Shown here: in pieces, positions 1 to 64,000 of the stretch
How positions within the stretch are numbered: the stretch's first letter is position 1
Layout of the letters: each line of letters opens with the position of its first letter
Assembly (NCBI RefSeq): GCF_011806425.1
Contig: NZ_JAATOV010000006.1
Span: 62,001-126,000 of the forward strand
From: Thalassospira lucentensis
Lineage (GTDB): Bacteria; Pseudomonadota; Alphaproteobacteria; Rhodospirillales; Thalassospiraceae
DNA length: 64,000 bases
Reading direction: 5' to 3'
The notes under the pieces: generated by a model
What the model was told of the DNA's origin: nothing
Databases searched by the model: none
The model's input: the letters and a program-made list of their open reading frames with translations, nothing else
Position numbers and translations under genes: made by a program

Positions 1-468
1 ATAGGGTTCGACTTCCTTGGTCGCCAGCATCTTTTGCATGGCGACACCGGTTGTGGCGGACGCCATCGACATGATGCTGCGCAAATAATCGGTTGAATCC
101 TGCACTGCATAGGCTGACGCTTGCGCCACCTTTTGATAGGCAACCCCGTTGGCCCCCGGAATGGCACCGTTCAATACCGCATGGTTGGTGGTGCCAACTG
201 CTTGAACGATTTGCGGGTTCAACGCGGTACTCAGCGGCGGGCTGTTATCTGCTGCCGGTTTGCTGCCGCCATCATCCCCATCCGCATCGCCACCGTCTTT
301 GGCTGCATCCGAACCACCATCGGCTGACTTTGGCTCTGTCGACCCTGACGCGCCGCCTGCACTTGCTGCGCCGGACGCATCTGAGTTTCCCGCGTCTCCG
401 TCCCCGGTATTACCTGCGGACGCCGGATTATTTGGGGGCGTTTTGTTTTCGGATTCTTCGTCTGCCAT
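1..468 (-). CDS. RebB-family R-body protein with long acidic/Gly-Ala-rich N-terminus (C-terminus cut by window edge)
   Basis: The reading frame starts at an ATG at 468, preceded by AGAGG, and stays open to base 1, giving 156 visible residues. Residues 1 to about 80 are low complexity, rich in Asp, Gly, Ala and Ser. From about residue 82 the sequence (PQIVQAVGTTNHAVLNGAIP, then AYQKVAQASAYAVQDS) follows the pattern of the other Reb proteins here: a short I-x-x-A-V-x-x-T-N start, a small-residue turn, then an Ala/Gln-rich helix. R-body proteins polymerise into a coiled cytoplasmic ribbon. This copy is the most divergent of the eight and lacks the shared ITDAVTQ string. It has no TCACA-N15-CGTC promoter of its own, so it may be read from the upstream reb gene at 583-840. 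The missing C-terminus prevents a length comparison. Confidence 0.75.
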   Translation of the reverse strand, partial: MADEESENKTPPNNPASAGNTGDGDAGNSDASGAASAGGASGSTEPKSADGGSDAAKDGGDADGDDGGSKPAADNSPPLSTALNPQIVQAVGTTNHAVLNGAIPGANGVAYQKVAQASAYAVQDSTDYLRSIMSMASATTGVAMQKMLATKEVEPY

Positions 469-582
469 AATGGACCTCTTTGCAGGTGGGCACTTTTACG
501 TGCAACGTTTTGTCTGACCGGCCGCAATGGGGTGTCTGGCCTGTCTACGTGCTGGGGTAATCAGGGTGTTGGGGCAAGTGGC

Positions 583-840
583 TTATTCCTTGCCGCCACC
601 GCCCATGCCGCCGCCCGATGTATCAAGGATCATCTTGCACGCGCTTGATGTCACGGCATTGCCAATCTGTTGCAGGCCGCCTTGTGTTTGCATGGCGTTT
701 TGCATCGAAAGACTGATGGAATGCGCCATTGTTTGATACACAAGTCCCATCGCCTGGGCTGGGGCTTCGCCCAGAACCTTGACGTTGGTTTGTGTCACGG
801 CGTCCGTGATTTGTGAATTTACAGGGGTGTTGTCTGCCAT
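583..840 (-). CDS. RebB-family R-body structural protein, short form (85 aa)
   Basis: This 85-residue protein begins MADNTPVNSQITDAVTQ, the hallmark opening of RebB-family proteins, followed by NVKVLGEAPAQAMG and an Ala/Met/Gln-rich helix. The C-terminus ends in a Gly-rich tail (GGGMGGGGKE). Compared with the usual 105-115 residues of RebA/RebB, it lacks the second conserved block (SQAATNQGV...). The ATG at 840 is chosen over an in-frame GTG at 846 because GAGGG sits 8 nt upstream of the ATG. It lies 58 bp downstream of the reb gene at 899-1222 with no terminator or promoter motif between them, so the two are probably cotranscribed. Role: probable subunit or modifier of the R-body ribbon, inferred from family and context. 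Confidence 0.88.
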   Translation of the reverse strand: MADNTPVNSQITDAVTQTNVKVLGEAPAQAMGLVYQTMAHSISLSMQNAMQTQGGLQQIGNAVTSSACKMILDTSGGGMGGGGKE

Positions 841-898
841 CTGCACGCCCTCAGTTTAAGTGACCATGGCCCGATGATGGATCGGACGGGTCAGGTGC

Positions 899-1222
899 CT
901 AGCGGCGGGTTGCTGCCAAAATAATCAAAAGGGGCAAAAGCGTATTGCTGTTATCAGAAGACCCCAGCTTCTTTGTCGCCATTGCACCGGCCATGGTGTT
1001 GGCGGAATAAAGCTGCATGACGCCCTGATTGGTCGCCGCCTGCGAACAGATCGATGACTGTTGCTGGGCCTGGACTGCGTTCTGGAACAGAATGGATGTC
1101 GAATGCGCAGCACTTTGATAAATCGCCCCCATCGCATTGGCTGGGGCCGATCCAAGAACACTTACCGAAGTTTGCGTAACTGCATCGGTAATTTGACCGT
1201 TTACCGGGGTTGGAATAGCCAT
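899..1222 (-). CDS. RebB-family R-body structural protein (107 aa)
   Basis: A canonical-length RebB protein: MAIPTPVNGQITDAVTQ at the N-terminus, a small-residue segment (GSAPANAMG), a long helix rich in Gln and Ala, the SQAATNQGVMQLYSANTMAG block, and a hydrophobic C-terminal stretch (LLPLLIILAATRR). The first 17 residues are identical to those of the protein at 3363-3686, so the two are likely products of a duplication. GGAGG lies 5-9 nt upstream of the ATG. A TCACA-N15-CGTC element lies 43 bp upstream of the start and is the likely promoter for this gene and those at 583 and 1. Confidence 0.93.
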   Translation of the reverse strand: MAIPTPVNGQITDAVTQTSVSVLGSAPANAMGAIYQSAAHSTSILFQNAVQAQQQSSICSQAATNQGVMQLYSANTMAGAMATKKLGSSDNSNTLLPLLIILAATRR

Positions 1223-1264
1223 TTTATCCTCCGAATAAGCGGTCCGTGTGACCGCACATCTTTT

Positions 1265-1288
1265 GACGCAAATTAAGAAGAATTGTGA
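1265..1288 (-). promoter_or_regulatory. Candidate ECF-sigma promoter (TCACA-N15-CGTC) for reb gene 899-1222
   Basis: On the minus strand TCACA (1288-1284) and CGTC (1268-1265) are separated by exactly 15 nt and lie 43 bp before the start codon. The same arrangement occurs five more times in the locus. CGTC is a typical -10 element of ECF sigma factors, and a TGTCACA-like -35 is known for some ECF groups. Confidence 0.7.
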
Positions 1289-1321
1289 TCAAATTTCGCC
1301 GGGTTATGTGCCGATCGGCCG

Positions 1322-1546
1322 CTAGCCTGCTTGTGCCGTGATCAAGGCAACCAGTTTGGATGTCGATGTGTTGACGACTTGCTGCATATTGCCTTGCACA
1401 AGCGATGCATTCTCCATCGCAAGGCCGGTGGCATGCGAATGCGATTGCAACGCCATGGCCACCGCCTGGGCCGGGCCTTCGCCCAGAACCTTGACGTTGG
1501 TTTGGGTCACCGCGTCGGTAATTTGTGCATTGACGATGTCATTCAT
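1322..1546 (-). CDS. RebB-family R-body protein, short form (74 aa)
   Basis: The protein starts MNDIVNAQITDAVTQTNVKVLG, the RebB opening motif without the usual five to seven leading residues. An Ala/Met/Gln/Ser-rich helix follows, and it ends TSTSKLVALITAQAG. At 74 residues it is the shortest Reb copy and lacks the SQAATNQG block. A strong GGAGG precedes the ATG by 5 nt, and the stop codon of a possible small upstream ORF lies inside that ribosome-binding region, so translation may be coupled. It is downstream of the reb genes at 1707 and 2015 in the same direction, so the promoter at 2643-2666 probably serves all of them. Confidence 0.9.
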   Translation of the reverse strand: MNDIVNAQITDAVTQTNVKVLGEGPAQAVAMALQSHSHATGLAMENASLVQGNMQQVVNTSTSKLVALITAQAG

Positions 1547-1548
1547 GG

Positions 1549-1686
1549 TTAACCTCCGTCGGCCCCTTCGGCATCTATTACGGCTTGTTCGCTAATTTCG
1601 GTACCGTCACCGATGAAACGGGCGTCAAGGCCGTCATACCAATTGACTTCTTCGTCTGCGTCCTCGCCCTGCGTTTCCGCCACCAC
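1549..1686 (-). CDS. Candidate small acidic protein between reb genes (about 45 aa)
   Basis: A frame open from 1806 to the stop at 1549 overlaps the reb gene at 1707-2003. A GTG at 1686, a few bases downstream of an AAAAGGC and just after the upstream reb stop codon, would give about 45 residues rich in Glu and Asp (for example ETQGEDADEEVNWYDGLDA). It fills the only 160-bp gap in this operon, and its stop lies in the ribosome-binding site of the next reb gene. I recognise no family. It could equally be untranslated spacer; the start is uncertain. Confidence 0.35.
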   Translation of the reverse strand: MVAETQGEDADEEVNWYDGLDARFIGDGTEISEQAVIDAEGADGG

Positions 1687-1706
1687 CGAGGCGCTGCCTT
1701 TTAAAT

Positions 1707-2003
1707 TTACTCCGAGCCGCGTGTCGTCTTTTGACGCACGTTCATCGGCGCTTCGGTAAAAAAATTTGGCTGACCTTCCTGGATCGAAAGCGTTGATTTC
1801 GCGCATTCCATGGTGGTGGCAAGACTTGCCACAGCCAGCTGCTGCTGCTCGTTGACCATATTGGCAAACAAGATGCCCTGGGCTTGCGCTTGCGACAGAT
1901 AGGACTGCATCGCGCCCATGGCCGCACCAGATCCGATGATTGTGGTGTTGGTCTGTGTGACGCTGTCGGTGATTTGTTCGTCGACTTTATCGGGATGTGA
2001 CAT
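1707..2003 (-). CDS. RebB-family R-body protein (98 aa)
   Basis: A RebB-like protein with a variant opening (DEQITDSVTQTNTTIIGSG), a helical Ala/Gln/Met segment (LSQAQAQGILFANMVNEQQQ) and an unusual polar C-terminus (EAPMNVRQKTTRGSE). It resembles the C-terminal domain of the next gene upstream (2015-2602), which also has ITDSV and a xxxLMANMV string, so these two form a subgroup. The spacing to the upstream gene is 11 bp, and AAGGAT precedes the ATG. Function as an R-body subunit is inferred from family. Confidence 0.87.
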   Translation of the reverse strand: MSHPDKVDEQITDSVTQTNTTIIGSGAAMGAMQSYLSQAQAQGILFANMVNEQQQLAVASLATTMECAKSTLSIQEGQPNFFTEAPMNVRQKTTRGSE

Positions 2004-2014
2004 GGTCGTGATCC

Positions 2015-2602
2015 TTACTGGTTACGCCGGTTCATGATTTGCTCGATGCTTTTGGACATGGTGGTCATGCCGATCATCGCGTTTTGCTTTTGACCAGACA
2101 CCATGTTGGCCATCAGAACGCTTTGTGATTGGACTTGTCCCAGCATGGATTGAAGTGCCGCATAGCTCGGCCCGATCCCAATGGTCGAAACACTGGTCAG
2201 CGCGACGCTATCGGTGATCTGGCTTGAAACCTGCGATGGCAAAAATTCTACCCCCTGGCCCTGACCAAAAGATTGTTCGGGCGGCGGTGCAGATTGGCGG
2301 TGTGGGGCATGTTGTCCGTGTTGCCCGTATTGCCCCTGCGCATGTGCCTGATGCCCCTGATGCGGATAATGTTCTTGCGGGTGCGCCGCATGAGAATGCT
2401 CGAAATGCTCCTGCTCATGACGATGCTCATCACCATAGTCGTAATGATACTCTGGGGGTTGTGCTGGGTGGCCCTCATGGGCTTCATAGGTCTCGTGCAC
2501 CTCGTGGTGCTCATGCTGCTGGGGTGGTGCGGATTTTGGCGATTGCGTCTTCTTTGCGCGCGTGCCGCTACGCGCTGGTTTGCCCGATGATGCGGATGGC
2601 AT
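2015..2602 (-). CDS. RebB-family protein with histidine-rich N-terminal extension (195 aa)
   Basis: Residues 1-28 are basic and Ser/Ala/Lys-rich. Residues 30-101 are a low-complexity tract with 20 histidines in 72 residues, mixed with Glu, Gln, Tyr and Gly. Residues 105-120 are a Pro/Gln linker. From about residue 125 there is a RebB-like domain (SSQITDSVALTSVSTIGIGP, then MANMVSGQKQNAMIGMTTMSKSIE). RebB proteins are normally 75-115 residues, so the first half is an accretion. His-rich tracts bind metals or change charge near pH 6-7; known R-bodies unroll on acidification, so a pH-sensing or metal-binding part in the ribbon is conceivable, but that is inference. GGAGAGGG precedes the ATG, and the gene heads an operon with its own TCACA-N15-CGTC promoter. 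Confidence 0.88.
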   Translation of the reverse strand: MPSASSGKPARSGTRAKKTQSPKSAPPQQHEHHEVHETYEAHEGHPAQPPEYHYDYGDEHRHEQEHFEHSHAAHPQEHYPHQGHQAHAQGQYGQHGQHAPHRQSAPPPEQSFGQGQGVEFLPSQVSSQITDSVALTSVSTIGIGPSYAALQSMLGQVQSQSVLMANMVSGQKQNAMIGMTTMSKSIEQIMNRRNQ

Positions 2603-2642
2603 GGCCCTCTCCTTGGCTGGCGAAATTGGGTCTTATCGATAT

Positions 2643-2666
2643 GACGCGCGCGCAGTTGTTTTGTGA
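2643..2666 (-). promoter_or_regulatory. Candidate ECF-sigma promoter (TCACA-N15-CGTC) for the His-rich reb operon
   Basis: TCACA (2666-2662) and CGTC (2646-2643) on the minus strand, 15 nt apart, lie 41 bp before the start of the gene at 2602. The -35 begins only 2 bp after the T-tract of the preceding terminator, which makes a compact unit boundary. Confidence 0.7.
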
Positions 2667-2668
2667 TG

Positions 2669-2700
2669 AAAAAAGCCCGGCAAGCTTGCGCATGCCGGGC
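2669..2700 (-). terminator. Rho-independent terminator of reb gene 2728-3063
   Basis: On the minus strand GCCCGGCA pairs with TGCCGGGC around a 10-nt loop and is followed at once by six T residues (2674-2669). It lies 27 bp after the stop of the upstream reb gene. Confidence 0.85.
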
Positions 2701-2727
2701 GGTATGGCGGCGAAACCCAATGTGGTG

Positions 2728-3063
2728 TTACGACACGGCGGTACCGGTCGTTGCCTTAAGTGCTGACAACAGCGAAAGCATGTTGTCAGGCACGTCGCTT
2801 GCGGCGAGTTTGGACGTGGCAACGGCACCGGCCATGGTATCGACCGAATAAACCTGAATGACGCCCTGGTTGGTTGCGGCCTGTGACGAGATGCCGACCT
2901 GCTGCTGCGTGCTGACGGCGTTCTCATAAAGAATGCCATGTGAATGCGCCAGCGACTGGAACAGCGAGCCCATGGCCATGGCAGGTGCATCACCCAAGAC
3001 CTTAACGTTGGACTGGGTTACTGCATCCGTGATCATGCCATTGACCGGAGTGTTATCAGCCAT
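2728..3063 (-). CDS. RebB-family R-body structural protein (111 aa)
   Basis: A full-length RebB protein: MADNTPVNGMITDAVTQSNV, the GDAPAMAMGSLFQSLAHSHG helix, the STQQQVGISSQAATNQGV block, YSVDTMAGAVATSKLA, and the C-terminal DVPDNMLSLLSAL. It is closest to the protein at 3363-3686, with long shared stretches including DVPDNMLSLL. It has its own promoter motif at 3138-3161 and its own terminator, so it appears monocistronic, which may allow high expression of a main structural subunit. AGGAG lies 6-7 nt before the ATG. Confidence 0.94.
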   Translation of the reverse strand: MADNTPVNGMITDAVTQSNVKVLGDAPAMAMGSLFQSLAHSHGILYENAVSTQQQVGISSQAATNQGVIQVYSVDTMAGAVATSKLAASDVPDNMLSLLSALKATTGTAVS

Positions 3064-3137
3064 TTTGTATCTCCTGGTTGCCTAAAGAAGTGCCGGAATC
3101 CGGCCCTTTTCCGCTTGGTTTGCGGGATCAGTCAGAT

Positions 3138-3161
3138 GACGGGGGGCCTGATCTGTTGTGA
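3138..3161 (-). promoter_or_regulatory. Candidate ECF-sigma promoter (TCACA-N15-CGTC) for reb gene 2728-3063
   Basis: TCACA (3161-3157) and CGTC (3141-3138) on the minus strand with a 15-nt spacer, 75 bp upstream of the start codon. The spacer includes a C-rich run. Confidence 0.7.
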
Positions 3162-3258
3162 CGGAACTTTGCAAAAACCTGATCGGTGCGATTTCGCCGA
3201 TATGGCGTTTGCCTTTGCGATTTTAGCCAGTCGACGTTTAAGCCTGTCGACAACGAAT

Positions 3259-3293
3259 ATCGGGCGGTCGCTGATGGAAGGCGACCGCCCGAT
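3259..3293. repeat. Perfect 13-bp inverted repeat downstream of reb gene 3363-3686
   Basis: ATCGGGCGGTCGC and its exact complement flank a 9-nt loop, 70-100 bp after the stop codon at 3363. No T-tract follows on either strand, so it could be an atypical terminator, an RNA 3'-end stabiliser, or a protein-binding site. Confidence 0.55.
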
Positions 3294-3362
3294 TCAAGCT
3301 CATCCATTGGGGGGAAATCCGTTTCGCGATCACCCTGGCATCAGCCGGGCCCAGAAACGCGA

Positions 3363-3686
3363 TTAGCCTTTGGTCGCTTGAAGCGCGGTCAGAAGCGACA
3401 GCATGTTGTCGGGCACGTCGCTTTTCGCGATTTTCGCGGTTGCAACCGAATCTGCCATCGTATCGACCGAATAGATCTGGATGACGCCCTGGTTGGTTGC
3501 GGCCTGGGACGTAATGCCAAGCTGCTGCTGTGCGCTGACAGAGTTCTCATAAAGGATGCCGGTCGAGTGGGCCAAAGACTGGAAGATTGAGCCCATTGCC
3601 ATTGCCGGCGCATCGCCCAAAACTTTCACATTTGCCTGCGTGACCGCATCAGTGATCTGACCATTTACGGGGGTCGGAATCGCCAT
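3363..3686 (-). CDS. RebB-family R-body structural protein (107 aa)
   Basis: A full-length RebB protein starting MAIPTPVNGQITDAVTQ, with GDAPAMAMGSIFQSLAHSTG, the SQAATNQGV block and the C-terminal SDVPDNMLSLLTALQATKG. It shares its first 17 residues with the protein at 899-1222 and most of the rest with 2728-3063, so it looks like the hub of this paralogue set. AAGGAG precedes the ATG. It stands alone between the sigma gene and the next reb unit, with a promoter motif at 3772-3795 and a hairpin downstream. Confidence 0.94.
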   Translation of the reverse strand: MAIPTPVNGQITDAVTQANVKVLGDAPAMAMGSIFQSLAHSTGILYENSVSAQQQLGITSQAATNQGVIQIYSVDTMADSVATAKIAKSDVPDNMLSLLTALQATKG

Positions 3687-3771
3687 TGTAAAGTCTCCTT
3701 CGTCTACTGTGCTGTGTGTGCTGCGGGGTTGTGATCCTGACGGGGTTTCGCCGTCCCGTTTTCAGTACTAA

Positions 3772-3795
3772 GACGCTTGGTGTTTGGGGTTGTGA
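3772..3795 (-). promoter_or_regulatory. Candidate ECF-sigma promoter (TCACA-N15-CGTC) for reb gene 3363-3686
   Basis: TCACA (3795-3791) and CGTC (3775-3772) on the minus strand, spacer 15 nt, 86 bp upstream of the start codon and just after the sigma-factor stop codon. Confidence 0.7.
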
Positions 3796-3820
3796 CGCGT
3801 CTTTTAAATTTATTTGTGCC

Positions 3821-5101
3821 TTATTGGATGTCGGCATCTTTTAGGTGGTCGCGCGCCAGTTGGACGCGTTTACGGACCGCACAATTGCTTAGACCCAACG
3901 CCTTGGCGATGTCGTCATAGCTGCGATCTTGCACGCACCGCATCAAAAGCGGCTTGCGTAATTTCTCCGGAAGATCCCCTAAAACCGTATCAAGTTGATC
4001 CAGCTTCTCGTTGGTCAAAAACGATTCTTCGGGGCTGGGGACCACGGGCGGGCTGATCGGCGATGCCGGGGCCTCGGTGGCGCCGTGGGTTTCTTCTTTA
4101 TATTCGGCTTTGCGGCGGTTTTGCCGGTGCAAATCAATGCAGGCATTGTGCACGATGCGCGACAACCAGGCGCGATGATTGCGGATTTCATCCATTGATG
4201 CTTCGAACTTGGTCGATGCTTTGACCATCGCTTCGGACAGGGCATCTTGCGCATCATCCATATTGCCCGACATCAGTTTCAAACACTGTTTTAGCAAAAC
4301 ATCCTGCTGCTCAATCCAAAGTGGCCAGAAATTCGGCGCTGCCGGTCCGAGTTCGACGGCCAAATCTGCCGCCAATTCCGCGCCAAGCTCGTCGGCAAAA
4401 TCGGAAAAAGCATCACGGCCACCATCCGGGTCAAGGTTCGGCGTGGTCGGTTGGCTCGGCCATGGGGCGCGGTTATTTGGTTGGCTTGGTTGAGTTGGCT
4501 GCGGCGGCGTGGGCGTTGCCGAAACATCGCCATAGCCCAATCCACCCGGCAACAAACCGCGCAGCGCATCAAGCGGGCTGACCTGCGATCCATCCTGATA
4601 GCCCGGCAGGGCACTGGCAATGATGTCTTCCGGGCGCGGACCGCCGCGTGATGGCTCCAGTCCCGGAAAACCCGCCAGCGGATTAAAATCGGCCGGATAG
4701 CCCGGCGGTGGGCCGCGATGCGCCTGCGGGCTGGCAGAATGTGGTGCGGGTGTTGGCTGCGCCGGGGCGTTCAAAGACGCCTTAAAATCAGGCGCGGCAT
4801 CCGCGGTTTTGGCTGTGTTTGGCGCATTGGGTATTTCGGGCGCTTGGGGCACGTCGTGTGCGGGGGCGGCCAAAAGGTCTTCAATGTCGGGATCGGGTTG
4901 CGCTTTAAGGTGCTGAAGCTTGCTAAGATAATCTTCGGCGACGCGGGCGCGCTGGTCAGGTTTCAGGCGTGACCAAATCGGGGTGACTTTGTCATCGTCG
5001 CCCAGCGCGTGATTCAAGGTTTCCTCAAGACTGCGCGCAAACCGCAGTTCTGCCTCTGTGAAGTTCACCTCATCCTGTCGCGTATTCTTTTCATTTTGCA
5101 C
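3821..5101 (-). CDS. ECF-like RNA polymerase sigma factor with long N-terminal extension, R-body regulator candidate
   Basis: The last 170 residues form a sigma-70 family core: region 2 at about 258-330 (QCLKLMSGNMDDAQDALSEA, then HRAWLSRIVHNACIDLHRQN) and region 4 at about 366-424 (LPEKLRKPLLMRC, YDDIAKALGLSNCAVRKRVQ), without regions 1 or 3, as in ECF factors. The first 257 residues are extra: a charged helical part (1-75), a Pro/Ala/Gln-rich linker (80-225) and an acidic helix (229-252). ECF factors are usually about 180-200 residues. The GTG at 5101 is used because GGAGGG lies 7 nt upstream and no better in-frame start exists. It sits inside the reb locus, and the motif TCACA-N15-CGTC precedes it and the reb genes, so it probably activates them and itself. 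No anti-sigma gene is seen; the N-terminal region may do that job. Confidence 0.9.
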   Translation of the reverse strand: MQNEKNTRQDEVNFTEAELRFARSLEETLNHALGDDDKVTPIWSRLKPDQRARVAEDYLSKLQHLKAQPDPDIEDLLAAPAHDVPQAPEIPNAPNTAKTADAAPDFKASLNAPAQPTPAPHSASPQAHRGPPPGYPADFNPLAGFPGLEPSRGGPRPEDIIASALPGYQDGSQVSPLDALRGLLPGGLGYGDVSATPTPPQPTQPSQPNNRAPWPSQPTTPNLDPDGGRDAFSDFADELGAELAADLAVELGPAAPNFWPLWIEQQDVLLKQCLKLMSGNMDDAQDALSEAMVKASTKFEASMDEIRNHRAWLSRIVHNACIDLHRQNRRKAEYKEETHGATEAPASPISPPVVPSPEESFLTNEKLDQLDTVLGDLPEKLRKPLLMRCVQDRSYDDIAKALGLSNCAVRKRVQLARDHLKDADIQ

Positions 5102-5143
5102 GTTGGATCCCTCCAGTTGACGATTGCAACCTTAGGCTGATTG

Positions 5144-5160
5144 ATGGTTATCGTAACCAT
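5144..5160. promoter_or_regulatory. Perfect palindrome (ATGGTTA-TCG-TAACCAT) at the expected sigma-gene transcription start
   Basis: A 7-3-7 inverted repeat lies directly downstream of the CGTC element at 5167-5164, exactly where RNA polymerase should start transcription of the sigma gene. The TGGT...ACCA core recalls GntR-type operators, but the cognate repressor is not in the window. Confidence 0.5.
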
Positions 5161-5163
5161 TAT

Positions 5164-5187
5164 GACGCGTGATCTGAAAAATTGTGA
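5164..5187 (-). promoter_or_regulatory. Candidate autoregulated promoter (TCACA-N15-CGTC) of the sigma gene
   Basis: TCACA (5187-5183) and CGTC (5167-5164) on the minus strand with a 15-nt spacer, 63 bp before the GTG start. An AT-rich stretch at about 5190-5212 lies just upstream of the -35, in the place of an UP element. Confidence 0.72.
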
Positions 5188-5350
5188 ACATAATATTTAA
5201 ATACTATTTAAGGTTGTAGTTTAAGAACGCATCCAGATCAGGCGCACGCGGCCCAAACAGCCCAAGCGGCCAAAGTGACCGTCTCAGCATCAGGGGCGAG
5301 GACGTTTTAAGTGGCGGTTTCTGTGATGTCGGGCATAAGCCCGCAGTTCG

Positions 5351-5400
5351 CCGGTCGTTGCCGGTCGTTGCCGGTCCTTCCCAGTCTTTCCCGGTCCTTC
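5351..5400. repeat. Five tandem 10-bp repeats upstream of the sigma gene
   Basis: Two copies of CCGGTCGTTG are followed by CCGGTCCTTC, CCAGTCTTTC and CCGGTCCTTC, all contiguous. The period equals about one DNA helical turn. The array lies in the 443-bp gene-free stretch 5102-5544, about 160 bp upstream of the sigma promoter. Apart from this array, the promoter and the palindrome, I see no gene in that stretch. Confidence 0.75.
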
Positions 5401-5544
5401 CCCTCGGCCTGCCGATCACGGGGCAGAGGGGTAAAGGTGTAACGTCCCTTTTTTTCCGGGCATTCCGACCAGCATTCTATGGGCTGGATCGGTGTAGGCG
5501 ATGGCGTGCGAGTGCGTCGGCGTCGTGCATGTCCGGGCCGTCGA

Positions 5545-6135
5545 TTACGCGCCGCCACCCTTTACGTGTGTATTGGCATTGCCGTTTACATTGCCATTCG
5601 CGTCCACGTTCGCATGTCCGTTCGCCCCGGCATTGGCACCACCATCGCTTCCCGCCGCGCCATCTTGGCTTTCCGCCGTCTCGTTGGTTTCGTCATCGCG
5701 GGGCAGGGACTGCAAAATCGCTTCTTCCACGCGCGCTGCAAGAACCTGCATGCGCTGTTCGATTTCCTGATTGATGATGTTGCGAAGTTCATTGGCAATA
5801 TCAAACATCACCTGATTGGCCGCACCGGCCGCCGGATGTGCATTCATATAGGGTGCTCCCTGTGCTGGTGGCTGTGTTTGCGGCTGGGCATGCGGCTGAG
5901 CAGCCGGGTTCGCGCCCCCACGATTGGGCGCCCCCAACGGGGCCTGCGTGCCGGCTTTGACGCTGTCGGCATGCGCACTGATGGTATAGCGCTGATCAAG
6001 AACCTGGGCGCGGGCCCGTTCGGCCGCTTGGGTCATGGCTTCTTGGGTGGCCATATATTCCTGATTAAACGCCTTTCTGACCGCGTCTTTGCGATTGCTG
6101 GCCGTATCAATGCCCGCTTGCGCCGGACCTGACAT
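5545..6135 (-). CDS. Unrecognised protein of the R-body locus (196 aa), translationally coupled
   Basis: The ATG at 6135 overlaps the upstream stop (TAATG), so it is coupled to the 558-residue protein. Residues 1-60 are charged and helical. Residues 65-100 are a Pro/Gln/Ala/His-rich linker. Residues about 108-145 contain a helix (FDIANELRNIINQEIEQRMQ) whose Asn/Gln spacing is compatible with a coiled coil. The last 50 residues are Asn/Gly/Ala-rich with repeated GN, AN and VN dipeptides. There is no signal peptide or membrane segment, so it is likely cytoplasmic. I do not recognise a family. Its place between the sigma gene and the first promoter suggests an accessory or assembly role for R-bodies. 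Confidence 0.8.
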   Translation of the reverse strand: MSGPAQAGIDTASNRKDAVRKAFNQEYMATQEAMTQAAERARAQVLDQRYTISAHADSVKAGTQAPLGAPNRGGANPAAQPHAQPQTQPPAQGAPYMNAHPAAGAANQVMFDIANELRNIINQEIEQRMQVLAARVEEAILQSLPRDDETNETAESQDGAAGSDGGANAGANGHANVDANGNVNGNANTHVKGGGA

Positions 6136-7811
6136 TAGTCCTCTCCTTTGTCTGTGCCGACCGACCCATCCGCTTTGCCCGTGGATTTGTCGATTGTTTT
6201 GCCAGTTGGTTTGCTCGTTGTTTTACCGGTTGGTTTGCCAGTTGTTTTCTGATCCGCATTCGGCATCACGGTTGGTTGTGCATTTGGCACGGTTGGCTCC
6301 GTTGTCACCACTGGTTTCACCACCGGGACACGAAACCCATACTCGGCCAATTCCGCCGGTCTCGGGGCGTTGGCCAAGCCCGTCAGGCTGGTTTCAAGCC
6401 GCCCATTGCTATTGGCGACCATGCTGGCTGCGCGGCACGCACTGTTGTCGCTTTGTCCGGTGCAATTTAAAATCGCCGTCGGGGTGCAGGATTTGCTCGA
6501 TGTCAAAAGCTGGGCTGTGACGTTAAAGCTGGTTTCTTGATTATACTCGACCAAAATCACCAAGGCCGCCCCCTTATCGCCTTCGCTGGGCGGGGTGATT
6601 TGCATCCAAAACGGAATGCAAAGGCTTGCCGATACCGGAATAACCCCGCGCAAGATCGGGCTGGGCAGGGGGCCGATATATTCCAACTGGGCCGGGATCG
6701 CCGGGCGGTTGGCAAAAATAAGCCGGATCAACGCCAAATTGGGCAGGGTATCGGGCGCCACGCTGCCAATCGATTGCTCGATATGAAGCGCATAAGGTCC
6801 GCCGCCATAACTGGCCGTTTCCGAATATGTTTCATGCGCCGGATCGGTCACGGTGGTGTCAAACAACAAGGCGCGCAAATGCGATGGTGCGGATGCTGGT
6901 ACGCCGGTCGCAAGTTCCGCATGCGGGCTTGCCTTTTCGCCAACACTTAACGACCAATCTTGGATCATGGTCGGGGTATCGGTGGCGGTAAGTTTGGCAC
7001 CGATTGCCGTTTGCGCATGGGTTCGCGCGGCGGCCAGGGGCCGACGTTGGGCAAGATCAATCGTCCAATCGGGCTGATCGGCATCGGTCGTGTTCTCGCG
7101 ATCCGCGCCATTCATATCGCCAGTAACACCACCGTTCTTGCCCCGAAGGTGCGGCATGGCGGTGCGGAACATGTCATCGCTGATCACCGCCCCGGCAAGA
7201 TCGGTTTCACTGCCATCACGCTGCGTCGTCGTCAGGCGCCATTGCGCATTGGCACTGTCATAAGAAGGGGTGCTTGCGGCCTCGGAAGACTGGTTCATGT
7301 CGGATCCCTTTTGATTGTGCGCGTGCTGGTGCGCCTGCCGATCTGGCTTTTGATCTGGCTGCTGATGTGCACGTTGCGTGGTGTTTGATTGCATCGATTT
7401 GGCCAGAACGCTGACCGGATCGGGAATATGCCCATCAAGCCCCGATGATTGCGGTGCGGATGCCATGCCCGCATCGCCTTCAAACAGAAACTTCTGAAGG
7501 ATCGAAAACGCCGTTTCGGTCGGCTCGTTGCGGTTTGTACCCGGACTAGGGCTGGCGCTGGGGCCGCTGCCTGTATGGCCGGTATAAATCGAACTGCTGT
7601 TCAAAAGATCCGGTGCCAGTTCCTCAAGCCCGTATTCCCGGCACAACGCCGCCATGACATCCAGCGCATCTTGATGCTCCGGGGGGATGCGTTTGGCGTC
7701 ATCCGCGCGCGCATCGGTGCTTGCCGTGCCGGGCTTTTTGCTGCTGGCATCGGCTTTTGGGTTTTGCGCTGTCGGTTTCGCGGTATTTGTGGGCTTTTCA
7801 CTGTCTGACAT
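6135..7811 (-). CDS. Unrecognised large protein of the R-body locus (558 aa)
   Basis: The ATG at 7811 is chosen because GGGGAA lies 7 nt upstream and the promoter motif at 7922-7945 lies before it; a longer in-frame ORF to 8009 would run through that motif. Residues 1-40 are Lys/Ala/Ser-rich and disordered-looking. Residues 42-65 (PPEHQDALDVMAALCREYGL) look helical. Residues 75-230 are Ser/Gln/Asp-rich. Residues about 260-490 look like a folded, mixed domain with strands (ALIRLIFANRPAIPAQLEYI, SASLCIPFWMQITP) and four Cys between about residues 470 and 500. The last 45 residues repeat TGKPTGKT-like units. No signal peptide is seen. No family is recognised; it is the first gene of the sigma-containing half of the locus and is likely a regulatory or assembly partner. 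Confidence 0.8.
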   Translation of the reverse strand: MSDSEKPTNTAKPTAQNPKADASSKKPGTASTDARADDAKRIPPEHQDALDVMAALCREYGLEELAPDLLNSSSIYTGHTGSGPSASPSPGTNRNEPTETAFSILQKFLFEGDAGMASAPQSSGLDGHIPDPVSVLAKSMQSNTTQRAHQQPDQKPDRQAHQHAHNQKGSDMNQSSEAASTPSYDSANAQWRLTTTQRDGSETDLAGAVISDDMFRTAMPHLRGKNGGVTGDMNGADRENTTDADQPDWTIDLAQRRPLAAARTHAQTAIGAKLTATDTPTMIQDWSLSVGEKASPHAELATGVPASAPSHLRALLFDTTVTDPAHETYSETASYGGGPYALHIEQSIGSVAPDTLPNLALIRLIFANRPAIPAQLEYIGPLPSPILRGVIPVSASLCIPFWMQITPPSEGDKGAALVILVEYNQETSFNVTAQLLTSSKSCTPTAILNCTGQSDNSACRAASMVANSNGRLETSLTGLANAPRPAELAEYGFRVPVVKPVVTTEPTVPNAQPTVMPNADQKTTGKPTGKTTSKPTGKTIDKSTGKADGSVGTDKGED

Positions 7812-7921
7812 TGATGCATTCCCCAGTGTGGCCCTTGCAAATGGCAATCGGACGGGGGGCTTGCGCTGTCGCCCAGACTGTCTTTCATGCGCTGCAAGGA
7901 TTGAACAGTTCCTTGCAAACA

Positions 7922-7945
7922 GACGTACCGGGATCGGGGATGTGA
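7922..7945 (-). promoter_or_regulatory. Candidate ECF-sigma promoter (TCACA-N15-CGTC) for the 558-aa/196-aa pair
   Basis: TCACA (7945-7941) and CGTC (7925-7922) on the minus strand with a 15-nt spacer, 111 bp before the ATG at 7811. It is the sixth and outermost copy of the motif, marking the locus border next to the tRNA. Confidence 0.68.
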
Positions 7946-7989
7946 AAACTTTTGACGTACGATACGCAAAGCCGCGCATGTGCCCAAAA

Positions 7990-8029
7990 GACAAAACCCC
8001 GCAGGGCACGAAGCCCGACGGGGTTTTTT
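7990..8029 (-). terminator. Rho-independent terminator after tRNA-Thr
   Basis: CCCCG and CGGGG (7997-8001 and 8019-8023) plus an inner GGGC/GCCC pairing form a hairpin flanked by A and T tracts on both sides, so it could work in both directions. It lies 12 bp after the tRNA 3' end on the minus strand. Confidence 0.8.
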
Positions 8030-8040
8030 GTAAAACAAAA

Positions 8041-8116
8041 TGGTGCTGGTGATAGGATTCGAACCTACGGCCTACGCATTACGAATGCGTTGCTCTACCA
8101 GCTGAGCTACACCAGC
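8041..8116 (-). tRNA. tRNA-Thr (anticodon CGT)
   Basis: The minus strand folds into a standard cloverleaf. The acceptor stem is GCTGGTG/CACCAGC with discriminator A and encoded CCA (8043-8041). The D arm contains AGCTCAGCTGGTAGAGC. The anticodon stem ACGCA/TGCGT encloses the loop TTCGTAA with anticodon CGT. The T arm contains GGTTCGAATCC. It reads ACG threonine codons. It is also the right-hand border of the R-body locus; no integrase or duplicated tRNA end is visible nearby. Confidence 0.97.
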
Positions 8117-8311
8117 ACGACTCATTTTGTGGCGCGGAAAATACGGTCAAACATCCCGGTTGGCAAGAGGTTATTGTTCTTTTTCTCAACAAAGGCCATA
8201 TGCACCCCATAGGATGAAAACCAAAGCGCGCAACAGAGTATCACATTGACCATACTGTAATATCTCGATTAGATGACCGTTCTTGGCAAAACCGTTTTTT
8301 GAGGATCGCGC

Positions 8312-9085
8312 ATGTGTCGTTGGCTAAGCTATATCGGGGAGCCGGTTTACCTCGAAAAACTGGTGTTTGAACCACGCCATTCCCTGGTCGATCAAAGCTT
8401 GCATGCCGAGCAGGCCAAAACACCGACCAACGGCGATGGCTTTGGCATTGGCTGGTACGATGCCCGCCCAACACCGGGGCTGTACCGCGAAATCCTGCCC
8501 GCTTGGAACGATCCAAACCTGCGATCGCTTGCCCATCATATTCAGTCGGGGCTGTTTTTTGCCCATGTCCGCGCCTCAACCGGCACGCATACCAGCCGCA
8601 CCAATTGCCATCCCTTTTCTCATGATAAATATCTGTTCATGCATAACGGTCAAATCGGCGATTACCCGCTGGTCCGCCGCGCCCTCGAAGCAATGATTGA
8701 CGATGTGCATTATGACGCACGGCACGGCTCAACCGACAGTGAACTGATCTTTTGCCTGATGCTGACGCTTGGCTTGATGGATGATCCGCACCGCGCCATC
8801 CGCCGCACGATTGAAGTCGTCGAAAACGAAATGAAAACCCGCGGCGCAACCGCGCCATTTCGCTTTACCGCCTGCCTTTCCAACGGCAACAGCATCTGTG
8901 CGATCCGCCACGCCAGCGACGATAAACCGCCCTCGCTTTATTGGCGCAAACGCGGCGATCAGGTGATCATTGTCTCCGAACCGCTCGATACCGAAACCGA
9001 CAGCTGGGTCGCCGTCGCGCCAAACCACACCCTGCATGTCGATGCCAATCTGACCGTGACCGAGGATGCAACGCTGGCTGTGTGA
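8312..9085 (+). CDS. Class II glutamine amidotransferase, YafJ/EgtC-like
   Basis: The protein begins MCRWLSYIGEP; Cys2 becomes the N-terminal nucleophile of Ntn-type glutamine amidotransferases after Met removal. Family motifs follow: NGDGFGIGWY, FFAHVRAST, NCHPF and MHNGQIG. The 257-residue length matches stand-alone YafJ/EgtC-type proteins, which hydrolyse a gamma-glutamyl amide. EgtC acts in ergothioneine synthesis, but no egtB or egtD is nearby, so the substrate is unknown. It is monocistronic, facing the convergent DeoR gene 19 bp away. GAGGATCGC precedes the ATG. Confidence 0.87.
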   Translation: MCRWLSYIGEPVYLEKLVFEPRHSLVDQSLHAEQAKTPTNGDGFGIGWYDARPTPGLYREILPAWNDPNLRSLAHHIQSGLFFAHVRASTGTHTSRTNCHPFSHDKYLFMHNGQIGDYPLVRRALEAMIDDVHYDARHGSTDSELIFCLMLTLGLMDDPHRAIRRTIEVVENEMKTRGATAPFRFTACLSNGNSICAIRHASDDKPPSLYWRKRGDQVIIVSEPLDTETDSWVAVAPNHTLHVDANLTVTEDATLAV

Positions 9086-9104
9086 TCGTTGACGGCGTTG
9101 GGGT

Positions 9105-9878
9105 TTAGGACACCACCACAATCTGACACCGCGCCTTGACCAATGCACGCTGCAACGCATCCCCCGGCGCAGTATTCAGCAACACGGTCTGAAAATCGCT
9201 GGCGTGCCCGTCACGGCACAGCGCCTTGCGGCCCATTTTCTTTTCATCGACCATCAAAATCGCATGATCGCAGCACGATACAAGCGCACGGCGCGCGCGG
9301 ACTTCATCCATATTGAAATCCAAAAGATCGCCGTCATCTGACATCCCGCCGACACTTACAATGCCAAAATCCGCCCGCATGCTGGCAAAGAAATCGGCAC
9401 TATCGGCCCCGATAATATCAAGATCACGGGTGCGCACCGTGCCCCCCGCCAGTCGCAGGGTCACGTTGGGCGCGTTTTGCAATGTCATCACCACATGCAA
9501 ATTATTCGTCAGCACGGTTAAATTGCGGTGCGATGATAAATGCTGGGCGGCCAGTTCGGCGGTGGTGCCGGTGCCAATCGCAATCGTGCAGCCCTCTGGG
9601 ATCAGCTCGGCGATCTTGGCCGCAATCGCCTGCTTGCCGGTGCGGTTCCAGACTTCGCGTTTTTCATAGGCCGAATTATCCGGATCAGGGGCGGGGCCCG
9701 CCAACCCGTGGCGGCGAAACACGCGTCCCTGTTCCTGCAAATCGCGCAGGTCCGCCCGGATCGTCTGAACAGATACATTAAACCGGCGCGCCAGTTCTTC
9801 GACCGCCATAAAGCCACACGATTTTACAAGTGCCACTATACGGTCACGTCGCCGGTCAAGCGGCACGGCATCGGGCAT
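9105..9878 (-). CDS. DeoR-family transcriptional repressor (GlpR-like)
   Basis: A 257-residue DeoR protein. An N-terminal helix-turn-helix (VEELARRFNVSVQTIRADLR) and the typical EQGRVFRRHG segment are followed by a sugar-phosphate-binding DeoRC domain with IAIGTGTTAELAA, LTVLTNNLHV, LRLAGGTVR and FGIVSVGG. The start at 9878 gives the family length; an upstream in-frame extension to 10004 adds 42 residues without family similarity. DeoR repressors usually sense phosphorylated sugars or glycerol phosphate. It is divergent from the ABC transporter operon, and a matched pair of TTTCG-type inverted repeats lies before each of the two start codons, so it probably represses both. Confidence 0.9.
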   Translation of the reverse strand: MPDAVPLDRRRDRIVALVKSCGFMAVEELARRFNVSVQTIRADLRDLQEQGRVFRRHGLAGPAPDPDNSAYEKREVWNRTGKQAIAAKIAELIPEGCTIAIGTGTTAELAAQHLSSHRNLTVLTNNLHVVMTLQNAPNVTLRLAGGTVRTRDLDIIGADSADFFASMRADFGIVSVGGMSDDGDLLDFNMDEVRARRALVSCCDHAILMVDEKKMGRKALCRDGHASDFQTVLLNTAPGDALQRALVKARCQIVVVS

Positions 9879-9896
9879 TTCAGTCACATCAAATAC

Positions 9897-9908
9897 TTTC
9901 GTTCGAAA
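9897..9908. promoter_or_regulatory. Candidate DeoR operator (TTTCGTTCGAAA) before deoR-type gene
   Basis: An inverted repeat TTTCG-TT-CGAAA lies 19 bp upstream of the regulator start. The same 12 bases occur in reverse orientation at 10047-10058. TTCG-rich half sites are typical of DeoR/GlpR operators. Confidence 0.55.
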
Positions 9909-10046
9909 GGTACGGTTTCGTTTCTGGCCGGAGTATAGACAGGCCTGATTGTGGCTGGGAACCCCGTTACACCTGTTGAAACATTTAATTCTTGGTGTTG
10001 TCACACAACTGTTACGGAAATCCCGATAGCTTCCCGATCGAACAGT

Positions 10047-10058
10047 TTTCGAACGAAA
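10047..10058. promoter_or_regulatory. Candidate DeoR operator (TTTCGAACGAAA) before the ABC transporter operon
   Basis: The exact reverse complement of the site at 9897-9908, 28 bp upstream of the binding-protein start. Extra TTTCG half sites occur at about 9916 and 10065. Confidence 0.55.
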
Positions 10059-10086
10059 CCTTCTTTTCGATCAAGGGATGTCAAAC

Positions 10087-11064
10087 ATGCGTAAAGTTCT
10101 TCTTGCTGCGGTGGCAACGGCCACAATGATGTTGCCGGTTGTCGGTTACGCCGCCGAGAAGCTGGTTGTCTATACCAGCCAACCAACCAAAGATGCCCAG
10201 ACCACGATTGATGCCTTCATGGCCGCCAACCCCGATGTCGAGGTTGAATGGGTCCGTGACGGCACCACCAAACTGATGGCCAAGCTGCGCGCTGAAATCG
10301 CGGCGGGCGATCCGCGCCCTGACGTTCTTTTGATCGCTGATACCGTCACCCTCGAAGGGATGAAACAAGACGGTCAGTTACAGGCCTATAAATCCGACGA
10401 AGCATCGGCTTTTGACCCGGCGCTTTATGACGCGGATGGCTATTACTATTCGACCAAACTGATCACGACGGGCATCGTTTACAATACCGGTGTCAAAGCC
10501 CCGACCTCGTGGGAAGATCTGGCCGACCCGGCCCTTAAAAATCAGGTCGCAATGCCAAGCCCGCTTTATTCCGGTGCGGCCCTTATTCACCTGTCGACCT
10601 TGACCGAAAACAAGGATCTTGGTTGGGATTACTATCAGGCACTGGCCGATAATGATGCCCGCGCACAGGGCGGTAATGGCGGCACCTTTAAGGCCGTCGC
10701 GTCGGGTGAAAAACCTTATGGTGTGGTTGTTGATTTCCTTGCCATCCGTGGCAAGGCCAAAGGGTCGCCGGTTGATTTCGTCTTCCCGACCGAGGGTGTG
10801 ACCTACGTGACCGAGCCGGTCGCGATCATGAAAGACGCCAAAAACGTCGATGCCGCGCACAAGTTTGTTGATTTTGTTCTCTCGGACGCTGGTCAGAAAC
10901 TGGTGCTTGATATGGGCTATATCCCGGCACGCGATGGCATGGACCTGCCAGACGGCTTCCCGGCCCGCAAAGACATTAAACTGATGGATTTCGATGCGGC
11001 AAACGCGCTGAAACAGGCCGATGCCAACAAAAAGAAATTCGCAGACATCTTTGGGGCTGAGTAA
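10087..11064 (+). CDS. Periplasmic substrate-binding protein, FbpA/AfuA-like ABC transporter
   Basis: A 325-residue secreted protein. A Sec signal peptide (MRKVLLAAVATATMMLPVVG, cleavage near YAA) is followed by a type II periplasmic binding fold opening KLVVYTSQPT. Motifs include DGTTKLMAKLRAE, RPDVLLIAD and GIVYNTG, common to the FbpA/PhnS/AfuA group. The ATG at 10087 is preferred over 10078 because AAGGG directly abuts the latter. Iron binders of this family need a tyrosine pair; AfuA relatives bind sugar phosphates instead. The divergent DeoR regulator and the downstream phosphatases favour an organic phosphate ligand, but this is inference. Confidence 0.88.
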   Translation: MRKVLLAAVATATMMLPVVGYAAEKLVVYTSQPTKDAQTTIDAFMAANPDVEVEWVRDGTTKLMAKLRAEIAAGDPRPDVLLIADTVTLEGMKQDGQLQAYKSDEASAFDPALYDADGYYYSTKLITTGIVYNTGVKAPTSWEDLADPALKNQVAMPSPLYSGAALIHLSTLTENKDLGWDYYQALADNDARAQGGNGGTFKAVASGEKPYGVVVDFLAIRGKAKGSPVDFVFPTEGVTYVTEPVAIMKDAKNVDAAHKFVDFVLSDAGQKLVLDMGYIPARDGMDLPDGFPARKDIKLMDFDAANALKQADANKKKFADIFGAE

Positions 11065-12800
11065 TGCAGGCAACAGGTCGCCTTCGCGGCTTTCTGCCCG
11101 GCATGACAGCCAGCACAAGCAGCAATCGGTCTTCGGACCGGTTGCTGTACTGGTTGCTTCTGCCGGTCTTTGTCGTATCCATTTTGCCGATTATGCGTCT
11201 TGGCTTCGAAGGTGTCATGGTCGGTGGCGTGCCGTCTTTGGGCTATTTCCAGGATGTGCTGGGCAATAGCACAACCTGGCAGGCAACCGCCAACAGCCTC
11301 TATACTGCGGGCCTTGGCACCGTTATTTCCCTTTTGATTGGCGGATCATTTGCCTTTTTGGTGGCCCTGACCGATGTTCGGGCCAAGGCGGCATTGGTCT
11401 TTTGCTTCATGATCCCGATGATGATCCCGCCACAGATCACCGCATTAAGCTGGGTGCAGCTGACCGGGCCGAGCAGCGCGCTTTTAAACGCGTTTGGCAT
11501 CGCACCGGCCATGGGCGCGCCCCAGCCGCTTTATTCCGCCGAAGGCATTGCCTTGCTGCTGGGTATTCAGCATGCCTCAATCGTCTTTCTGACCTTGCGC
11601 GCCAATTTGCGCATGTTACCCCGCGAACAAATCGAAGCCGCCCGTTTGGCCGGCGCACGCGGTGGGCGTTTGTGGTGGCAAATCATCTTGCCCCTGACCA
11701 GCCCCGGCCTGATTGCCGGCACCGCCATGGCCTTTGTCACCGCCCTTGGTAATTTCGGCATCACCGCCATGCTGGGCATTCCGGCAAATTACGCGACCTT
11801 GCCGACCTTGATTTATCAAAAGCTGGCCGGTTTTGGCCCGTCCGTTCTGGGCGAGGTTTCTGTTCTTGCCATGCTGATTGGCGCGATTGCGATTTGCGGC
11901 GTGGCGCTGCATCACCGTCTTGTGTCCAAACGCGACTATCGTTTGATGGGCATGGTTGGCCGTCCGCTTGATATCTCGCTTGGTGCGCGCCGTCCCTTGG
12001 TCGAGGCCATCCTGTGGGCGGTTCTGGTCGCCATTTTGGTGGTGCCGTTACTCGCCCTGATCGCGACCTCGCTGGTTCCGGCCTTTGGCGTAAAACTCAA
12101 TTTCGACAATTACAGCTTCGAAGCCTTCCGCGAAGTGTTGTTTGTCCAACCGTCTACCATGCGCGCCTTCCAAAACAGTTTCATGCTGTCGGTGGGGGCC
12201 TCGTTGACCTTGATTTTGGTTTGCTTGCCACTGGCCTACGTGATGGTGCGCCGTCCGTCGCGCCTGACCAAGTTGATCAATCTGATGGTCGAAGTTCCCT
12301 ATGCCTTGCCCGGCGTGGTCTTGGCGATTGCCTGCATCTTGCTGTTCATCCGCATTCCGCTTTTGGATGTCAGTTTGTATGGCACGCTTGGCATCATATT
12401 CATTGCCTATCTCGCACGCTTCCTTGTGATTGCGCTGCGTCCGGTCATGAACAGTTTCAGCCAACTTGACCCCGCGCTGGAAGAAGCCGCACAGGCCTGC
12501 GGCGCCGGGCTTGGACGGCGCTTGCGCGACATTTTGTTGCCGTTGGTGGCCCCGGCGGCCGCGGCGGGTGCGCTTTTGGTGTTCTTGACTGCTTTTAACG
12601 AGCTCACCGTCTCGGCCCTGTTGTGGTCGGCGGGGAATGAAACGCTCGGTGTTTTGATTTTCAATCTTGATGACAGTGGCGACACCGTTCTGGCCTCGGC
12701 CGTGGCGGTACTGGTCGTTCTGGTGGTGATTGCGTTGATGACTGGTTTCCAACTGGCATCACGTCGCCTGCCCAAGGGAGTTGTGCCATGGCAGACATAA
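11064..12800 (+). CDS. ABC transporter permease, FbpB/AfuB-like with two fused membrane domains
   Basis: A 578-residue inner-membrane protein with two binding-protein-dependent transport permease domains in one chain. Both carry the EAA cytoplasmic loop: EQIEAARLAGARGGRLWWQI in the first half and ALEEAAQACGAGLGRRLRDI in the second. About twelve membrane segments are visible. The start codon overlaps the binding-protein stop (TAATG), and the 3' end overlaps the ATPase gene by 13 bp, so the operon is tightly coupled. Fused two-domain permeases are typical of the FbpB and AfuB/PhnV-type importers. Confidence 0.92.
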   Translation: MQATGRLRGFLPGMTASTSSNRSSDRLLYWLLLPVFVVSILPIMRLGFEGVMVGGVPSLGYFQDVLGNSTTWQATANSLYTAGLGTVISLLIGGSFAFLVALTDVRAKAALVFCFMIPMMIPPQITALSWVQLTGPSSALLNAFGIAPAMGAPQPLYSAEGIALLLGIQHASIVFLTLRANLRMLPREQIEAARLAGARGGRLWWQIILPLTSPGLIAGTAMAFVTALGNFGITAMLGIPANYATLPTLIYQKLAGFGPSVLGEVSVLAMLIGAIAICGVALHHRLVSKRDYRLMGMVGRPLDISLGARRPLVEAILWAVLVAILVVPLLALIATSLVPAFGVKLNFDNYSFEAFREVLFVQPSTMRAFQNSFMLSVGASLTLILVCLPLAYVMVRRPSRLTKLINLMVEVPYALPGVVLAIACILLFIRIPLLDVSLYGTLGIIFIAYLARFLVIALRPVMNSFSQLDPALEEAAQACGAGLGRRLRDILLPLVAPAAAAGALLVFLTAFNELTVSALLWSAGNETLGVLIFNLDDSGDTVLASAVAVLVVLVVIALMTGFQLASRRLPKGVVPWQT

Positions 12801-13879
12801 ATCTTTCGCGCATTAGCAAATGCTTTGGCGATTATCGCGCGGTTAATCAGGTCTCGCTTGATATTGCCGATGGTGAATTTGTTGCCCTGCTTGGGCCGTC
12901 AGGATGTGGCAAAACCACATTGCTGCGCCTGTTGGCTGGGTTCGAGGCCCCCGATGATGGGGTGATTTCGCTGGGCGGGCAGGTGGTTGCCGACCCGCAA
13001 AGCAACATCATGGTCACCCCGGAAATGCGCAATCTGGGCATCGTGTTTCAATCCTATGCCCTGTGGCCGCATATGTCGGTGGCGCGCAATGTCGGTTATC
13101 CGCTCGAAGTCCGCGGTTTGGGCCGGGCCGAACGCGACTGCAAAATCAAGGCTGCCCTTGATACCGTTGCCCTTGGTCCTTATGCCGACCGCAGCCCGTC
13201 GGAACTATCGGGCGGTCAACGCCAACGTGTGGCCTTGGCGCGTTGCTTGGTGATGGAACCGCGCGCGGTATTGCTTGATGAACCGCTGGCCAACTTGGAC
13301 GTGCATTTGCGCGAAACCATGCAGCAGGCATTTCTTGATTTCCATCGCCGCACCGGGGCGACCATGATTTACGTTACCCACGATCAGGCCGAAGCCATGG
13401 CAATGGCCGACCGGATTGCCGTGATGGATAAGGGCCATATTCGCCAAATGGCCGCCCCTGAAACCCTGTACCGTGAACCGGCGGATTTGATGGTTGCGGG
13501 CTTTGTCGGGGCGGGTGCGGTTTTGCCGATCAGCAATGTCTCGATCCATGACGACCGCACCTGTTCGGTGCGTTTGGGCGATGCCGATGTCGCCGCCCGC
13601 ATTTGCCCCAATCTGGTGCGCAAATCCAATACGGCACAACTCGGGCAGGCGGGCATTTGCCTGCGCCCCGAAGACGTCTGGGTCGATGATGCGGGCGCGC
13701 TTCGCGGCTCGGTCGAAGATTGCGTTTATCTCGGTGGGCGGTTCCGGCTGTCGGTTCGGATCGGGCGGGATCAATCCTTGCCGGTTTATGCCAATCGCCG
13801 GGCGCGCATCGGCGAACAGGTCGGCTTAAAGGTTTCCGACGGCTGGGTATTTGACCGCATGCAAGACGAGGCCGCCTGA
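12788..13879 (+). CDS. ABC transporter ATP-binding protein, FbpC/AfuC-like
   Basis: A 363-residue nucleotide-binding subunit. Walker A is GPSGCGKTT, the Q-loop contains VFQSYALWPHM, the signature is LSGGQRQRVALARCL, Walker B is AVLLDEPLANLD, and the switch histidine is in IYVTHDQAEAM. The C-terminal 110 residues form a TOBE-type regulatory domain (GICLRPEDVWV, GGRFRLSVRIG), as in FbpC, PotA and MalK. It powers the upstream permease. Confidence 0.94.
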   Translation: MADINLSRISKCFGDYRAVNQVSLDIADGEFVALLGPSGCGKTTLLRLLAGFEAPDDGVISLGGQVVADPQSNIMVTPEMRNLGIVFQSYALWPHMSVARNVGYPLEVRGLGRAERDCKIKAALDTVALGPYADRSPSELSGGQRQRVALARCLVMEPRAVLLDEPLANLDVHLRETMQQAFLDFHRRTGATMIYVTHDQAEAMAMADRIAVMDKGHIRQMAAPETLYREPADLMVAGFVGAGAVLPISNVSIHDDRTCSVRLGDADVAARICPNLVRKSNTAQLGQAGICLRPEDVWVDDAGALRGSVEDCVYLGGRFRLSVRIGRDQSLPVYANRRARIGEQVGLKVSDGWVFDRMQDEAA

Positions 13880-14967
13880 TGTCAGCCCGGATGCGTATTC
13901 TGTCTGGCTTGGGCGAAAAAGGCCCGGCTTGCTTGCGACTTGAATTTTTTAACCGGCGCTGGTTGCTTGATTGTGGTGTCGGCCCCGAAAGTGATCAGGG
14001 ATTTGATCCGGCATGGCTGAACAAAGTTAACGCTGTTTTCATCACCCACGATCACATCGACCATATTGGTGCGGCCGATGAAATCATTGCCGCCGGATTG
14101 CCGATTTACTGCACCGAAGTCACCGCACGCTCCCTGCCCAAGGGGGCGAATGTTATTCCCTTGCCGCCCCATGGGGAAATACAGGTTGATGGTGTTACCG
14201 TCACCACCGGGCGCACCGGCCATTCGTTTGGCGGGGTGTGGCTACATTTTGAAATTGCCGGTGGGGTTTTGTATTCCGGCGATTATTGCCAGGAATCAAA
14301 CTACTTTTTGTATGACGCGCCACCCGATGCCGCCACCGTGTTGCTGGATGCCTCTTATGGCATGGAGGGGCTTACCCAAAATGTCCGCATCGACAGCTTG
14401 CTGACCACCATGACCAAACTGGATGGTCAAATCCTGTTTCCCGTGCCGCCCAGTGGCCGGGCGGCGGAAATGGCCTTGCTGTTTGAACGTCATGGATTGA
14501 CCGATTGGTCGATGGATGATCGTTGCTATGGGCAGGTCAAACAGGTGCTCGATACCCGTGGCGGCGATTATGTCGACGCCGATGCCATTCGCCAGCTCCG
14601 CGCCCTTAAGGACAAGGCAAAGCATTTTAACCCTGATGCGCGGTTGCTGCTGTGTCATGCGCCCTGTGCCACCTTTGGCAAGGCACGTGAATTGATTGAC
14701 CGTTGGCAGGATGCCGGGCGGATGGGATCCAGTGCGCATGTGATCTTTACCGGTTTCATGCCGCTCGATGCGCGCAAAATGGTCGAAAAGGGCCATGCCC
14801 ATTTCCGCCGTTGGAATGTGCATCCGTTGGCCCAGCATGTGGTGGATGTTGCCAATGATTGCCACGCCATGCAGGTCGTGCCGCTGTTTAACAGCCGGCC
14901 AGAGGATTTTGGCCTTGTCGATGGCTTTGATGGCCGTTTACAGCTTGCAGATCGGTTCTATTTGTAA
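13879..14967 (+). CDS. Metallo-beta-lactamase-fold hydrolase
   Basis: A 362-residue protein with the metal-binding motif ITHDHIDHIGAADEI (HxHxDH), a GHSFGG loop, the SGDY metal ligand and C-terminal histidines (RRWNVHPLAQHV) reminiscent of beta-CASP enzymes. This superfamily includes phosphodiesterases, RNA-processing nucleases and phosphonate-pathway PhnP. Its ATG overlaps the ATPase stop (TGATG), so it belongs to the transporter operon. The substrate cannot be read from the sequence; a cytoplasmic phosphodiester hydrolase acting on the imported compound is a reasonable guess. Confidence 0.82.
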   Translation: MSARMRILSGLGEKGPACLRLEFFNRRWLLDCGVGPESDQGFDPAWLNKVNAVFITHDHIDHIGAADEIIAAGLPIYCTEVTARSLPKGANVIPLPPHGEIQVDGVTVTTGRTGHSFGGVWLHFEIAGGVLYSGDYCQESNYFLYDAPPDAATVLLDASYGMEGLTQNVRIDSLLTTMTKLDGQILFPVPPSGRAAEMALLFERHGLTDWSMDDRCYGQVKQVLDTRGGDYVDADAIRQLRALKDKAKHFNPDARLLLCHAPCATFGKARELIDRWQDAGRMGSSAHVIFTGFMPLDARKMVEKGHAHFRRWNVHPLAQHVVDVANDCHAMQVVPLFNSRPEDFGLVDGFDGRLQLADRFYL

Positions 14968-15007
14968 TGCATGTGCTTTCTTTCCCCAAAAACGGTGATG
15001 CCCGGTC

Positions 15008-15598
15008 ATGATTTATGCCGCTGAAAAATTTGAATTTCCCAAGGTGCCCTTTGTTTTCATCCGCCACGGTGAAACCGATGCCAATCTGGCGGGCATCATT
15101 GCCGGGTCCAGTGAACCACCTTTGAACGCCACCGGCCGCGCACAGGCGGCTGCGATTGCGCCGCTTATGGCAAAAGGCACGTGGCAATCGGTTTATGTCA
15201 GTCCACAGGACCGTGCGCGTAAAACCGCGCAATTGGCCTTGCCTGATTACACCGCCCACGTTTTGGATGGATTGCGCGAACGTCATTGGGGCGATCTTGA
15301 AGGCCGCTCGATTGATGAATTGTGCCCGCGCTTTGACACCCCGCCCAACGGCGAAGGGTTCGATGCCATGTGTCAGCGCGTTTCCTTTGCCATGCAACAG
15401 GCCCTGGCCGAGGTCACCGACCATCTGAACGTCATCGTCGCCCATTCCGGTGTGGCGCGCTGCATTCTCTATATGACCGGTTTTGATGCCGATGGGCCGC
15501 GTGTGCCCAACGCCACCCCGATGTTGTTCCGCCCGACCAAAGACGGTTGGGACTATGAAAATTTGACCGAAACACTGATGAAGGAGATTTCTGCGTGA
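15008..15598 (+). CDS. Histidine phosphatase family protein (phosphoglycerate-mutase-like)
   Basis: A 196-residue branch 1 histidine phosphatase: the catalytic FIRHGETDANL is at residues 17-27, followed by YVSPQDRARKTA, the acid/base region LRERHWGDLEG and the second histidine in VIVAHSGVAR. Such enzymes dephosphorylate small phosphoesters through a phosphohistidine. The gene lies 40 bp after the metallo-hydrolase, and its stop overlaps the GTG of the next gene, so it is part of the transporter operon. Confidence 0.9.
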   Translation: MIYAAEKFEFPKVPFVFIRHGETDANLAGIIAGSSEPPLNATGRAQAAAIAPLMAKGTWQSVYVSPQDRARKTAQLALPDYTAHVLDGLRERHWGDLEGRSIDELCPRFDTPPNGEGFDAMCQRVSFAMQQALAEVTDHLNVIVAHSGVARCILYMTGFDADGPRVPNATPMLFRPTKDGWDYENLTETLMKEISA

Positions 15599-16116
15599 AC
15601 CCGCAAACCCATGCGCCGTCACTGAACCCGTCGGCCTCGAACCGACCGGCATCCGATGCTGCCCCTGCAAAACAGGCGGTGGTCTTTGATATGGATGGCA
15701 CCTTGGCGCATTTTGATGCCGACCGTTTAGGGCATCTGGTTCATGGTGTGGAAAAACACTGGGACGCGTTTTTCGACGAAATGGATTTGGCCAAGCCGAT
15801 TGAAAATATCGAACGCTTGCTGCGCATCTTGCATGACTCCGGCCACGCCATCGTCATTTGCTCTGGCCGCCCAGCCGGCTGGCAACACCGCTCCGAAGCA
15901 TGGCTGCGTGCGCACAACATCCCGTTTGATGGCATGTATCTGCGCCCAGAGGACGCTGATCACCGCACCGACGAAGACGTCAAAGAAGACCTTCTGGCCC
16001 AAATCCGTGCCGATGGCTTTGACCCATGGCTGGTCGTCGATGACCGCAGCCGCGTCGTCGATAAATGGCGCGAGATGGGCCTAACCTGCCTGCAATGCGC
16101 CCCCGGCGATTTTTAA
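15595..16116 (+). CDS. HAD-superfamily phosphatase, Pnkp 3'-phosphatase-like
   Basis: A 173-residue HAD protein. A disordered first 25 residues precede VVFDMDGTLAHFD (motif I), VICSGRPAGW (motif II) and WLVVDDRSRVVDKWREMGL (motif III). The segment RSEAWLRAHNIPFDGMYLRP resembles the phosphatase domain of T4-type polynucleotide kinase/phosphatase. The GTG start at 15595 overlaps the previous TGA and has AAGGAG 8 nt upstream. It is the third phosphohydrolase in the operon and its last gene. Confidence 0.85.
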   Translation: MNPQTHAPSLNPSASNRPASDAAPAKQAVVFDMDGTLAHFDADRLGHLVHGVEKHWDAFFDEMDLAKPIENIERLLRILHDSGHAIVICSGRPAGWQHRSEAWLRAHNIPFDGMYLRPEDADHRTDEDVKEDLLAQIRADGFDPWLVVDDRSRVVDKWREMGLTCLQCAPGDF

Positions 16117-16268
16117 ACCGCGATTTTTGGGTTTTGATGTTGGGTTCTCGGCGGCGATTTCTGACCAGCGATTTTGGATTAGGCAACTCAATCTGCAACG
16201 CCCGAAAAACACGTCGGACCGGTGATGTGGGGGCATGCCGCCTGATCCCCAATTCCCGATCCGGCGGC

Positions 16269-16690
16269 AAACCAGAATTCCCAAAACCGAAATTCCCAAA
16301 AGCGGCGTTTCAGAGAACAGAATTCGAGAAACCGGCGTTTCAGAAAATGGAATTCCAAAAAGCCGCTTTTGAAACCCAATTTTGAAACCGAACTTTGGAA
16401 CCGAGTTCTGGAACCGAGTTCTGGAACCGAATTTTGAAACTGGATTTGGGGACGGCATTTTGAACCTAGACGTCCAAGCTTGATTTTGAAATTCGATTTC
16501 GCAAATCGGAATTATCAAACTGGAATTATCAAACGCGATCTCGCAAATCGGAATTCTCAAACCGGGTTTCGTAAATCGGAATTCTCAAACCGGGTTTCGT
16601 AAATCGGATTTTGAAACCGGATTTCTTACACGGGATTTCTTAAACGCGAATTTGAAACGCGATTTCTCAAACGTGATTTTGGGGCTTAAA
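16269..16690. repeat. Degenerate 13-15-bp tandem repeat array
   Basis: The 725-bp stretch 16117-16841 holds no convincing gene. From 16269 to about 16383 units are 15 bp and the plus frame reads seven pentapeptides of the form K-x-(E/A/K)-F-(P/Q/E) before a TGA at 16383. From about 16386 units are 13 bp (CCGAGTTCTGGAA twice). From about 16508 units are 14 bp, with a 28-bp pair GAATTCTCAAACCG + GGTTTCGTAAATCG repeated exactly twice. Runs of AAACC and GGTTTC make the array partly self-complementary. Units contact each other without spacers. Confidence 0.8.
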
Positions 16691-16770
16691 AATTGCGTTT
16701 GAAAACCTGCTGCCTTTGGCATGGATTTTTCGGGTCCGGTTTCAAATCCTCATACAAATAAAAATCCACA

Positions 16771-16809
16771 AAAAAGACCGGCCATGATCACCCATGCGCC
16801 GGTCTTTTT
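16771..16809 (-). terminator. Bidirectional rho-independent terminator after msrB
   Basis: AAAAAGACCGGC and GCCGGTCTTTTT enclose a 15-nt loop. On the minus strand the hairpin follows the msrB stop by about 33 bp and ends in T residues; it can also stop transcription from the repeat side. Confidence 0.85.
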
Positions 16810-16841
16810 GATTTTTCGCTTAAAATGAATAATCGCGGTGA

Positions 16842-17282
16842 TTATTCAAAAAGGGATGCGTAATCGCCATACCCTTCGGCCTCAAGGTCTTTGACCGGGA
16901 TAAACCGCAAGCTTGCCGAGTTGATGCAATAGCGCAAACCCCCACGATCCTGCGGTCCATCGGGGAAAACATGGCCCAAATGGCTATCACCATGCTTGGA
17001 TCGCACCTCAATGCGGCGCATACCGTGGGTATTGTCTTCGCGCGCAACCACATAGTCCTTATCGACCGGCTTTACGAAACTCGGCCAGCCACACCCGGAA
17101 TCAAATTTGTCTTTTGATGTGAAAAGCGGTTCACCCGATACGATATCGACATACAGCCCGTCGTCCTTATGATCCCAGAAATCGTTGCGAAACGGCGGTT
17201 CTGTGCCGCTTTCCTGGGTGACGTGATACTGATCTGATGACAGATTGGCGATTGCGTCGGGGTCTTTGGTGTATTTGCTCAT
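16842..17282 (-). CDS. msrB: Peptide-methionine (R)-S-oxide reductase
   Basis: A 146-residue MsrB that reduces methionine-R-sulfoxide in proteins with thioredoxin. [22 protein letters not shown] and the catalytic-cysteine segment [11 protein letters not shown] are all present. The two zinc CxxC pairs of many MsrB proteins are absent (SGTEPPF and SGEPLF stand in their places), so this is the zinc-free type. The ATG at 17282 has AGAGGA upstream; a longer frame to 17309 adds nine residues without support. Monocistronic. Confidence 0.95.
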
Positions 17283-17409
17283 GCGTATCCTCTTGCCGTC
17301 TTTTGGCACCGTAAAAGGTCATTGCCCAAAAGATGGCGGCAATATCGCATTTGTCCAGCCCAAGCACGGCATAGATATGTGGTCTACACATCAAAGTGAT
17401 GGGGTGCGA

Positions 17410-17877
17410 CTACCCGTTACACCAAGGCTGGCGTTTGGTTTTGCCGTCATAGGCGCGTGCCAGCCCATTATCGATCAACTCGACATCAAGCGGGCTGCCA
17501 TCAATGCGCACGGATGCAACAACACGCCCGCCATAGCGACCCCACTCGGGTTCGCAAAACTCCACCGATTTGGCGGATTTCAGCCGGTTACGCGCATAAT
17601 CGCGGGCCTGTTTGGCAAGGTGTTTTTCGCTTTCGCATTTTCCACGAATTTCGGGGGTATCCACCCCGCGCACGCGGACCGACATCTTGGCGATTTCACC
17701 CGGAAGTCCCGGAAGAGCCACATAAATCGTATCCCCGTCATAGGCATATTCACCGCGATATTCACGCAGCGGCCAGCCATAGCACGCGGCCTTTGCCGGA
17801 AGGCTTGTTGTGATCAGCGACAAAAGGCCAAGGGCAGCAGCACTGGTTGTTTTAAGTTTGCGGGGGCAGGAGATCAT
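17410..17877 (-). CDS. Secreted thermonuclease-like protein (SNase fold)
   Basis: A 155-residue staphylococcal-nuclease-like protein. A signal peptide (residues 1-30, cleavage near AKA) precedes YDGDTIYVALPG, VRVRGVDTPEIRGKCESEK with the catalytic Asp/Arg/Glu pattern, KQARDYARNRL and the late GGRVVASVRIDG. SNase domains cut DNA and RNA with calcium. C-terminal residues PWC could form a disulfide with an early Cys. Monocistronic, about 100 bp from msrB. Confidence 0.88.
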   Translation of the reverse strand: MISCPRKLKTTSAAALGLLSLITTSLPAKAACYGWPLREYRGEYAYDGDTIYVALPGLPGEIAKMSVRVRGVDTPEIRGKCESEKHLAKQARDYARNRLKSAKSVEFCEPEWGRYGGRVVASVRIDGSPLDVELIDNGLARAYDGKTKRQPWCNG

Positions 17878-17983
17878 AAATTCGGGTCACTCGTCTTTGG
17901 GTGGGCACTTCTAATTGGGGTGTGTGCGCGGTTTTTAAAGAATGGTCTGGGCCGTCTTGTTGTTGGACGCGGCGTTTCTCGGC

Positions 17984-18538
17984 CTAAAGCTTTAGCCGTG
18001 TAAGGATTTGACTGGCACGTTGTTCGACCGGGCCTTTGCGGATTTCGACCAGTTCGTAACCGCATTGGTGATAGGTCCGGCACAGAACGACATATGTTCT
18101 GACGGCCTCGGCGAAACTTTGTGTTCGCGCATCGTCCGTTTTATAAATTTCCGCCCATGGCGGCAGGATAAAGGCCGTGCGCCGATAGCGATACGTGTTG
18201 ATCGCACTCAAAAGCCCCTTGTCTTCCGGGAGTTTTGACAACAAACGGTGTGCCAGCGTATCGGGTAGGCCGCGATCACAAAACACCGTGCGCGGATGGC
18301 ATTCCATGCCGTTTTTCCAATCGCGGATGGAGCGCCGAGCCATCAAACCGGCATAGGCTTCGTTATCTTCCCACGGCACAGCGTTGCCACCGCGCTCGAG
18401 CTGTTCTTCGATGATGGCGCGTGCGGCCTCCGGGCTGGTGTCATAGCCGCGTTGGTTAAGATGATTGATCAATGTGGTTTTGCCAGCACCGGGACCCCCG
18501 GTAATGACAATAAGGTTGGATGTATAAGGCGTTTGCAT
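17984..18538 (-). CDS. AAA-family ATPase/kinase-like P-loop protein
   Basis: A 184-residue protein with an N-terminal P-loop VITGGPGAGKTTLINHL, then SPEAARAIIEEQ and VFCDRGLPDTLAH with an Asp/Arg pair typical of the AAA_28 (NadR-like) P-loop group, and a Tyr/Arg-rich region ending in LTRLKL. The ATG at 18538 has AGGAA upstream; the frame extends further but without family features. The substrate is unknown; relatives are small-molecule kinases or phage-related ATPases. It is divergent from the GNAT gene at 18683. Confidence 0.82.
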   Translation of the reverse strand: MQTPYTSNLIVITGGPGAGKTTLINHLNQRGYDTSPEAARAIIEEQLERGGNAVPWEDNEAYAGLMARRSIRDWKNGMECHPRTVFCDRGLPDTLAHRLLSKLPEDKGLLSAINTYRYRRTAFILPPWAEIYKTDDARTQSFAEAVRTYVVLCRTYHQCGYELVEIRKGPVEQRASQILTRLKL

Positions 18539-18682
18539 TCGTGTTTCCTGCGCGAAGTCCGACCTTCTGATCGGGCTTTGCGGCACGCTGATGGCACAAT
18601 CGGGGCAATTTTTATTGTTCAGGAGGCCGTCAGGCGGGTAGTAAGACGCCGGGGAATAAATAGAACGAAAGTGGCTGTCAAT

Positions 18683-19141
18683 ATGCAGATCAACAGGCCG
18701 ACAAAGGATGATTATCCCCGCCTGATCAAGATTTGGGAAAATGCGGTTCGCGCGACCCATGATTTTCTATCGCAGGATGATATCACCGGCCTGCGCGCCC
18801 TGATCCTGGATCAGTATTTCGAAGCGGTGGATCTATATGTTTGGCGCGATGAAGGCCTTAATATCGTTGGTTTTATCGGCCTGCAGGGTCAAAAGATCGA
18901 AATGCTTTTTGTCGATCCAAAGGCCATGAAACAGGGCGTTGGCCGGGCATTAATCGATTTTGCGATTTCAAACCACGGTGCCAAGTTGGTTGATGTGAAC
19001 GCACAAAATCCCGGTGCCTTGGCATTTTATCAAAAGGTCGGGTTTAAGGTGGTTGGCCGGTCCGAAACCGACGGCGAAGGTCGTCCGTTCCCCATCTTGC
19101 ATCTGCAACTGAGCGCCCAAAACCATGCTGCGCCCATGTGA
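18683..19141 (+). CDS. GNAT-family N-acetyltransferase
   Basis: A 152-residue acetyltransferase. The N-terminal RPTKDDYPRLIKIWENAVRA strand-helix is followed by GFIGLQGQKIEMLFVDPKAM, the acetyl-CoA-binding pyrophosphate loop KQGVGRALIDFA, and NPGALAFYQKVGFKVVGRS, resembling YjaB/PhnO-type proteins. ATG at 18683 fits the domain start; a GTG at 18671 is also possible. The acceptor substrate is unknown. Confidence 0.88.
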   Translation: MQINRPTKDDYPRLIKIWENAVRATHDFLSQDDITGLRALILDQYFEAVDLYVWRDEGLNIVGFIGLQGQKIEMLFVDPKAMKQGVGRALIDFAISNHGAKLVDVNAQNPGALAFYQKVGFKVVGRSETDGEGRPFPILHLQLSAQNHAAPM

Positions 19142-19159
19142 CGCCCGGTTTGATTGCCG

Positions 19160-20158
19160 TTAAGTGCCCGACACCAAAGCCGGTTTTTCAATCCGTGCCA
19201 AGATGTGATCAGATACCAATTGGGCCGATGGCGACAATCGGTGACCACGCGCGGTAATCAGGCTGTAAGGTTTGATTTCGATGGAGCCGTCAAAGGGAAG
19301 TTCGGTAATCAGCCCGCCGCTAGAAAGAAGGCTTGTGACTTCTTCGGCCATCGGGGCGATGGCATCGGTATCGGCCAATGTCGCCAGTGTAACCAAAAGC
19401 GACGCAGAGTTCAAACTTGAATGGGGCAGGGGTAAATTGCGCGATATAAAGCCATCTTCGATGGTTCGGCGCATCAAGTTGCCCGGTGGCGGCAAGATCC
19501 ATTCAAACATCGCAAGCCGTTCCAGGGATACCGGTTTGTTGCCATTCAAAAGCGGATGACCAGAGCGGACCATCAGTCGGATTTTCTCGCTTCGGATTTC
19601 GCGGATGTTAAATTGGCGCGGGTTCATGTCGGCAGGCACACGGCCAATGACAAAGTCATGATCACCGGCCAGCAAATCCTTGATCAACTGATGCGATGGC
19701 CCCACGGCAACATGTGCTTCAAGCAGGGCATTGACCGATTGAACCGTGCGAATGGCCGGGACAACCAAATCAACCGCCGCCGCCGTGACCGCCCCGATAA
19801 ACACCGTGCCGCCGCCATGTTTGATGTCTTCGATTTCGCGTTCGGCTTCGCGGATTTCGATCAACATGCTGCGCGCACGCCGTGCAAGGGCGCGCCCGGC
19901 ATTGGTCATTTCAATGCCGCGCGGACTGCGGACACAAAGGCGCACCTCAAGGATCGTTTCCATTTCCGACAGTAATCGTGACGCCGCCGGTTGGGATGTT
20001 TTCAGCATATCCGCAGCCAAACTGATCTGACCGGTTTCCTCCATCGCGACAATCATGCGCAGGTGGCTGAGCTTTAATCCGCGCTGAAACAGGTTGCCAG
20101 ACCTAAATAACAAGGATTTGGCAGAGCTTAGAGGATGGCTGTTGCGTGTTTCGGTCAT
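19160..20158 (-). CDS. LysR-family regulator, GbpR-like, of the adjacent sugar transporter
   Basis: A 332-residue LysR regulator. The winged helix-turn-helix is at about residues 30-90 (GQISLAADMLKTSQPAASRL, CVRSPRGIEMTNAGRAL), followed by a periplasmic-binding-like effector domain (GHPLLNG, FEWILPPPGNLMRRTIEDGF). The latter motif and the position divergent from chvE match GbpR of Agrobacterium/Azospirillum, which controls the galactose/arabinose binding protein. AAGGGAG precedes the ATG. The start of the domain leaves about 28 leading residues, so a later start is possible. Confidence 0.87.
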   Translation of the reverse strand: MTETRNSHPLSSAKSLLFRSGNLFQRGLKLSHLRMIVAMEETGQISLAADMLKTSQPAASRLLSEMETILEVRLCVRSPRGIEMTNAGRALARRARSMLIEIREAEREIEDIKHGGGTVFIGAVTAAAVDLVVPAIRTVQSVNALLEAHVAVGPSHQLIKDLLAGDHDFVIGRVPADMNPRQFNIREIRSEKIRLMVRSGHPLLNGNKPVSLERLAMFEWILPPPGNLMRRTIEDGFISRNLPLPHSSLNSASLLVTLATLADTDAIAPMAEEVTSLLSSGGLITELPFDGSIEIKPYSLITARGHRLSPSAQLVSDHILARIEKPALVSGT

Positions 20159-20188
20159 GCTGGTTTCTCCCTTGCCACGGATTTTAAT

Positions 20189-20204
20189 ATATCAGTTTTG
20201 ATAT
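20189..20204. promoter_or_regulatory. Candidate LysR-type site between gbpR-like gene and chvE
   Basis: ATATCA-GTTT-TGATAT is a perfect inverted repeat, 30 bp upstream of the LysR start and in the AT-rich divergent region. AT-rich dyads of this size are common LysR sites. Confidence 0.45.
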
Positions 20205-20391
20205 GCAAGTTTCGAAATTAGTTATTTGATTGTTATGTTGATGCTCTGAATAATGCTGGCCGTGTCCTTTGGGAAATGGGGCACATTATTTAAGTGAAAA
20301 CAAAGACACGACATGCGCAGGCAAAAAAACGCCTGAGAAAAGTCGGGCAAAAGAAATGGCTGTTGTGCCGTGTCTTTTAGGGAGGATAGCA

Positions 20392-21471
20392 ATGAAACGT
20401 CTCGGTGCCGTAATGGCAGGGGTCGCCTTTGGCGCGGCCGCAATGATGAGCCCGATGATTTCCGGCGGCTACGCACATGCCGACGAAAAAGGCTATGTCG
20501 GGATCGCAATGCCGACCAAATCTTCGGCACGTTGGATTTCTGACGGTAATTCCATGGTCAAGCAGTTCGAAGATGCCGGTTACAAAACCGATCTTCAATA
20601 TGCAGAAGACGATATTCCCAATCAGCTGTCCCAGATCGAAAACATGATCGTTAAAGGCGTTGATGTATTGGTGATCGCCGCAATTGACGGCACGACCCTT
20701 TCAAACGCGCTGGAAAACGCCAAAGCAGCGGGCATTAAGGTTTTTGCCTATGACCGTTTGATCCGCGAAAGTGCCAATGTCGATTACTATTCGACCTTTG
20801 ATAACTTCAAAGTCGGCGTTCAGCAGGCAACCTCGTTGGTTGATGGTTTGCTCGCATCGGGTGAACCGCCGTTTAACGTAGAACTGTTTGGCGGTTCGCC
20901 AGACGATAACAACGCATATTTCTTCTATAACGGTGCAATGTCGATCCTGCAGCCGCTGATCGATGAAGGTACGGTTGTGGTTAAATCCGGCCAGATGGGC
21001 ATGGACAAAGTCGGTACCCTGCGTTGGGACGGTGCGGTTGCACAGGCACGTATGGATAACCTTCTGTCGGCCTATTACACCGACGACAAAGTCGATGGCG
21101 TTCTGTCACCGTATGACGGCATTTCCATTGGTATCCTGTCGTCGCTCAAAGGTGTTGGTTACGGTTCTGGCGATATGAAGATGCCGATCGTAACCGGTCA
21201 GGATGCTGAATTGCAGTCGATCAAATCGATCATTGCTGGTGAACAGTATTCCACGATCTTTAAAGATACCCGTGAACTTGCCCGCGTCACCGTGTCGATG
21301 GTTGACGATGTCCTTGCCGGTCGCGAGCCGACCATCAACGACACCAAAACCTATGACAATGGCGTGAAGGTCGTTCCGGCCTACCTGCTTGAGCCGGTGA
21401 TGGTTGATAAATCCAACTGGAAAGAAATCATCCTTGGTTCTGGTTACTACACCGAAGATGAAGTGAAGTAA
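20392..21471 (+). CDS. chvE: Multiple-monosaccharide ABC transporter substrate-binding protein
   Basis: A 359-residue secreted protein. The signal peptide is about residues 1-29 (cleavage after SGGYAHA). The type I periplasmic sugar-binding fold follows: [89 protein letters not shown] and [16 protein letters not shown]. These match ChvE/MmsE, which bind galactose, arabinose, glucose and xylose. The ATG at 20392 has GGGAGG 7 nt upstream; the frame upstream of it is not signal-peptide-like. First gene of the transporter operon. Confidence 0.93.
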
Positions 21472-21487
21472 GCCAACGCTTTAGCAA

Positions 21488-21529
21488 TGGAACCTGGCGA
21501 TCTGTCATTGGCGGATTGGCCAGGTTCCA
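21488..21529 (+). repeat. Intercistronic hairpin after chvE
   Basis: TGGAACCTGGC and GCCAGGTTCCA (11 bp) enclose a 20-nt loop, 17 bp after the chvE stop, with no T-tract. Such hairpins stabilise the 5' part of binding-protein transporter mRNAs so that more binding protein is made than ATPase or permease. Confidence 0.65.
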
Positions 21530-21689
21530 ATGTCTGAACATTTTCGGATGCGGGTGCCTTCCCACAAAGCGCAGGCGTTGCCTTAACGCGGTTTAAGGCC
21601 GGGCACGATCCGCCAAGAATTTATCCCAGACACTTATACGACACGTATCTAGAAGCTTCGCCGTTTATCCGCGGCAGTTGGAGGACCGG

Positions 21690-23213
21690 ATGGATACCAT
21701 CCTGGAAATGAAGAACATCACCAAAACCTTTCCTGGGGTAAAGGCACTGGATGATGTCAGCCTGAAGGTTGAACGTGGTGAAATCCACGCACTTTGCGGC
21801 GAGAATGGTGCTGGTAAATCGACCCTGATGAAGGTGTTAAGTGGGGTTTATCCGCACGGCACCTATGACGGGGATATCCTGTATGACGGTGGCGTGCAGG
21901 AATTCAAAGATATCCGCGACAGCGAAGATCGCGGCATTATCATTATTCACCAAGAACTGGCTTTGGTGCCGCTTCTGTCGATTGCCGAAAACATCTTTTT
22001 GGGCAACGAAGTGGCGGAAAACGGCATCGTCAACTGGCCTGCGACCTTTGCGCGCACGGGCGAGTTGCTGTCAAAAGTTGGCCTAAAAGAAAACCCGGCG
22101 ACATTGGTGACCAATATCGGGGTCGGGAAACAGCAGCTGGTGGAAATTGCCAAGGCGCTGTCAAAAAAGGTCAAACTTCTGATTTTGGACGAGCCGACCG
22201 CCAGTTTGCAGGAAAATGACAGTCAAAAGCTACTTGATCTGTTGTTGGAATTTAAGGCGCAGGGCATCACATCGATCCTGATTTCGCACAAGCTAAACGA
22301 GATTAACCGTGTTGCTGATCGCATCACCGTGATCCGTGATGGCAAGGCGATTTCGACGTTGGATGCGCGCGGTGGCCAAATTACCGAAGACGACATCGTC
22401 AAAGACATGGTTGGCCGTGATATGGCCAATCGGTACCCGGAACGTACCCCCAATATCGGCGAGAAAAAGCTGATGGAAGTGCGCAACTGGTCGGCCACCC
22501 ACCCGTTGCACCCTGAACGTAAGGTCGTTGATAACGTCAATATCGACGTTGCCGCGGGCGAAGTTGTGGGGATTGCGGGCCTGATGGGGGCGGGGCGTAC
22601 CGAACTTGCCATGAGCATTTTTGGCAAATCCTATGGCACCGAGATTTCCGGCGAAGTTTTGATCAATGGCGCACCGGTTGATGTTTCAACCGTGGAAAAG
22701 GCCATTGCGGCCGGGCTTGCCTATGTCACCGAAGACCGTAAGGAAATGGGTCTGATCCTTGATGAAAGCATCACGACCAACATCACCCTTGCCAATTTGG
22801 GCGGCGTGTCTGAGCACGGTGTTTTGAACGAAGGGGCTGAACGGTCCGTTGCCGAGGATTACCGACAGAAAATCAATATTCGGACCCCGAATGTTGAACA
22901 AAAGGTCGTCAATCTTTCCGGCGGGAACCAGCAGAAAGTCGTTTTGTCAAAATGGCTGTTTGCGGCCCCCGAAGTTCTGATTTTGGACGAGCCGACACGC
23001 GGTATCGATGTCGGGGCCAAATACGAAATTTATACCATTATCAACCAACTGGCAGCCGACGGTAAGGGGGTCATTATGATCTCGTCGGAAATGCCGGAGC
23101 TTCTGGGCATGTGCGATCGCATCTACGTGATGAACGAGGGTGAGATCAAAGGGCAACTTGCAGCAAAAGATGCAAGTCAGGAAGCAATCATGCGCATGAT
23201 CCTGAAGGCGTGA
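21690..23213 (+). CDS. mmsA: Multiple-monosaccharide ABC transporter ATP-binding protein
   Basis: A 507-residue double ABC ATPase of the sugar CUT2 class (MmsA/GguA). The first domain has [22 protein letters not shown] and [12 protein letters not shown]. The second has the usual degenerate P-loop [13 protein letters not shown] but a full signature [16 protein letters not shown] and [16 protein letters not shown]. The ATG at 21690 has GGAGG 6 nt upstream; a TTG at 21678 is less likely. It works with ChvE and the permease 10 bp downstream. Confidence 0.94.
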
Positions 23214-23223
23214 GGAACAGAGA

Positions 23224-24408
23224 ATGACGGATACTGAAAACAAATCAATTGGTTACTATTTGCGCACCCATATCCGTGAATACGGCATGGTTGTTGCGCT
23301 GGTCGCCATTCTGGCCTTCTTCCAGGTTGTTACCGACGGGATTATGCTCAAACCCGTCAACCTGACGAACTTGTTCCTTCAGAACAGCTATATCATCATC
23401 ATGGCCGTTGGCATGTTGCTGGTGATTGTCGGGGGGAATATTGACCTTTCGGTTGGCTCGGTCGTTGGCTTTATCGGTGCGCTTGCCGCGGTGATGATTG
23501 TCCATTGGGACTTGCCGACCGTGTTTGTTGTTCCAGCCTGCCTTGTGGTCGGTGCGATTATTGGCGCCGCGCAAGGCTATTGGGTGGCCTATTGGCGCAT
23601 TCCGTCCTTTATCGTGACCTTGGCCGGGATGCTGGTGTTTAAGGGGCTGACCCTTGCGCTTTTGGGCGGGGCGTCGGTTGGTCCGTTCCCCGATAGTTTC
23701 CAGGCAATGTCGTCGGGCTTTTTGCCAGACTTGATGGGCGGTTTGTTCGAAGGACGCTTTAACGTCTTTTCGATGACGCTTGGCGTGGCATTGGCCGCAC
23801 TGTTGCCGATCCTTGGCCTGCGGTCGCGGGCCAAGCAGGCGAAGTTTGCCGCTGTTGATGAACCGATGGCGGTATTCGTCACCCAGCATGCGGTTGCCGG
23901 TTTGGCGATCTTGTTTGTGACATATCTTTTGTCGACCTATCGCGGTTTGCCAAACATCTTGATCATTATGGCGGTGTTGATTGCGATCTTTACCTTTATC
24001 ACCAACAGCACCACCCTTGGCCGGCGTATCTATGCGCTGGGCGGGAATGAAAAGGCCGCCAAACTTTCGGGTATTAATACCAAACGCCTGACCTTCTTTA
24101 CCTTTGCCAATATGGGTATGTTGGCCGCCCTTGCCGGGTTGGTGTTTGCCGCACGTTTGAACACGGCGACGCCAAAAGCCGGTCTTGCGTTTGAGCTTGA
24201 TGTGATCGCGGCTGTGTTTATCGGCGGTGCATCGATGTCGGGCGGTGTTGGTAAAGTGATTGGTGCTGTTGTTGGCGCGCTTATTATGGGCGTGATGAAT
24301 AACGGCATGTCGATTGTTGGTGTCGGGATTGACTGGCAACAAGTGATCAAAGGTTTGGTGCTGCTCGCAGCGGTGATCTTTGACGTCTATAACAAAAACA
24401 AAGCGTAA
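23224..24408 (+). CDS. mmsB: Multiple-monosaccharide ABC transporter permease
   Basis: A 394-residue inner-membrane protein of the branched RbsC/XylH class (MmsB/GguB) with about ten membrane segments. NIDLSVGSVVGFIGALAAV, LGGNEKAAKLSGIN and the late IGGASMSGGVGKVIGAVVGA loop are family marks. Longer than RbsC because of the inserted loop at about residues 150-190, usual for GguB. It overlaps a 724-codon antisense frame that I reject as a shadow. Confidence 0.94.
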   Translation: MTDTENKSIGYYLRTHIREYGMVVALVAILAFFQVVTDGIMLKPVNLTNLFLQNSYIIIMAVGMLLVIVGGNIDLSVGSVVGFIGALAAVMIVHWDLPTVFVVPACLVVGAIIGAAQGYWVAYWRIPSFIVTLAGMLVFKGLTLALLGGASVGPFPDSFQAMSSGFLPDLMGGLFEGRFNVFSMTLGVALAALLPILGLRSRAKQAKFAAVDEPMAVFVTQHAVAGLAILFVTYLLSTYRGLPNILIIMAVLIAIFTFITNSTTLGRRIYALGGNEKAAKLSGINTKRLTFFTFANMGMLAALAGLVFAARLNTATPKAGLAFELDVIAAVFIGGASMSGGVGKVIGAVVGALIMGVMNNGMSIVGVGIDWQQVIKGLVLLAAVIFDVYNKNKA

Positions 24409-24564
24409 CAATACGATGACGAGAAAGGGCGCAGATATCCAACGGCACAGCCAAGTTAAATCGGTGTGGCACGGATATTTGCGTCTTTTACAGTCCCGCG
24501 CACTTGCCCCGTATCTGTGCGTGACAGGACCCGTCTCGATAATAAATCCAAAAGGAGAACGGGC

Positions 24565-26313
24565 ATGACCAAGTTTAAACCGGCAAAATGGCCACGGACG
24601 CTGCGTTCGCAAGAAGGCTGGTTTGGTGGCAGCAGTAAAGACGCCATCTATCACCGCAGCTGGATGAAAAACCAGGGCCTGCCATCTGATTTGTTCGATG
24701 GTCGACCGGTGATTGGTATTTGTAATACATGGTCGCAACTGACCCCATGTAATGCGCATCTGCGCGATTTGGCCGAGCGGGTTAAACACGGCATTTACGA
24801 AGCAGGCGGCTTGCCGCTTGAATTCCCGGTCTTCTCGCCGGGCGAAAGCACGCTGCGCCCGACCGCAATGATGTTCCGCAACCTGTGCGCCATGGACGTC
24901 GAAGAAGCCCTTCGTGGTACCCCGCTTGACGGTGTGGTTCTGATGGTGGGCTGTGATAAAACCACCCCGGCCCTTTTGATGGGGGCGGCCAGTGTCGATA
25001 TCCCGGCGATTGTGGTCACCGGTGGCCCGATGCTCAATGGTAAATGGCGTGGTCAGGATATTGGGTCGGGCACGTCGCTTTGGCAGCTTTCCGAGGACCG
25101 CAAGGCGGGCAAGATCAGCACCGAAGATTTCCTTGAAGCGGAAATTGCCATGTCGCGTTCGCCCGGTTCGTGCAACACGATGGGCACCGCATCGACCATG
25201 GCCAGCATGGCCGAGGCGCTTGGCATGGCGCTTTCGGGCAATGCGGCGATCCCAGCGGTCGATAGCCGCCGTCGCGTGATGGCGCACATCACCGGGCGTC
25301 GGATTGTTGATATGGTCAAAGAAGACCTCAAACCATCTGACGTGATGACCAAGGAAGCGTTTGAAAACGCCATTCGGGTCAATGGCGCAATCGGTGGATC
25401 GACCAACGCGGTAATCCATTTGTTGGCGATTGCCGGACGTGTCGGAATTGATCTTAGCCTGGATGATTGGGATCGTTTGGGGCGTGATATCCCAACGATT
25501 GTCAACTTGCAGCCATCAGGCAAATACCTGATGGAGGAATTCTTCTATTCCGGCGGGTTGCCTGTGGTGATCAAGGCGCTGGCCGAGGCCGGGAAGCTGC
25601 ATAATGATGCGTTGACCGTGTCGGGCGAAACCATGTGGGATCAGGTCAAAGAAGTACGCAATTGGAACGATGACGTTATTCGTCCGTTCGACAAAGCACT
25701 GACCGAAAGTGGCGGTATTGCCGTGGTGAGGGGCAACTTGGCCCCGAATGGTGCGGTGCTTAAACCATCCGCCGCAACGCCGGAGCTTTTGACCCATCGC
25801 GGACGTGCCGTGGTGTTTGAAGACATCGATGATTACAAAGCCAAGATCTATGACGAAGATCTTGATATCGATGAAAACTGCATCATGGTGCTTAAAAACT
25901 GTGGTCCGAAAGGCTATCCGGGGATGGCCGAAGTCGGCAACATGGGCCTTCCGCCCAAAGTGCTGCGTAAGGGCATTACCGACATGGTCCGTATTTCCGA
26001 TGCCCGCATGAGCGGCACGGCATACGGCACGGTTGTTCTGCATACCTCGCCCGAGGCAGCAGCCGGTGGTCCGTTGGCCGTGGTGAAGAATGGCGACATC
26101 ATCGAGCTGGATGTGCCCAACCGCAAACTGCATCTTGATATCAGCGATGAAGAGCTTAAGCAGCGCTTGGCCGATTGGCAGAGCACCGTTCCGGTCCCGG
26201 AAAGCGGATATGCGTCGCTCTATTATAAAAGCGTCATTGGTGCAGACAAAGGGGCCGATTTCGACTTCTTGGTCGGGCATCGGGGCAAGGCGATCCCCAA
26301 AGACAGCCATTGA
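24565..26313 (+). CDS. IlvD/Edd-family sugar-acid dehydratase (L-arabinonate/D-xylonate/galactonate type)
   Basis: A 582-residue dehydratase. Three cysteines in family positions bind a 2Fe-2S cluster: C62 (NTWSQLTPCN), C130 (MVGCDKTTPA) and C203 (SPGSCNTMGTAS), each three residues after those known for Rhizobium L-arabinonate dehydratase. AAAGGAG precedes the ATG. The length and the WFGGSSKDA/YHRSWM start separate it from IlvD (dihydroxyacid) and Edd (phosphogluconate) enzymes. It follows the ChvE-MmsAB importer, whose ligands include arabinose and galactose, and would remove water from the aldonic acid to give a 2-keto-3-deoxy acid. The exact sugar acid is not decidable from sequence. Confidence 0.87.
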   Translation: MTKFKPAKWPRTLRSQEGWFGGSSKDAIYHRSWMKNQGLPSDLFDGRPVIGICNTWSQLTPCNAHLRDLAERVKHGIYEAGGLPLEFPVFSPGESTLRPTAMMFRNLCAMDVEEALRGTPLDGVVLMVGCDKTTPALLMGAASVDIPAIVVTGGPMLNGKWRGQDIGSGTSLWQLSEDRKAGKISTEDFLEAEIAMSRSPGSCNTMGTASTMASMAEALGMALSGNAAIPAVDSRRRVMAHITGRRIVDMVKEDLKPSDVMTKEAFENAIRVNGAIGGSTNAVIHLLAIAGRVGIDLSLDDWDRLGRDIPTIVNLQPSGKYLMEEFFYSGGLPVVIKALAEAGKLHNDALTVSGETMWDQVKEVRNWNDDVIRPFDKALTESGGIAVVRGNLAPNGAVLKPSAATPELLTHRGRAVVFEDIDDYKAKIYDEDLDIDENCIMVLKNCGPKGYPGMAEVGNMGLPPKVLRKGITDMVRISDARMSGTAYGTVVLHTSPEAAAGGPLAVVKNGDIIELDVPNRKLHLDISDEELKQRLADWQSTVPVPESGYASLYYKSVIGADKGADFDFLVGHRGKAIPKDSH

Positions 26314-26377
26314 TCACGGATAAATCTAAAAATAACGGTCGGATGTAATTGGGGGGCCATGGCATCCGACACAATAC

Positions 26378-26417
26378 AAACCGGTTGGCAAGCAATTGCC
26401 AGCCGGTTTGTTTTTTT
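26378..26417 (+). terminator. Rho-independent terminator of the sugar operon
   Basis: AAACCGGTTGGCAA pairs with TTGCCAGCCGGTTT (one G-U) around GCAA, followed by G and seven T residues. Confidence 0.9.
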
Positions 26418-26554
26418 GTAGCTGAAAATCGCCTATCCATAAGGGTGAGTTATGGTAATTTTGAGCAATTAGGGGTTGAGTATTTATCGTCAAAGACCAT
26501 ACTGATCGTAAGGTTAAAACGCGTTTGGGGGCAGACGCAAATGGGGGGCGATCC

Positions 26555-29500
26555 ATGTTTGACTGGTCAGTAAGCCGTATTGTGCGTGCATTGGTTTTGG
26601 CGGGGATGGGCTGTTGCGTTTCAGGTGCGGTCTGGGCGCAATCATGTTCGGCGTTACGCGATAAACCCCTTGTTCCGACCGATACCGCCTTGTGTAAGTC
26701 GCTTAGCGCGACGGTGGCCGATCCGTCGGGCTTGCCGCTGAATGAATATGAAGATGCGCTTTCGAAATTCTTTGATAACTGGTGCCACCGCGATACCGGT
26801 TCGGGTTGGGTGCGCGACAAATTTGTCCGCGATACCGGCCCTTATACCGCCAGCCGCGATACAGTGGGCAAGAACGGCGAATGGGTTGGCACCTATCACG
26901 GGACGCATTCGCCCGTCGTGATTTGGTATTCGCCAAAAATGGTCGACTGGTTATCCAAAAACCGCGGGGCCGAGGCAACCCGCCCCGCCAAACCGACCGC
27001 AATCCCCGACGGCGCGATCATGGTCAAGGAAATGTATCCGCAACCCGCCGCCGCCTGTGCCAAGGAAAATCCCCTCAAGCTTTGGCCGACCAGCGGTGCG
27101 GCGATCATGGTGCGCGATCGTGATGCGTCGTTTGATGGATGGTTTTGGGGCTGGTATGGCTGGCCGACGTCGGGATGGACAGCGGATTGGCCCGCGGGGA
27201 CCAGTAACGGTCCGCCCAATATGGGCTTTGGGCAATATTGTGTGAATTGCCATGGGTCGGCAAAGGATATGACCTTTGCCGAGTTGCGGAACCTTAAAGG
27301 GAAGCCAGGACAGCCGGAAGTCTTTTTGTCGCAAGATTTCTTTGCCGGGCAGTATCTCGGCCAAGATGGGGGCGTTGCGCCCTCTGTCAAAAAGATTGCG
27401 GCATCAAATGGGACGCCGACGGATATCCACAGTTTGCGCGCACAGTTTGAAAAAGTGCCAGAACCGTTGGGCACCCCACGGGACAAAGCGGATCCTGATA
27501 TGGCGGCAATTTTAACCGCCTTTGCCAAAAAAGGCAGTCCGTTTGACTATAACCTGCCATCGCCCGTCGATATGCCATCGCAGACCTATGACAATGTCTG
27601 GATGGATGCGGATGGCCCATCCCCGCACAGCCAGTTTATGACAAGTGATCAATGCGTTGGGTGTCATGATGCGGGCAGTACCGGGTTGCAGTTTGATATG
27701 GCGATGTCCGATCCGTATCCCGGTCCGGATGGCGACTTGTTGCTGAGCATGGCGCCCTATGCCACGTGGCGGTCATCCCCGATGGGGCTTGCCGGGCGTG
27801 ACCCGATCTTCTTTGCCCAAATGGCGAGCGAGGTGCAAACATTCCACAGTGATAGTGCCGACCTTGTGCAAAATACCTGCTTTGGCTGTCATGGGATCAT
27901 GGGGCAGCGACAGTTCCAGATTGACCACAATATGGCCAAGGTCGAAGGCACGCGTGCGTCGCAATCAGCCAGCGGCAAAAATACGGGCGATACGGGTGAT
28001 GCTGGCGTGCAGGTTGCGGATGCCTGCGGTAACTTTACCCGCGACATTGTGAATGCGATTCCCTATCCGGCGAACAATCCGGCGGCGGGGCATGCATCCT
28101 ATGGGGCGTTGGCGCGCGATGGTATTTCGTGCATGGCCTGCCATCAGATGGTGCTGGGTGAGGATGCAACCGCGCAGTTTAAAGACGCACCGCAAAATGC
28201 CTGCGTCTTGCAGCGCCAAGCAACGCTTAATCCCAACGAAAAGGGTTTTGCCAAAACCTTTACGGGCAGTTTCCTTGTGGGTGACGCCAACACACTGTAT
28301 GGGCCGTTTGGAAAACCGCAAAAACATCCGATGGAATATACCCTTGGCATTACACCTGCCAAAGGCGATGCGATCAAAACATCGGAAATGTGCGGGACGT
28401 GCCATACCGTGCATTTGCCTGTGCTGAAAGATGGCAAAAACGTTGGTACGGTTTATGAACAGACAACCTATGCCGAATGGGCGTTTAGTGCATTTCGCAC
28501 CGGCTACACCATTGATGGCGAACTGCCCGTCGGGCCGGGGAAAATGGCGCTTAGCTGTCAGGAATGTCACATGCCATCGGGCGATGACACAGCCAAATTC
28601 CGCAGCAAGATTGCCTCGATCCAGGAATATTCAAACTTCCCGGCAGCGGCCAATACATTTGGGCCAGAGCTTCTTGATCTTGAGCAACGTGATGGGTTTG
28701 CCCGTCATACGCTGGTGGGTTTGAACCTGTTCCTTGTGGAAATGTTCCAGCAATTCCCCGAGGTCATGGGCATTCCAACGGCGGACCCGATGCTGGGCAA
28801 AAAGGGTGTTGATCCGCTGGCCTATACCGAACGCGCCATGGTCAAACAGGCGCGCAGCGATACGGTCAATATTGATATCAAAGACACTGTGATTAAAGGC
28901 GGCGAATTGACCAGCACCGTCGCGATTGCCAGCCTGACGGGTCATAAATTCCCATCCGGTGTTGGGTTCCGGCGCGCGTTTGTCACCTTTGAAGTGCTTG
29001 ATAAGGATGAAAAGGTGATCTGGGCATCAGGCCGGGTGAATGGTGCCGGGGTGATTGTCGATGAAAATAATAAGCCGATTAACGGCGAACTTTGGTGGGA
29101 TGATCAGTGCAAAGCACGGATTGATCCGCTTACACGCGCCCATCAGCCCCATTACCAAACCGTGACCGCGCAAGACCAGGCCCAGATTTATCAGGAACTG
29201 GTCAGCACACCGCCCCTTGATGACAGCAAAAACTATAGCTGTGGCCACAATGTTGCGCCCAAAGGGCAACTTACCACGAGCTTCCTTTCGATTTGTGCGG
29301 AGGTCAAAGACAACCGATTGCCGCCCGCAGGATACCTTGATGTGAAGGATCGTAAAGCAATTGCCAAGGCGCTCGGCGCGGGGGATGACTTGGCCGAAGA
29401 TGCCGGGTTTACCGCCATCGATAACGATCCCGATTACACCAAACCAAGCCCGACCGGTGGGGATCACGTCACCTATAAAATCAAGCTTTCGGATATGTCG

Positions 29501-29698
29501 GGGAAACCGGCATCCGTCCGGGCGAAAGTTTCCTATCAGGCGACACCGCCATTTTACCAGCAGGATCGTTTCTGCACGGCCAAGGGCGATGATACCGAAC
29601 GGCTTGCATATTTGGTGGAGCACTTAAACCTTGACGACACCGCGGCCGAAAACTGGGCGTTTGAAATCGTCAATACCGGTGCGGTGGCGATTAAATAG
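26555..29698 (+). CDS. Large secreted six-haem cytochrome c-type protein (1047 aa)
   Basis: The signal peptide (residues 1-28, ending AVWAQ) is followed by a long soluble protein with six CXXCH haem sites: CVNCH (about residue 229), CVGCH (367), CFGCH (442), CMACH (526), CGTCH (613) and CQECH (668). The first 220 residues and last 370 carry none; the latter part (SLTGHKFPSGVGFRRAFVTF) looks like a beta-rich domain with an invariant-looking His. It resembles large multihaem proteins of unknown role found in marine bacteria, some annotated as cytochrome P460 or c554-like. The ATG at 26555 is preceded by GGGGGG. Monocistronic. No maturation genes or partner oxidase nearby, so the electron partners are unknown. 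Confidence 0.85.
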   Translation: MFDWSVSRIVRALVLAGMGCCVSGAVWAQSCSALRDKPLVPTDTALCKSLSATVADPSGLPLNEYEDALSKFFDNWCHRDTGSGWVRDKFVRDTGPYTASRDTVGKNGEWVGTYHGTHSPVVIWYSPKMVDWLSKNRGAEATRPAKPTAIPDGAIMVKEMYPQPAAACAKENPLKLWPTSGAAIMVRDRDASFDGWFWGWYGWPTSGWTADWPAGTSNGPPNMGFGQYCVNCHGSAKDMTFAELRNLKGKPGQPEVFLSQDFFAGQYLGQDGGVAPSVKKIAASNGTPTDIHSLRAQFEKVPEPLGTPRDKADPDMAAILTAFAKKGSPFDYNLPSPVDMPSQTYDNVWMDADGPSPHSQFMTSDQCVGCHDAGSTGLQFDMAMSDPYPGPDGDLLLSMAPYATWRSSPMGLAGRDPIFFAQMASEVQTFHSDSADLVQNTCFGCHGIMGQRQFQIDHNMAKVEGTRASQSASGKNTGDTGDAGVQVADACGNFTRDIVNAIPYPANNPAAGHASYGALARDGISCMACHQMVLGEDATAQFKDAPQNACVLQRQATLNPNEKGFAKTFTGSFLVGDANTLYGPFGKPQKHPMEYTLGITPAKGDAIKTSEMCGTCHTVHLPVLKDGKNVGTVYEQTTYAEWAFSAFRTGYTIDGELPVGPGKMALSCQECHMPSGDDTAKFRSKIASIQEYSNFPAAANTFGPELLDLEQRDGFARHTLVGLNLFLVEMFQQFPEVMGIPTADPMLGKKGVDPLAYTERAMVKQARSDTVNIDIKDTVIKGGELTSTVAIASLTGHKFPSGVGFRRAFVTFEVLDKDEKVIWASGRVNGAGVIVDENNKPINGELWWDDQCKARIDPLTRAHQPHYQTVTAQDQAQIYQELVSTPPLDDSKNYSCGHNVAPKGQLTTSFLSICAEVKDNRLPPAGYLDVKDRKAIAKALGAGDDLAEDAGFTAIDNDPDYTKPSPTGGDHVTYKIKLSDMSGKPASVRAKVSYQATPPFYQQDRFCTAKGDDTERLAYLVEHLNLDDTAAENWAFEIVNTGAVAIK

Positions 29699-29741
29699 GT
29701 GGCTAAGTTTACAGGCGTGAAAAGGCTGGGGCCAATGGGCC

Positions 29742-30425
29742 TTAGTCTTTTGGCGCGATGACGGTGTCAATTGCGGTCATAAGGTCGCAATAGTCGGTGA
29801 CAACCGCGTCGGCATTTAATGTGTGGGCGTGATCCGGTGAAATTTCAAACGCGACCGCAATGGCGTATGTGTTCGCATCGCGTGCGGCATTAATATCGTT
29901 GGCGTGGTCGCCGACCATCACCGCGATGTCACCCTTGCCGGCATCATAGCCAAGTTTATCCAGTACAAATCGTAGATGACCTCCATCGGGTTTTTTGACC
30001 GTGGTGGCATCCCCACCGGCGATGACGGCAAATAAATCCGAAATCCCAAGATTATGAAGAATACGTTCGCACGGGGCGGTTGGCTTGTTAGACGCCAGCG
30101 CAATGGTCCAGCCGTCTTTGGCAAGAGCACGAAGGGTGGTTTCGGCATTGTCATAAAGACGCGTGTGGGCGTAATCGGTGGCGACATAGCGCGCATTGAA
30201 ATCGACATTCAGCTCATCAAGCGTTGCGTCGTCTGGTGTTTTGCCACGCGCGGCAAAGGCGCGCTTTGTCAGCATCCATGTGCCATCGCCCAACATTGCT
30301 TCAAGGTCGTGACGCGATAGCGGTGCAAGGCCATGCGCACCCAGCAATCCATTCATCGCATAAAGCAGATCATCCACCCCGTCAATCAAGGTGCCGTCAA
30401 GGTCGAACATAATGAATTTTGCCAT
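29742..30425 (-). CDS. HAD-superfamily phosphatase, phosphoglycolate-phosphatase-like
   Basis: A 227-residue HAD subfamily IA protein: motif I MFDLDGTLIDGVDDLL, cap domain, motif II ALASNKPT, Lys in VKKPDGG and motif III VMVGDHANDINAARDA. Gph removes 2-phosphoglycolate from DNA repair. Length and motifs fit Gph, but PGP specificity is not certain within HAD-IA. Divergent from glmU; the 262-bp region between holds three CTAACA/GTAACA direct repeats at about 30519-30545. Confidence 0.82.
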   Translation of the reverse strand: MAKFIMFDLDGTLIDGVDDLLYAMNGLLGAHGLAPLSRHDLEAMLGDGTWMLTKRAFAARGKTPDDATLDELNVDFNARYVATDYAHTRLYDNAETTLRALAKDGWTIALASNKPTAPCERILHNLGISDLFAVIAGGDATTVKKPDGGHLRFVLDKLGYDAGKGDIAVMVGDHANDINAARDANTYAIAVAFEISPDHAHTLNADAVVTDYCDLMTAIDTVIAPKD

Positions 30426-30687
30426 AAATCGGGGCTCCGAGAAGATGGAAAGAAGGGGGCATCGCGCAAGGCGGGCGGGCTTTAGGGGAACTTAACCCAA
30501 TTTGTGTCATTAACAAACGGTAACATCTGCTAACACGCGGTAACAAAACGTGATTCTTTATGGGCTTTTGCTGCAAAAGAATATGTTCTAAGACTTGCTG
30601 CAAATTGGTTCATCTGCGGCGCAGAAGGTTTTGCAGACCGCATCAATAGGGGGTGCTGTACGTAACGTGCAGCCAAAAGGGTACTAA

Positions 30688-32034
30688 ATGTCGACTGATC
30701 TAAGTGTTGTTGTTTTAGCCGCGGGTATGGGCACGCGCATGAAAAGTGCATTGCCCAAGGTGATGCATAAAGTTGCCGGCAAGCCGATGGTCAATCATGT
30801 GATTGATGCCGCGGCCAAACTTGATGCAGTGAAAACCATGGTTGTGGTTGGGCCCGACATGCCCAAACTGATTGAAGCTGTGGCCCCCCATCCAACATTT
30901 GAACAAACCGATCGTCTGGGCACCGCGCATGCGGTTCTGGCTGCCAAAGACGCGCTGACCGGCCTTAGTGGTAATGTGTTGGTTTTGTATGCCGATAGTC
31001 CGCTGTTTACCGCGGAAACCCTAAAACGGTTGGTCGCGGCCCGCGAAGAGGGCGATCATTGTGTCGCAGTTCTGGGATTCCGCCCCGAAGATCCAAGCGG
31101 CTATGGCCGTCTTGTTACCGATGATCAAACCGGGATGCTTAGCGCCATTGTCGAGGATAAGGAATGTGATGATGCCCAGCGTCAGATTACTTTCTGTAAT
31201 TCGGGCGTGATGTGTTTCCGCGCCGAAGACATGATCGCGACCTTGGATGCGATTGATAACGTCAATGCCAAAGGCGAATATTACCTGACCGATGCGGTTG
31301 AAGTGGCGCGTAAAAACGGCAAAACCTGTGTCGCGGTCGAAGTCGACGAGGCCGAAACCCTTGGTGTGAATTCACGGACCCAATTGGCCGAAGCCGAAGC
31401 AATTTTGCAGGACCGTCTGCGCACCAATGCGATGGTTGAGGGGGCGACCCTGATTGATCCGGCATCCGTGTTTTTAAGTGCGGATACCAAATTGGGGCGC
31501 GATGTGATTGTTGAACCCAATGTTGTGTTCGGACCGGGGGTTACGGTTGGCGATAACACGGTGATTAAGGCATTTAGTCATCTTGAAAGTTGTGTCGTTG
31601 GGGCAGGGGCCGATATTGGGCCCTATGCACGACTGCGCCCGGGTGCGGATATTGGCGCGGGCGCCAAGGTTGGCAACTTTGTCGAGATTAAAAAGGCCAT
31701 TGTTGAAGACGGGGCCAAGGTCAATCACCTGAGTTATATCGGTGATGCCCGGGTTGGGGCCAAGGCCAATATCGGTGCAGGCACGATTACGTGTAATTAC
31801 GATGGGTATCGCAAACAGCATACCGACATCGGTGCGGGTGCGTTTATCGGATCAAACTCATCCTTGGTCGCGCCGGTGGAAATCGGGGATGGCGCAATTG
31901 TTGGGGCGGGCAGCACAGTGACCGGCAAGGTTGATCAAGATGCCCTTGTCCTGACCCGTGCGGCGCGCACCGAAAAACCCGGTTGGGCGGCAGTGTTTCG
32001 CGAAAAGATGCGTGCGTTGACCGGCAAGAAATAA
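30688..32034 (+). CDS. glmU: Bifunctional UDP-GlcNAc pyrophosphorylase / glucosamine-1-phosphate acetyltransferase
   Basis: A 448-residue GlmU making UDP-GlcNAc for peptidoglycan and lipopolysaccharide. The N-terminal nucleotidyltransferase has VVLAAGMGTRMKSALPKVMH and VLVLYADSPLFT. From about residue 250 there are left-handed beta-helix hexapeptide repeats (VIVEPNVVFGPGVTVGDNTV, RLRPGADIGAGAKVGNFVEI), with ITCNYDGYRKQHT in the acetyltransferase active site. AAGGG precedes the ATG. It is followed 103 bp later by glmS, so the two enzymes of the pathway are together. Confidence 0.97.
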   Translation: MSTDLSVVVLAAGMGTRMKSALPKVMHKVAGKPMVNHVIDAAAKLDAVKTMVVVGPDMPKLIEAVAPHPTFEQTDRLGTAHAVLAAKDALTGLSGNVLVLYADSPLFTAETLKRLVAAREEGDHCVAVLGFRPEDPSGYGRLVTDDQTGMLSAIVEDKECDDAQRQITFCNSGVMCFRAEDMIATLDAIDNVNAKGEYYLTDAVEVARKNGKTCVAVEVDEAETLGVNSRTQLAEAEAILQDRLRTNAMVEGATLIDPASVFLSADTKLGRDVIVEPNVVFGPGVTVGDNTVIKAFSHLESCVVGAGADIGPYARLRPGADIGAGAKVGNFVEIKKAIVEDGAKVNHLSYIGDARVGAKANIGAGTITCNYDGYRKQHTDIGAGAFIGSNSSLVAPVEIGDGAIVGAGSTVTGKVDQDALVLTRAARTEKPGWAAVFREKMRALTGKK

Positions 32035-32137
32035 CCGATCAAAGAGATAAATCGAATTTGCGGCCCTAGGATGCGCAAAGCATTTCGGGCAGCACCAGTG
32101 ACAAGCCAAGACAATACAAGCGGGAAAGACAGCGAAT

Positions 32138-33961
32138 ATGTGCGGCATTATCGGGATTATCGGCAAGGAAAGTGTAAGCGAGCGTATTCTTGAAGGGCTT
32201 AAGCGCCTTGAATATCGCGGCTATGACAGTGCCGGAATTGCGACACTTGTGAATGGCGATATCGAACGCCGCCGGGCCGAAGGCAAATTGATCAATCTTG
32301 CCAACCGTCTGGACGAAAACCCGCTTTCTGGTGATGTTGGGATTGGTCATACCCGTTGGGCAACCCACGGTGTGCCGACCGAAAACAATGCCCACCCGCA
32401 TACCGATGGCAAGGTCGCGGTTGTTCATAACGGCATTATTGAAAATTATCAGGAACTCAAGGCAGAGCTTGCCGCAAAGGGCCGCGAATTTGCCACCGAA
32501 ACCGATACCGAGGTGGTTGTTCATCTGGTGTCTGATTTCCTGGATCAGGGCAAGTCACCGCGCGAAGCGGTCTGTGCGACGCTTCATCGTATCGAAGGCG
32601 CGTTTGCCTTGGTGATCATGATTGCCGGGCAGCATGACGTGATCTTTGGCGCGCGCCGAGGAACGCCGCTTGCCGTTGGTTTGGGTGATGGTGAAATGTA
32701 TCTGGGGTCGGACGCGATGGCCTTGTCGCATCTGACCAATAAGCTGATTTACCTTGAAGAAGGTGACTGGGTTGAAATGACCCGCGATCACGTTCAGGTC
32801 CGTGATGAAAATGATGTGGATGTCACCCGCGAAACCAAATTGTCGGCCGTTTCGGGCGCGATGATGGGCAAGGGCAACTATAACCACTTCATGCAAAAGG
32901 AAATCTTTGAGCAGCCAGCCGTTATCGGCGATACGCTAAACGCGTTTATCAACCCGGCAACCCAGACCATCAAACTGCCCGATATGCCGTTTTCCTTTGC
33001 CGATGCAACGCGCCTGACGATTGTTGCCTGTGGCACGTCGTTCTATGCCGGGCTTGTGGCCAAGCATTGGGTTGAACGCTATGCCGGTTTGGGCGTGGAT
33101 GTTGATGTGGCGTCAGAGTTCCGCTATCGCTGCCCGCCGCTTCAAAAGGGTGGTGTTGCGCTGTTTATTTCCCAGTCTGGTGAAACCCTCGATACCTTGG
33201 CGGCACTGCGTTATGCCAAGTCAAAGGGCCAGAAAATCGTTTCCATCGTCAATGTGCCCGAAAGCACGATTGCGCGTGAAAGTGATGTTGTGCTTTTGAC
33301 CTATGCCGGGCCGGAAATCGGCGTGGCATCGACCAAGGCATTTACCACGCAATTGACCGTTCTGGCCTGCCTTGCCGTAACCATTGGTCGCGACAACGGC
33401 ACATTGGACAAGGAAGAAGAAGCCGCCATTGTGAATGCGCTGATCGAAGTGCCCAAACATGCGGCCGAAGTTCTGCATCACGATGAAGCGATTAAAAAGC
33501 TGGCACTTGATATCGCCGATGCGCGCGATGTTTTGTATCTGGGACGCGGCCTTGGCTATCCGATTGCCATGGAAGGCGCGCTTAAGCTTAAGGAAATTTC
33601 CTATATCCACGCCGAAGGCTATGCCGCGGGTGAGATGAAGCATGGCCCGATTGCATTGATTGATCAGTCCGTACCGATCATTGTGATCGCACCGTCTGAC
33701 GAGCTGTTTGAAAAAACCGCATCGAACATGCAAGAAGCCGCCGCACGCGGGGGCCGGGTGATCTTTATTTCTGACGGGCCGGGACTTTCGAAATTGGGTG
33801 ATATGGCGTCGGCCACAGTTGAACTGCCAAAGGTCGCGGACTTCGTCGCACCGATCCTTTACACCATGCCGGTGCAAATGCTGGCGTATCATGTCGCGGT
33901 GCATAAAGGCACGGACGTTGACCAGCCGCGCAACTTGGCCAAGTCGGTGACTGTCGAATAA
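32138..33961 (+). CDS. glmS: Glutamine--fructose-6-phosphate aminotransferase (isomerizing)
   Basis: A 607-residue GlmS forming glucosamine-6-phosphate. Cys2 (MCGIIGI) is the glutaminase nucleophile. RRAEGKLINLANRL, HTRWATHGVPTENNAHPH and two SIS sugar-isomerase domains (ACGTSFYAGLVAKHW, SQSGETLDTLAALR; GLGYPIAMEGALKLKEISY) follow, and it ends in the conserved PRNLAKSVTVE. The 3' end is the classical target of Tn7-type elements, and a decayed copy of this end lies at 37783-37818. Confidence 0.98.
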   Translation: MCGIIGIIGKESVSERILEGLKRLEYRGYDSAGIATLVNGDIERRRAEGKLINLANRLDENPLSGDVGIGHTRWATHGVPTENNAHPHTDGKVAVVHNGIIENYQELKAELAAKGREFATETDTEVVVHLVSDFLDQGKSPREAVCATLHRIEGAFALVIMIAGQHDVIFGARRGTPLAVGLGDGEMYLGSDAMALSHLTNKLIYLEEGDWVEMTRDHVQVRDENDVDVTRETKLSAVSGAMMGKGNYNHFMQKEIFEQPAVIGDTLNAFINPATQTIKLPDMPFSFADATRLTIVACGTSFYAGLVAKHWVERYAGLGVDVDVASEFRYRCPPLQKGGVALFISQSGETLDTLAALRYAKSKGQKIVSIVNVPESTIARESDVVLLTYAGPEIGVASTKAFTTQLTVLACLAVTIGRDNGTLDKEEEAAIVNALIEVPKHAAEVLHHDEAIKKLALDIADARDVLYLGRGLGYPIAMEGALKLKEISYIHAEGYAAGEMKHGPIALIDQSVPIIVIAPSDELFEKTASNMQEAAARGGRVIFISDGPGLSKLGDMASATVELPKVADFVAPILYTMPVQMLAYHVAVHKGTDVDQPRNLAKSVTVE

Positions 33962-33980
33962 GACAGTTCGCGCTTTTTAT

Positions 33981-34020
33981 TGTGGCCGCCAGAATGTTGT
34001 GAGGCATTCTGGCGGCCACA
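33981..34020 (+). terminator. Hairpin terminator after glmS
   Basis: A perfect 16-bp inverted repeat (TGTGGCCGCCAGAATG and its complement) with an 8-nt loop starts 20 bp after the glmS stop; only a short TTTT follows at about 34024. Confidence 0.75.
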
Positions 34021-34170
34021 ACTGTTTTAGAGCATTTTGCCCCAAAGACGACATATCAACGCCAAAGTTGCATACCAAAAATCGACGATGCTGTTTTCGA
34101 CGCCTGCTTCGGTGTCGACTGTCGGGCGTGATTTCTTGCGTTCGGAACACTGAAATCGAAAGAGTTTGCG

Positions 34171-35232
34171 ATGAAGGTTGTGGTGACCGGAGGGGCAGGG
34201 TTTATCGGCTCGGCTGTCTGTCGACTACTTGCTCGAAAAAAGGGTTTCGAGGTTCTTAACCTCGATAAATTGACCTATGCAGCCGATTTGCGCACGGTTG
34301 AGGTTGTTTCTGGTTTACCGAACTATAGTTTCGCGAAAGTCGATGTTTGCAACAAGGATGCGGTTGCGACGGTGCTTTCGGACTTTCAGCCTGATGCGGT
34401 GATGCATCTGGCGGCTGAAAGTCATGTTGATCGTTCGATTGATGGCCCCGCGGATTTTATTCAGACCAATATCGTCGGAACCTTTACGCTGCTTGAAGTT
34501 GCGCGGGACTATTTCAATGGTCTTGACGATGCGCGCAAACAGGCCTTTCGGTTTCATCATGTTTCGACCGACGAGGTGTATGGAAGTCTTGGCGATGAAG
34601 GGTTGTTTACCGAGCAAACAGCCTATGCACCGAATTCACCTTATTCGGCCACAAAGGCCGGCGCCGATCATTTGGTGCGGGCGTGGCATCACACCTATGG
34701 CCTGCCGGTGATTATCAGTAATTGTTCGAACAATTACGGGCCCTATCAATTCCCTGAAAAACTGATCCCGCTGATGATCCTGAACGTTCTTCAGGGTAAA
34801 AAATTGCCAGTTTATGGTGATGGGCGCAATACCCGCGACTGGTTGCATGTCGAGGACCATGCAGAGGCCCTTTTCACCATCCTGAAACAGGGCCGGATTG
34901 GCGAAAAATACAACGTCGGTGGCTGTAACGAAGTTGCCAATATTGATGTGGTCCGAAGTATTTTTAACACGGTGACGACCCTTGTCCCTGAAACAGCGGG
35001 GAAGTCATTCGATGAGGTTGTTGATTTCGTTGACGACCGTCCGGGGCATGATTGGCGTTATGCGATTGATCCGTCAAAAATGCGCGACGAACTTGGCTGG
35101 AGCCCGAAATACAGCTTTGAAACCGGTCTTGCACAAACCGTAACGTGGTATGTCGATCATCGTGCGTGGTGGGATCCGATCCTTACGGAAAAATATGCAG
35201 GAAAACGGCTTGGCCGGGGGACTGTCGCATGA
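34171..35232 (+). CDS. rfbB: dTDP-glucose 4,6-dehydratase
   Basis: A 353-residue extended SDR enzyme, second step of dTDP-L-rhamnose synthesis. The Rossmann motif is [16 protein letters not shown], with [20 protein letters not shown] and the catalytic [20 protein letters not shown] (YxxxK) plus [20 protein letters not shown]. The stop overlaps the next ATG (ATGA). Its product goes to RfbC and RfbD, both encoded here. Confidence 0.97.
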
Positions 35233-36140
35233 TCAAGGTTCTGGTCTTTGGCAAGAACGGTCAATTGGCGCGGAGCCTTGCGTGGCGAAGCTCGGCCTTT
35301 GCGGGTTTAAGCATACAGTTCCTTGATCGCAATGAATGCGACGTTGCGCAGTCAGGCAATATTACCAAGGTCGTCGATCTATATCGTCCCGATATCATCA
35401 TTAACGCGACGGCGTACACAGGCGTGGATATTGCGGAGAATGAACCTGAACTGGCGCGGCGTGTAAATTGTGATGCCGTCCGGGAGATGGCTGAAAACGC
35501 GGCGCGGCATTCGGTACCGTTTATTCATATTTCAACAGATTACGTTTTCGACGGTGAGGGAAAGAAACCTTACCGTGAAACAGATCCTGTGGCACCGCTG
35601 GGTGTCTATGGTGCGACGAAACTGGCGGGCGAAGAGGCTATTCGGGCGATCACGAACCGGCATCTTATTTTGCGAACGTCCTGGGTCTATAGCCCGTTTG
35701 GCAAAAATTTCGTCAAAACCATGCTGCGGTTGTTGGGCGATCAAACACATATTTCTGTGGTGGATGATCAGCAAGGGTGTCCGACAAGTGCGCTTGATCT
35801 CGCGACGGCCATTTTGCGCATCGTGCCCGACATTGTCCGCCATGGTTTTGATCAATTTGGCACCTATCATCTGGTTTCAGGTGCCGAGATGACATGGTGC
35901 GCTTTTAGCAGTGAAATACAGGCAAAGGCGATCGAGATTTTTGGGGCGCAATGGCCTGGCGCAACGTGCGAGATCCAAGCGGTTACGAGTGATAAGTTCC
36001 CGACGGCGGCAAGACGACCAAGCTATTCTGTGATGGCGCCGGAAAAATTCAGGGCGACTTTCGGGTTTGGTTTACCCGAGTTTGATCAGAGTTTGATGGC
36101 GGTTTTGCAAAATCTCGCAGAAGGGGATGCGCATGCGTAA
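35229..36140 (+). CDS. rfbD: dTDP-4-dehydrorhamnose reductase
   Basis: A 303-residue SDR enzyme performing the last step to dTDP-L-rhamnose. [53 protein letters not shown] and [15 protein letters not shown] (YxxxK) are all present, as is [19 protein letters not shown]. The ATG at 35229 overlaps the rfbB stop; its own 3' end overlaps rfbA by 8 bp. Confidence 0.96.
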
Positions 36141-37014
36141 GGGTATTATCCTTGCCGGTGGCACCGGGTCGCGTTTGTATCCCTCAACACTGGTTGTCTC
36201 CAAACAGCTTCAGCCGGTTTACGACAAGCCGATGATCTATTATCCGCTGACGACACTGATGTTGGCAGGCATCAAAGATATTCTGATCATCAGCACGCCA
36301 CGAGATGTTCCGCTTTTCCGCGAATTGTTGGGGGACGGTTCACAGTGGGGCTTGCGTTTGGAGTATGCAGTTCAAACAGAGCCGCGTGGCTTGGCGGATG
36401 CCTTTATCGTCGGCGCCGATTTTATCGGGGATGACGCCTGTTGTTTGATTCTAGGCGACAATATCTATTTCGGCCATGGTTTGACCGAGTTGCTCGGCAA
36501 TGCCATGACGCAAACGGTTGGGGCAACAGTATTTGCATATTTCGTGCAGGACCCCGAACGGTATGGCGTGGTTGAATTCGATAGGCAGGGCGTTGCTCTT
36601 GATATCGAGGAAAAGCCACAAGAGCCAAAATCCAATTATGCGGTTACTGGATTGTATTTTTATGATTCCAGCGTCGTTGACATCGCGCGTTCGATCAAAC
36701 CGTCAGCGCGTGGTGAACTTGAAATCACGGATGTAAACAAGGCGTATCTGCAGCGTGGATTACTGCGCGTCGAAAAAATGGGGCGAGGATATGCTTGGCT
36801 GGATACCGGTACGCACGGAGCCATGCTTGATGCTGCCGATTTTGTGCGAACAGTTGAAAGTCGGCAAAGTCTTAAAATCGCATGCCCTGAAGAAATCGCT
36901 CTGAGGACCGGTATGATTTCGCTTTCGCAATTTGAAAAGCTTATTGATGACTTTGGTGCAAGTTCTTATCGCGCGTACCTGCAAACTGTCGTGCGGACCT
37001 ATGATCAAATGTAA
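36133..37014 (+). CDS. rfbA: Glucose-1-phosphate thymidylyltransferase
   Basis: A 293-residue nucleotidyltransferase making dTDP-glucose, first step of the rhamnose route. [48 protein letters not shown] and [19 protein letters not shown] are family signatures. The second ATG (36133) is chosen because AAGGGG directly abuts the first (36127). Convergent with rfbC, 7 bp apart. Confidence 0.96.
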
Positions 37015-37021
37015 ATTCTGA

Positions 37022-37579
37022 TTAAAAATCTGGATTATGGCGGTATTCGTCGAAGCTAATTGCGTGCTGATCTTTTTGCGATAAGGTTACCGCAGTTTCC
37101 GTGACAGGCCATTGAATATCAAGATCGGGATCGTTCCACATGATGGATTTTTCGGCATCTGGCGCATAGGGTGCTGACACTTTGTAGTGAACCTCAGTAT
37201 CCGGTTCGAGGGTGAGATATCCGTGCGCAAAACCCTTTGGGATGAAAATTTGGTTCCATTCGTCTGCGCTGATTTCGGCAGATACCCATTTGCCAAAGGT
37301 TGGCGAACTTTTTCGAATGTCTACGGCGACATCAAGTATGCGGCCGCGCACAACGCGCAAAAGTTTGTCTTGCGCATAAGGGGCGCGCTGATAATGAAGG
37401 CCCCGCAGAACGCCGACCGAACGTGATAGCGAATGATTGTCTTGAACAAAGACTTGGTCAATTCCTGCTTCGGCGAACGTTGACTGACTATAGGTTTCTG
37501 AGAAGAAACCGCGTTCGTCACCAAACTTTCGTGGGTATAGAAGTTTTACATCTGGGATTTCGAGGGCTTCAAACTTCAT
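37022..37579 (-). CDS. rfbC: dTDP-4-dehydrorhamnose 3,5-epimerase
   Basis: A 185-residue cupin epimerase, third step of dTDP-L-rhamnose synthesis. RGFFSETYSQ, VQDNHSLSRSVGVLRGLHYQ with the catalytic His, QDKLLRVVRGRILDVAVDIR, IFIPKGFAHGYLTLEPDTEV and IMWNDPDLDIQWP match RfbC. It is on the opposite strand from rfbBDA, an unusual arrangement within an otherwise complete set. Confidence 0.96.
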   Translation of the reverse strand: MKFEALEIPDVKLLYPRKFGDERGFFSETYSQSTFAEAGIDQVFVQDNHSLSRSVGVLRGLHYQRAPYAQDKLLRVVRGRILDVAVDIRKSSPTFGKWVSAEISADEWNQIFIPKGFAHGYLTLEPDTEVHYKVSAPYAPDAEKSIMWNDPDLDIQWPVTETAVTLSQKDQHAISFDEYRHNPDF

Positions 37580-37782
37580 CAGTTGGGCCTTATGCAGCGA
37601 CGGTAATTAATTGAGATGACAGCAATCATCTGAAAAGACCTATAGCATTTGCACATTATGATAAAGACGCCGTGAACGGGCTATAAATCTGATACCTATT
37701 GCGGTTGGTTCTACACGGATGTGATGGCGTTATGCCTACCCTTTGTCACGTTGATCTTGCCCTTCGGGATAAAGAAAGCGAA
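37580..37782. other. Gene-free stretch upstream of rfbC
   Basis: About 200 bp that must contain the rfbC promoter on the minus strand. I see no clear promoter or repeat. On the plus strand a short frame from an ATG at 37732 leads into the glmS-like remnant. Confidence 0.5.
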
Positions 37783-37818
37783 GCGCGTAACTTGGCCACA
37801 TCGGTGACGGTGGAATAG
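37783..37818 (+). pseudogene. Remnant of a glmS 3' end
   Basis: These 36 bases match the last 36 bases of glmS (33926-33961) at 29 positions, and the frame reads ARNLATSVTVE-stop against PRNLAKSVTVE-stop. Upstream only a vague DKE/HKG similarity remains, so the rest of the gene is lost. It is followed 20 bp later by a terminator, as a real glmS end would be. It stands at the far border of the dTDP-rhamnose block. Confidence 0.7.
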
Positions 37819-37837
37819 GGCGGAACCATAACATTAC

Positions 37838-37878
37838 AAAGCCCAGCGCATCTTATGATGGCGGGGCTTTTTGTTTTT
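37838..37878 (+). terminator. Rho-independent terminator after the glmS remnant
   Basis: AAAGCCCAGCGCATC and GATGGCGGGGCTTT form an imperfect stem with TTAT loop, followed by a T-rich tail (TTGTTTTTGG). Confidence 0.75.
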
Positions 37879-37936
37879 GGGGTGTTTGTCCCGCTGAGTT
37901 CAAGCAGGGCGCTGAGGCGTCCTGACGTGACCTAAT

Positions 37937-38635
37937 CTAATTGGACAGGTCGGGGAAGGTTTCGTTCGTGGCGATGAATGCCGAAAAGCGTTGCATGAAA
38001 GGCGCAAATTCAGCCCCCAGATAGTGATAGAGTTTGCCGCTTTGTAACGCTTCGAGCTTGGTGGGGTAGACGCCCCTGTGAAACACGCCTGCTGCGATTG
38101 CTTGGTGGACGGTACTGTCCGCAGCGATGAAACGTGAAATTTCGCCGTTGGAAAATTTGTCAAACATTTCACCAATGTTTCGAAACGACAGACCCGTCAG
38201 ATTGCGATCCTTGATATATCCTTCCTGCCACACAGCACCCAGCACATAGCCAATTGGTGCATTGGGATCCGGTGCCCTTGCGGGTGCAACCCACAAACTG
38301 TTGGCAAATGTATAAACCGGCGTTTCCGAGCGCACGAGTGGGCGGGTATAAAACCGTTCGACAATCTCGCGGCGCAGTAACTCGCCATCGACGGTCGAAT
38401 GATTGAAGGCATAGACGCTGCGTCGGGTTGGCAGTTCTACGATTTCAACCTGGCAGCCAAGCTTTTCATAAATCTCGGTGAAAATCTGGGGGGCGGGATT
38501 GATGTCGATGTCGTTTGACACGGAAGCAAGCGTGGACGGGCAGTCGTCCGCTGATTGTGCGGCGGCCATTGTTGGGCATATCAGCAGTGTAATAATCGCG
38601 CCAAGACAGCGTTTACGAAAAGAGAGTGACGTCAT
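37937..38635 (-). CDS. Periplasmic solute-binding-like protein (bacterial extracellular SBP family 3 type)
   Basis: A 232-residue protein with a signal peptide (about residues 1-26, cleavage after AAA) and a compact type II binding fold: FTEIYEKLGCQVEIVELPTR, AFNHSTVDGELLRREIVERF, TPVYTFANSLWV and LGAEFAPFMQRFSAFI. Two cysteines (DDCPS and LGCQ) may pair. No ABC permease or ATPase is adjacent, so it is an orphan; such proteins often act in signalling or with distant transporters. It is separated from rfbC by the glmS remnant. Confidence 0.75.
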   Translation of the reverse strand: MTSLSFRKRCLGAIITLLICPTMAAAQSADDCPSTLASVSNDIDINPAPQIFTEIYEKLGCQVEIVELPTRRSVYAFNHSTVDGELLRREIVERFYTRPLVRSETPVYTFANSLWVAPARAPDPNAPIGYVLGAVWQEGYIKDRNLTGLSFRNIGEMFDKFSNGEISRFIAADSTVHQAIAAGVFHRGVYPTKLEALQSGKLYHYLGAEFAPFMQRFSAFIATNETFPDLSN

Positions 38636-38929
38636 TTAGTGCCTGTCGATGCTTTCACTTCCGAGCACGGACATCCCATGCGATGCCGTTTCATACCCCC
38701 GTTTAAGGGCCGGTTATAAAGTCCAGGTTGTGGTTGAATGCGGGGACATACAATATTTTGATGTTGATTGTCTGGTTTTATTTGGTGGCGACTTTATGGG
38801 TTTTCTAGACTGCTCTCGGAAAGGTGACTTCGGCTTCTGCGGGACGGCGATTACGATGTCGCCTTTCGCAAATGTCTTTATCCCTAAAAAATGTAGGGAT
38901 ATTGGCCAGATAGAAGGTTTTTCGTAAGC

Positions 38930-40426
38930 ATGCAGCGCGTTTTGTATCCTGCCCTTGCTGTTTTTATCGCGGGCTTAAGCGGCTGTGCCGGGTCGCTGCC
39001 GGAAAGGGGCAATCACGATAATGTGACCTGCGCGCAGCGATTATCCGATGTCGATCGCTTGGTCGATGACAGGGCGGTGCACAGTGCGTCCGCATCGCGT
39101 GTGGCTGGATATTCGTTCCTTCGGGCCAACCGAAATTCTGTCTTAATGGCGCGCCAGCTTGATGCGGATGGTGATGGGCAGGTTGATCGGGTTGATCAAT
39201 GGGATGCGCTGATTTCGCAAATGCGCGGCCTTGATCGGGACGCACGGCAAAGCGAAATTGCCAACCTTCCAGCAGCGTCGGGTGTTTCGTTTGACGCGGT
39301 GGAAACCTGTGCCAATGACATGGCCGCGTCCTTGACGCCGGATCAATACAGCACCCTTTTACCCGCGATCTTTGTGCCCGATGATTACCTTGATTTCCAA
39401 CGTATTGCCGGGCTGTATCCGATAACCGCCTTTCCGGCCTATTTCGGGTATGAGGGATGGAAGCAGGAGAATTTCGCAAGCTTTGAAGACGAGGATGCTA
39501 TGCCGTCCGGGCCATGGCGCGATTATGCGGTCGCGGCGCCAGATACGGGTCGTGCAAACCTTGCGGATATGGACCGCAACGCCTTTGGGCAACTGCGGAT
39601 AAGCGATGCTGAGCTTAAACAACTTGCACAGGCCTATGCCCCGATATTTCGCGTACGGGCGGGAAGTGCGGGAAGTGGGGGAAGTGCGTTAAGTGAAAGT
39701 GACAAGATTGGTCGGCCAGTTCTGCCATCGCGCGATGCATTGTCCGAGATCGATACAGAAAATCCGACGGTGTATTACCGACTAAGCCACACCTATTTTG
39801 CCGGGCGGTGGCGACCACAAATCGTTTATGAAATCTGGTTCCCGGAACGTCCGGCCCAAAGCCGGTTTGATATTCTGGCCGGGCATCTGGATGCGGTGAT
39901 TTGGCGGGTGACGTTAGATGATGCTGGGGTGCCGTTGATTGCCGATACGATACATGGCTGCGGCTGTTATCACATGTTTTTCCCAAGCAACGCGTTGAAA
40001 CGGATCAGCGCGCCAGAGGATCACGACATTCGCGAAACCGCGGAAATGCCCGCCGGCTATGTCGCGTCATCCACTTTGAGCCACCCGGTGCTGTGGATCG
40101 ATAAAACAAGCCATTATCTGCTTAATGTCACGGATCTTGCGACGGACGATAAAGTTGCTACCGAGATGACCAAGCACACCGCAATCCTTCGGCGGGCACA
40201 GGATCTTGATCATTTGCCGCTGCAAAATGGGCAGGGTACTGCAAGCCTTTATGACGAAGATGGTTTTGTGCCCGGTACGGAGCGGATGGAGCGATTTATC
40301 CTGTGGCCGATGGGCGTGGATAAGCCCGGCGCTATGCGCCAATGGGGGCATCACGCGACCGCGTTTGTCGGACGACGCCATTTTGATGAAGCGGCCCTTT
40401 TGGATCGGTACTTCGTCAAACACTGA
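38930..40426 (+). CDS. Unrecognised outer-membrane-type lipoprotein with EF-hand-like loop (498 aa)
   Basis: A lipoprotein signal (MQRVLYPALAVFIAGLSGC) places the lipidated Cys at residue 19. Residues about 77-90 contain DADGDGQVDRVD, a DxDxDG calcium loop as in EF-hands or dockerins. The C-terminal two thirds carry YYRLSHTYFAGRWRPQIVYE, WFPERPAQSRFD, AGHLDAVIWRVTL, TIHGCGCYHMFFPS and GHHATAFVGRRHFDEA, with many His, Trp and Tyr that look conserved, and a Cys-Gly-Cys. I recognise no family. Most likely it sits in the outer membrane facing the periplasm, but +2 residue Ala gives no inner-membrane retention signal. Monocistronic. Confidence 0.8.
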   Translation: MQRVLYPALAVFIAGLSGCAGSLPERGNHDNVTCAQRLSDVDRLVDDRAVHSASASRVAGYSFLRANRNSVLMARQLDADGDGQVDRVDQWDALISQMRGLDRDARQSEIANLPAASGVSFDAVETCANDMAASLTPDQYSTLLPAIFVPDDYLDFQRIAGLYPITAFPAYFGYEGWKQENFASFEDEDAMPSGPWRDYAVAAPDTGRANLADMDRNAFGQLRISDAELKQLAQAYAPIFRVRAGSAGSGGSALSESDKIGRPVLPSRDALSEIDTENPTVYYRLSHTYFAGRWRPQIVYEIWFPERPAQSRFDILAGHLDAVIWRVTLDDAGVPLIADTIHGCGCYHMFFPSNALKRISAPEDHDIRETAEMPAGYVASSTLSHPVLWIDKTSHYLLNVTDLATDDKVATEMTKHTAILRRAQDLDHLPLQNGQGTASLYDEDGFVPGTERMERFILWPMGVDKPGAMRQWGHHATAFVGRRHFDEAALLDRYFVKH

Positions 40427-40921
40427 GTGTTCTGAGTGGTTTACGAACCAGTGCTGGGAAGGGATGGCTTGGATGCGTTTATTGACCGCCTAAAACTGCC
40501 GTATTGGTGTGCTTAGGACAGGGTGTTTTTGTCCGGAACTTTGGTGTGGCTCGGGCGTTGATGACAACACGAAATACGCTGGAGAGTGACGCCATGTCTG
40601 TTGGTCAGGACGCTGATTGTGCCTTGGTTTGTGGTTTGTTGGGCTTGTGGCAGGCGCGTTGAGTGCTTATATCTTTTACTAATTCTAAAACGCCAACCTC
40701 GAAACGTCTGAACGCCGGCGGTCGGTCAAAAAACTTTGCGTAAAAATGCGAGGAAAATTATGACGTCGTGCGTTCGCGTTCATCCCATCCAAAATGAGAA
40801 ACTCATCAATACATGCTGCTGTCCTTTCGGAGAGATCAGACAACTGATCCGCAAATAGGGCGTGGCGTAAAAAGCATGCGGTCCCGTCGCAGAGCCAAAA
40901 TTACCGAACTTAGAGAGAACC
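40427..40921. other. Gene-poor 495-bp stretch before the molybdenum hydroxylase operon
   Basis: The only coding hint is a 22-residue frame at 40594-40662 (MSVGQDADCALVCGLLGLWQ...) with GGAGAG 7-8 nt before its ATG; a leader peptide or chance ORF. No terminator with a T-tract is evident after the lipoprotein gene. The operon promoter must lie near the 3' side. Confidence 0.4.
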
Positions 40922-41383
40922 ATGAAACTAAGCATCAATAACAAGACATATGACGTCGATGCAGAAGGCGATACGCCACTGCTTTGGGTTATTCGCGACA
41001 ATCTTGGCCTGACGGGCACCAAATATGGCTGCGGCCTTGCGCAGTGTGGTGCGTGTTCCGTGATGGTTGACGGTGTTGTGACCCGGTCCTGTGTCACCCC
41101 GGTCGACAGTGTCGAAGGTCAGGAAATCACGACGATTGAGGCGATTGAAAATGACCCGGTCGGCAAACGTGTCGTTGAAAAATGGGTCGAGCATCAAGTT
41201 CCCCAGTGCGGCTATTGCCAGTCTGGTCAGGTGATGGCGGCAACCGCGTTGCTAAAAGAAATCGAAAATCCGACGCAGGATGATGTCGATGCGGCAATGG
41301 TCAATCTTTGCCGTTGCGGGACCTATAATGCCATTCACGCCGCCCTTAAAGACCTGTCAGGGAACGAAGGGGATGCGTCATGA
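40922..41383 (+). CDS. 2Fe-2S subunit of a molybdenum hydroxylase (isoquinoline 1-oxidoreductase alpha-like)
   Basis: A 153-residue small subunit with two iron-sulfur clusters. The plant-ferredoxin-type cluster is bound by CGLAQCGACSVMVDG and a later Cys (TRSCVTP). The second cluster is bound by CGYCQSGQVMAA and CRCGTYNAIHAAL. It passes electrons from the molybdenum centre to the cytochrome partner. Its stop overlaps the large-subunit start by 4 bp. The substrate of the complex (aldehyde, N-heterocycle or other) is not readable. Confidence 0.93.
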   Translation: MKLSINNKTYDVDAEGDTPLLWVIRDNLGLTGTKYGCGLAQCGACSVMVDGVVTRSCVTPVDSVEGQEITTIEAIENDPVGKRVVEKWVEHQVPQCGYCQSGQVMAATALLKEIENPTQDDVDAAMVNLCRCGTYNAIHAALKDLSGNEGDAS

Positions 41384-43635
41384 GCAAGAAGCTTTCAAAC
41401 AAAGTCGAAGACAGCTTTCCAAACGGTGAACCGGTAAACATTTCGCGTCGTCGTTTTCTGTTGTCGTCAGCCGGGGTGACTGCAGGGGCGTTTGTTCTTG
41501 GTTTTGGTTTGCCGCTTGGCAAGGCGCGTGCGCAGGATGGCGGTAAGGTAACGCCGGGAACCCGTGTTCCGGCCTTCCTTGAAATTCGCCCTGATAACAC
41601 TGTGCGCCTGCAAAGCCCGTTCGTTGAAGGCGGGCAGGGTGTCTGGACCGCAATGGCGCAGATCGTTGGTGAAGAACTGGATGCCGACCCGAAAAGCTTT
41701 GTGGTCGAAAGTGCCCCGGCGGGCCAAGATTATCTGGTGATCAATAACGTGATGCGCATCACGGGTGGCAGTAACTCGGTGCGCAGCAGCTATACCACCA
41801 TGCGTAAGTTGGGTGCGATGGCGCGCCACATGTTGCTTCAGGCGGCATCAACCCGTTTGAACGTTCCTGTCGAGCAGCTTTCGACCGAGCCTGGCTATGT
41901 TATCAATACCAGTTCCGGCGAAAAAACGTCCTATGGCAGCTTGGCCAAAGATGCGCTTGATTTGGAAACCCCCGATCCAGACAGCGTCAAGCTTCGCGAT
42001 CCCAGCACGTTCCGCTGGATCGGCAAGCCCGTCGACCGTCTGGATATCTATGTGAAATCCACCGGCAAGGCGGAATACACCATCGATATTTCGGTTGAGG
42101 GCATGGTGCATGCAGCGGTTCAACATGCGCCGCGCCTTGGCCTTGATGTTGCCAGCATTTCCAACGAGGCCGATGTTCGCGCGATGAAGGGTGTGATGTC
42201 GGTTCATCGCCTGCCCGGTGCGGTGGCGGTTGTTGCCGAACGTTGGTGGCATGCTAAAGTTGCGGCAGAGGCGCTTCAGGTTGAGTGGAACAAGCGTGAC
42301 ATGGATGGTGTCAAGTTCCGCTATATGCCCGATGACTTTTCGACCGCGGCATTTTCTGACCGCCTAGCCAACGAGCCGGGCGACGGCAAAGCCGCCGAAG
42401 AAGAAGGCGATATTAAATCGGCCTTTTCGGATGCGACCACCACGGTTGAGGCAACCTACCACAGTCAGTTCCTTCATCACGGGCAACTTGAACCGGCATC
42501 GACCCTTGCGCGGTTTAATGACGATGGCACGCTTGATATGTGGATGCCAAACCAGGCACCCGAACAGTTCCAGGCACAGATTGCAAAACTGACCGGGCTT
42601 AGCGCAGAGCAGATCAAAGTGCATTCCCCAATGTTGGGTGGGTTCTTTGGTCGTCACTTCCTGTATCCGGAAGCCAATCCGTATCCGCAGGCCATCCAGT
42701 TGGCCAAGGAAGTCGGACGTCCTGTTAAGGTGATTTGGAGCCGCGAAGAAGAATTCCTGCGGGATCCATTGCGCCCAATGGCGGCGGTGAAATTCCGCGG
42801 TGGTCTTGACGCCGATGGCATGCCGGTCGCACTTGAGGCGATCAGCGTGACAGAAGGGCCGAGCGAAGCAAATTCCGGGCATGATCCGGACAAGGTGGAT
42901 TCCTTTGCCGTTGAGGGCCTGACGGGGAAAACCTATGCGATTGCCAACCGTCGGATCGCGCAAAACTATGTCGAAATGCCAGCGATGTTGGCCTATTGGC
43001 GGTCTGTCGGCCATTCGATGAACGATTTCTTCTATGAAACGTTTTTGGATGAAATGGCCGATAAAGGCGGTCAGGACCCGTATGAAATGCGGTTGGCGCT
43101 GCTTAAAGACAATAAACGTCTGACGACCTTGCTTAAGTCGGTTGTCGACTTGTCCGGTGGCTGGAAACGCGGGCCGTTTAGCGCCGATGATGGCAGCCAG
43201 CGCGCACGTGGTGTTGGTATGGCATCACCGTTTGGGACAGAATCCGCGGCCATTGCCGAGGTGTCCATGAAAAACGGCGAAGTCATTGTTCATGACGTTT
43301 GGGAAGCCATCGATCCGGGCAGCATCGTGAACCCGGCGATTATCGAGGCACAGGTGAAGTCGGCGGCGGCATTGGGATTGTCACAGATCCTGATGGAAGA
43401 GGTCATCTATGAAAAAGGTGAACCGACCGCACGGAACTATGACCTGTATCCGATCCTGCGACCCGATCAGATGCCACAAATCCATGTGCGCATCATCGAA
43501 AGTGGTGCGAAAATGGGTGGCATTGGCGAACCCGGCCTGCCGCCAGTTCTGCCGGCGGTGGCCAATGCGGTGTCGACGCTTACTGGTCAACGTGTCCGCA
43601 GCATGCCGCTGTCGAACCTTCGCTTCGAAAGTTAG
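41380..43635 (+). CDS. Molybdopterin-binding large subunit (isoquinoline 1-oxidoreductase beta-like)
   Basis: A 751-residue protein with a twin-arginine signal (SRRRFLLSSAGVTAG, cleavage near ARAQ), so the complex is exported folded to the periplasm. SPFVEGGQGVWTAMAQIVGE, HSPMLGGFFGRHFLYPEA and GGIGEPGLPPVLPAVANAV, with the Glu of the active site, are xanthine-dehydrogenase-family molybdopterin motifs. Size and order match IorB rather than the three-subunit CO or xanthine dehydrogenases. Confidence 0.92.
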   Translation: MSKKLSNKVEDSFPNGEPVNISRRRFLLSSAGVTAGAFVLGFGLPLGKARAQDGGKVTPGTRVPAFLEIRPDNTVRLQSPFVEGGQGVWTAMAQIVGEELDADPKSFVVESAPAGQDYLVINNVMRITGGSNSVRSSYTTMRKLGAMARHMLLQAASTRLNVPVEQLSTEPGYVINTSSGEKTSYGSLAKDALDLETPDPDSVKLRDPSTFRWIGKPVDRLDIYVKSTGKAEYTIDISVEGMVHAAVQHAPRLGLDVASISNEADVRAMKGVMSVHRLPGAVAVVAERWWHAKVAAEALQVEWNKRDMDGVKFRYMPDDFSTAAFSDRLANEPGDGKAAEEEGDIKSAFSDATTTVEATYHSQFLHHGQLEPASTLARFNDDGTLDMWMPNQAPEQFQAQIAKLTGLSAEQIKVHSPMLGGFFGRHFLYPEANPYPQAIQLAKEVGRPVKVIWSREEEFLRDPLRPMAAVKFRGGLDADGMPVALEAISVTEGPSEANSGHDPDKVDSFAVEGLTGKTYAIANRRIAQNYVEMPAMLAYWRSVGHSMNDFFYETFLDEMADKGGQDPYEMRLALLKDNKRLTTLLKSVVDLSGGWKRGPFSADDGSQRARGVGMASPFGTESAAIAEVSMKNGEVIVHDVWEAIDPGSIVNPAIIEAQVKSAAALGLSQILMEEVIYEKGEPTARNYDLYPILRPDQMPQIHVRIIESGAKMGGIGEPGLPPVLPAVANAVSTLTGQRVRSMPLSNLRFES

Positions 43636-43643
43636 GCCCAAGA

Positions 43644-43707
43644 CGCAGATAACGGGGCGATCCCATAAAAATATGGGGTCGTCCATCCCGCCGTTATCGG
43701 ATCTGCG
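43644..43707 (+). repeat. Long imperfect hairpin between large-subunit and cytochrome genes
   Basis: CGCAGAT at 43644 pairs with ATCTGCG at 43701; inside, AACGG pairs with CCGTT and CCCAT with ATGGG around AAAAAT. It lies 9 bp after the large-subunit stop, 49 bp before the cytochrome start, and has no T-tract, so it may tune the expression ratio. Confidence 0.6.
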
Positions 43708-43755
43708 TTCGGGTATTGAACAAAAAACGCAATTAAACAAAAACGGGGTTTTCCG

Positions 43756-45105
43756 TTGAAAAAGTTTCTTCTGACTGTTTTGGGCCTAGGTGTTGTTGGC
43801 GCGGCCGGTGTTGCATTGATTGCAACGCATACACCCTCGTCCCCCTTCGACGATAAAAAGGCGGCGACACCGCCGTCTGCTGATTTGGTCAAGCGCGGTG
43901 AATATGTCGCGCGGCTTGGCGATTGCGTTGCCTGTCACACGGTGCCGGGTGGTAAATCGTTTGCCGGTGGGCTTGAAATGGGCACGCCGCTTGGTTCCAT
44001 CTTTACCACCAACATTACGCCGGATCCGGAAACGGGTATTGGCAATTACACCCTTGCCGATTTCGACCGCGCCCTGCGTGAAGGTGTCGCGGCAGATGGA
44101 CATCGTCTGTATCCGGCGATGCCTTATCCGTCTTATGACAAGATGCCCGATGAAGACATCGAAGCGCTGTATGCCTATTTCATGACGGAAGTGAAACCGG
44201 TGAAACAGGCCAACAAACCAAGTGAAATCGAATGGCCGCTGAATATGCGCTGGCCGCTTGCACTTTGGAATGTGGTCTTTACCGAGGGCGAAGTTTACCA
44301 AGCCAAAGAAGCCCATGATGAAATGTGGAATCGTGGGGCCTACCTTGTGCAGGGGCCGGGGCATTGTGGCAGTTGCCACACCCCGCGTGGCCCGGCGATG
44401 AACGAGGTCGCGCTGGATGAAAGCAGCGAAGAGTATCTGTCCGGTGCACTTTTGGACGGGTGGTACGCGCCAAGCCTTCGTAATGATCCGAATATTGGTC
44501 TTGGCCGTTGGAGCGAAGAAGACGTTTATGCGTATCTGAAAAACGGTCGTAACCAGCACGGTGTCGTGTTTGGTTCGATGGTCGAGGCCTTTAACAATTC
44601 GACCCAATTCATGACCGATGATGATCTGATGTCGATTGCCCATTACCTGAAATCACTGCCCGCCGACCCGGATTACGATGGGCCTGTTTGGTCCTATGAT
44701 CCGGACACAGCAGATGAGTTGACCCGCGACGTGGCCGATAAGGTGCCGGGTGCACAGACTTATGCCGCCAATTGCGCGTTCTGTCATGGCCGTGATGGCC
44801 TTGGCAAAAACGAATGGATCCCGCCACTTGCAGGTGTGTCATCGATGCTTGCGCCAGAGGCGCAATCGGCCATCAACGTCACCCTGAACGGTTCGACCCG
44901 TGTTGTGTCGAACGGTGTGCCGGATTCGTACCGTATGCCCCCTTATCGTGAGCACCTTTCGGATGCGCAGATGGCAGATGTTCTGACCTATGCGCGGTCA
45001 GCCTGGGGCAATCACGGGGATGCGGTCACGGCGGATGAAGTTGCCGAACTGCGTGGTCACACAGACCCGGCCAGCATCGATGTGATCATCTTGCAGATGC
45101 GTTGA
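43756..45105 (+). CDS. Triple-haem membrane-anchored cytochrome c, electron acceptor of the molybdenum hydroxylase
   Basis: A 449-residue protein with an N-terminal membrane anchor or signal (KKFLLTVLGLGVVGAAGVAL) and three class I haem sites: CVACH (about residue 58), CGSCH (about 209) and CAFCH (about 338), each followed by a Met-ligand region. The fold and length match the cytochrome subunits of alcohol/aldehyde dehydrogenases (AdhB type). The start is a TTG at 43756 after GGGG. It would pass electrons from the periplasmic 2Fe-2S subunit to quinone or terminal oxidases. Confidence 0.92.
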   Translation: MKKFLLTVLGLGVVGAAGVALIATHTPSSPFDDKKAATPPSADLVKRGEYVARLGDCVACHTVPGGKSFAGGLEMGTPLGSIFTTNITPDPETGIGNYTLADFDRALREGVAADGHRLYPAMPYPSYDKMPDEDIEALYAYFMTEVKPVKQANKPSEIEWPLNMRWPLALWNVVFTEGEVYQAKEAHDEMWNRGAYLVQGPGHCGSCHTPRGPAMNEVALDESSEEYLSGALLDGWYAPSLRNDPNIGLGRWSEEDVYAYLKNGRNQHGVVFGSMVEAFNNSTQFMTDDDLMSIAHYLKSLPADPDYDGPVWSYDPDTADELTRDVADKVPGAQTYAANCAFCHGRDGLGKNEWIPPLAGVSSMLAPEAQSAINVTLNGSTRVVSNGVPDSYRMPPYREHLSDAQMADVLTYARSAWGNHGDAVTADEVAELRGHTDPASIDVIILQMR

Positions 45106-45160
45106 TCGGAAAAGCTATGCACATCAAAGATCAGCATCATTGTTCCAAAGGAAACCGGAT

Positions 45161-46159
45161 ATGAGCCATCAATTATCCGAGATGTTAAATATTTGGTGGT
45201 CCGGCCGTGACGAGACGGAATGGGTCCTTGGCACGGTTTACCGGACCGAGGGTTCCGCCTATCGCAAGGCAGGGGCCATGATGCTGATCGATGGGCATGG
45301 CCAACAGCATGGCTTGCTAAGCGGGGGCTGTCTTGAGGCCGACATTGTGCGCAATGCCCGCAAAGCCATGGTGATGGGCAAGGTCGTCATGCTTGAATAT
45401 GACGGTAATGATGAAGACGACGTGTTCTTTAAGCTTGGCGTTGGTTGTGGTGGCAAGGTGTACATCATGTTGCAGCCGTTAAGTGCGGACAATGACCTTG
45501 GCCTTGGTGAATTGCGCCACGCCTTGCACGCCCGTCAAACGGGCTATTACCGCCAAAAGGTTGGCGAATGTGTCGCAAGCTTTAGCAGTGATGAAAACGT
45601 GCTGCCGGGGCAGCAGGTTGCGCGCCTTATGCCCGACGAAAAGGGCAATGATTGGTTGGTGACCCCAATTCGGCCAGAACCGCATATTCTGATTGTGGGT
45701 GGTGGTCTGGATGCGCGCCCGGTGGTCAATATCGCCCATGAAATGGGTTGGAAAGTCAGCTTGGCCGATCCACGGCCGGCCAATGCGCGCCCGGAACATT
45801 TCCCAAATGTCAGCAATATCGTCCGCGATGTGGCGTCGCTTGGTGTTTATGCCAATGAACGGCGCGTCGACGCGGTGGTTTTGATGGCGCACAGCGTTTC
45901 GATTGATGCGGATGCGTTAAAGGCCATTAGCGCATCAAACATCAGGCATGTTTCGGCACTGGGGCCGCGCCATCGGTTTGCCAATGTGCTTGATCATGCG
46001 GGCCTGCGCGAACACGCCCTGCCATTCCCGGTTTCTAGCCCGGCGGGACTTGATATTGGCGGGCAGCTTCCTGAAAGCATCGCGCTGTCGATGTTATCGG
46101 GAATTCATCAGGCACTTTATAAACAAACATCATCCAGACTGGCCCAAGCGGCAGAGTAA
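45161..46159 (+). CDS. XdhC-family molybdenum-cofactor maturation factor
   Basis: A 332-residue XdhC/CoxI protein. The N-terminal domain has GTVYRTEGSAYRKAGAMML, LLSGGCLEADI and KLGVGCGGKVYIMLQPL. The C-terminal Rossmann domain has ILIVGGGLDARPVVNIAHEM and ends GLDIGGQLPESIALSMLSGI. XdhC binds and sulfurates the molybdenum cofactor and hands it to the hydroxylase. AAAGGAAA precedes the ATG at 45161. A MobA-like cytidylyltransferase often follows in such operons but is not seen. Confidence 0.92.
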   Translation: MSHQLSEMLNIWWSGRDETEWVLGTVYRTEGSAYRKAGAMMLIDGHGQQHGLLSGGCLEADIVRNARKAMVMGKVVMLEYDGNDEDDVFFKLGVGCGGKVYIMLQPLSADNDLGLGELRHALHARQTGYYRQKVGECVASFSSDENVLPGQQVARLMPDEKGNDWLVTPIRPEPHILIVGGGLDARPVVNIAHEMGWKVSLADPRPANARPEHFPNVSNIVRDVASLGVYANERRVDAVVLMAHSVSIDADALKAISASNIRHVSALGPRHRFANVLDHAGLREHALPFPVSSPAGLDIGGQLPESIALSMLSGIHQALYKQTSSRLAQAAE

Positions 46160-46507
46160 TTTTGCGGGTTGGTTTCGGGCAGGCGAGGGGCGTGGTTGCC
46201 AGTGCGGTGACGACACGGCGCGGTTGGTCATGCAGCGCAAATTTGGCGCGTCGGCTGTTTGGGCGTTGGTATTGGCATGATTTGGTTCGAACGAATCTTT
46301 TTTATTCCAGCCCCAGATAAACCGGAGATAAACCGGCGATTGTCGTGCCACATTATTGCCTTTTGCCCATTTGGGCCGGGCGTGTTACCCATGATGCCCT
46401 GTTTCGGACCGTTTGTGTCACGGTTAAGGCAACTCTGGCCGAATGTGGCCAATGCTGCCCAATGTCGCGGAATTCATGATATTTTTGCGACGATGTTGCC
46501 AATCCTA
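46160..46507. other. Gene-free stretch between XdhC gene and the groES promoter
   Basis: About 350 bp in which I find no supported gene or T-tract terminator. A short direct repeat GATAAACCGG occurs twice near 46316-46335. Short frames here lack ribosome-binding sites and family features. Confidence 0.5.
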
Positions 46508-46536
46508 TTGACAAAAATCACCCACTCCAATACATC
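46508..46536 (+). promoter_or_regulatory. Housekeeping-type promoter of groESL
   Basis: TTGACA at 46508-46513, then TACATC at 46531-46536 with a 17-bp spacer, immediately before the CIRCE element. The -35 is perfect, the -10 weak. Confidence 0.6.
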
Positions 46537-46539
46537 CTG

Positions 46540-46566
46540 TTAGCACTCGCCGGGGGTGAGTGCTAA
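46540..46566. promoter_or_regulatory. CIRCE operator (HrcA repressor site)
   Basis: TTAGCACTC-N9-GAGTGCTAA, a perfect CIRCE inverted repeat, 66 bp upstream of groES. HrcA bound here represses groESL until heat shock. Confidence 0.97.
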
Positions 46567-46632
46567 TACGGGCTCATCCCGGTTAGTCGTAGTTTTAAAC
46601 GAGCCTTTAGCTTTAACACGGAGTTGTCTAAA

Positions 46633-46920
46633 ATGAAGTTCCGTCCGCTGCATGATCGCGTCCTGGTACGTCGTGTCGAATCTGACACCAAGACTGCTGG
46701 TGGCATCATTATCCCGGATACCGCGAAAGAAAAACCGCAGGAAGGCGAAGTCGTCGCTGTGGGTTCTGGCGTGCGTAAAGATGACGGCTCTGTCGTCGCG
46801 CTTGACGTCAAAGCAGGTGACAAAGTCCTGTTTGGCAAATGGTCAGGCACCGAAGTCAAGGTTGACAGCGAAGAGCTGTTGATCATGAAAGAGTCCGACA
46901 TCATGGGCATCATGGAATAA
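46633..46920 (+). CDS. groES: Co-chaperonin GroES
   Basis: A 95-residue Gro[42 protein letters not shown] with the mobile loop, [20 protein letters not shown] and ESDIMGIME. It caps the GroEL ring. The ATG at 46633 has GGAG at 8-11 nt upstream; an upstream TTG at 46624 is unlikely. CIRCE lies in front; groEL follows after 61 bp. Confidence 0.98.
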
Positions 46921-46966
46921 GTCAGCCCTTTGGGTGACTTTTGTTCCACGTTCATCCGTCTCATAG

Positions 46967-48640
<1,674 letters not shown>

Positions 48641-48674
48641 GCCTTACCAACCAACCGACCTACTGACTACGGAA

Positions 48675-48707
48675 GGGGCCTCGCATTTGCGGGGCCTCTT
48701 TTGTTTT
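48675..48707 (+). terminator. Rho-independent terminator of groESL
   Basis: GGGGCCTCGC pairs with GCGGGGCCTC (two G-U) around ATTT, followed by TTTTGTTTT. Confidence 0.82.
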
Positions 48708-48737
48708 GCCTGACTGGCAAAGTAAAATGGCAGACAC

Positions 48738-48773
48738 AAAAAGCCCCGCCCAAACGATGTTGGGCGGGGCTTT
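48738..48773 (-). terminator. Terminator of the old yellow enzyme gene
   Basis: AAAGCCCCGCCCA and TGGGCGGGGCTTT (13 bp) with an 8-nt loop; on the minus strand TTTTT follows, 28 bp after the stop codon at 48801. It can also act as a backup for groESL. Confidence 0.9.
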
Positions 48774-48800
48774 GTTTTGGTTTCGCTGATTTTTGTCAGA

Positions 48801-49895
48801 TCAGCCAAACAGCTTTTTAAGCGCTCTTGGCTGGCAGCGCAGATATTGGTTGGCGGCTTTGACCTCAGCGCCAAGCGTTGCCGCCGCATGCCATGGCCAG
48901 CGCGGGTCATAGAGAATGCCGCGTGCCAAGGCAATTGCATCGGCTTGACCGGTAAAGGTGATGGCTTCTGCCTGTTCTGGTTCGGTGATCAGGCCAACCG
49001 CAATGGTGGTCATGCCGGTTTCCGATTTAATGCGATCGGCAAACGGGACCTGATAGTTCGGACCGACCGGGATTTTCTGATCGATATGCAGGCCACCCGA
49101 TGACACATGGATGAAATCGCAGCCGCGTTCTTTCAGGACCTTGGCAAGTTCGACACTTTGATCAATGTCCCAGCCATCATCGACCCAGTCACTGGCCGAA
49201 ATACGGATACCAACCGGGAAATCGGTGCCGACTTCTGCACGCACCGCGTCGTAAACTTCGATGGCAAAGCGCATGCGGTTTTCAAGCGATCCACCATATT
49301 CGTCATCACGCTTGTTGGCGTGTGGTGACAGGAATTGATGCATCAAATAGCCATGCGCACCGTGAAGTTCGATGGCGTTAAAGCCGATACGCACCGCCCG
49401 TTTTGCGCTTTCGGCAAAGGATTGAACGATTTCGGCGATGCGTGATTTTGAAAGTGCTTCGGGGGTTGGATCGCCCTGTCGAAACGGGATCGCCGATGGG
49501 GCAACCACCTGCCAGCCATTTTTGTGGTCCGGGTCAATGGCACCGCCGCCGTCCCATGGTTTTTGGGTTGATGCTTTGCGGCCCGCATGGGCCAGCTGGA
49601 TGGCGATTGGCATGTCTGAGTGGCTGCGGACCGCCTTGAGGGTCTTATCGAGGCTGGCCTCGGTTTCATCGTCCCACAGGCCGACATCGCCGTAACTAAT
49701 GCGGCCGTCGGGTTCGACAGCGCTGGCTTCGATAATCAAAAGGCCCGCACCCGATTGGGCAAGGTTGCCCAGATGCATGTCGTGCCAGGCCGTGGTGTTG
49801 CCGTTATCGGCGGAATACTGGCACATGGGGGCGATGATAATGCGGTTGTCGAGGGTGAGTTTCCCCAGCGACAGGGGGGAGAATAAAGTGCTCAT
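48801..49895 (-). CDS. NADH:flavin oxidoreductase, old yellow enzyme family (YqjM-like)
   Basis: A 364-residue FMN ene-reductase. SLGKLTLDNRIIIAPMCQYS with Cys25, characteristic of thermophilic-like (class III) enzymes, then IQLAHAGRKAS, the substrate-binding ELHGAHGYLMHQFLSPHAN, RDDEYGGSLENRMRF and VGLITEPEQAEAI. It reduces activated alkenes with NAD(P)H. The physiological substrate is unknown. Monocistronic, convergent with groESL. Confidence 0.95.
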   Translation of the reverse strand: MSTLFSPLSLGKLTLDNRIIIAPMCQYSADNGNTTAWHDMHLGNLAQSGAGLLIIEASAVEPDGRISYGDVGLWDDETEASLDKTLKAVRSHSDMPIAIQLAHAGRKASTQKPWDGGGAIDPDHKNGWQVVAPSAIPFRQGDPTPEALSKSRIAEIVQSFAESAKRAVRIGFNAIELHGAHGYLMHQFLSPHANKRDDEYGGSLENRMRFAIEVYDAVRAEVGTDFPVGIRISASDWVDDGWDIDQSVELAKVLKERGCDFIHVSSGGLHIDQKIPVGPNYQVPFADRIKSETGMTTIAVGLITEPEQAEAITFTGQADAIALARGILYDPRWPWHAAATLGAEVKAANQYLRCQPRALKKLFG

Positions 49896-50056
49896 AGCTG
49901 TTCCTTGATATCATGAAGACGGCGGAGGTCCCGCCAAGCAATGAAAAGAAGCTAGTCCCCCGTCGGCAGCGGCGCCAGCCCCAAGAAGTGTTTTTTCAAG
50001 GAATGGAAGGTGGGCAAAAGTTTTTCGAAAAAATTTCAAAAAAAAGCATGCGATCA

Positions 50057-50082
50057 CTTGCAGAAATTTTCAGCCGATCTAT
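50057..50082 (+). promoter_or_regulatory. Possible heat-shock (sigma-32-like) promoter of hsp20
   Basis: CTTGCAG at 50057-50063 and CCGATCTAT at 50074-50082 resemble the CTTGAA and CCCCATNT elements with a short spacer, 100 bp before hsp20. The match is partial. Confidence 0.35.
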
Positions 50083-50182
50083 CTCAAGGGTGCAAAGGGG
50101 CATGGTGCCCCGATACGCGTCACGGTTGCAGCCTGGTCTGGACCAACGACGCAAGAATACTCGTCTGTAATGGAGGGTTATT

Positions 50183-50698
50183 ATGACTGGACTTCAAAAT
50201 CTTAATGGTTCCGCACGCCGTCTTTCTTCTGTGCCGGTCGGTGCCGATCCTTTCACCCTGATTTCCCGTGGCCTGGGCCGCGATTTTGACCAGATGATCG
50301 GTTCGATCTTTGGTGATCGCGCGGTATCGTCACGGTTGGCAGATGATGCGCAGCAGGAGGCGAAAACCTTCTTAAGCCCGCGTATCGATGTTCATGAGAC
50401 CGAAGATCACATTGAACTTTCCGCCGAACTTCCCGGTGTTGAACAGGACGACGTCGATGTATCGGTTCTTGAAGGTGTTTTGACCGTCACCGGTGAAAAG
50501 AAATCCACCCGTGAAAGCAATGACGGGGCCCGTGTTGTTGAACGCAGCTATGGCCACTTCAAACGGTCTTTCCGTCTTCCAGAAACCATTGATGCCGATA
50601 AAATCGCGGCTTCGTTTAAAAATGGTGTTCTGACACTTACTCTTCCAAAGGTTGTGGAAGAGAAGCCTGAGCCGCGCAAGATTACCGTTAGCGGCTAA
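50183..50698 (+). CDS. Small heat-shock protein, Hsp20/alpha-crystallin family
   Basis: A 171-residue protein with a variable N-terminal 60 residues and an alpha-crystallin domain (FLSPRIDVHETEDHIELSAE, LPGVEQDDVDVSVLEGVLTV, YGHFKRSFRLP, NGVLTLTLPK). The C-terminal KITVSG gives the I-x-V tail that docks subunits. It holds unfolded proteins under stress, complementing the nearby groESL. GGAGGG precedes the ATG. Confidence 0.96.
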   Translation: MTGLQNLNGSARRLSSVPVGADPFTLISRGLGRDFDQMIGSIFGDRAVSSRLADDAQQEAKTFLSPRIDVHETEDHIELSAELPGVEQDDVDVSVLEGVLTVTGEKKSTRESNDGARVVERSYGHFKRSFRLPETIDADKIAASFKNGVLTLTLPKVVEEKPEPRKITVSG

Positions 50699-50741
50699 GC
50701 CTTACCTGATCCGACCTAAACTTGTCTTCTCTGTGTTGCCT

Positions 50742-50772
50742 GACGGGCGGTTTTTACCGCCCGTCTTTTTTT
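50742..50772 (+). terminator. Rho-independent terminator of hsp20
   Basis: GACGGGCGGT and ACCGCCCGTC form a 10-bp stem with TTTT loop, followed by seven T residues. Confidence 0.95.
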
Positions 50773-50819
50773 GTGTGGCAATCAGGTTTGGCGCAGCCCG
50801 TAACCGGCGCGTAAACCCA

Positions 50820-51932
50820 TCAAACCGACGGATGACGGGCACAGTTTTCAAGCGGCATGTCAAAGATGCCGGTTTGATCGAACTGGTTGAGTGCGTCGTG
50901 CCACGGTGTCAGGTCGAAACCGTGTGCCTTGATCCAATCGGGGTTGTAATAGGTGTCGCGATACCGGTCCCCGCCATCACACAGCAGGGTGACGACCGTG
51001 CCTTTTTCGCCGGCCTTTTTCATCTGGTTGATCAGCGACAATGTCGCAATCAGGTTGGTGCCAGTCGACCCACCACAGCGACGGCCCAGATGCTTTTCAA
51101 GATATTGCAGGGCGGCGAAGCTTGCAGCATCGGGAATGCGATACATGCGGTCGACGACGTTGGGGTTAAAGCTTGGCTCCACACGGGGGCGACCGATGCC
51201 TTCGACACGTGATCCCTTGTCGCCGGTGACGCTGCAGTCACCTGTTTCATAGCCATCATAGAAAACCGAGTTTTCAGGATCGGCGACGCACAGTTCACAG
51301 CCCTGACCCAAAATGCGGCCATACCGGATATAGCGGCCAATGGTCGATGATGTGCCACCGGTGCCCGCACCAACAACGATCCAGCGCGGTGTAGGGAACG
51401 GTTCGTGTTTAAGCTGTTCGAAGATGCTTTCGGCGATGTTGTTATTGCCGCGCCAGTCAGTGGCGCGTTCGGCATAGGTGAACTGGTCCATGTAATGGCC
51501 ACCAAGTTCACGGGCCAAACGTTGTGATTCTTCGTAAATCTGACCGCTGTGATCAACCAGATGGCTTTCGCCACCATAAAACGCGATTTGATCGATTTTT
51601 TGCTGGGACGTTGATTTGGGCATCACAGCAATAAAGCGAAGTCCCAACAGGCGCGCAAAATAAGCTTCTGAGACGGCGGTTGATCCACTTGATGCTTCGA
51701 TCACCGGGGTGTTCTTGGTGATCCAGCCATTGCACAGGCTATACAAGAACAAAGACCGGGCCAGACGGTGCTTTAAACTGCCGGACGGGTGGGTGGATTC
51801 ATCCTTAAGATACAATCCAATTCCATCAAGGCGCGGCAAATCAAGCCGGATCAGATGGGTGTCGGCCGAACGGTTAAAGTCGGCTTCGATGGTGCTGATG
51901 GCTTCGGCAACCCATTGGCAGTCATATGTCAT
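50820..51932 (-). CDS. PLP-dependent cysteine synthase/desulfhydrase family protein (Cds1-like)
   Basis: A 370-residue fold type II PLP enzyme. The Schiff-base lysine is in [15 protein letters not shown], the substrate loop is [20 protein letters not shown], and the phosphate-binding loop is [33 protein letters not shown] and [17 protein letters not shown] complete the set. The pattern is nearer to Cds1-type L-cysteine desulfhydrases than to CysK (no usual TSGNTG loop), but activity is not certain. ATG at 51932 is chosen over a TTG at 51947. Convergent with hsp20. Confidence 0.83.
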
Positions 51933-52152
51933 GCAACGTCCAGACAATGTTTTTTGGGGTGAGAGGTGGTTTCTCGGTCGATTCTGACCCTAGATAGGGG
52001 ATTATAATACAAAAAACGAGCGTGAAATTGTCTCGATACATTTTGGCAAAACGCACGAATTAAATAGATTAGGCTTGCTAACACTTTTTTCAAAGTTAAC
52101 CTGATATGGTATGCTTTGCGTTTCACCGATCTGATTGGACGATTTTCAAATC

Positions 52153-52452
52153 ATGGCTGACAAAGAAGATGATCCGTTTGCTGCCCGTCATGGGTCTGAA
52201 ATAGGGGCGGCCTATGACGTTCCTGTGCGCGTATCGACCGTGATTGGCAAAAGCCAAATTCAGGTGGCGCAACTGATGCGCTTAACGCGTGGGGCCGTGC
52301 TTGAACTTGATCGACGGGTGGGTGAGCCGGTTGATATTTACGTCAATAACCGTTTGGTCGCCCGCGGCGAATTGGTTGTTGTCGATGATAATTTGGGTGT
52401 GACCATTACCGAAGTGGTGAAAACCGGCACGATCATCGAAACCCATCACTGA
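52153..52452 (+). CDS. FliN-family protein (SpoA domain), 99 aa
   Basis: The protein ends in a complete SpoA domain: YDVPVRVSTVIGKSQIQVAQ, LTRGAVLELDRRVGEPVDIY, NNRLVARGELVVVDDNLGVT and ITEVV. This is the C-ring part of flagellar switch protein FliN (also in type III secretion YscQ). Size fits a short alphaproteobacterial FliN. No other flagellar gene is within the window. The ATG at 52153 is likely; a TTG at 52135 is an alternative, and the ribosome-binding site is weak for both. Confidence 0.85.
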   Translation: MADKEDDPFAARHGSEIGAAYDVPVRVSTVIGKSQIQVAQLMRLTRGAVLELDRRVGEPVDIYVNNRLVARGELVVVDDNLGVTITEVVKTGTIIETHH

Positions 52453-52481
52453 TCAAAAAAAATCGCGACATTTCGAAATTG

Positions 52482-52518
52482 AAACCACCGTGTTATCGTA
52501 ACCGGTGGTTTTTGTTTT
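52482..52518 (+). terminator. Rho-independent terminator of the fliN-like gene
   Basis: AAACCACCG and CGGTGGTTT with a 12-nt loop, followed by a T-rich tail (TTGTTTT). Confidence 0.85.
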
Positions 52519-52640
52519 GCGCTGTATGGAACCGGATGGTTTATAGAGCGTTGAATCGCTAAGGCCTTTTTAAGCGCCATATTACAGTGCAAAGACTGTA
52601 TTTGCGTTTATAGACCTCAATCAAAACGAGGGCGAACTCC

Positions 52641-54980
52641 ATGCTTAATTTCCTGACATCAGGGCTTCTTGCGCTGATTGGTCTTGCACTTGCCGGTGGT
52701 GGTGTGTGGCTGATTGTGCTGGGGGGCAGCTGGTACTATGCGCTGGCGGGACTGGCTTTTCTGGTCGCCGCCTTTTTATCGTTTAAACGCAAACCTGTTC
52801 TTTTGCCGTTTTATGCCGTGTTTCTTTTGGTCAGTCTGGTTTGGGCTGTTTGGGAAATCGGGTTTGACTGGTGGCAACTTGCACCGCGCGGCGGCATTAC
52901 GGTTCTAATCGGCTTGTGGCTGATCACGCCAATGTTCCGCAAAACCCTGACGTCGGGAAGACCGGCACCAGAAGTCAAACCAACCCGGTCATTTGTACTT
53001 GAAGGCAGTGTCGTGATTGCGATCATCGTCGCGGTCTTTTCGATGCTTAATGATCCCCATGACATTGAGGGGCAGTTGCCAACCGAGACGGTTGTCAGTG
53101 ATCCGTCCTATGGCGGTACTGTGCCAAACGATGAATGGCACCATTATGGACGCACCCCTTATGGCCAGCGTTATTCGCCGCTTGATCAAGTCACTGTTGA
53201 TAACGTCGACACCCTTGAACAGGCGTGGGTTTATCAGACCGGCGATATGAAGCGCGTCGATGATGTGCCCGAAACCACCTATCAGGTGACGCCGCTTAAG
53301 ATCGGTGAAACACTGTATCTGTGTACGCCGCACAGCTGGGCGATTGCGATTGATGCAAAGACCGGTCAGGAAAAATGGAAATTCGATCCACAGGTTCCCG
53401 ATAACACGGATCGTCAGCACCAGACATGCCGTGGGGTAACCTATTACAAAGACCCGGGTGTCAGCCAAAATGGCAAATGCACCGCACGTGTTTTCCTGCC
53501 GACATCTGATGCGCGCTTGATCGCACTGGATGCCGATACGGGTGAAATTTGCCCGTCCTTTGGCGATGAGGGCACGGTCCATCTTGAACAGGGGATGCCC
53601 TATACCCCGGCGGGCTATTATTATTCAACATCCCCGCCGGTCGCCGCCGCAGGCAAGATCATTATTGGTGGGGCCGTGAATGACAACTATTCCACGAAAT
53701 CGCAGTCAGGGGTTATTCGCGCCTATGACATTGACACCGGGGAGCTGATCTGGAACTGGGATTCTGGCAACCCAGAGCAGACAGAGCCCATCCCGGAAGG
53801 CCAGACCTATACCGCCAATTCACCGAATAGCTGGTCGGTATCCAGTGCGGACGAAAAACTTGGCATGATTTATGTGCCGCTGGGCAACAAGGTGCCTGAT
53901 CAGTTGGGCATGAACCGCAGCGAGAATGTCGAAACCTATTCATCCTCGATCGTTGCGCTAAGCCTTGAAACCGGGCAGGTCCAATGGGTCCGTCAGACGG
54001 TGCACCATGACCTTTGGGATATGGATGTGCCGGCCCAACCGGCATTGCTTGATATCACCGATGCGAATGGTCAAACGGTTCCGGCCCTTGTTGGTCCGAC
54101 CAAGCAGGGTGATATTTACGTGCTTAACCGCGAAACGGGCGAGCCGATCATTCCGGTCAAAGAAGTACCTGCACCCGGTGGGGCGATCCCCGAAGATCAT
54201 ACATCGCCAACCCAGCCGGTTTCTGATTTGACCTTTATGCCCGACCCACTGACCGAAAAGGACATGTGGGGCATGACCCTGTTTGATCAGTTGGCATGTC
54301 GCATCGCGTTCCATCAGCTTAAATATGAAGGACGCTATACGCCGCCATCCTTGCAAGGGTCGCTGATCTATCCGGGCAATTTCGGGACATTTAACTGGGG
54401 CAGTGTCGCGGTTGATCCGGAACGCCAGGTGATGTTTGGCATGCCGACCTATCTTGCCTTTACATCGCAGCTGATCCCGCGTGATGAGGTGCCGCCGCAA
54501 GGTTCGAAAAAAGCCAGCGAAATGGGCATCAACATGAATACAGGTGCGCCTTATGCGGTGAGCATGGGACCATTCCTGTCGCCACTTGGTGTGCCGTGTC
54601 AGGCGCCGCCATGGGGTTATGTTGCGGGGGCGGATTTGCGCACCGGCGAGATTGCCTACATGCATAAAAACGGCACCGTCGAAGACATGACCCCGTTGCC
54701 CTTGCCAATTAAACTGGGCGTGCCCGGCATTGGCGGGCCGATCATCACCAAGGGTGGTGTCGCGTTCCTAGGGGCGGCCGTGGATAACTATTTCCGGGCT
54801 TATGATCTTTCGACGGGCGATCAGTTGTGGGAAGCACGCCTTCCTGCGGGTGGTCAATCGACCCCGATGACCTATGAAACCGATGACGGGACGCAATATG
54901 TGCTGATCGTTGCCGGTGGGCATGGATCAATCGGAACCACGCCGGGTGATTATGTGATTGCCTATAAGCTGGCCAAATAA
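52641..54980 (+). CDS. gcd: Membrane-bound PQQ-dependent glucose dehydrogenase
   Basis: A 779-residue quinoprotein. Residues 1 to about 145 have five membrane segments anchoring it in the inner membrane. The rest is a periplasmic eight-bladed PQQ beta-propeller: HHYGRTPYGQRYSPLDQV, TPLKIGETLYLCTPHSWAIA, HQTCRGVTYYKDPG, DLWDMDVPAQPALLDITD and ASPIS-free blade ends such as GGPIITKGGVAFLGAAVDNY. It oxidises glucose to gluconate and feeds ubiquinone. Length is close to E. coli Gcd (796). No pqq synthesis genes are in the window. GAGGG precedes the ATG. Confidence 0.95.
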   Translation: MLNFLTSGLLALIGLALAGGGVWLIVLGGSWYYALAGLAFLVAAFLSFKRKPVLLPFYAVFLLVSLVWAVWEIGFDWWQLAPRGGITVLIGLWLITPMFRKTLTSGRPAPEVKPTRSFVLEGSVVIAIIVAVFSMLNDPHDIEGQLPTETVVSDPSYGGTVPNDEWHHYGRTPYGQRYSPLDQVTVDNVDTLEQAWVYQTGDMKRVDDVPETTYQVTPLKIGETLYLCTPHSWAIAIDAKTGQEKWKFDPQVPDNTDRQHQTCRGVTYYKDPGVSQNGKCTARVFLPTSDARLIALDADTGEICPSFGDEGTVHLEQGMPYTPAGYYYSTSPPVAAAGKIIIGGAVNDNYSTKSQSGVIRAYDIDTGELIWNWDSGNPEQTEPIPEGQTYTANSPNSWSVSSADEKLGMIYVPLGNKVPDQLGMNRSENVETYSSSIVALSLETGQVQWVRQTVHHDLWDMDVPAQPALLDITDANGQTVPALVGPTKQGDIYVLNRETGEPIIPVKEVPAPGGAIPEDHTSPTQPVSDLTFMPDPLTEKDMWGMTLFDQLACRIAFHQLKYEGRYTPPSLQGSLIYPGNFGTFNWGSVAVDPERQVMFGMPTYLAFTSQLIPRDEVPPQGSKKASEMGINMNTGAPYAVSMGPFLSPLGVPCQAPPWGYVAGADLRTGEIAYMHKNGTVEDMTPLPLPIKLGVPGIGGPIITKGGVAFLGAAVDNYFRAYDLSTGDQLWEARLPAGGQSTPMTYETDDGTQYVLIVAGGHGSIGTTPGDYVIAYKLAK

Positions 54981-55003
54981 ACCCAGTACATATGACTTGA
55001 AAC

Positions 55004-55037
55004 AACAAAGGCACCTGTGAACGCAGGTGCCTTTGTT
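55004..55037. terminator. Bidirectional terminator after gcd
   Basis: AACAAAGGCACCTG and CAGGTGCCTTTGTT, 14-bp perfect stem with 6-nt loop, between gcd and the convergent Sel1 gene. Confidence 0.9.
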
Positions 55038-55065
55038 TCGTCTGATGATTGTATTTCGCTTGGGT

Positions 55066-55854
55066 TTAGCCCGCGTATTCCCGTGTTAAACGGTCGCTGA
55101 CACGTTTGATTTCCTCGGGACGGAGGCGATCTTCAAGGGCCTTAAGGGCGCTTTTGGGATCCATTTTTTCTTTTTCTTCGGCGCCGGGCGGGAAGGTGAT
55201 TGGGCCGCGTGCCGAACGGTTGATCCAGTAATAGGATTGTTCGTAATTGCGCGCTACACCCCAGCCACGTTCATACATCGCACCCAGCATAAATTGGGCG
55301 GCGTGCATGTTGTTTTTTGCTGCCCGTTCGAAATAGGTGGCGGCTTCGGCGTAGTTTTGCCGTGCGCCACGCCCGTGGAAATACTGTGATCCGATCAAAT
55401 AGGCCGCGTTGCTGTTGTTGGGGGCTGCGCGCAGCGCGCGTTTCAGATACTCGGTCGCGCGGAACTGATCGTAATTTAGACCCCAGCCGTTAAAATACAG
55501 AATTCCGATATAATACAGCGCACCCGCATGATTTGCCTGTGCGGCATACATGAACCATTTGGCGGCTTCTTCGTAATCGGCTGGGCCGGTGTTGCCGCGA
55601 TAATACAGTAACCCCAGCGCATATTGCGCACGCGGGTCTTCTTTCTGTGCGGCCAAACGCCATTGGGCGCGCGCCATTTCATAATTGCCCGCCTTATAGG
55701 CGCGGTACCCCAATTGGTAGTCGCCTTCGGTGGCGCTGTCTTGGGTGGCCGTGTTGGCGTGCGCAGAGGGGGCGAGCAGCGGGGTAAAAAGCAATAAGCT
55801 TACGGTCAGGGCCGACGCGATAATGCCGCGGCGTTCAGTGGGGCTGGACTTCAA
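55066..55854 (-). CDS. Secreted Sel1-repeat (TPR-like) protein
   Basis: A 262-residue protein with a signal peptide (residues 1 to about 34, ending SAHA) and at least five Sel1 repeats, for example GYRAYKAGNYEMARAQWRLA, DPRAQYALGLLYYRGNTGPA, AGALYYIGILYFNGWGL and AAQFMLGAMYERGWGVARNY. Sel1 repeats build a helical scaffold for protein contacts in the periplasm or cell surface. The start is a TTG at 55854, since a stop codon blocks the frame just upstream and no ATG is near. 12 bp after the DUF2794 gene, so probably in one operon. Confidence 0.85.
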   Translation of the reverse strand: MKSSPTERRGIIASALTVSLLLFTPLLAPSAHANTATQDSATEGDYQLGYRAYKAGNYEMARAQWRLAAQKEDPRAQYALGLLYYRGNTGPADYEEAAKWFMYAAQANHAGALYYIGILYFNGWGLNYDQFRATEYLKRALRAAPNNSNAAYLIGSQYFHGRGARQNYAEAATYFERAAKNNMHAAQFMLGAMYERGWGVARNYEQSYYWINRSARGPITFPPGAEEKEKMDPKSALKALEDRLRPEEIKRVSDRLTREYAG

Positions 55855-55866
55855 TAAATTAACCGA

Positions 55867-56223
55867 TCAGGAATTGGATTTGAAAAGTGGGACGACCTTG
55901 CGCGCGCGTTTTTCGATGGCATCGATCACGTTGGCAATGTCGGAACTTTGTTTGATCCGTTCACCACTATGCAGGGCCAGATATTGCCCGGCGTTTTTAT
56001 GTTCCGCGCCAAGTTTGATGACTTGGAACAGTGGGGTTTCATGGGTGGAACGGAAGATGGAAAACATGGCCATGCCATCAAGGTGATCAATGGCATAATC
56101 GCGCCATGCGCCGCTGGCGACTTGGCGGGAATAGGTGTTCATGAGTTTCATCAGTTCAGCTCGGTCAAAATGAACAAAGCTTTTGGCTTTGCGGTATTTT
56201 GCCAAATCGAACAATGCGACCAT
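55867..56223 (-). CDS. DUF2794 family protein (118 aa)
   Basis: A short cytoplasmic protein: HFDRAELMKLMNTYSRQVAS, GAWRDYAIDHLDGMAMFSIF, PLFQVIKLGAEHKNAGQYLA and a Ser/Asp-rich C-terminal helix. The W-R-D-Y-A-I-D and FSIFR strings match DUF2794, a family widespread in Alphaproteobacteria with unknown function. GGAGA precedes the ATG at 56223; a longer frame upstream lacks family similarity. Confidence 0.82.
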   Translation of the reverse strand: MVALFDLAKYRKAKSFVHFDRAELMKLMNTYSRQVASGAWRDYAIDHLDGMAMFSIFRSTHETPLFQVIKLGAEHKNAGQYLALHSGERIKQSSDIANVIDAIEKRARKVVPLFKSNS

Positions 56224-56399
56224 GCTATTCTCCGGCGACGTTGACCTTAGGCGAGAACTAATCCCAATACCGATACCTATAGAGGTATTTGGTTTTAGTG
56301 CCTGTCTAACACGGTAGCGCGGATTTGCCGGGGCCTCAAGTTTCAATGAACAGTTTTACGGCCAGATGACAGTCAGATGACCTTTGTTTTCGCACCGGG

Positions 56400-56825
56400 T
56401 TACAGGCTGCGCGACCGGGTGGGCGGCCAATCAATTGTCTGTGCGCCGGTGTTATACGGGTCTGGCGTGCGGTAGCAACTGACCGCGGCCAAGGACCGAT
56501 AGCAATAAAGTGGCGGCTCAGGCACCGGATCTTTTTTGCAATAGGATTTGCCGTCAATTTTGCGAATGGTGGAGCAATCCCGGCCTGTCGACAGCGATAC
56601 CGCGTGATCGACCAGCGTTTTGTCACTGTTGATGATGCTGATCACATCAAACGCCAGATACCATTCCGCGCCGGTCAGGACGTGGGTGCCCGTAATGTCA
56701 GACATGGTCGTGCCACATCCCGTTAAGCCGCCCCCCAGCAGCGTGGCAAACAATCCGGCAAGGATGCGTTGGCGAATGACGCGCTTGGCACCGGTCCGGC
56801 TGTGGACAATTTCACGACGTTTCAT
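56400..56825 (-). CDS. Small lipoprotein, function unknown (141 aa)
   Basis: Lipoprotein signal RQRILAGLFATLLGGGLTGC with the lipidated Cys at about residue 37, preceded by a basic stretch. The mature part has TGAEWYLAFDVISIINSDKT, a helix-like start, then six cysteines (RDCSTIRK, KSYCKKD, LYCYRSL, SCYRTP) that could form disulfides, and a Pro-rich end. I recognise the general shape from alphaproteobacterial genomes but no named family. GGAG lies before the ATG at 56825. Confidence 0.78.
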   Translation of the reverse strand: MKRREIVHSRTGAKRVIRQRILAGLFATLLGGGLTGCGTTMSDITGTHVLTGAEWYLAFDVISIINSDKTLVDHAVSLSTGRDCSTIRKIDGKSYCKKDPVPEPPLYCYRSLAAVSCYRTPDPYNTGAQTIDWPPTRSRSL

Positions 56826-57343
56826 GGTGGTCTCCGTCCGATCACCGGGCAATTTTGACCGATGACATTTAAAAATCTGTTCCCTTGTCGCCAATCAAAG
56901 CAAGTAGCGTGCCGAAATGATCGGTATTTGGTATGCTGTTATGCATATGGTTGGCAATGACACGATTTTTAGCCGTCAAGGGCAGGGGCGGCGGCGGGGG
57001 CGTTGGTGTATTGGCACGACGGCGGGGGCACACATGGTCGAGGCTCAGACTTAGAATCAGTTTGAAAAATACGATCGATCGGGCGAAAAGCATCCCTGTA
57101 AACGCGCGTTCTGCGTCTGATCAGGCAATTCTTACCGGGCCTTTGTGAACGCCGTCACCGGGGCAAAGAGCGTGCATTTGCGGGGCTTAAAACATCCAGG
57201 CGGGAAAATAATCGGCATAAAGCTGTGATTGGTGTCGAGTAGACTTGACCCCTTGTATGCTGGCGCGTTAAATCCTTTCCGGAATGAATTCTGATAAGCG
57301 GGCAAGTTGCCCGCTTTCTTGTGACCGGATTGGAGCCGTTTTC
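56826..57343. other. Divergent 518-bp intergenic region with G-rich tract and hairpin
   Basis: No supported gene. It must contain promoters for the lipoprotein gene (minus) and the YfgM-like gene (plus). On the plus strand a G-rich tract at about 56979-57026 has several runs of three to five G. At 57295-57316 AAGCGGGC and GCCCGCTT form a tight hairpin 28 bp before the downstream start codon; it may act on that mRNA leader. Confidence 0.5.
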
Positions 57344-57994
57344 GTGGTTGATATTTTCCAGGAAGTCGAAGAAGACCTGAAGCGTGAACGCAGCGAAGCG
57401 CTGTGGCGCAAATACGGTAAATACGTGATTGGTGTCGCCGCAGTCATCGTGCTGGGTGTGGCCGGTCGCGAAGGCTGGAAAACATACGAACACAGCACCA
57501 GCATCGAAAATGGTACGCGTTTCGCCAATGCCATTGAACTTGCCCAATCGGGTGACGAAAACAAAGACGCCGCCTTGGCCGCCCTTGATGGCGTGATTGC
57601 CGATGGCGACGCTGGTTTTGTTGCCCTTGGTCATTTCCAAAAGGCTGCTGTTTATCTGCGTGCAGGTGCCAAAGAGTCGGCTGTGACCGAACTTGAAGCG
57701 GTTGCTGGCAACGACGACATCGATCAGGTTTACCGTGATCTTGCCGTTGTTGAAATCGCCATGAACAGCGCGACCGAAAGCAATGCCAAAGACCTGATCA
57801 AGCGTCTTGACCCCATCGCGGTTCCGGAAAATGCATGGTATTATTCGGCACGTGAACTGATTGCCATGTTGCATGTTGCCGCTGGCGAGATCGATGCTGC
57901 CAAGCCGCTTCTGACCGATATTGCTGATGATAGCGAAGCACCGTCAGGCATGCGGGCACGGGCAAACGAAATTCTCAAGGCCATTGGTGCCTAA
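57344..57994 (+). CDS. YfgM-like tetratricopeptide membrane protein
   Basis: A 216-residue inner-membrane protein. After VVDIFQEVEEDLKRERSEAL there is one membrane segment at about residues 25-42 (GKYVIGVAAVIVLGVAG), then a periplasmic TPR-like region. In gammaproteobacteria YfgM is encoded beside BamB and Der, exactly as here, and works with the PpiD chaperone at the Sec translocon. The start is a GTG at 57344 with GGAG 8 nt upstream. Confidence 0.88.
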   Translation: MVDIFQEVEEDLKRERSEALWRKYGKYVIGVAAVIVLGVAGREGWKTYEHSTSIENGTRFANAIELAQSGDENKDAALAALDGVIADGDAGFVALGHFQKAAVYLRAGAKESAVTELEAVAGNDDIDQVYRDLAVVEIAMNSATESNAKDLIKRLDPIAVPENAWYYSARELIAMLHVAAGEIDAAKPLLTDIADDSEAPSGMRARANEILKAIGA

Positions 57995-58067
57995 TCAGAT
58001 CTAAGCCGGGTTTGGTCCGACGATATACGGGCCAATGCGATGCGAGCTTGAACTAGAGGATACGGTT

Positions 58068-59402
58068 TTGACGTCACGCGCTTTAAAGTCACTTGTTTGT
58101 GTTATGGGTCTTTCGACTTTCCTGGCGGGCTGTTCTGGCTGGCTTGGGGAAGACGAAGCGCCACCGTTACCGGGCGAGCGTATCTCTGTTCTGGCGTTGC
58201 AAAGCACGGTTCAGCCTGATCTGGACCTGAGCGATCAGCGCGTGATCCTGCCAGAACCCGAGCCGATGGTCGATTGGCCGCAAAATGGCGGTTTGGCAAG
58301 CCACGCACTTGGCCATGTTGCCATTGATAATGACATCATGGAACAAGACTGGTCGGTCAGCATCGGCGATGGGTCGATGGATGATAACCTGTTGCTTAAT
58401 CAGGCGATTGTCGCACGTGGCGTGATCTTTACCATTGATGCCAGTGCCGAGGTCCGTGCCTTTGCCGCGACATCGGGCAAAGAAATCTGGTCGCTTGAAC
58501 TGGCCTCGGACGAGGATGAAGACAGCACGTTGCTCGGCGGTGGTCTTGCCTATGAAAAGGGCGTGATTTACGCAACCACCGGCTTTGCCGAAGTGATTGC
58601 GATTGATGCGGCAAGTGCAACGGTTCTGTGGCGTCAGCAAGTCAGTGCGCCGATGCGGTCGGCACCGACGGTGCGCGGCGGGCGCGTCTTTGCGATTACG
58701 ATTGATAACCAGACCGTGGCGCTTAATGCCCGGACCGGTGAAACGCTTTGGAGCCATCGCGGCGCATCCGAAGGCGCATCCTTTATCGGTGGGGCAAGCC
58801 CGGCCGTTGATCAGGGCGTTGTGATTTCGGCCTATTCCACCGGGGAGCTTTATGCCCTTCGTGTTGAAAATGGTCAGGTGATTTGGTCGGATGCCTTGGC
58901 ATCAGCCGGGCGGACCGATGCGGTGTCGGCAATTGCCGATATTCGGGGCTTGCCGGTGATTGACAATGACCTTGTGGTGGCGACCAGTAACTCTGGCCTG
59001 ACCGTGGGGATTGACCTTCGCACCGGGTACCGGGTTTGGGAATTGGAGGCCGGTGGCATTCAATCGCCTTGGGTTGCCGGGGATTATATTTATATCCTGA
59101 CCAACACAAATGACCTGATTGCCTTGCGTCGGAAGACCGGACAGGTTAAATGGGTCACAGTTCTGCCGCGTTTTGTCGATCCCGAAGACCAGGATGAGCC
59201 GATTGTGTGGACAGGTCCGGTGCTGGTCGGTGACAGGTTGATCGTGGGTAACGAGCAGGGCGAGGTAATGACTGTTTCCCCCTATAGCGGTGAAATCATC
59301 GGTAAGGACGAAGTTTCCGGACCGATTACTTTGCCGCCATCTGTTGCCGGTGACAGCCTTTACTTCCTGACCGCGGATGCCGATCTTATCGCGTATCGCT
59401 GA
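58068..59402 (+). CDS. bamB: Outer membrane assembly lipoprotein BamB-like (PQQ-type beta-propeller)
   Basis: A 444-residue lipoprotein: signal LKSLVCVMGLSTFLAGC with lipidated Cys, then repeated propeller blades (FAATSGKEIWSLELASDEDE, IDAASATVLWRQQVSAPMRS, LNARTGETLWSHRGASEGAS, LRVENGQVIWSDALASAGRT, IDLRTGYRVWELEAGGIQSP). BamB helps BamA insert outer-membrane proteins. The TTG at 58068 is chosen because AGAGGA lies 8 nt upstream and the signal peptide then begins properly; an ATG at 58035 would add an acidic leader. Confidence 0.9.
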   Translation: MTSRALKSLVCVMGLSTFLAGCSGWLGEDEAPPLPGERISVLALQSTVQPDLDLSDQRVILPEPEPMVDWPQNGGLASHALGHVAIDNDIMEQDWSVSIGDGSMDDNLLLNQAIVARGVIFTIDASAEVRAFAATSGKEIWSLELASDEDEDSTLLGGGLAYEKGVIYATTGFAEVIAIDAASATVLWRQQVSAPMRSAPTVRGGRVFAITIDNQTVALNARTGETLWSHRGASEGASFIGGASPAVDQGVVISAYSTGELYALRVENGQVIWSDALASAGRTDAVSAIADIRGLPVIDNDLVVATSNSGLTVGIDLRTGYRVWELEAGGIQSPWVAGDYIYILTNTNDLIALRRKTGQVKWVTVLPRFVDPEDQDEPIVWTGPVLVGDRLIVGNEQGEVMTVSPYSGEIIGKDEVSGPITLPPSVAGDSLYFLTADADLIAYR

Positions 59403-59513
59403 TCAGGTAAGAACAGAAGTTTTCCGCAAGGTTTCCTTGCAAGATTTGCGGTGCGCCGTGGGCTTGATGCCTTCGGCGCATATCGCCGTTTATAACGAGA
59501 GTCTGAAAGTCAG

Positions 59514-61061
59514 ATGTCGCTAAAAGTTGCCATTATCGGTCGCCCCAACGTTGGGAAGTCGACCTTGTTTAACCGTCTGGTCGGTAAAAAACTGGCCTTG
59601 GTTGACGATCAACCCGGTGTGACCCGTGACCGTCGCTATGGCAAGGGCCGTTTGGGCCATATGTCATTTGACATCATTGATACCGCCGGTCTGGAAGAAG
59701 TGTTCGATAACTCCGTCGAAGGCATGATGCGCCAGCAAAGTGAAATGGCGTTTGAGGAATGCGACGTTGCGCTGTTCCTGATTGATGCCCGTGCGGGTTT
59801 GACCCCACTTGATAACCACTTTGCCGATTGGCTGCGCAAGCGCCACAAGCCGGTCTATGTCATTGCCAACAAGCACGAAGGTGTGGCGCAGGACCCCGGC
59901 CTGTACGAGGCATATGGCCTTGGTCTGGGCGATGTTGCACCAATCTCGGCCGAGCATGGCCTTGGTATCGAATTGCTCTATGACATTCTTGAACCGCACT
60001 GGAAAGAATGGAAAGACGGCGTTCGCGAAGAAAAGAAAAAAGCCAAGCAGGCCGAAGCTGATGCCCAAAAAGAGGCAGCCGCCGAAGCCGGCGAGGACGA
60101 TGACAGCTTTGATGATTTCGACCACGAAGACGATTTCCCTGATGATGATGGTGAAACCTTCCCGTCGTTCGAGATCGAGCTGTTTGAAGATGACGAAGAT
60201 GAAAATGGCGAACTGATTGACGAAGGTCCGCGCGACAATTCGAAAATCCAGTTGGCCATCGTTGGCCGTCCAAATGCCGGTAAATCGACCCTGCTTAATC
60301 AGCTTTTGGGCGAGAACCGCGTAATGACAGGCCCGCAGGCCGGTTTGACCCGTGACTCGATCGCGGTTGATTGGGCCTATGAGGGGCGTCCTATTCGCCT
60401 GGTCGATACGGCGGGCATGCGTCGTAAGAAGAAGATTGATGACCGCGTTGAACGGCTTTCAGTCGCAGATACTCTGCGTGTGATCCGTTATGCGCAAGTG
60501 GTTGTCTTGATGCTCGATGCGACCAACACGCTTGATAAGCAGGACCTGACGATTGCACGTATGGTGCTTGAAGAAGGCCGTGCCTTGATCATTGCTGTCA
60601 ATAAGTGGGACACCGTGATTGATAAATCCGGTGTCATGCAGGCGCTGCGCGATAAGCTTGATACGTCCTTTGCGCAGGCCAAAGGCATTCCGGTTCTGAC
60701 CTTCTCGGCCTTGACCGGGCGCGGGACCGAGCGTTTGATGCCGACGGTTATGGATATTCACGATATCTGGAGCCGCCGCATCCCGACATCCAAGCTGAAC
60801 CGTTGGCTTGAAGTTGTCAGCGAACGTCACTTGCCGCCGGTTATTTCCGGGCGTCGTATTCGTCTGCGCTATATGACCCAGGCGAAATCACGTCCGCCAA
60901 GCTTCTTTATCAACTGCTCCAAGGCGGCTGAGTTGCCCGAAAGCTATACGCGTTACCTGATTAATGGGTTGCGCGAAGATTTCGATATGCCGGGTGTGCC
61001 GATCCGCATCAATTTGCGCAGCAGTGATAACCCGTTTGCCAAAAAGAAAAAGAAGCGCTAA
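59514..61061 (+). CDS. der: Ribosome-associated GTPase Der (EngA)
   Basis: A 515-residue double GTPase needed for 50S ribosome assembly. Domain 1: IIGRPNVGKSTLFNRL, DTAGLE, NKHEG. Domain 2: VGRPNAGKSTLLNQL, DTAGMRRKKKIDDRVE, NKWD. A KH-like C-terminal domain ends KKKKKR. Between the two G domains, residues about 170-240 hold a Lys/Ala helix followed by a strongly acidic stretch (about 194-238), longer than in E. coli Der (490 residues). It follows bamB as in many proteobacteria. Confidence 0.97.
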   Translation: MSLKVAIIGRPNVGKSTLFNRLVGKKLALVDDQPGVTRDRRYGKGRLGHMSFDIIDTAGLEEVFDNSVEGMMRQQSEMAFEECDVALFLIDARAGLTPLDNHFADWLRKRHKPVYVIANKHEGVAQDPGLYEAYGLGLGDVAPISAEHGLGIELLYDILEPHWKEWKDGVREEKKKAKQAEADAQKEAAAEAGEDDDSFDDFDHEDDFPDDDGETFPSFEIELFEDDEDENGELIDEGPRDNSKIQLAIVGRPNAGKSTLLNQLLGENRVMTGPQAGLTRDSIAVDWAYEGRPIRLVDTAGMRRKKKIDDRVERLSVADTLRVIRYAQVVVLMLDATNTLDKQDLTIARMVLEEGRALIIAVNKWDTVIDKSGVMQALRDKLDTSFAQAKGIPVLTFSALTGRGTERLMPTVMDIHDIWSRRIPTSKLNRWLEVVSERHLPPVISGRRIRLRYMTQAKSRPPSFFINCSKAAELPESYTRYLINGLREDFDMPGVPIRINLRSSDNPFAKKKKKR

Positions 61062-61087
61062 GCGCGTCGTTCTTTTCGACCCAATGC

Positions 61088-61126
61088 AAAACCGCCCCCG
61101 GATGTTTCCGCGGGCGGTTTTGTTTT
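61088..61126 (+). terminator. Rho-independent terminator of the yfgM-bamB-der operon
   Basis: AAAACCGCCCCCGG and CCGCGGGCGGTTTT (one mismatch) with a short loop, then TGTTTTG; it lies 26 bp after the der stop. Confidence 0.85.
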
Positions 61127-61159
61127 GTATGAGGATTAATTTTGAGCGGATTGCGGGGA

Positions 61160-61636
61160 TTACTGCCCCGGGATCGATGGTCCGTTATCAATGATTTCAC
61201 GGATATGTTCGGGCAGGTCGCTTTGGGTGAGGCGTTCTTGCATATCGGCATCTTGCGTGAAGGCAAAGATGTCGGCCAAATCCTGTCCGGAGAAATCAAC
61301 CTGATAGCCAAGGTCGGCCTGCTGAAGATGCAGCATTGCATCCGCGCCGCGCCACATGCGGGCAAAAAATTCAAACGGGTTGCGCGACTGGTTCAGGTTG
61401 GATGCATCAAGGCTGGGCGCGATATCGCCGCCCACGTTGTTGACCGAATGACAGACAACGCAGCCGCGTTCGGTAAACAGGTCCTTGCCGCGTTCTGAAC
61501 TCATTTTGGGGAGCACCAGACCCAAATCATCTTCTGCCGCGTGTGAGGCTGTCACAGGCGCGGTTAGGGCCGCAAAACCGAGCGTGCAAAAGGCTGCAAG
61601 TGAGAGAAGCTGTTTGCGATGAATGGCCGATTTCAT
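61160..61636 (-). CDS. Periplasmic monohaem cytochrome c
   Basis: A 158-residue class I cytochrome: signal peptide (residues 1 to about 33, ending SHAA), haem site RGCVVCHSVN, then MWRGADAMLH as a likely Met-ligand area and a C-terminal helix (FSGQDLADIFAFTQDADMQE). The ATG at 61636 has AAAGGGA upstream; a longer frame to 61675 lacks support. Partners are unknown. Convergent with der. Confidence 0.9.
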   Translation of the reverse strand: MKSAIHRKQLLSLAAFCTLGFAALTAPVTASHAAEDDLGLVLPKMSSERGKDLFTERGCVVCHSVNNVGGDIAPSLDASNLNQSRNPFEFFARMWRGADAMLHLQQADLGYQVDFSGQDLADIFAFTQDADMQERLTQSDLPEHIREIIDNGPSIPGQ

Positions 61637-61849
61637 ATGACGTCCCTTTGACGAAGTGGTGGGCAGAAAGCGCATGCTACCGACCCGAAGGTGCTGAAAG
61701 CAATTAATTGATTGTGCTAACAGAAATTAAGCCCAAAGGGTAGCAGCAACAAACAGTTGTTCCAGCGTTTTGGTCGACTTGGATGTCGGGTAGGGGATGC
61801 ACCGATATGTCGTTTCAGGATGCATCACGTGATTGGTGCGTCGATCTGA

Positions 61850-61879
61850 CATAAAAAAGGCCGGGAAGACCCGGCCTTT
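61850..61879 (-). terminator. Rho-independent terminator of the purF-SDR operon
   Basis: AAAGGCCGGG and CCCGGCCTTT with AAGA loop; on the minus strand six T residues follow, 26 bp after the SDR stop. Confidence 0.93.
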
Positions 61880-61904
61880 GATGCGTTTGGTGACGTGTGC
61901 GTGT

Positions 61905-62618
61905 TTAGTACGCGTCGACAACTTCGCCATGTTTGGTGCAATCGCTTGCCGCCAGATCGACAAAGACATCCATGATGTCTTCGGGGGCTTTTAAGGTCTG
62001 GGGATCTTCGCCCGGATAGGCTTCTGCACGCATCTTGGTGCGGACGCGTCCCGGATTGACCAAATTTACCCGTACAGACGTTTCTTCCATTTCTTGGGCA
62101 TAGGACAGCACCAAGCTTTCCAATGCGGCCTTGGTGGACGCATAAAGCCCCCAGAAGGCACGGCCCTTGGCCGCGGCATTGGATGTGACGAAAATTGCCC
62201 GGCCCGCGTCAGAAAGCTGCAAAAGCTTGTCCGTGGTGCGGATCAGGTGGAAGTTCGCTGTGACGTTGGTGGCATAGGTGTTTTGGAAGATCTGCGCATC
62301 GATGTGACCGACCGGGGCCAATTCGCCCAAAAGGGCGGCATTGCCAACAACGATGTCGAGCTTGCCGAACTTTTCATACAGCGACGGGCCGAGAATATCG
62401 ATCTTTTCAAACAGCGTCAGGTCAAGCGGCAGCAAGGTAAGCTTGCCACCGGCTTCGCGGACTTCGTCATCAAGTTCTTCAAGTGCGCCGACATTGCGGC
62501 CAACCGCAACAACCTGTGCACCCTCGGCAGCAAAACGCTTGGCGATTTCGCGACCGATCCCGTGCGACGCACCGGTGACCAGTGCGACGCGTCCTTCAAG
62601 ACGTTTGGCGTCACTCAT
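61905..62618 (-). CDS. Short-chain dehydrogenase/reductase (YciK-like)
   Basis: A 237-residue classical SDR: nucleotide motif VALVTGASHGIGREIAKRF, the DLT pocket, VTSNAAAKGRAF and catalytic GLYASTKAALESLVLSYAQE (YxxxK), then VNPGRVRTKM. The substrate is unknown; YciK-type enzymes of this size occur in many proteobacteria. The ATG overlaps the purF stop by 4 bp (ATGA), so the two are cotranscribed. Confidence 0.92.
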   Translation of the reverse strand: MSDAKRLEGRVALVTGASHGIGREIAKRFAAEGAQVVAVGRNVGALEELDDEVREAGGKLTLLPLDLTLFEKIDILGPSLYEKFGKLDIVVGNAALLGELAPVGHIDAQIFQNTYATNVTANFHLIRTTDKLLQLSDAGRAIFVTSNAAAKGRAFWGLYASTKAALESLVLSYAQEMEETSVRVNLVNPGRVRTKMRAEAYPGEDPQTLKAPEDIMDVFVDLAASDCTKHGEVVDAY

Positions 62619-64000
62619 GCGGACTGCCTTTCGACCAACTGGCTCAGCTTGCGGCCTTTGTTTTCAGCATTATGATCCTTAAGACGGATCGGATAATCGC
62701 CGGTAAAGCAGGCATCACAGAAAGCTGGGCTTTCGGCGTCACGGCCGGGAAGACCGGTCGCGCGATACAGGCCATCAATGGTAACGAAGGCAAGGCTATC
62801 CACACCAATAAGCTTTGCCATGCTTTCGATGTCGTGATTGGCCGCCATCAATTTGTCTTTGGACGGGGTGTCAACGCCATAGAAGCACGGGTTCATGGTC
62901 GGCGGGCTGGTGATGCGCATATGGACTTCGGCGGCACCGGCATTGCGGACCAGGTCAACAATCTTGGTCGAGGTGGTGCCACGCACGATCGAGTCATCGA
63001 CCAGAATAACGCGTTTGCCCTTTAGCTTACCCGGGTTGGCATTATGTTTCAGCTTTACCCCAAGGTGGCGAATCTGATCGGTCGGCTCAATAAAAGTCCG
63101 GCCAACATAATGGTTACGGATAATGCCAAGCTCAAACGGGATACCGCTTTCTTCGGCGTATCCAAGGGCGGATGGCACACCGGAATCGGGGATCGGCACG
63201 ACAACGTCGGCATCAATCGCGGATTCACGGGCCAGTTCACGGCCAATGTTTTTGCGCACGTCATAAACGCTCGTACCTTCGACGATGCTGTCGGGGCGGG
63301 CGAAATAGACATGTTCAAAAATGCAGAAACGGGATTTCTGTGGTTTGAACGGTTTGATCGACCGCACGCCATCGTCGGTAATTTCGACAATCTCGCCCGG
63401 TTCGACGTCGCGGATAAACTCAGCACCGACGATATCAAGGCCGACGGTTTCCGACGACAGGATATAGGCGTCATTCAGCTTGCCCAGAACCAGCGGACGG
63501 ACACCAAGCGGGTCACGCACACCAATCAATTTCTTCTGGGTCATGACCACAAGGCTGTAAGCCCCTTCGACCTGACGGATCGCGTCAATCAGACGGTCAA
63601 CGATCTTTTCGTACAGGCTGGTCGCGATCAGATGAATGAAGGTTTCTGTATCGGCCGTGGATTGGAAAATCGAGCCACGCTTGACCAAACGGTCACGCAC
63701 AGCAAGGGCATTGGTCAGATTGCCGTTATGGGCAATGGCCAGGCCGCCAAATTCAAAATCCGCAAATAGCGGCTGAACATTGCGAAGGCCCTTACCGCCC
63801 GCCGTGGAATAGCGCACATGGCCAACAGCACGGTGGCCGGGCAGGCTTTTGATCACATCTTCTGATCCGAAGATGTCACCGACTTGGCCAGATGCCCGAT
63901 GTGCCGGGAAATCTTCGCCGTCATAGGACACAATACCGGCTGCTTCTTGTCCACGATGCTGTAGGGCATGCAGGCCAAGGGCCGTCAATGCCGTGGCATC
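62615..64000 (-). CDS. purF: Amidophosphoribosyltransferase (N-terminus cut by window edge)
   Basis: First committed step of purine synthesis, from PRPP and glutamine to phosphoribosylamine. 461 residues are visible, the frame running open through 64000 with DATALTALGLHALQHRGQEA at the left end. Glutaminase motifs RYSTAGGKGLRNVQPLF and HNGNLTN, the PRTase motif RVILVDDSIVRGTTSTKIVD and the late CDACFTGDYPI are present. The catalytic N-terminal Cys and about 20-30 residues lie beyond the window. A frame start at 63988 (TTG) is not real. Confidence 0.96.
   Translation of the reverse strand, partial: DATALTALGLHALQHRGQEAAGIVSYDGEDFPAHRASGQVGDIFGSEDVIKSLPGHRAVGHVRYSTAGGKGLRNVQPLFADFEFGGLAIAHNGNLTNALAVRDRLVKRGSIFQSTADTETFIHLIATSLYEKIVDRLIDAIRQVEGAYSLVVMTQKKLIGVRDPLGVRPLVLGKLNDAYILSSETVGLDIVGAEFIRDVEPGEIVEITDDGVRSIKPFKPQKSRFCIFEHVYFARPDSIVEGTSVYDVRKNIGRELARESAIDADVVVPIPDSGVPSALGYAEESGIPFELGIIRNHYVGRTFIEPTDQIRHLGVKLKHNANPGKLKGKRVILVDDSIVRGTTSTKIVDLVRNAGAAEVHMRITSPPTMNPCFYGVDTPSKDKLMAANHDIESMAKLIGVDSLAFVTIDGLYRATGLPGRDAESPAFCDACFTGDYPIRLKDHNAENKGRKLSQLVERQSA

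Follow-up and report, generated by a model that had tools for sequence, protein, structure and literature searches.

Six promoter-like elements in a Thalassospira R-body locus, very probably the on-switches of a dedicated regulator

Introduction

R-bodies are coiled protein ribbons whose on-switch and partner proteins are poorly known. In the reb locus of the marine Thalassospira bacterium described here one short pattern, TCACA-N15-CGTC, recurs before one gene after another, which raises the question of what reads it and which genes it serves. Judged from genome comparisons, the six copies are very probably the on-switches of a dedicated regulator for the sigma gene of the locus, the R-body genes and several unsuspected distant genes.

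Results and Discussion

The repeated element and the map of the locus

The original prediction had placed six elements on the minus strand, from 1265-1288 to 7922-7945, with identical spacing and each upstream of a reb gene, the sigma gene or the gene of a 558-residue protein. All six were found at these positions without a mismatch and with a spacer of 15, and they were the sole matches on both strands of the window, that is, of the whole 64,000-base stretch analyzed; 100 dinucleotide shuffles of the window gave a mean of 0.59 matches and a maximum of 3. The genes downstream are those predicted, and the distances from CGTC to their starts, listed below, agree with the 41-111 bp that had been given.

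7922..7945, minus strand: P1, promoter-like TCACA-N15-CGTC, 110 b before the ATG (7811) of the 558-aa gene
6135..7811, minus strand: gene of a 558-aa protein, function unassigned by families, heading a likely two-gene unit
5545..6135, minus strand: gene of a 196-aa protein, overlapping the end of the 558-aa gene
5164..5187, minus strand: P2, promoter-like element of the sigma gene, 62 b before its GTG (5101)
3821..5101, minus strand: sigma gene, 426 aa, ECF-type (Pfam regions 2 and 4)
3772..3795, minus strand: P3, promoter-like element, 85 b before the reb start at 3686
3363..3686, minus strand: reb gene, 107 aa (PF11747, Pfam)
3138..3161, minus strand: P4, promoter-like element, 74 b before the reb start at 3063
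2728..3063, minus strand: reb gene, 111 aa (PF11747, Pfam)
2643..2666, minus strand: P5, promoter-like element, 40 b before the reb start at 2602
2015..2602, minus strand: reb gene, 195 aa, RebB domain at the C-terminal end (Pfam)
1707..2003, minus strand: reb gene, 98 aa (Pfam)
1322..1546, minus strand: reb gene, 74 aa (Pfam)
1265..1288, minus strand: P6, promoter-like element, 42 b before the reb start at 1222
899..1222, minus strand: reb gene, 107 aa (PF11747, Pfam)
583..840, minus strand: reb gene, 85 aa from the ATG at 840 (PF11747), without a site of its own

It is plausible that the sites split the locus into separate transcription units, and the 195-, 98- and 74-aa reb genes likely form one of them with the 195-aa gene first. 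A terminator scan for unit borders stayed at chance level (13 found, 11.9 expected). By eye, a hairpin with a T-run, absent from that scan, ends just upstream of P5. The 558-aa protein had no match in Pfam, NCBIfam or PHROGs and its AlphaFold2 model (pLDDT 33.9) was too poor for a structural reading, while the single Pfam hit of the 196-aa protein was non-significant (E 0.15).

The whole genome (4,496,213 bases) holds 36 matches, six in the locus and 30 elsewhere, as against seven for the pattern read backwards. The off-locus density predicts 0.027 matches on the minus strand of the 7.9 kb locus, and the Poisson probability of at least six is then 4.8e-13, a value that bears out the claim of a number far beyond chance and is post hoc with respect to the choice of pattern, a problem from which the comparisons in other genomes are free. 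Among all 5-mer-N(10-20)-4-mer patterns on this strand of the locus, TCACA-15-CGTC ranks first with its six copies, followed by two patterns with five, of which one is the same pattern shifted by a base. The genome-wide scan gave a divided answer: clustering at the reb locus is strong, yet the 30 off-locus copies occur at about chance density and go some way towards the frequent random copies that had been named as contrary evidence. They do not refute a sigma regulon, because the locus lies far above that density and because five of the 30 occupy conserved promoter positions at unlinked genes, which would make the regulon larger. Conservation was not seen for the other 25, which were partly tested, so that the nine bases alone are insufficient to define a site.

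The sigma factor and its own promoter

Pfam places sigma region 2 at residues 269-330 and region 4 at residues 368-420 of the 426-aa protein, about 38 residues apart and with region 3 absent, the domain composition that defines the ECF (group IV) class. A long Pro-rich N-terminal extension precedes these regions, and the best relatives of solved structure are the ECF sigmas SigW, SigH and SigE. No anti-sigma factor was recognised, the adjoining 558- and 196-aa proteins being without a significant family match; some ECF sigmas have no cognate anti-sigma factor.

Homologues of the sigma occur in all 29 Thalassospira genomes, and in each of them a site precedes the sigma gene, which is in line with the predicted autoregulation. 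The same arrangement is seen outside Thalassospira in G194, G106, G344, G195, G196, G198, G199 and G200. Four Sneathiella-type genomes (G357, G483, G579, G655) have sites at their reb genes and none before the sigma gene, even with one mismatch allowed, and autoregulation would therefore not be universal. At P2 the CGTC continues into CATAAT, a sigma70-like -10 (TTCACA-N18-CATAAT); this hexamer follows the CGTC in 24 of the 29 Thalassospira genomes and CATACT in the other five. Since a scan for sigma70-like promoters was at chance level (4 found, 4.4 expected), it is this conservation that suggests the sigma70-like reading of P2.

Conservation within Thalassospira

Sites were present at all 24 reb-bearing Thalassospira loci, in 5-7 copies each with spacer 15, and as in this window the sigma gene lies inside or near the reb cluster in all 24. 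In four relatives (G005, G006, G012, G026) the spacer at the 558-aa gene measures 16 bases, and G020 has no exact site before this gene. The claim of fixed spacing holds for the locus of this genome and is not absolute beyond it, some relatives and other families also using 16. G005 and G006 further have single copies on the opposite strand, with spacer 16 or 14.

Five Thalassospira genomes without reb genes retain both the sigma and the site before its gene. Among their ten pairs, nine gave a dN/dS of about 0.05-0.09 for the sigma core, dS being saturated in the tenth; the sigma is under strong purifying selection in these five genomes.

Co-occurrence of sites and sigma across families

In the 300 b preceding reb genes, 103 sites had spacer 15 and none had 14 or 16, and 359 letter-permuted patterns gave a mean of 0.47 in the same regions, with a maximum of 29, reached by the ATCAC shift of these sites, and 9 as the next value. 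Other families use spacer 15 or 16. Outside Thalassospira, sites precede reb genes in all 11 genomes whose reb-type sigma match is strong (at least 243.7 bits, or E <=2e-46), as against none of the 19 reb genomes without a sigma match above 58.5 bits, some of which are incomplete (G154 79%, G414 84%). Related genomes are not independent in such comparisons; the association has a Fisher probability of 1.8e-8, or 7e-4 if counted as 4 versus 11 lineages. Four of the 19 carry stray copies: with spacer 14 in G157 and G456, on the opposite strand in G414, and more than 1 kb upstream in G561, which also carries one TCACG site.

G106 and G344 at first appeared as exceptions, with sites and no sigma in the stretch, until a whole-genome search found the sigma in both; the same search found none in the other 19 genomes. 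In G106 the sigma gene is on another contig than the reb genes and the sites are still present. G1065, of the same family as G344 and fetched later as a test, has the sigma and six sites on the reb strand of the cluster; a reb domain is no more than 300 b away from five of them and about 400 b away from the sixth. Another site precedes the inverted sigma gene. The sigma gene is opposite in strand to reb in G195, G196, G198, G199 and G200 as well. G192 (21% identical sigma) and G427 (a sigma fragment) have sites together with sigma matches that are no more than weak. Taken together, the genomes establish the positions, spacing and conservation of the sites and their co-occurrence with the reb-type sigma across families, which supports the predicted sigma regulon.

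The reb plasmid of Ruegeria pomeroyi DSS-3 (NC_006569.1) carries the variant TCACG-N15-CGTC at three sites. Against the reb-type profile, the sigma genes of the Ruegeria and Burkholderia reb loci reach 52 and 59 bits, an ordinary ECF level, and a plasmid search revealed no sigma near reb-type strength among the 15 listed of 127 records, these being ECF matches below 60% identity.

Unlinked targets

An exact site precedes an unlinked membrane-protein gene in all 24 reb-bearing Thalassospira genomes and an unlinked DUF1508 gene in all 16 genomes, of 29 searched, in which that gene was found; 10 of the 24 and 14 of the 16 loci were located through gene-body matches that do not cover the site. By DNA search, which may miss diverged copies, the DUF1508 gene occurs in 16 of 24 reb-bearing and none of five reb-less genomes. 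Further unlinked gene families with sites recur among genomes. In one family the site lies 8 b before the ATG, which would suit a leaderless transcript; transcripts from ECF promoters usually start about 6-9 b past the -10 element. Six off-locus loci (G003, G004, G005, G012, G015, G016) that group together by tblastx are without a clear gene. The candidate targets in this genome are:

a 327-aa predicted membrane protein (model pLDDT 66.2, no PDB match at E <=0.001)
a 61-aa DUF1508 protein
a Pro-rich protein of 411 aa that weakly matches a putative zinc-protease family
a lipoprotein-like protein
a non-coding site adjoining yggS

Loss of the membrane-protein gene together with reb was suggested by the lack of a DNA match in G009, G010, G013 and G017. 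We gave this idea up on finding a shortened homologue in reb-less G019, where an exact site lies about 58 b from the ATG; in the other four reb-less genomes, copies that have diverged may have escaped the DNA search.

Proposed mechanism and alternatives

We consider it highly probable that the ECF-type sigma of the reb locus has TCACA(A)-N15-CGTC as its -35/-10 promoter, and we infer that this sigma binds the sites and that transcripts start at them. With RNA polymerase, it would start transcription at six promoters in the locus, serving the 558/196-aa pair, four reb units and, as a positive feedback, its own gene, and it would act at no fewer than five unlinked promoters in this genome. Because P2 overlaps CATAAT, basal transcription by the housekeeping polymerase may supply the sigma that primes the loop. 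Basal priming and feedback would suit an all-or-none R-body switch thrown in few cells, as reported for Pseudomonas aeruginosa PA14, and bistability may be expected.

The sites could instead be promoters read by another regulator, a different ECF or an ECF41-type sigma, with the nearby sigma incidental. Several further ECF-like matches exist in the genomes, the -35 resembles the ECF41 consensus TGTCACA-n16-CGTC (PMC3426412, cited for this consensus), and a spacer of 15 by itself falls inside the ECF41 range of 16 +/- 1. Among 128 distinct spacer-15 sites, however, the TG of that consensus is not conserved before TCACA (T 34%, G 46%), and we rejected ECF41 membership for the sigma itself, whose region 4 reaches to residue 420 of 426 and leaves no C-terminal extension. 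The sites also mark the reb-type sigma gene and follow this sigma rather than ECF factors at large: ordinary ECF matches occur in 17 of the 19 genomes that lack sites before reb genes. We regard another reader as improbable.

Still less probable, in our view, is that the two boxes are the repeated binding site of an activator or repressor. A protein footprint could take the form of box, spacer and box, reb is elsewhere under the control of a Crp-Fnr regulator (PMC5527310, in the text available), and the annotated reb clusters of Ruegeria and Burkholderia include Crp/Fnr genes. The boxes are nevertheless neither inverted nor direct repeats, CGTC is comparable to many typical ECF -10 elements (PMC3426412, on this point), and the sites share the strand of the genes that they precede, mostly at 8-110 b from the start, a distance that at its shortest would suit a leaderless transcript. 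That the copies are functionless, arising by chance or carried along as upstream DNA when the paralogous reb genes were duplicated, can be practically dismissed, as spacer sequences vary from genome to genome (for the promoter classes, pairwise identity averages 0.39-0.63, box identity being 1.0 by selection of the sites), sites precede the sigma, 558-aa and unlinked genes, and they stand at one unrelated gene in 24 of 24 genomes.

A nine-base signal whose spacing hardly varies and which goes with a single sigma family is a genome-readable marker of the R-body programme. The sites name new candidate R-body partner genes, whose lack of linkage to reb puts them out of reach of neighbourhood searches; Thalassospira and Ruegeria pomeroyi DSS-3 are candidate species for testing. 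More tentatively, R-bodies may be an interchangeable module within a broader envelope programme that the sigma drives, an idea that we hold to be possible and somewhat doubtful. If so, a self-amplifying sigma would co-activate R-bodies with the membrane protein, the lipoprotein, the Pro-rich protein, the DUF1508 protein and possibly a non-coding RNA; the unlinked proteins would serve R-body assembly, release or contact with a eukaryote; and the programme could exist without reb genes, selection keeping it where reb is absent.

Comparison with known systems

A literature search on R-body promoters and regulons, covering title listings and accessible passages of main text, found no TCACA-N15-CGTC reb element. 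In Azorhizobium caulinodans the R-body operon is likewise under dedicated control, exerted however by the repressor PraR and the Crp-Fnr activator RebR, and the word sigma does not occur in the available text (PMC5527310). ECF41 promoters (PMC3426412, consensus only) come near in sequence and differ in the conserved TG, as does their sigma in its C-terminal extension. The Thalassospira sigma probably belongs with HP2.3, likened to it by description and location rather than by sequence: HP2.3 is a putative sigma factor often found beside reb genes in 'Group 2' reb loci, reported from synteny in an account whose main text, as available, does not use the word promoter (PMC3583457).

The closest precedent is FecI2 of P. 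aeruginosa PA14, whose gene also lies within a reb cluster. A sequence logo for FecI2 has been published (PMC4362757, Fig. 2), and a match to it would join the two systems. According to the parts of the two reports drawn on here (PMC8322103, PMC4362757), FecI2 is needed for reb expression and has a primary regulon of 28 genes, all alternative sigmas studied with it were autoregulated, and R-body gene expression was stochastic, in 0.26% of cells. PA14 also requires the transcription factor RcgA (same sources), whereas in Thalassospira there are several separate candidate promoters inside the cluster and a sigma with a long N-terminal extension.

The TCACA-N15-CGTC element in the reb locus

All six copies of the promoter-like element TCACA-N15-CGTC proposed for the minus strand of the reb (R-body, PF11747) locus were found in place (1265-1288, 2643-2666, 3138-3161, 3772-3795, 5164-5187 and 7922-7945), and the 64-kb window held no further match. 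Each lies upstream of a start codon, as predicted: four precede reb genes, one the gene of a 426-aa ECF-type sigma factor (3821-5101, minus strand) and one a 558-aa gene that overlaps a 196-aa gene upstream of the sigma gene. The original prediction also held that six copies were far beyond chance, and this was borne out (P = 4.8e-13 for one strand of 7.9 kb at the off-locus density). The whole-genome scan that it proposed gave 36 matches, six in the reb locus and 30 beyond it, and the locus was enriched over that density. All seven genes of this genome detected with PF11747 fall in the locus. A further gene, Reb-like by eye, is cut by the left edge of the window (1-468) and encodes 192 aa counting its continuation in the fetched locus L031.

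The sigma gene was present in all 29 Thalassospira genomes searched and reb genes in 24 of them. Every reb-bearing genome showed five to seven sites with a spacer of 15 per reb locus, all on the reb strand, and the site places matched between the six of these 24 loci compared in detail. The site before the 558-aa gene has a spacer of 16 in four genomes (G005, G006, G012 and G026), G020 has no exact site before that gene, and stray opposite-strand copies with a spacer of 16 or 14 occur once in G005 and twice in G006. The 300 b preceding reb genes contained 103 sites with spacer 15 and none with 14 or 16, whereas 359 letter-permuted control patterns averaged 0.47; the highest control (29) was ATCAC, a one-base shift of the same sites, and the second reached 9. 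Beyond the nine fixed bases, A follows TCACA in 85% of sites, A or T follows CGTC in 88%, and the DNA upstream is T-rich.

Co-occurrence with the sigma factor

The window protein is an ECF-type sigma factor with a long Pro-rich N-terminal extension; region 2 (residues 269-330) and region 4 (368-420) are its only significant domains. It is 97% identical to a Thalassospira lucentensis sigma and 48-70% identical to those of three named relatives. Sneathiella-type homologues are short, their stop-to-stop frames spanning 220-246 aa, and those of the Magnetovibrio type have 296-308 aa in four of five genomes and 392 in the other, so the longest N-terminal extensions belong to the Thalassospira branch. 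A shared RKR-x-Q motif lies in region 4. In the reb-less genomes G009, G013 and G017 the extension diverges strongly from that of the window protein, and conservation is confined to regions 2 and 4.

We sampled 33 reb loci in 32 genomes of other genera from the order, class and phylum, leaving out G489 and G761 (weak reb matches) and G194, for which the stretch missed the reb locus. At 11 loci a sigma, either a relative of the window protein (reb-type) or a weak one, lay within the stretch. Each of these 11 had sites, 29 in total; permuted controls averaged 0.18, the highest, 13, again being the one-base shift. At the 22 loci with no sigma within the stretch, only two had sites (G106 and G344). 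A whole-genome sigma-profile search of 21 genomes found a reb-type sigma in exactly these two (277 and 243.7 bits), that of G106 on another contig; in the remaining 19 genomes (20 loci) the best match was at most 58.5 bits, the ordinary ECF level, and two had no match at all. Counting strong sigmas alone, sites before reb genes were found in 11/11 genomes with the sigma versus 0/19 without. Four of these 19 have stray copies, with a spacer of 14 in G157 and G456, on the other strand in G414 and more than 1 kb upstream in G561. Sites are also present in G192 (sigma 21% identical) and G427 (a sigma fragment), where the sigmas are weak.

The order of G344 was fixed beforehand as a test, the expected result not being spelled out. 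Two of its 61 genomes have reb genes, G344 and G1065, both of the same family. G1065 carries a reb-type sigma. Its reb strand has six sites, of which five lie no more than 300 b from a reb domain and the sixth at about 400 b, and a further site precedes its inverted sigma gene. The sigma gene is also inverted relative to reb in five Magnetovibrio-type genomes, and its site likewise.

Sites outside the reb locus

With 113 distinct sites from relatives as its training set, a weight matrix scored the six sites of the locus at 21.4-32.6; among the off-locus sites (28 of 30 scored), three reached 27.1-29.8, two 18.5-18.8 and the rest at most 17.7. An exact site lies 36-49 b before the ATG of a gene for a predicted 327-aa membrane protein in 24/24 reb-bearing Thalassospira genomes. 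Another lies 37-45 b before the ATG of a 61-aa DUF1508 gene (match 5.8e-7) in all 16 of the 29 genomes where a DNA search detected that gene. For 10 of the 24 membrane-protein loci and 14 of the 16 DUF1508 loci, the match that located them lay in the gene body and stopped short of the site.

Over 29 genomes, TCACAA-N14-CGTCWW occurred 250 times versus 29 for the reversed pattern, a rough control (summed from a table). From among the matches listed for this pattern we fetched 60 further off-locus ones in 16 genomes (G001-G016), omitting three copies in G008 that differ little from those of G007. Among these listed matches, a Pro-rich protein family, T1, recurs downstream in 11 genomes and also in T. 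lucentensis (weak PF05618 match, 0.089, below cut-off), T2 in seven, T7 in three (two with low scores), and T3, T4 and T5 in two each, T4 being lipoprotein-like by eye and also found in T. lucentensis. In the T1 family, including L190 1503-2767, the site ends 8 b before the ATG, a distance compatible with leaderless transcription. Among the matches listed, a site flanked by a response-regulator gene and yggS recurs in eight of these genomes, and T. lucentensis has it as well.

Sites at the yggS place
L005 1501-1524 (G000:C4:832592-832615, T. lucentensis): after the response-regulator gene, yggS on the opposite strand
L234, L250, L254, L257, L267, L270, L284, L291: sites in relatives

Given this recurrence of downstream families and places in relatives, five off-locus sites of T. 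lucentensis are conserved (L001, L003, L005, L019 and L190). No convincing gene accompanies the yggS-place site, and a small or antisense RNA is possible there. In most copies, by eye, a terminator-like hairpin ends just before the site and TTATCCACA, which we take to be DnaA-box-like, follows it. One tblastx group unites off-locus sites L248, L251, L253, L275, L290 and L293 (from G003, G004, G005, G012, G015 and G016); L251, L253 and L290 have a hairpin shortly downstream and no clear gene.

Thalassospira genomes without reb genes

The five Thalassospira genomes without reb genes retain the sigma gene and the site before it. A second site lies 277-379 b upstream of the sigma's own in four of them (L090, L091, L092 and L093) and is absent from L089 (G017). 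Among the matches listed for these loci none was to the 558-aa or 196-aa protein, and there is no convincing gene between the two sites; the second site is taken for a putative left-over promoter of the 558-aa gene, now an orphan tandem promoter. In the reb-less genomes strong purifying selection acts on the sigma core (e.g. dN 0.038 vs dS 0.549). Sites also occur at a lipoprotein gene and the yggS place in G010, and at a shortened homologue of the membrane protein in G019. Because the sigma, its site and other sites are kept where reb genes are missing, it is very probable that this sigma has targets besides the reb genes.

A putative sigma loop

The positions of the sites, their spacing, their conservation and their co-occurrence with the sigma are established by these comparisons. 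The locus sigma would read the TCACA-N15-CGTC sites and would amplify itself through the site before its own gene. That site continues into CATAAT or CATACT in 29/29 Thalassospira genomes; none of 23 sites upstream of the 558-aa gene, or of its presumed former position, shows this continuation, nor does the consensus of reb sites. The sequence suggests that the sigma promoter may overlap a sigma70 start for basal expression, a sigma70-like start there being at chance level as a scan result. Such a primed positive loop would yield stochastic R-body expression, as in Pseudomonas strain PA14, where, according to PMC8322103, expression is stochastic and requires the sigma FecI2.

Comparison with known reb systems

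Reb loci were retrieved from six named plasmid records, out of 17 found. The Ruegeria pomeroyi DSS-3 cluster comprises a Crp/Fnr gene, a sigma gene and reb genes, and its megaplasmid carries three TCACG-N15-CGTC sites (L294 7924, 10575 and 11565), their -35 being one substitution away from that of Thalassospira. Two of them precede reb genes, one of these lying within the last part of the sigma coding sequence, and the third precedes a hypothetical cluster gene; none of the three precedes the sigma gene. Burkholderia pyrrocinia has the same gene set. There, one reb gene has TCACG-N15-CGTC 104 b upstream, within the final part of an annotated hypothetical gene; a second reb gene is preceded by TCACGAA-N13-CGTT, and a single TCACA-N16-CGTC copy lies upstream of a hypothetical gene. 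In the Azospirillum, Bealeia, Eleftheria and Vibrio loci no reb gene has a site of this kind a short way upstream on its strand, and a sigma was neither annotated nor detected in them, the Vibrio record carrying no annotation. Three TCACG copies occur in Eleftheria, one of them within the cluster on the opposite strand, and Bealeia has a single TCACA copy, with a spacer of 14, elsewhere. Two sigma-bearing plasmid cases are few, and that of B. pyrrocinia is weak.

Sigma genes adjoining reb genes are already reported in PMC3583457, PMC3764935 and PMC13430693, and for FecI2, the closest known sigma in a reb cluster, a regulon and a motif figure are published (PMC4362757). The text passages covered by our literature search contained no report of a TCACA-N15-CGTC reb element or of unlinked targets. 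Thus the reb-adjoining sigma is a known arrangement, and the system described here is most probably an ECF sigma regulon of unexpected extent.
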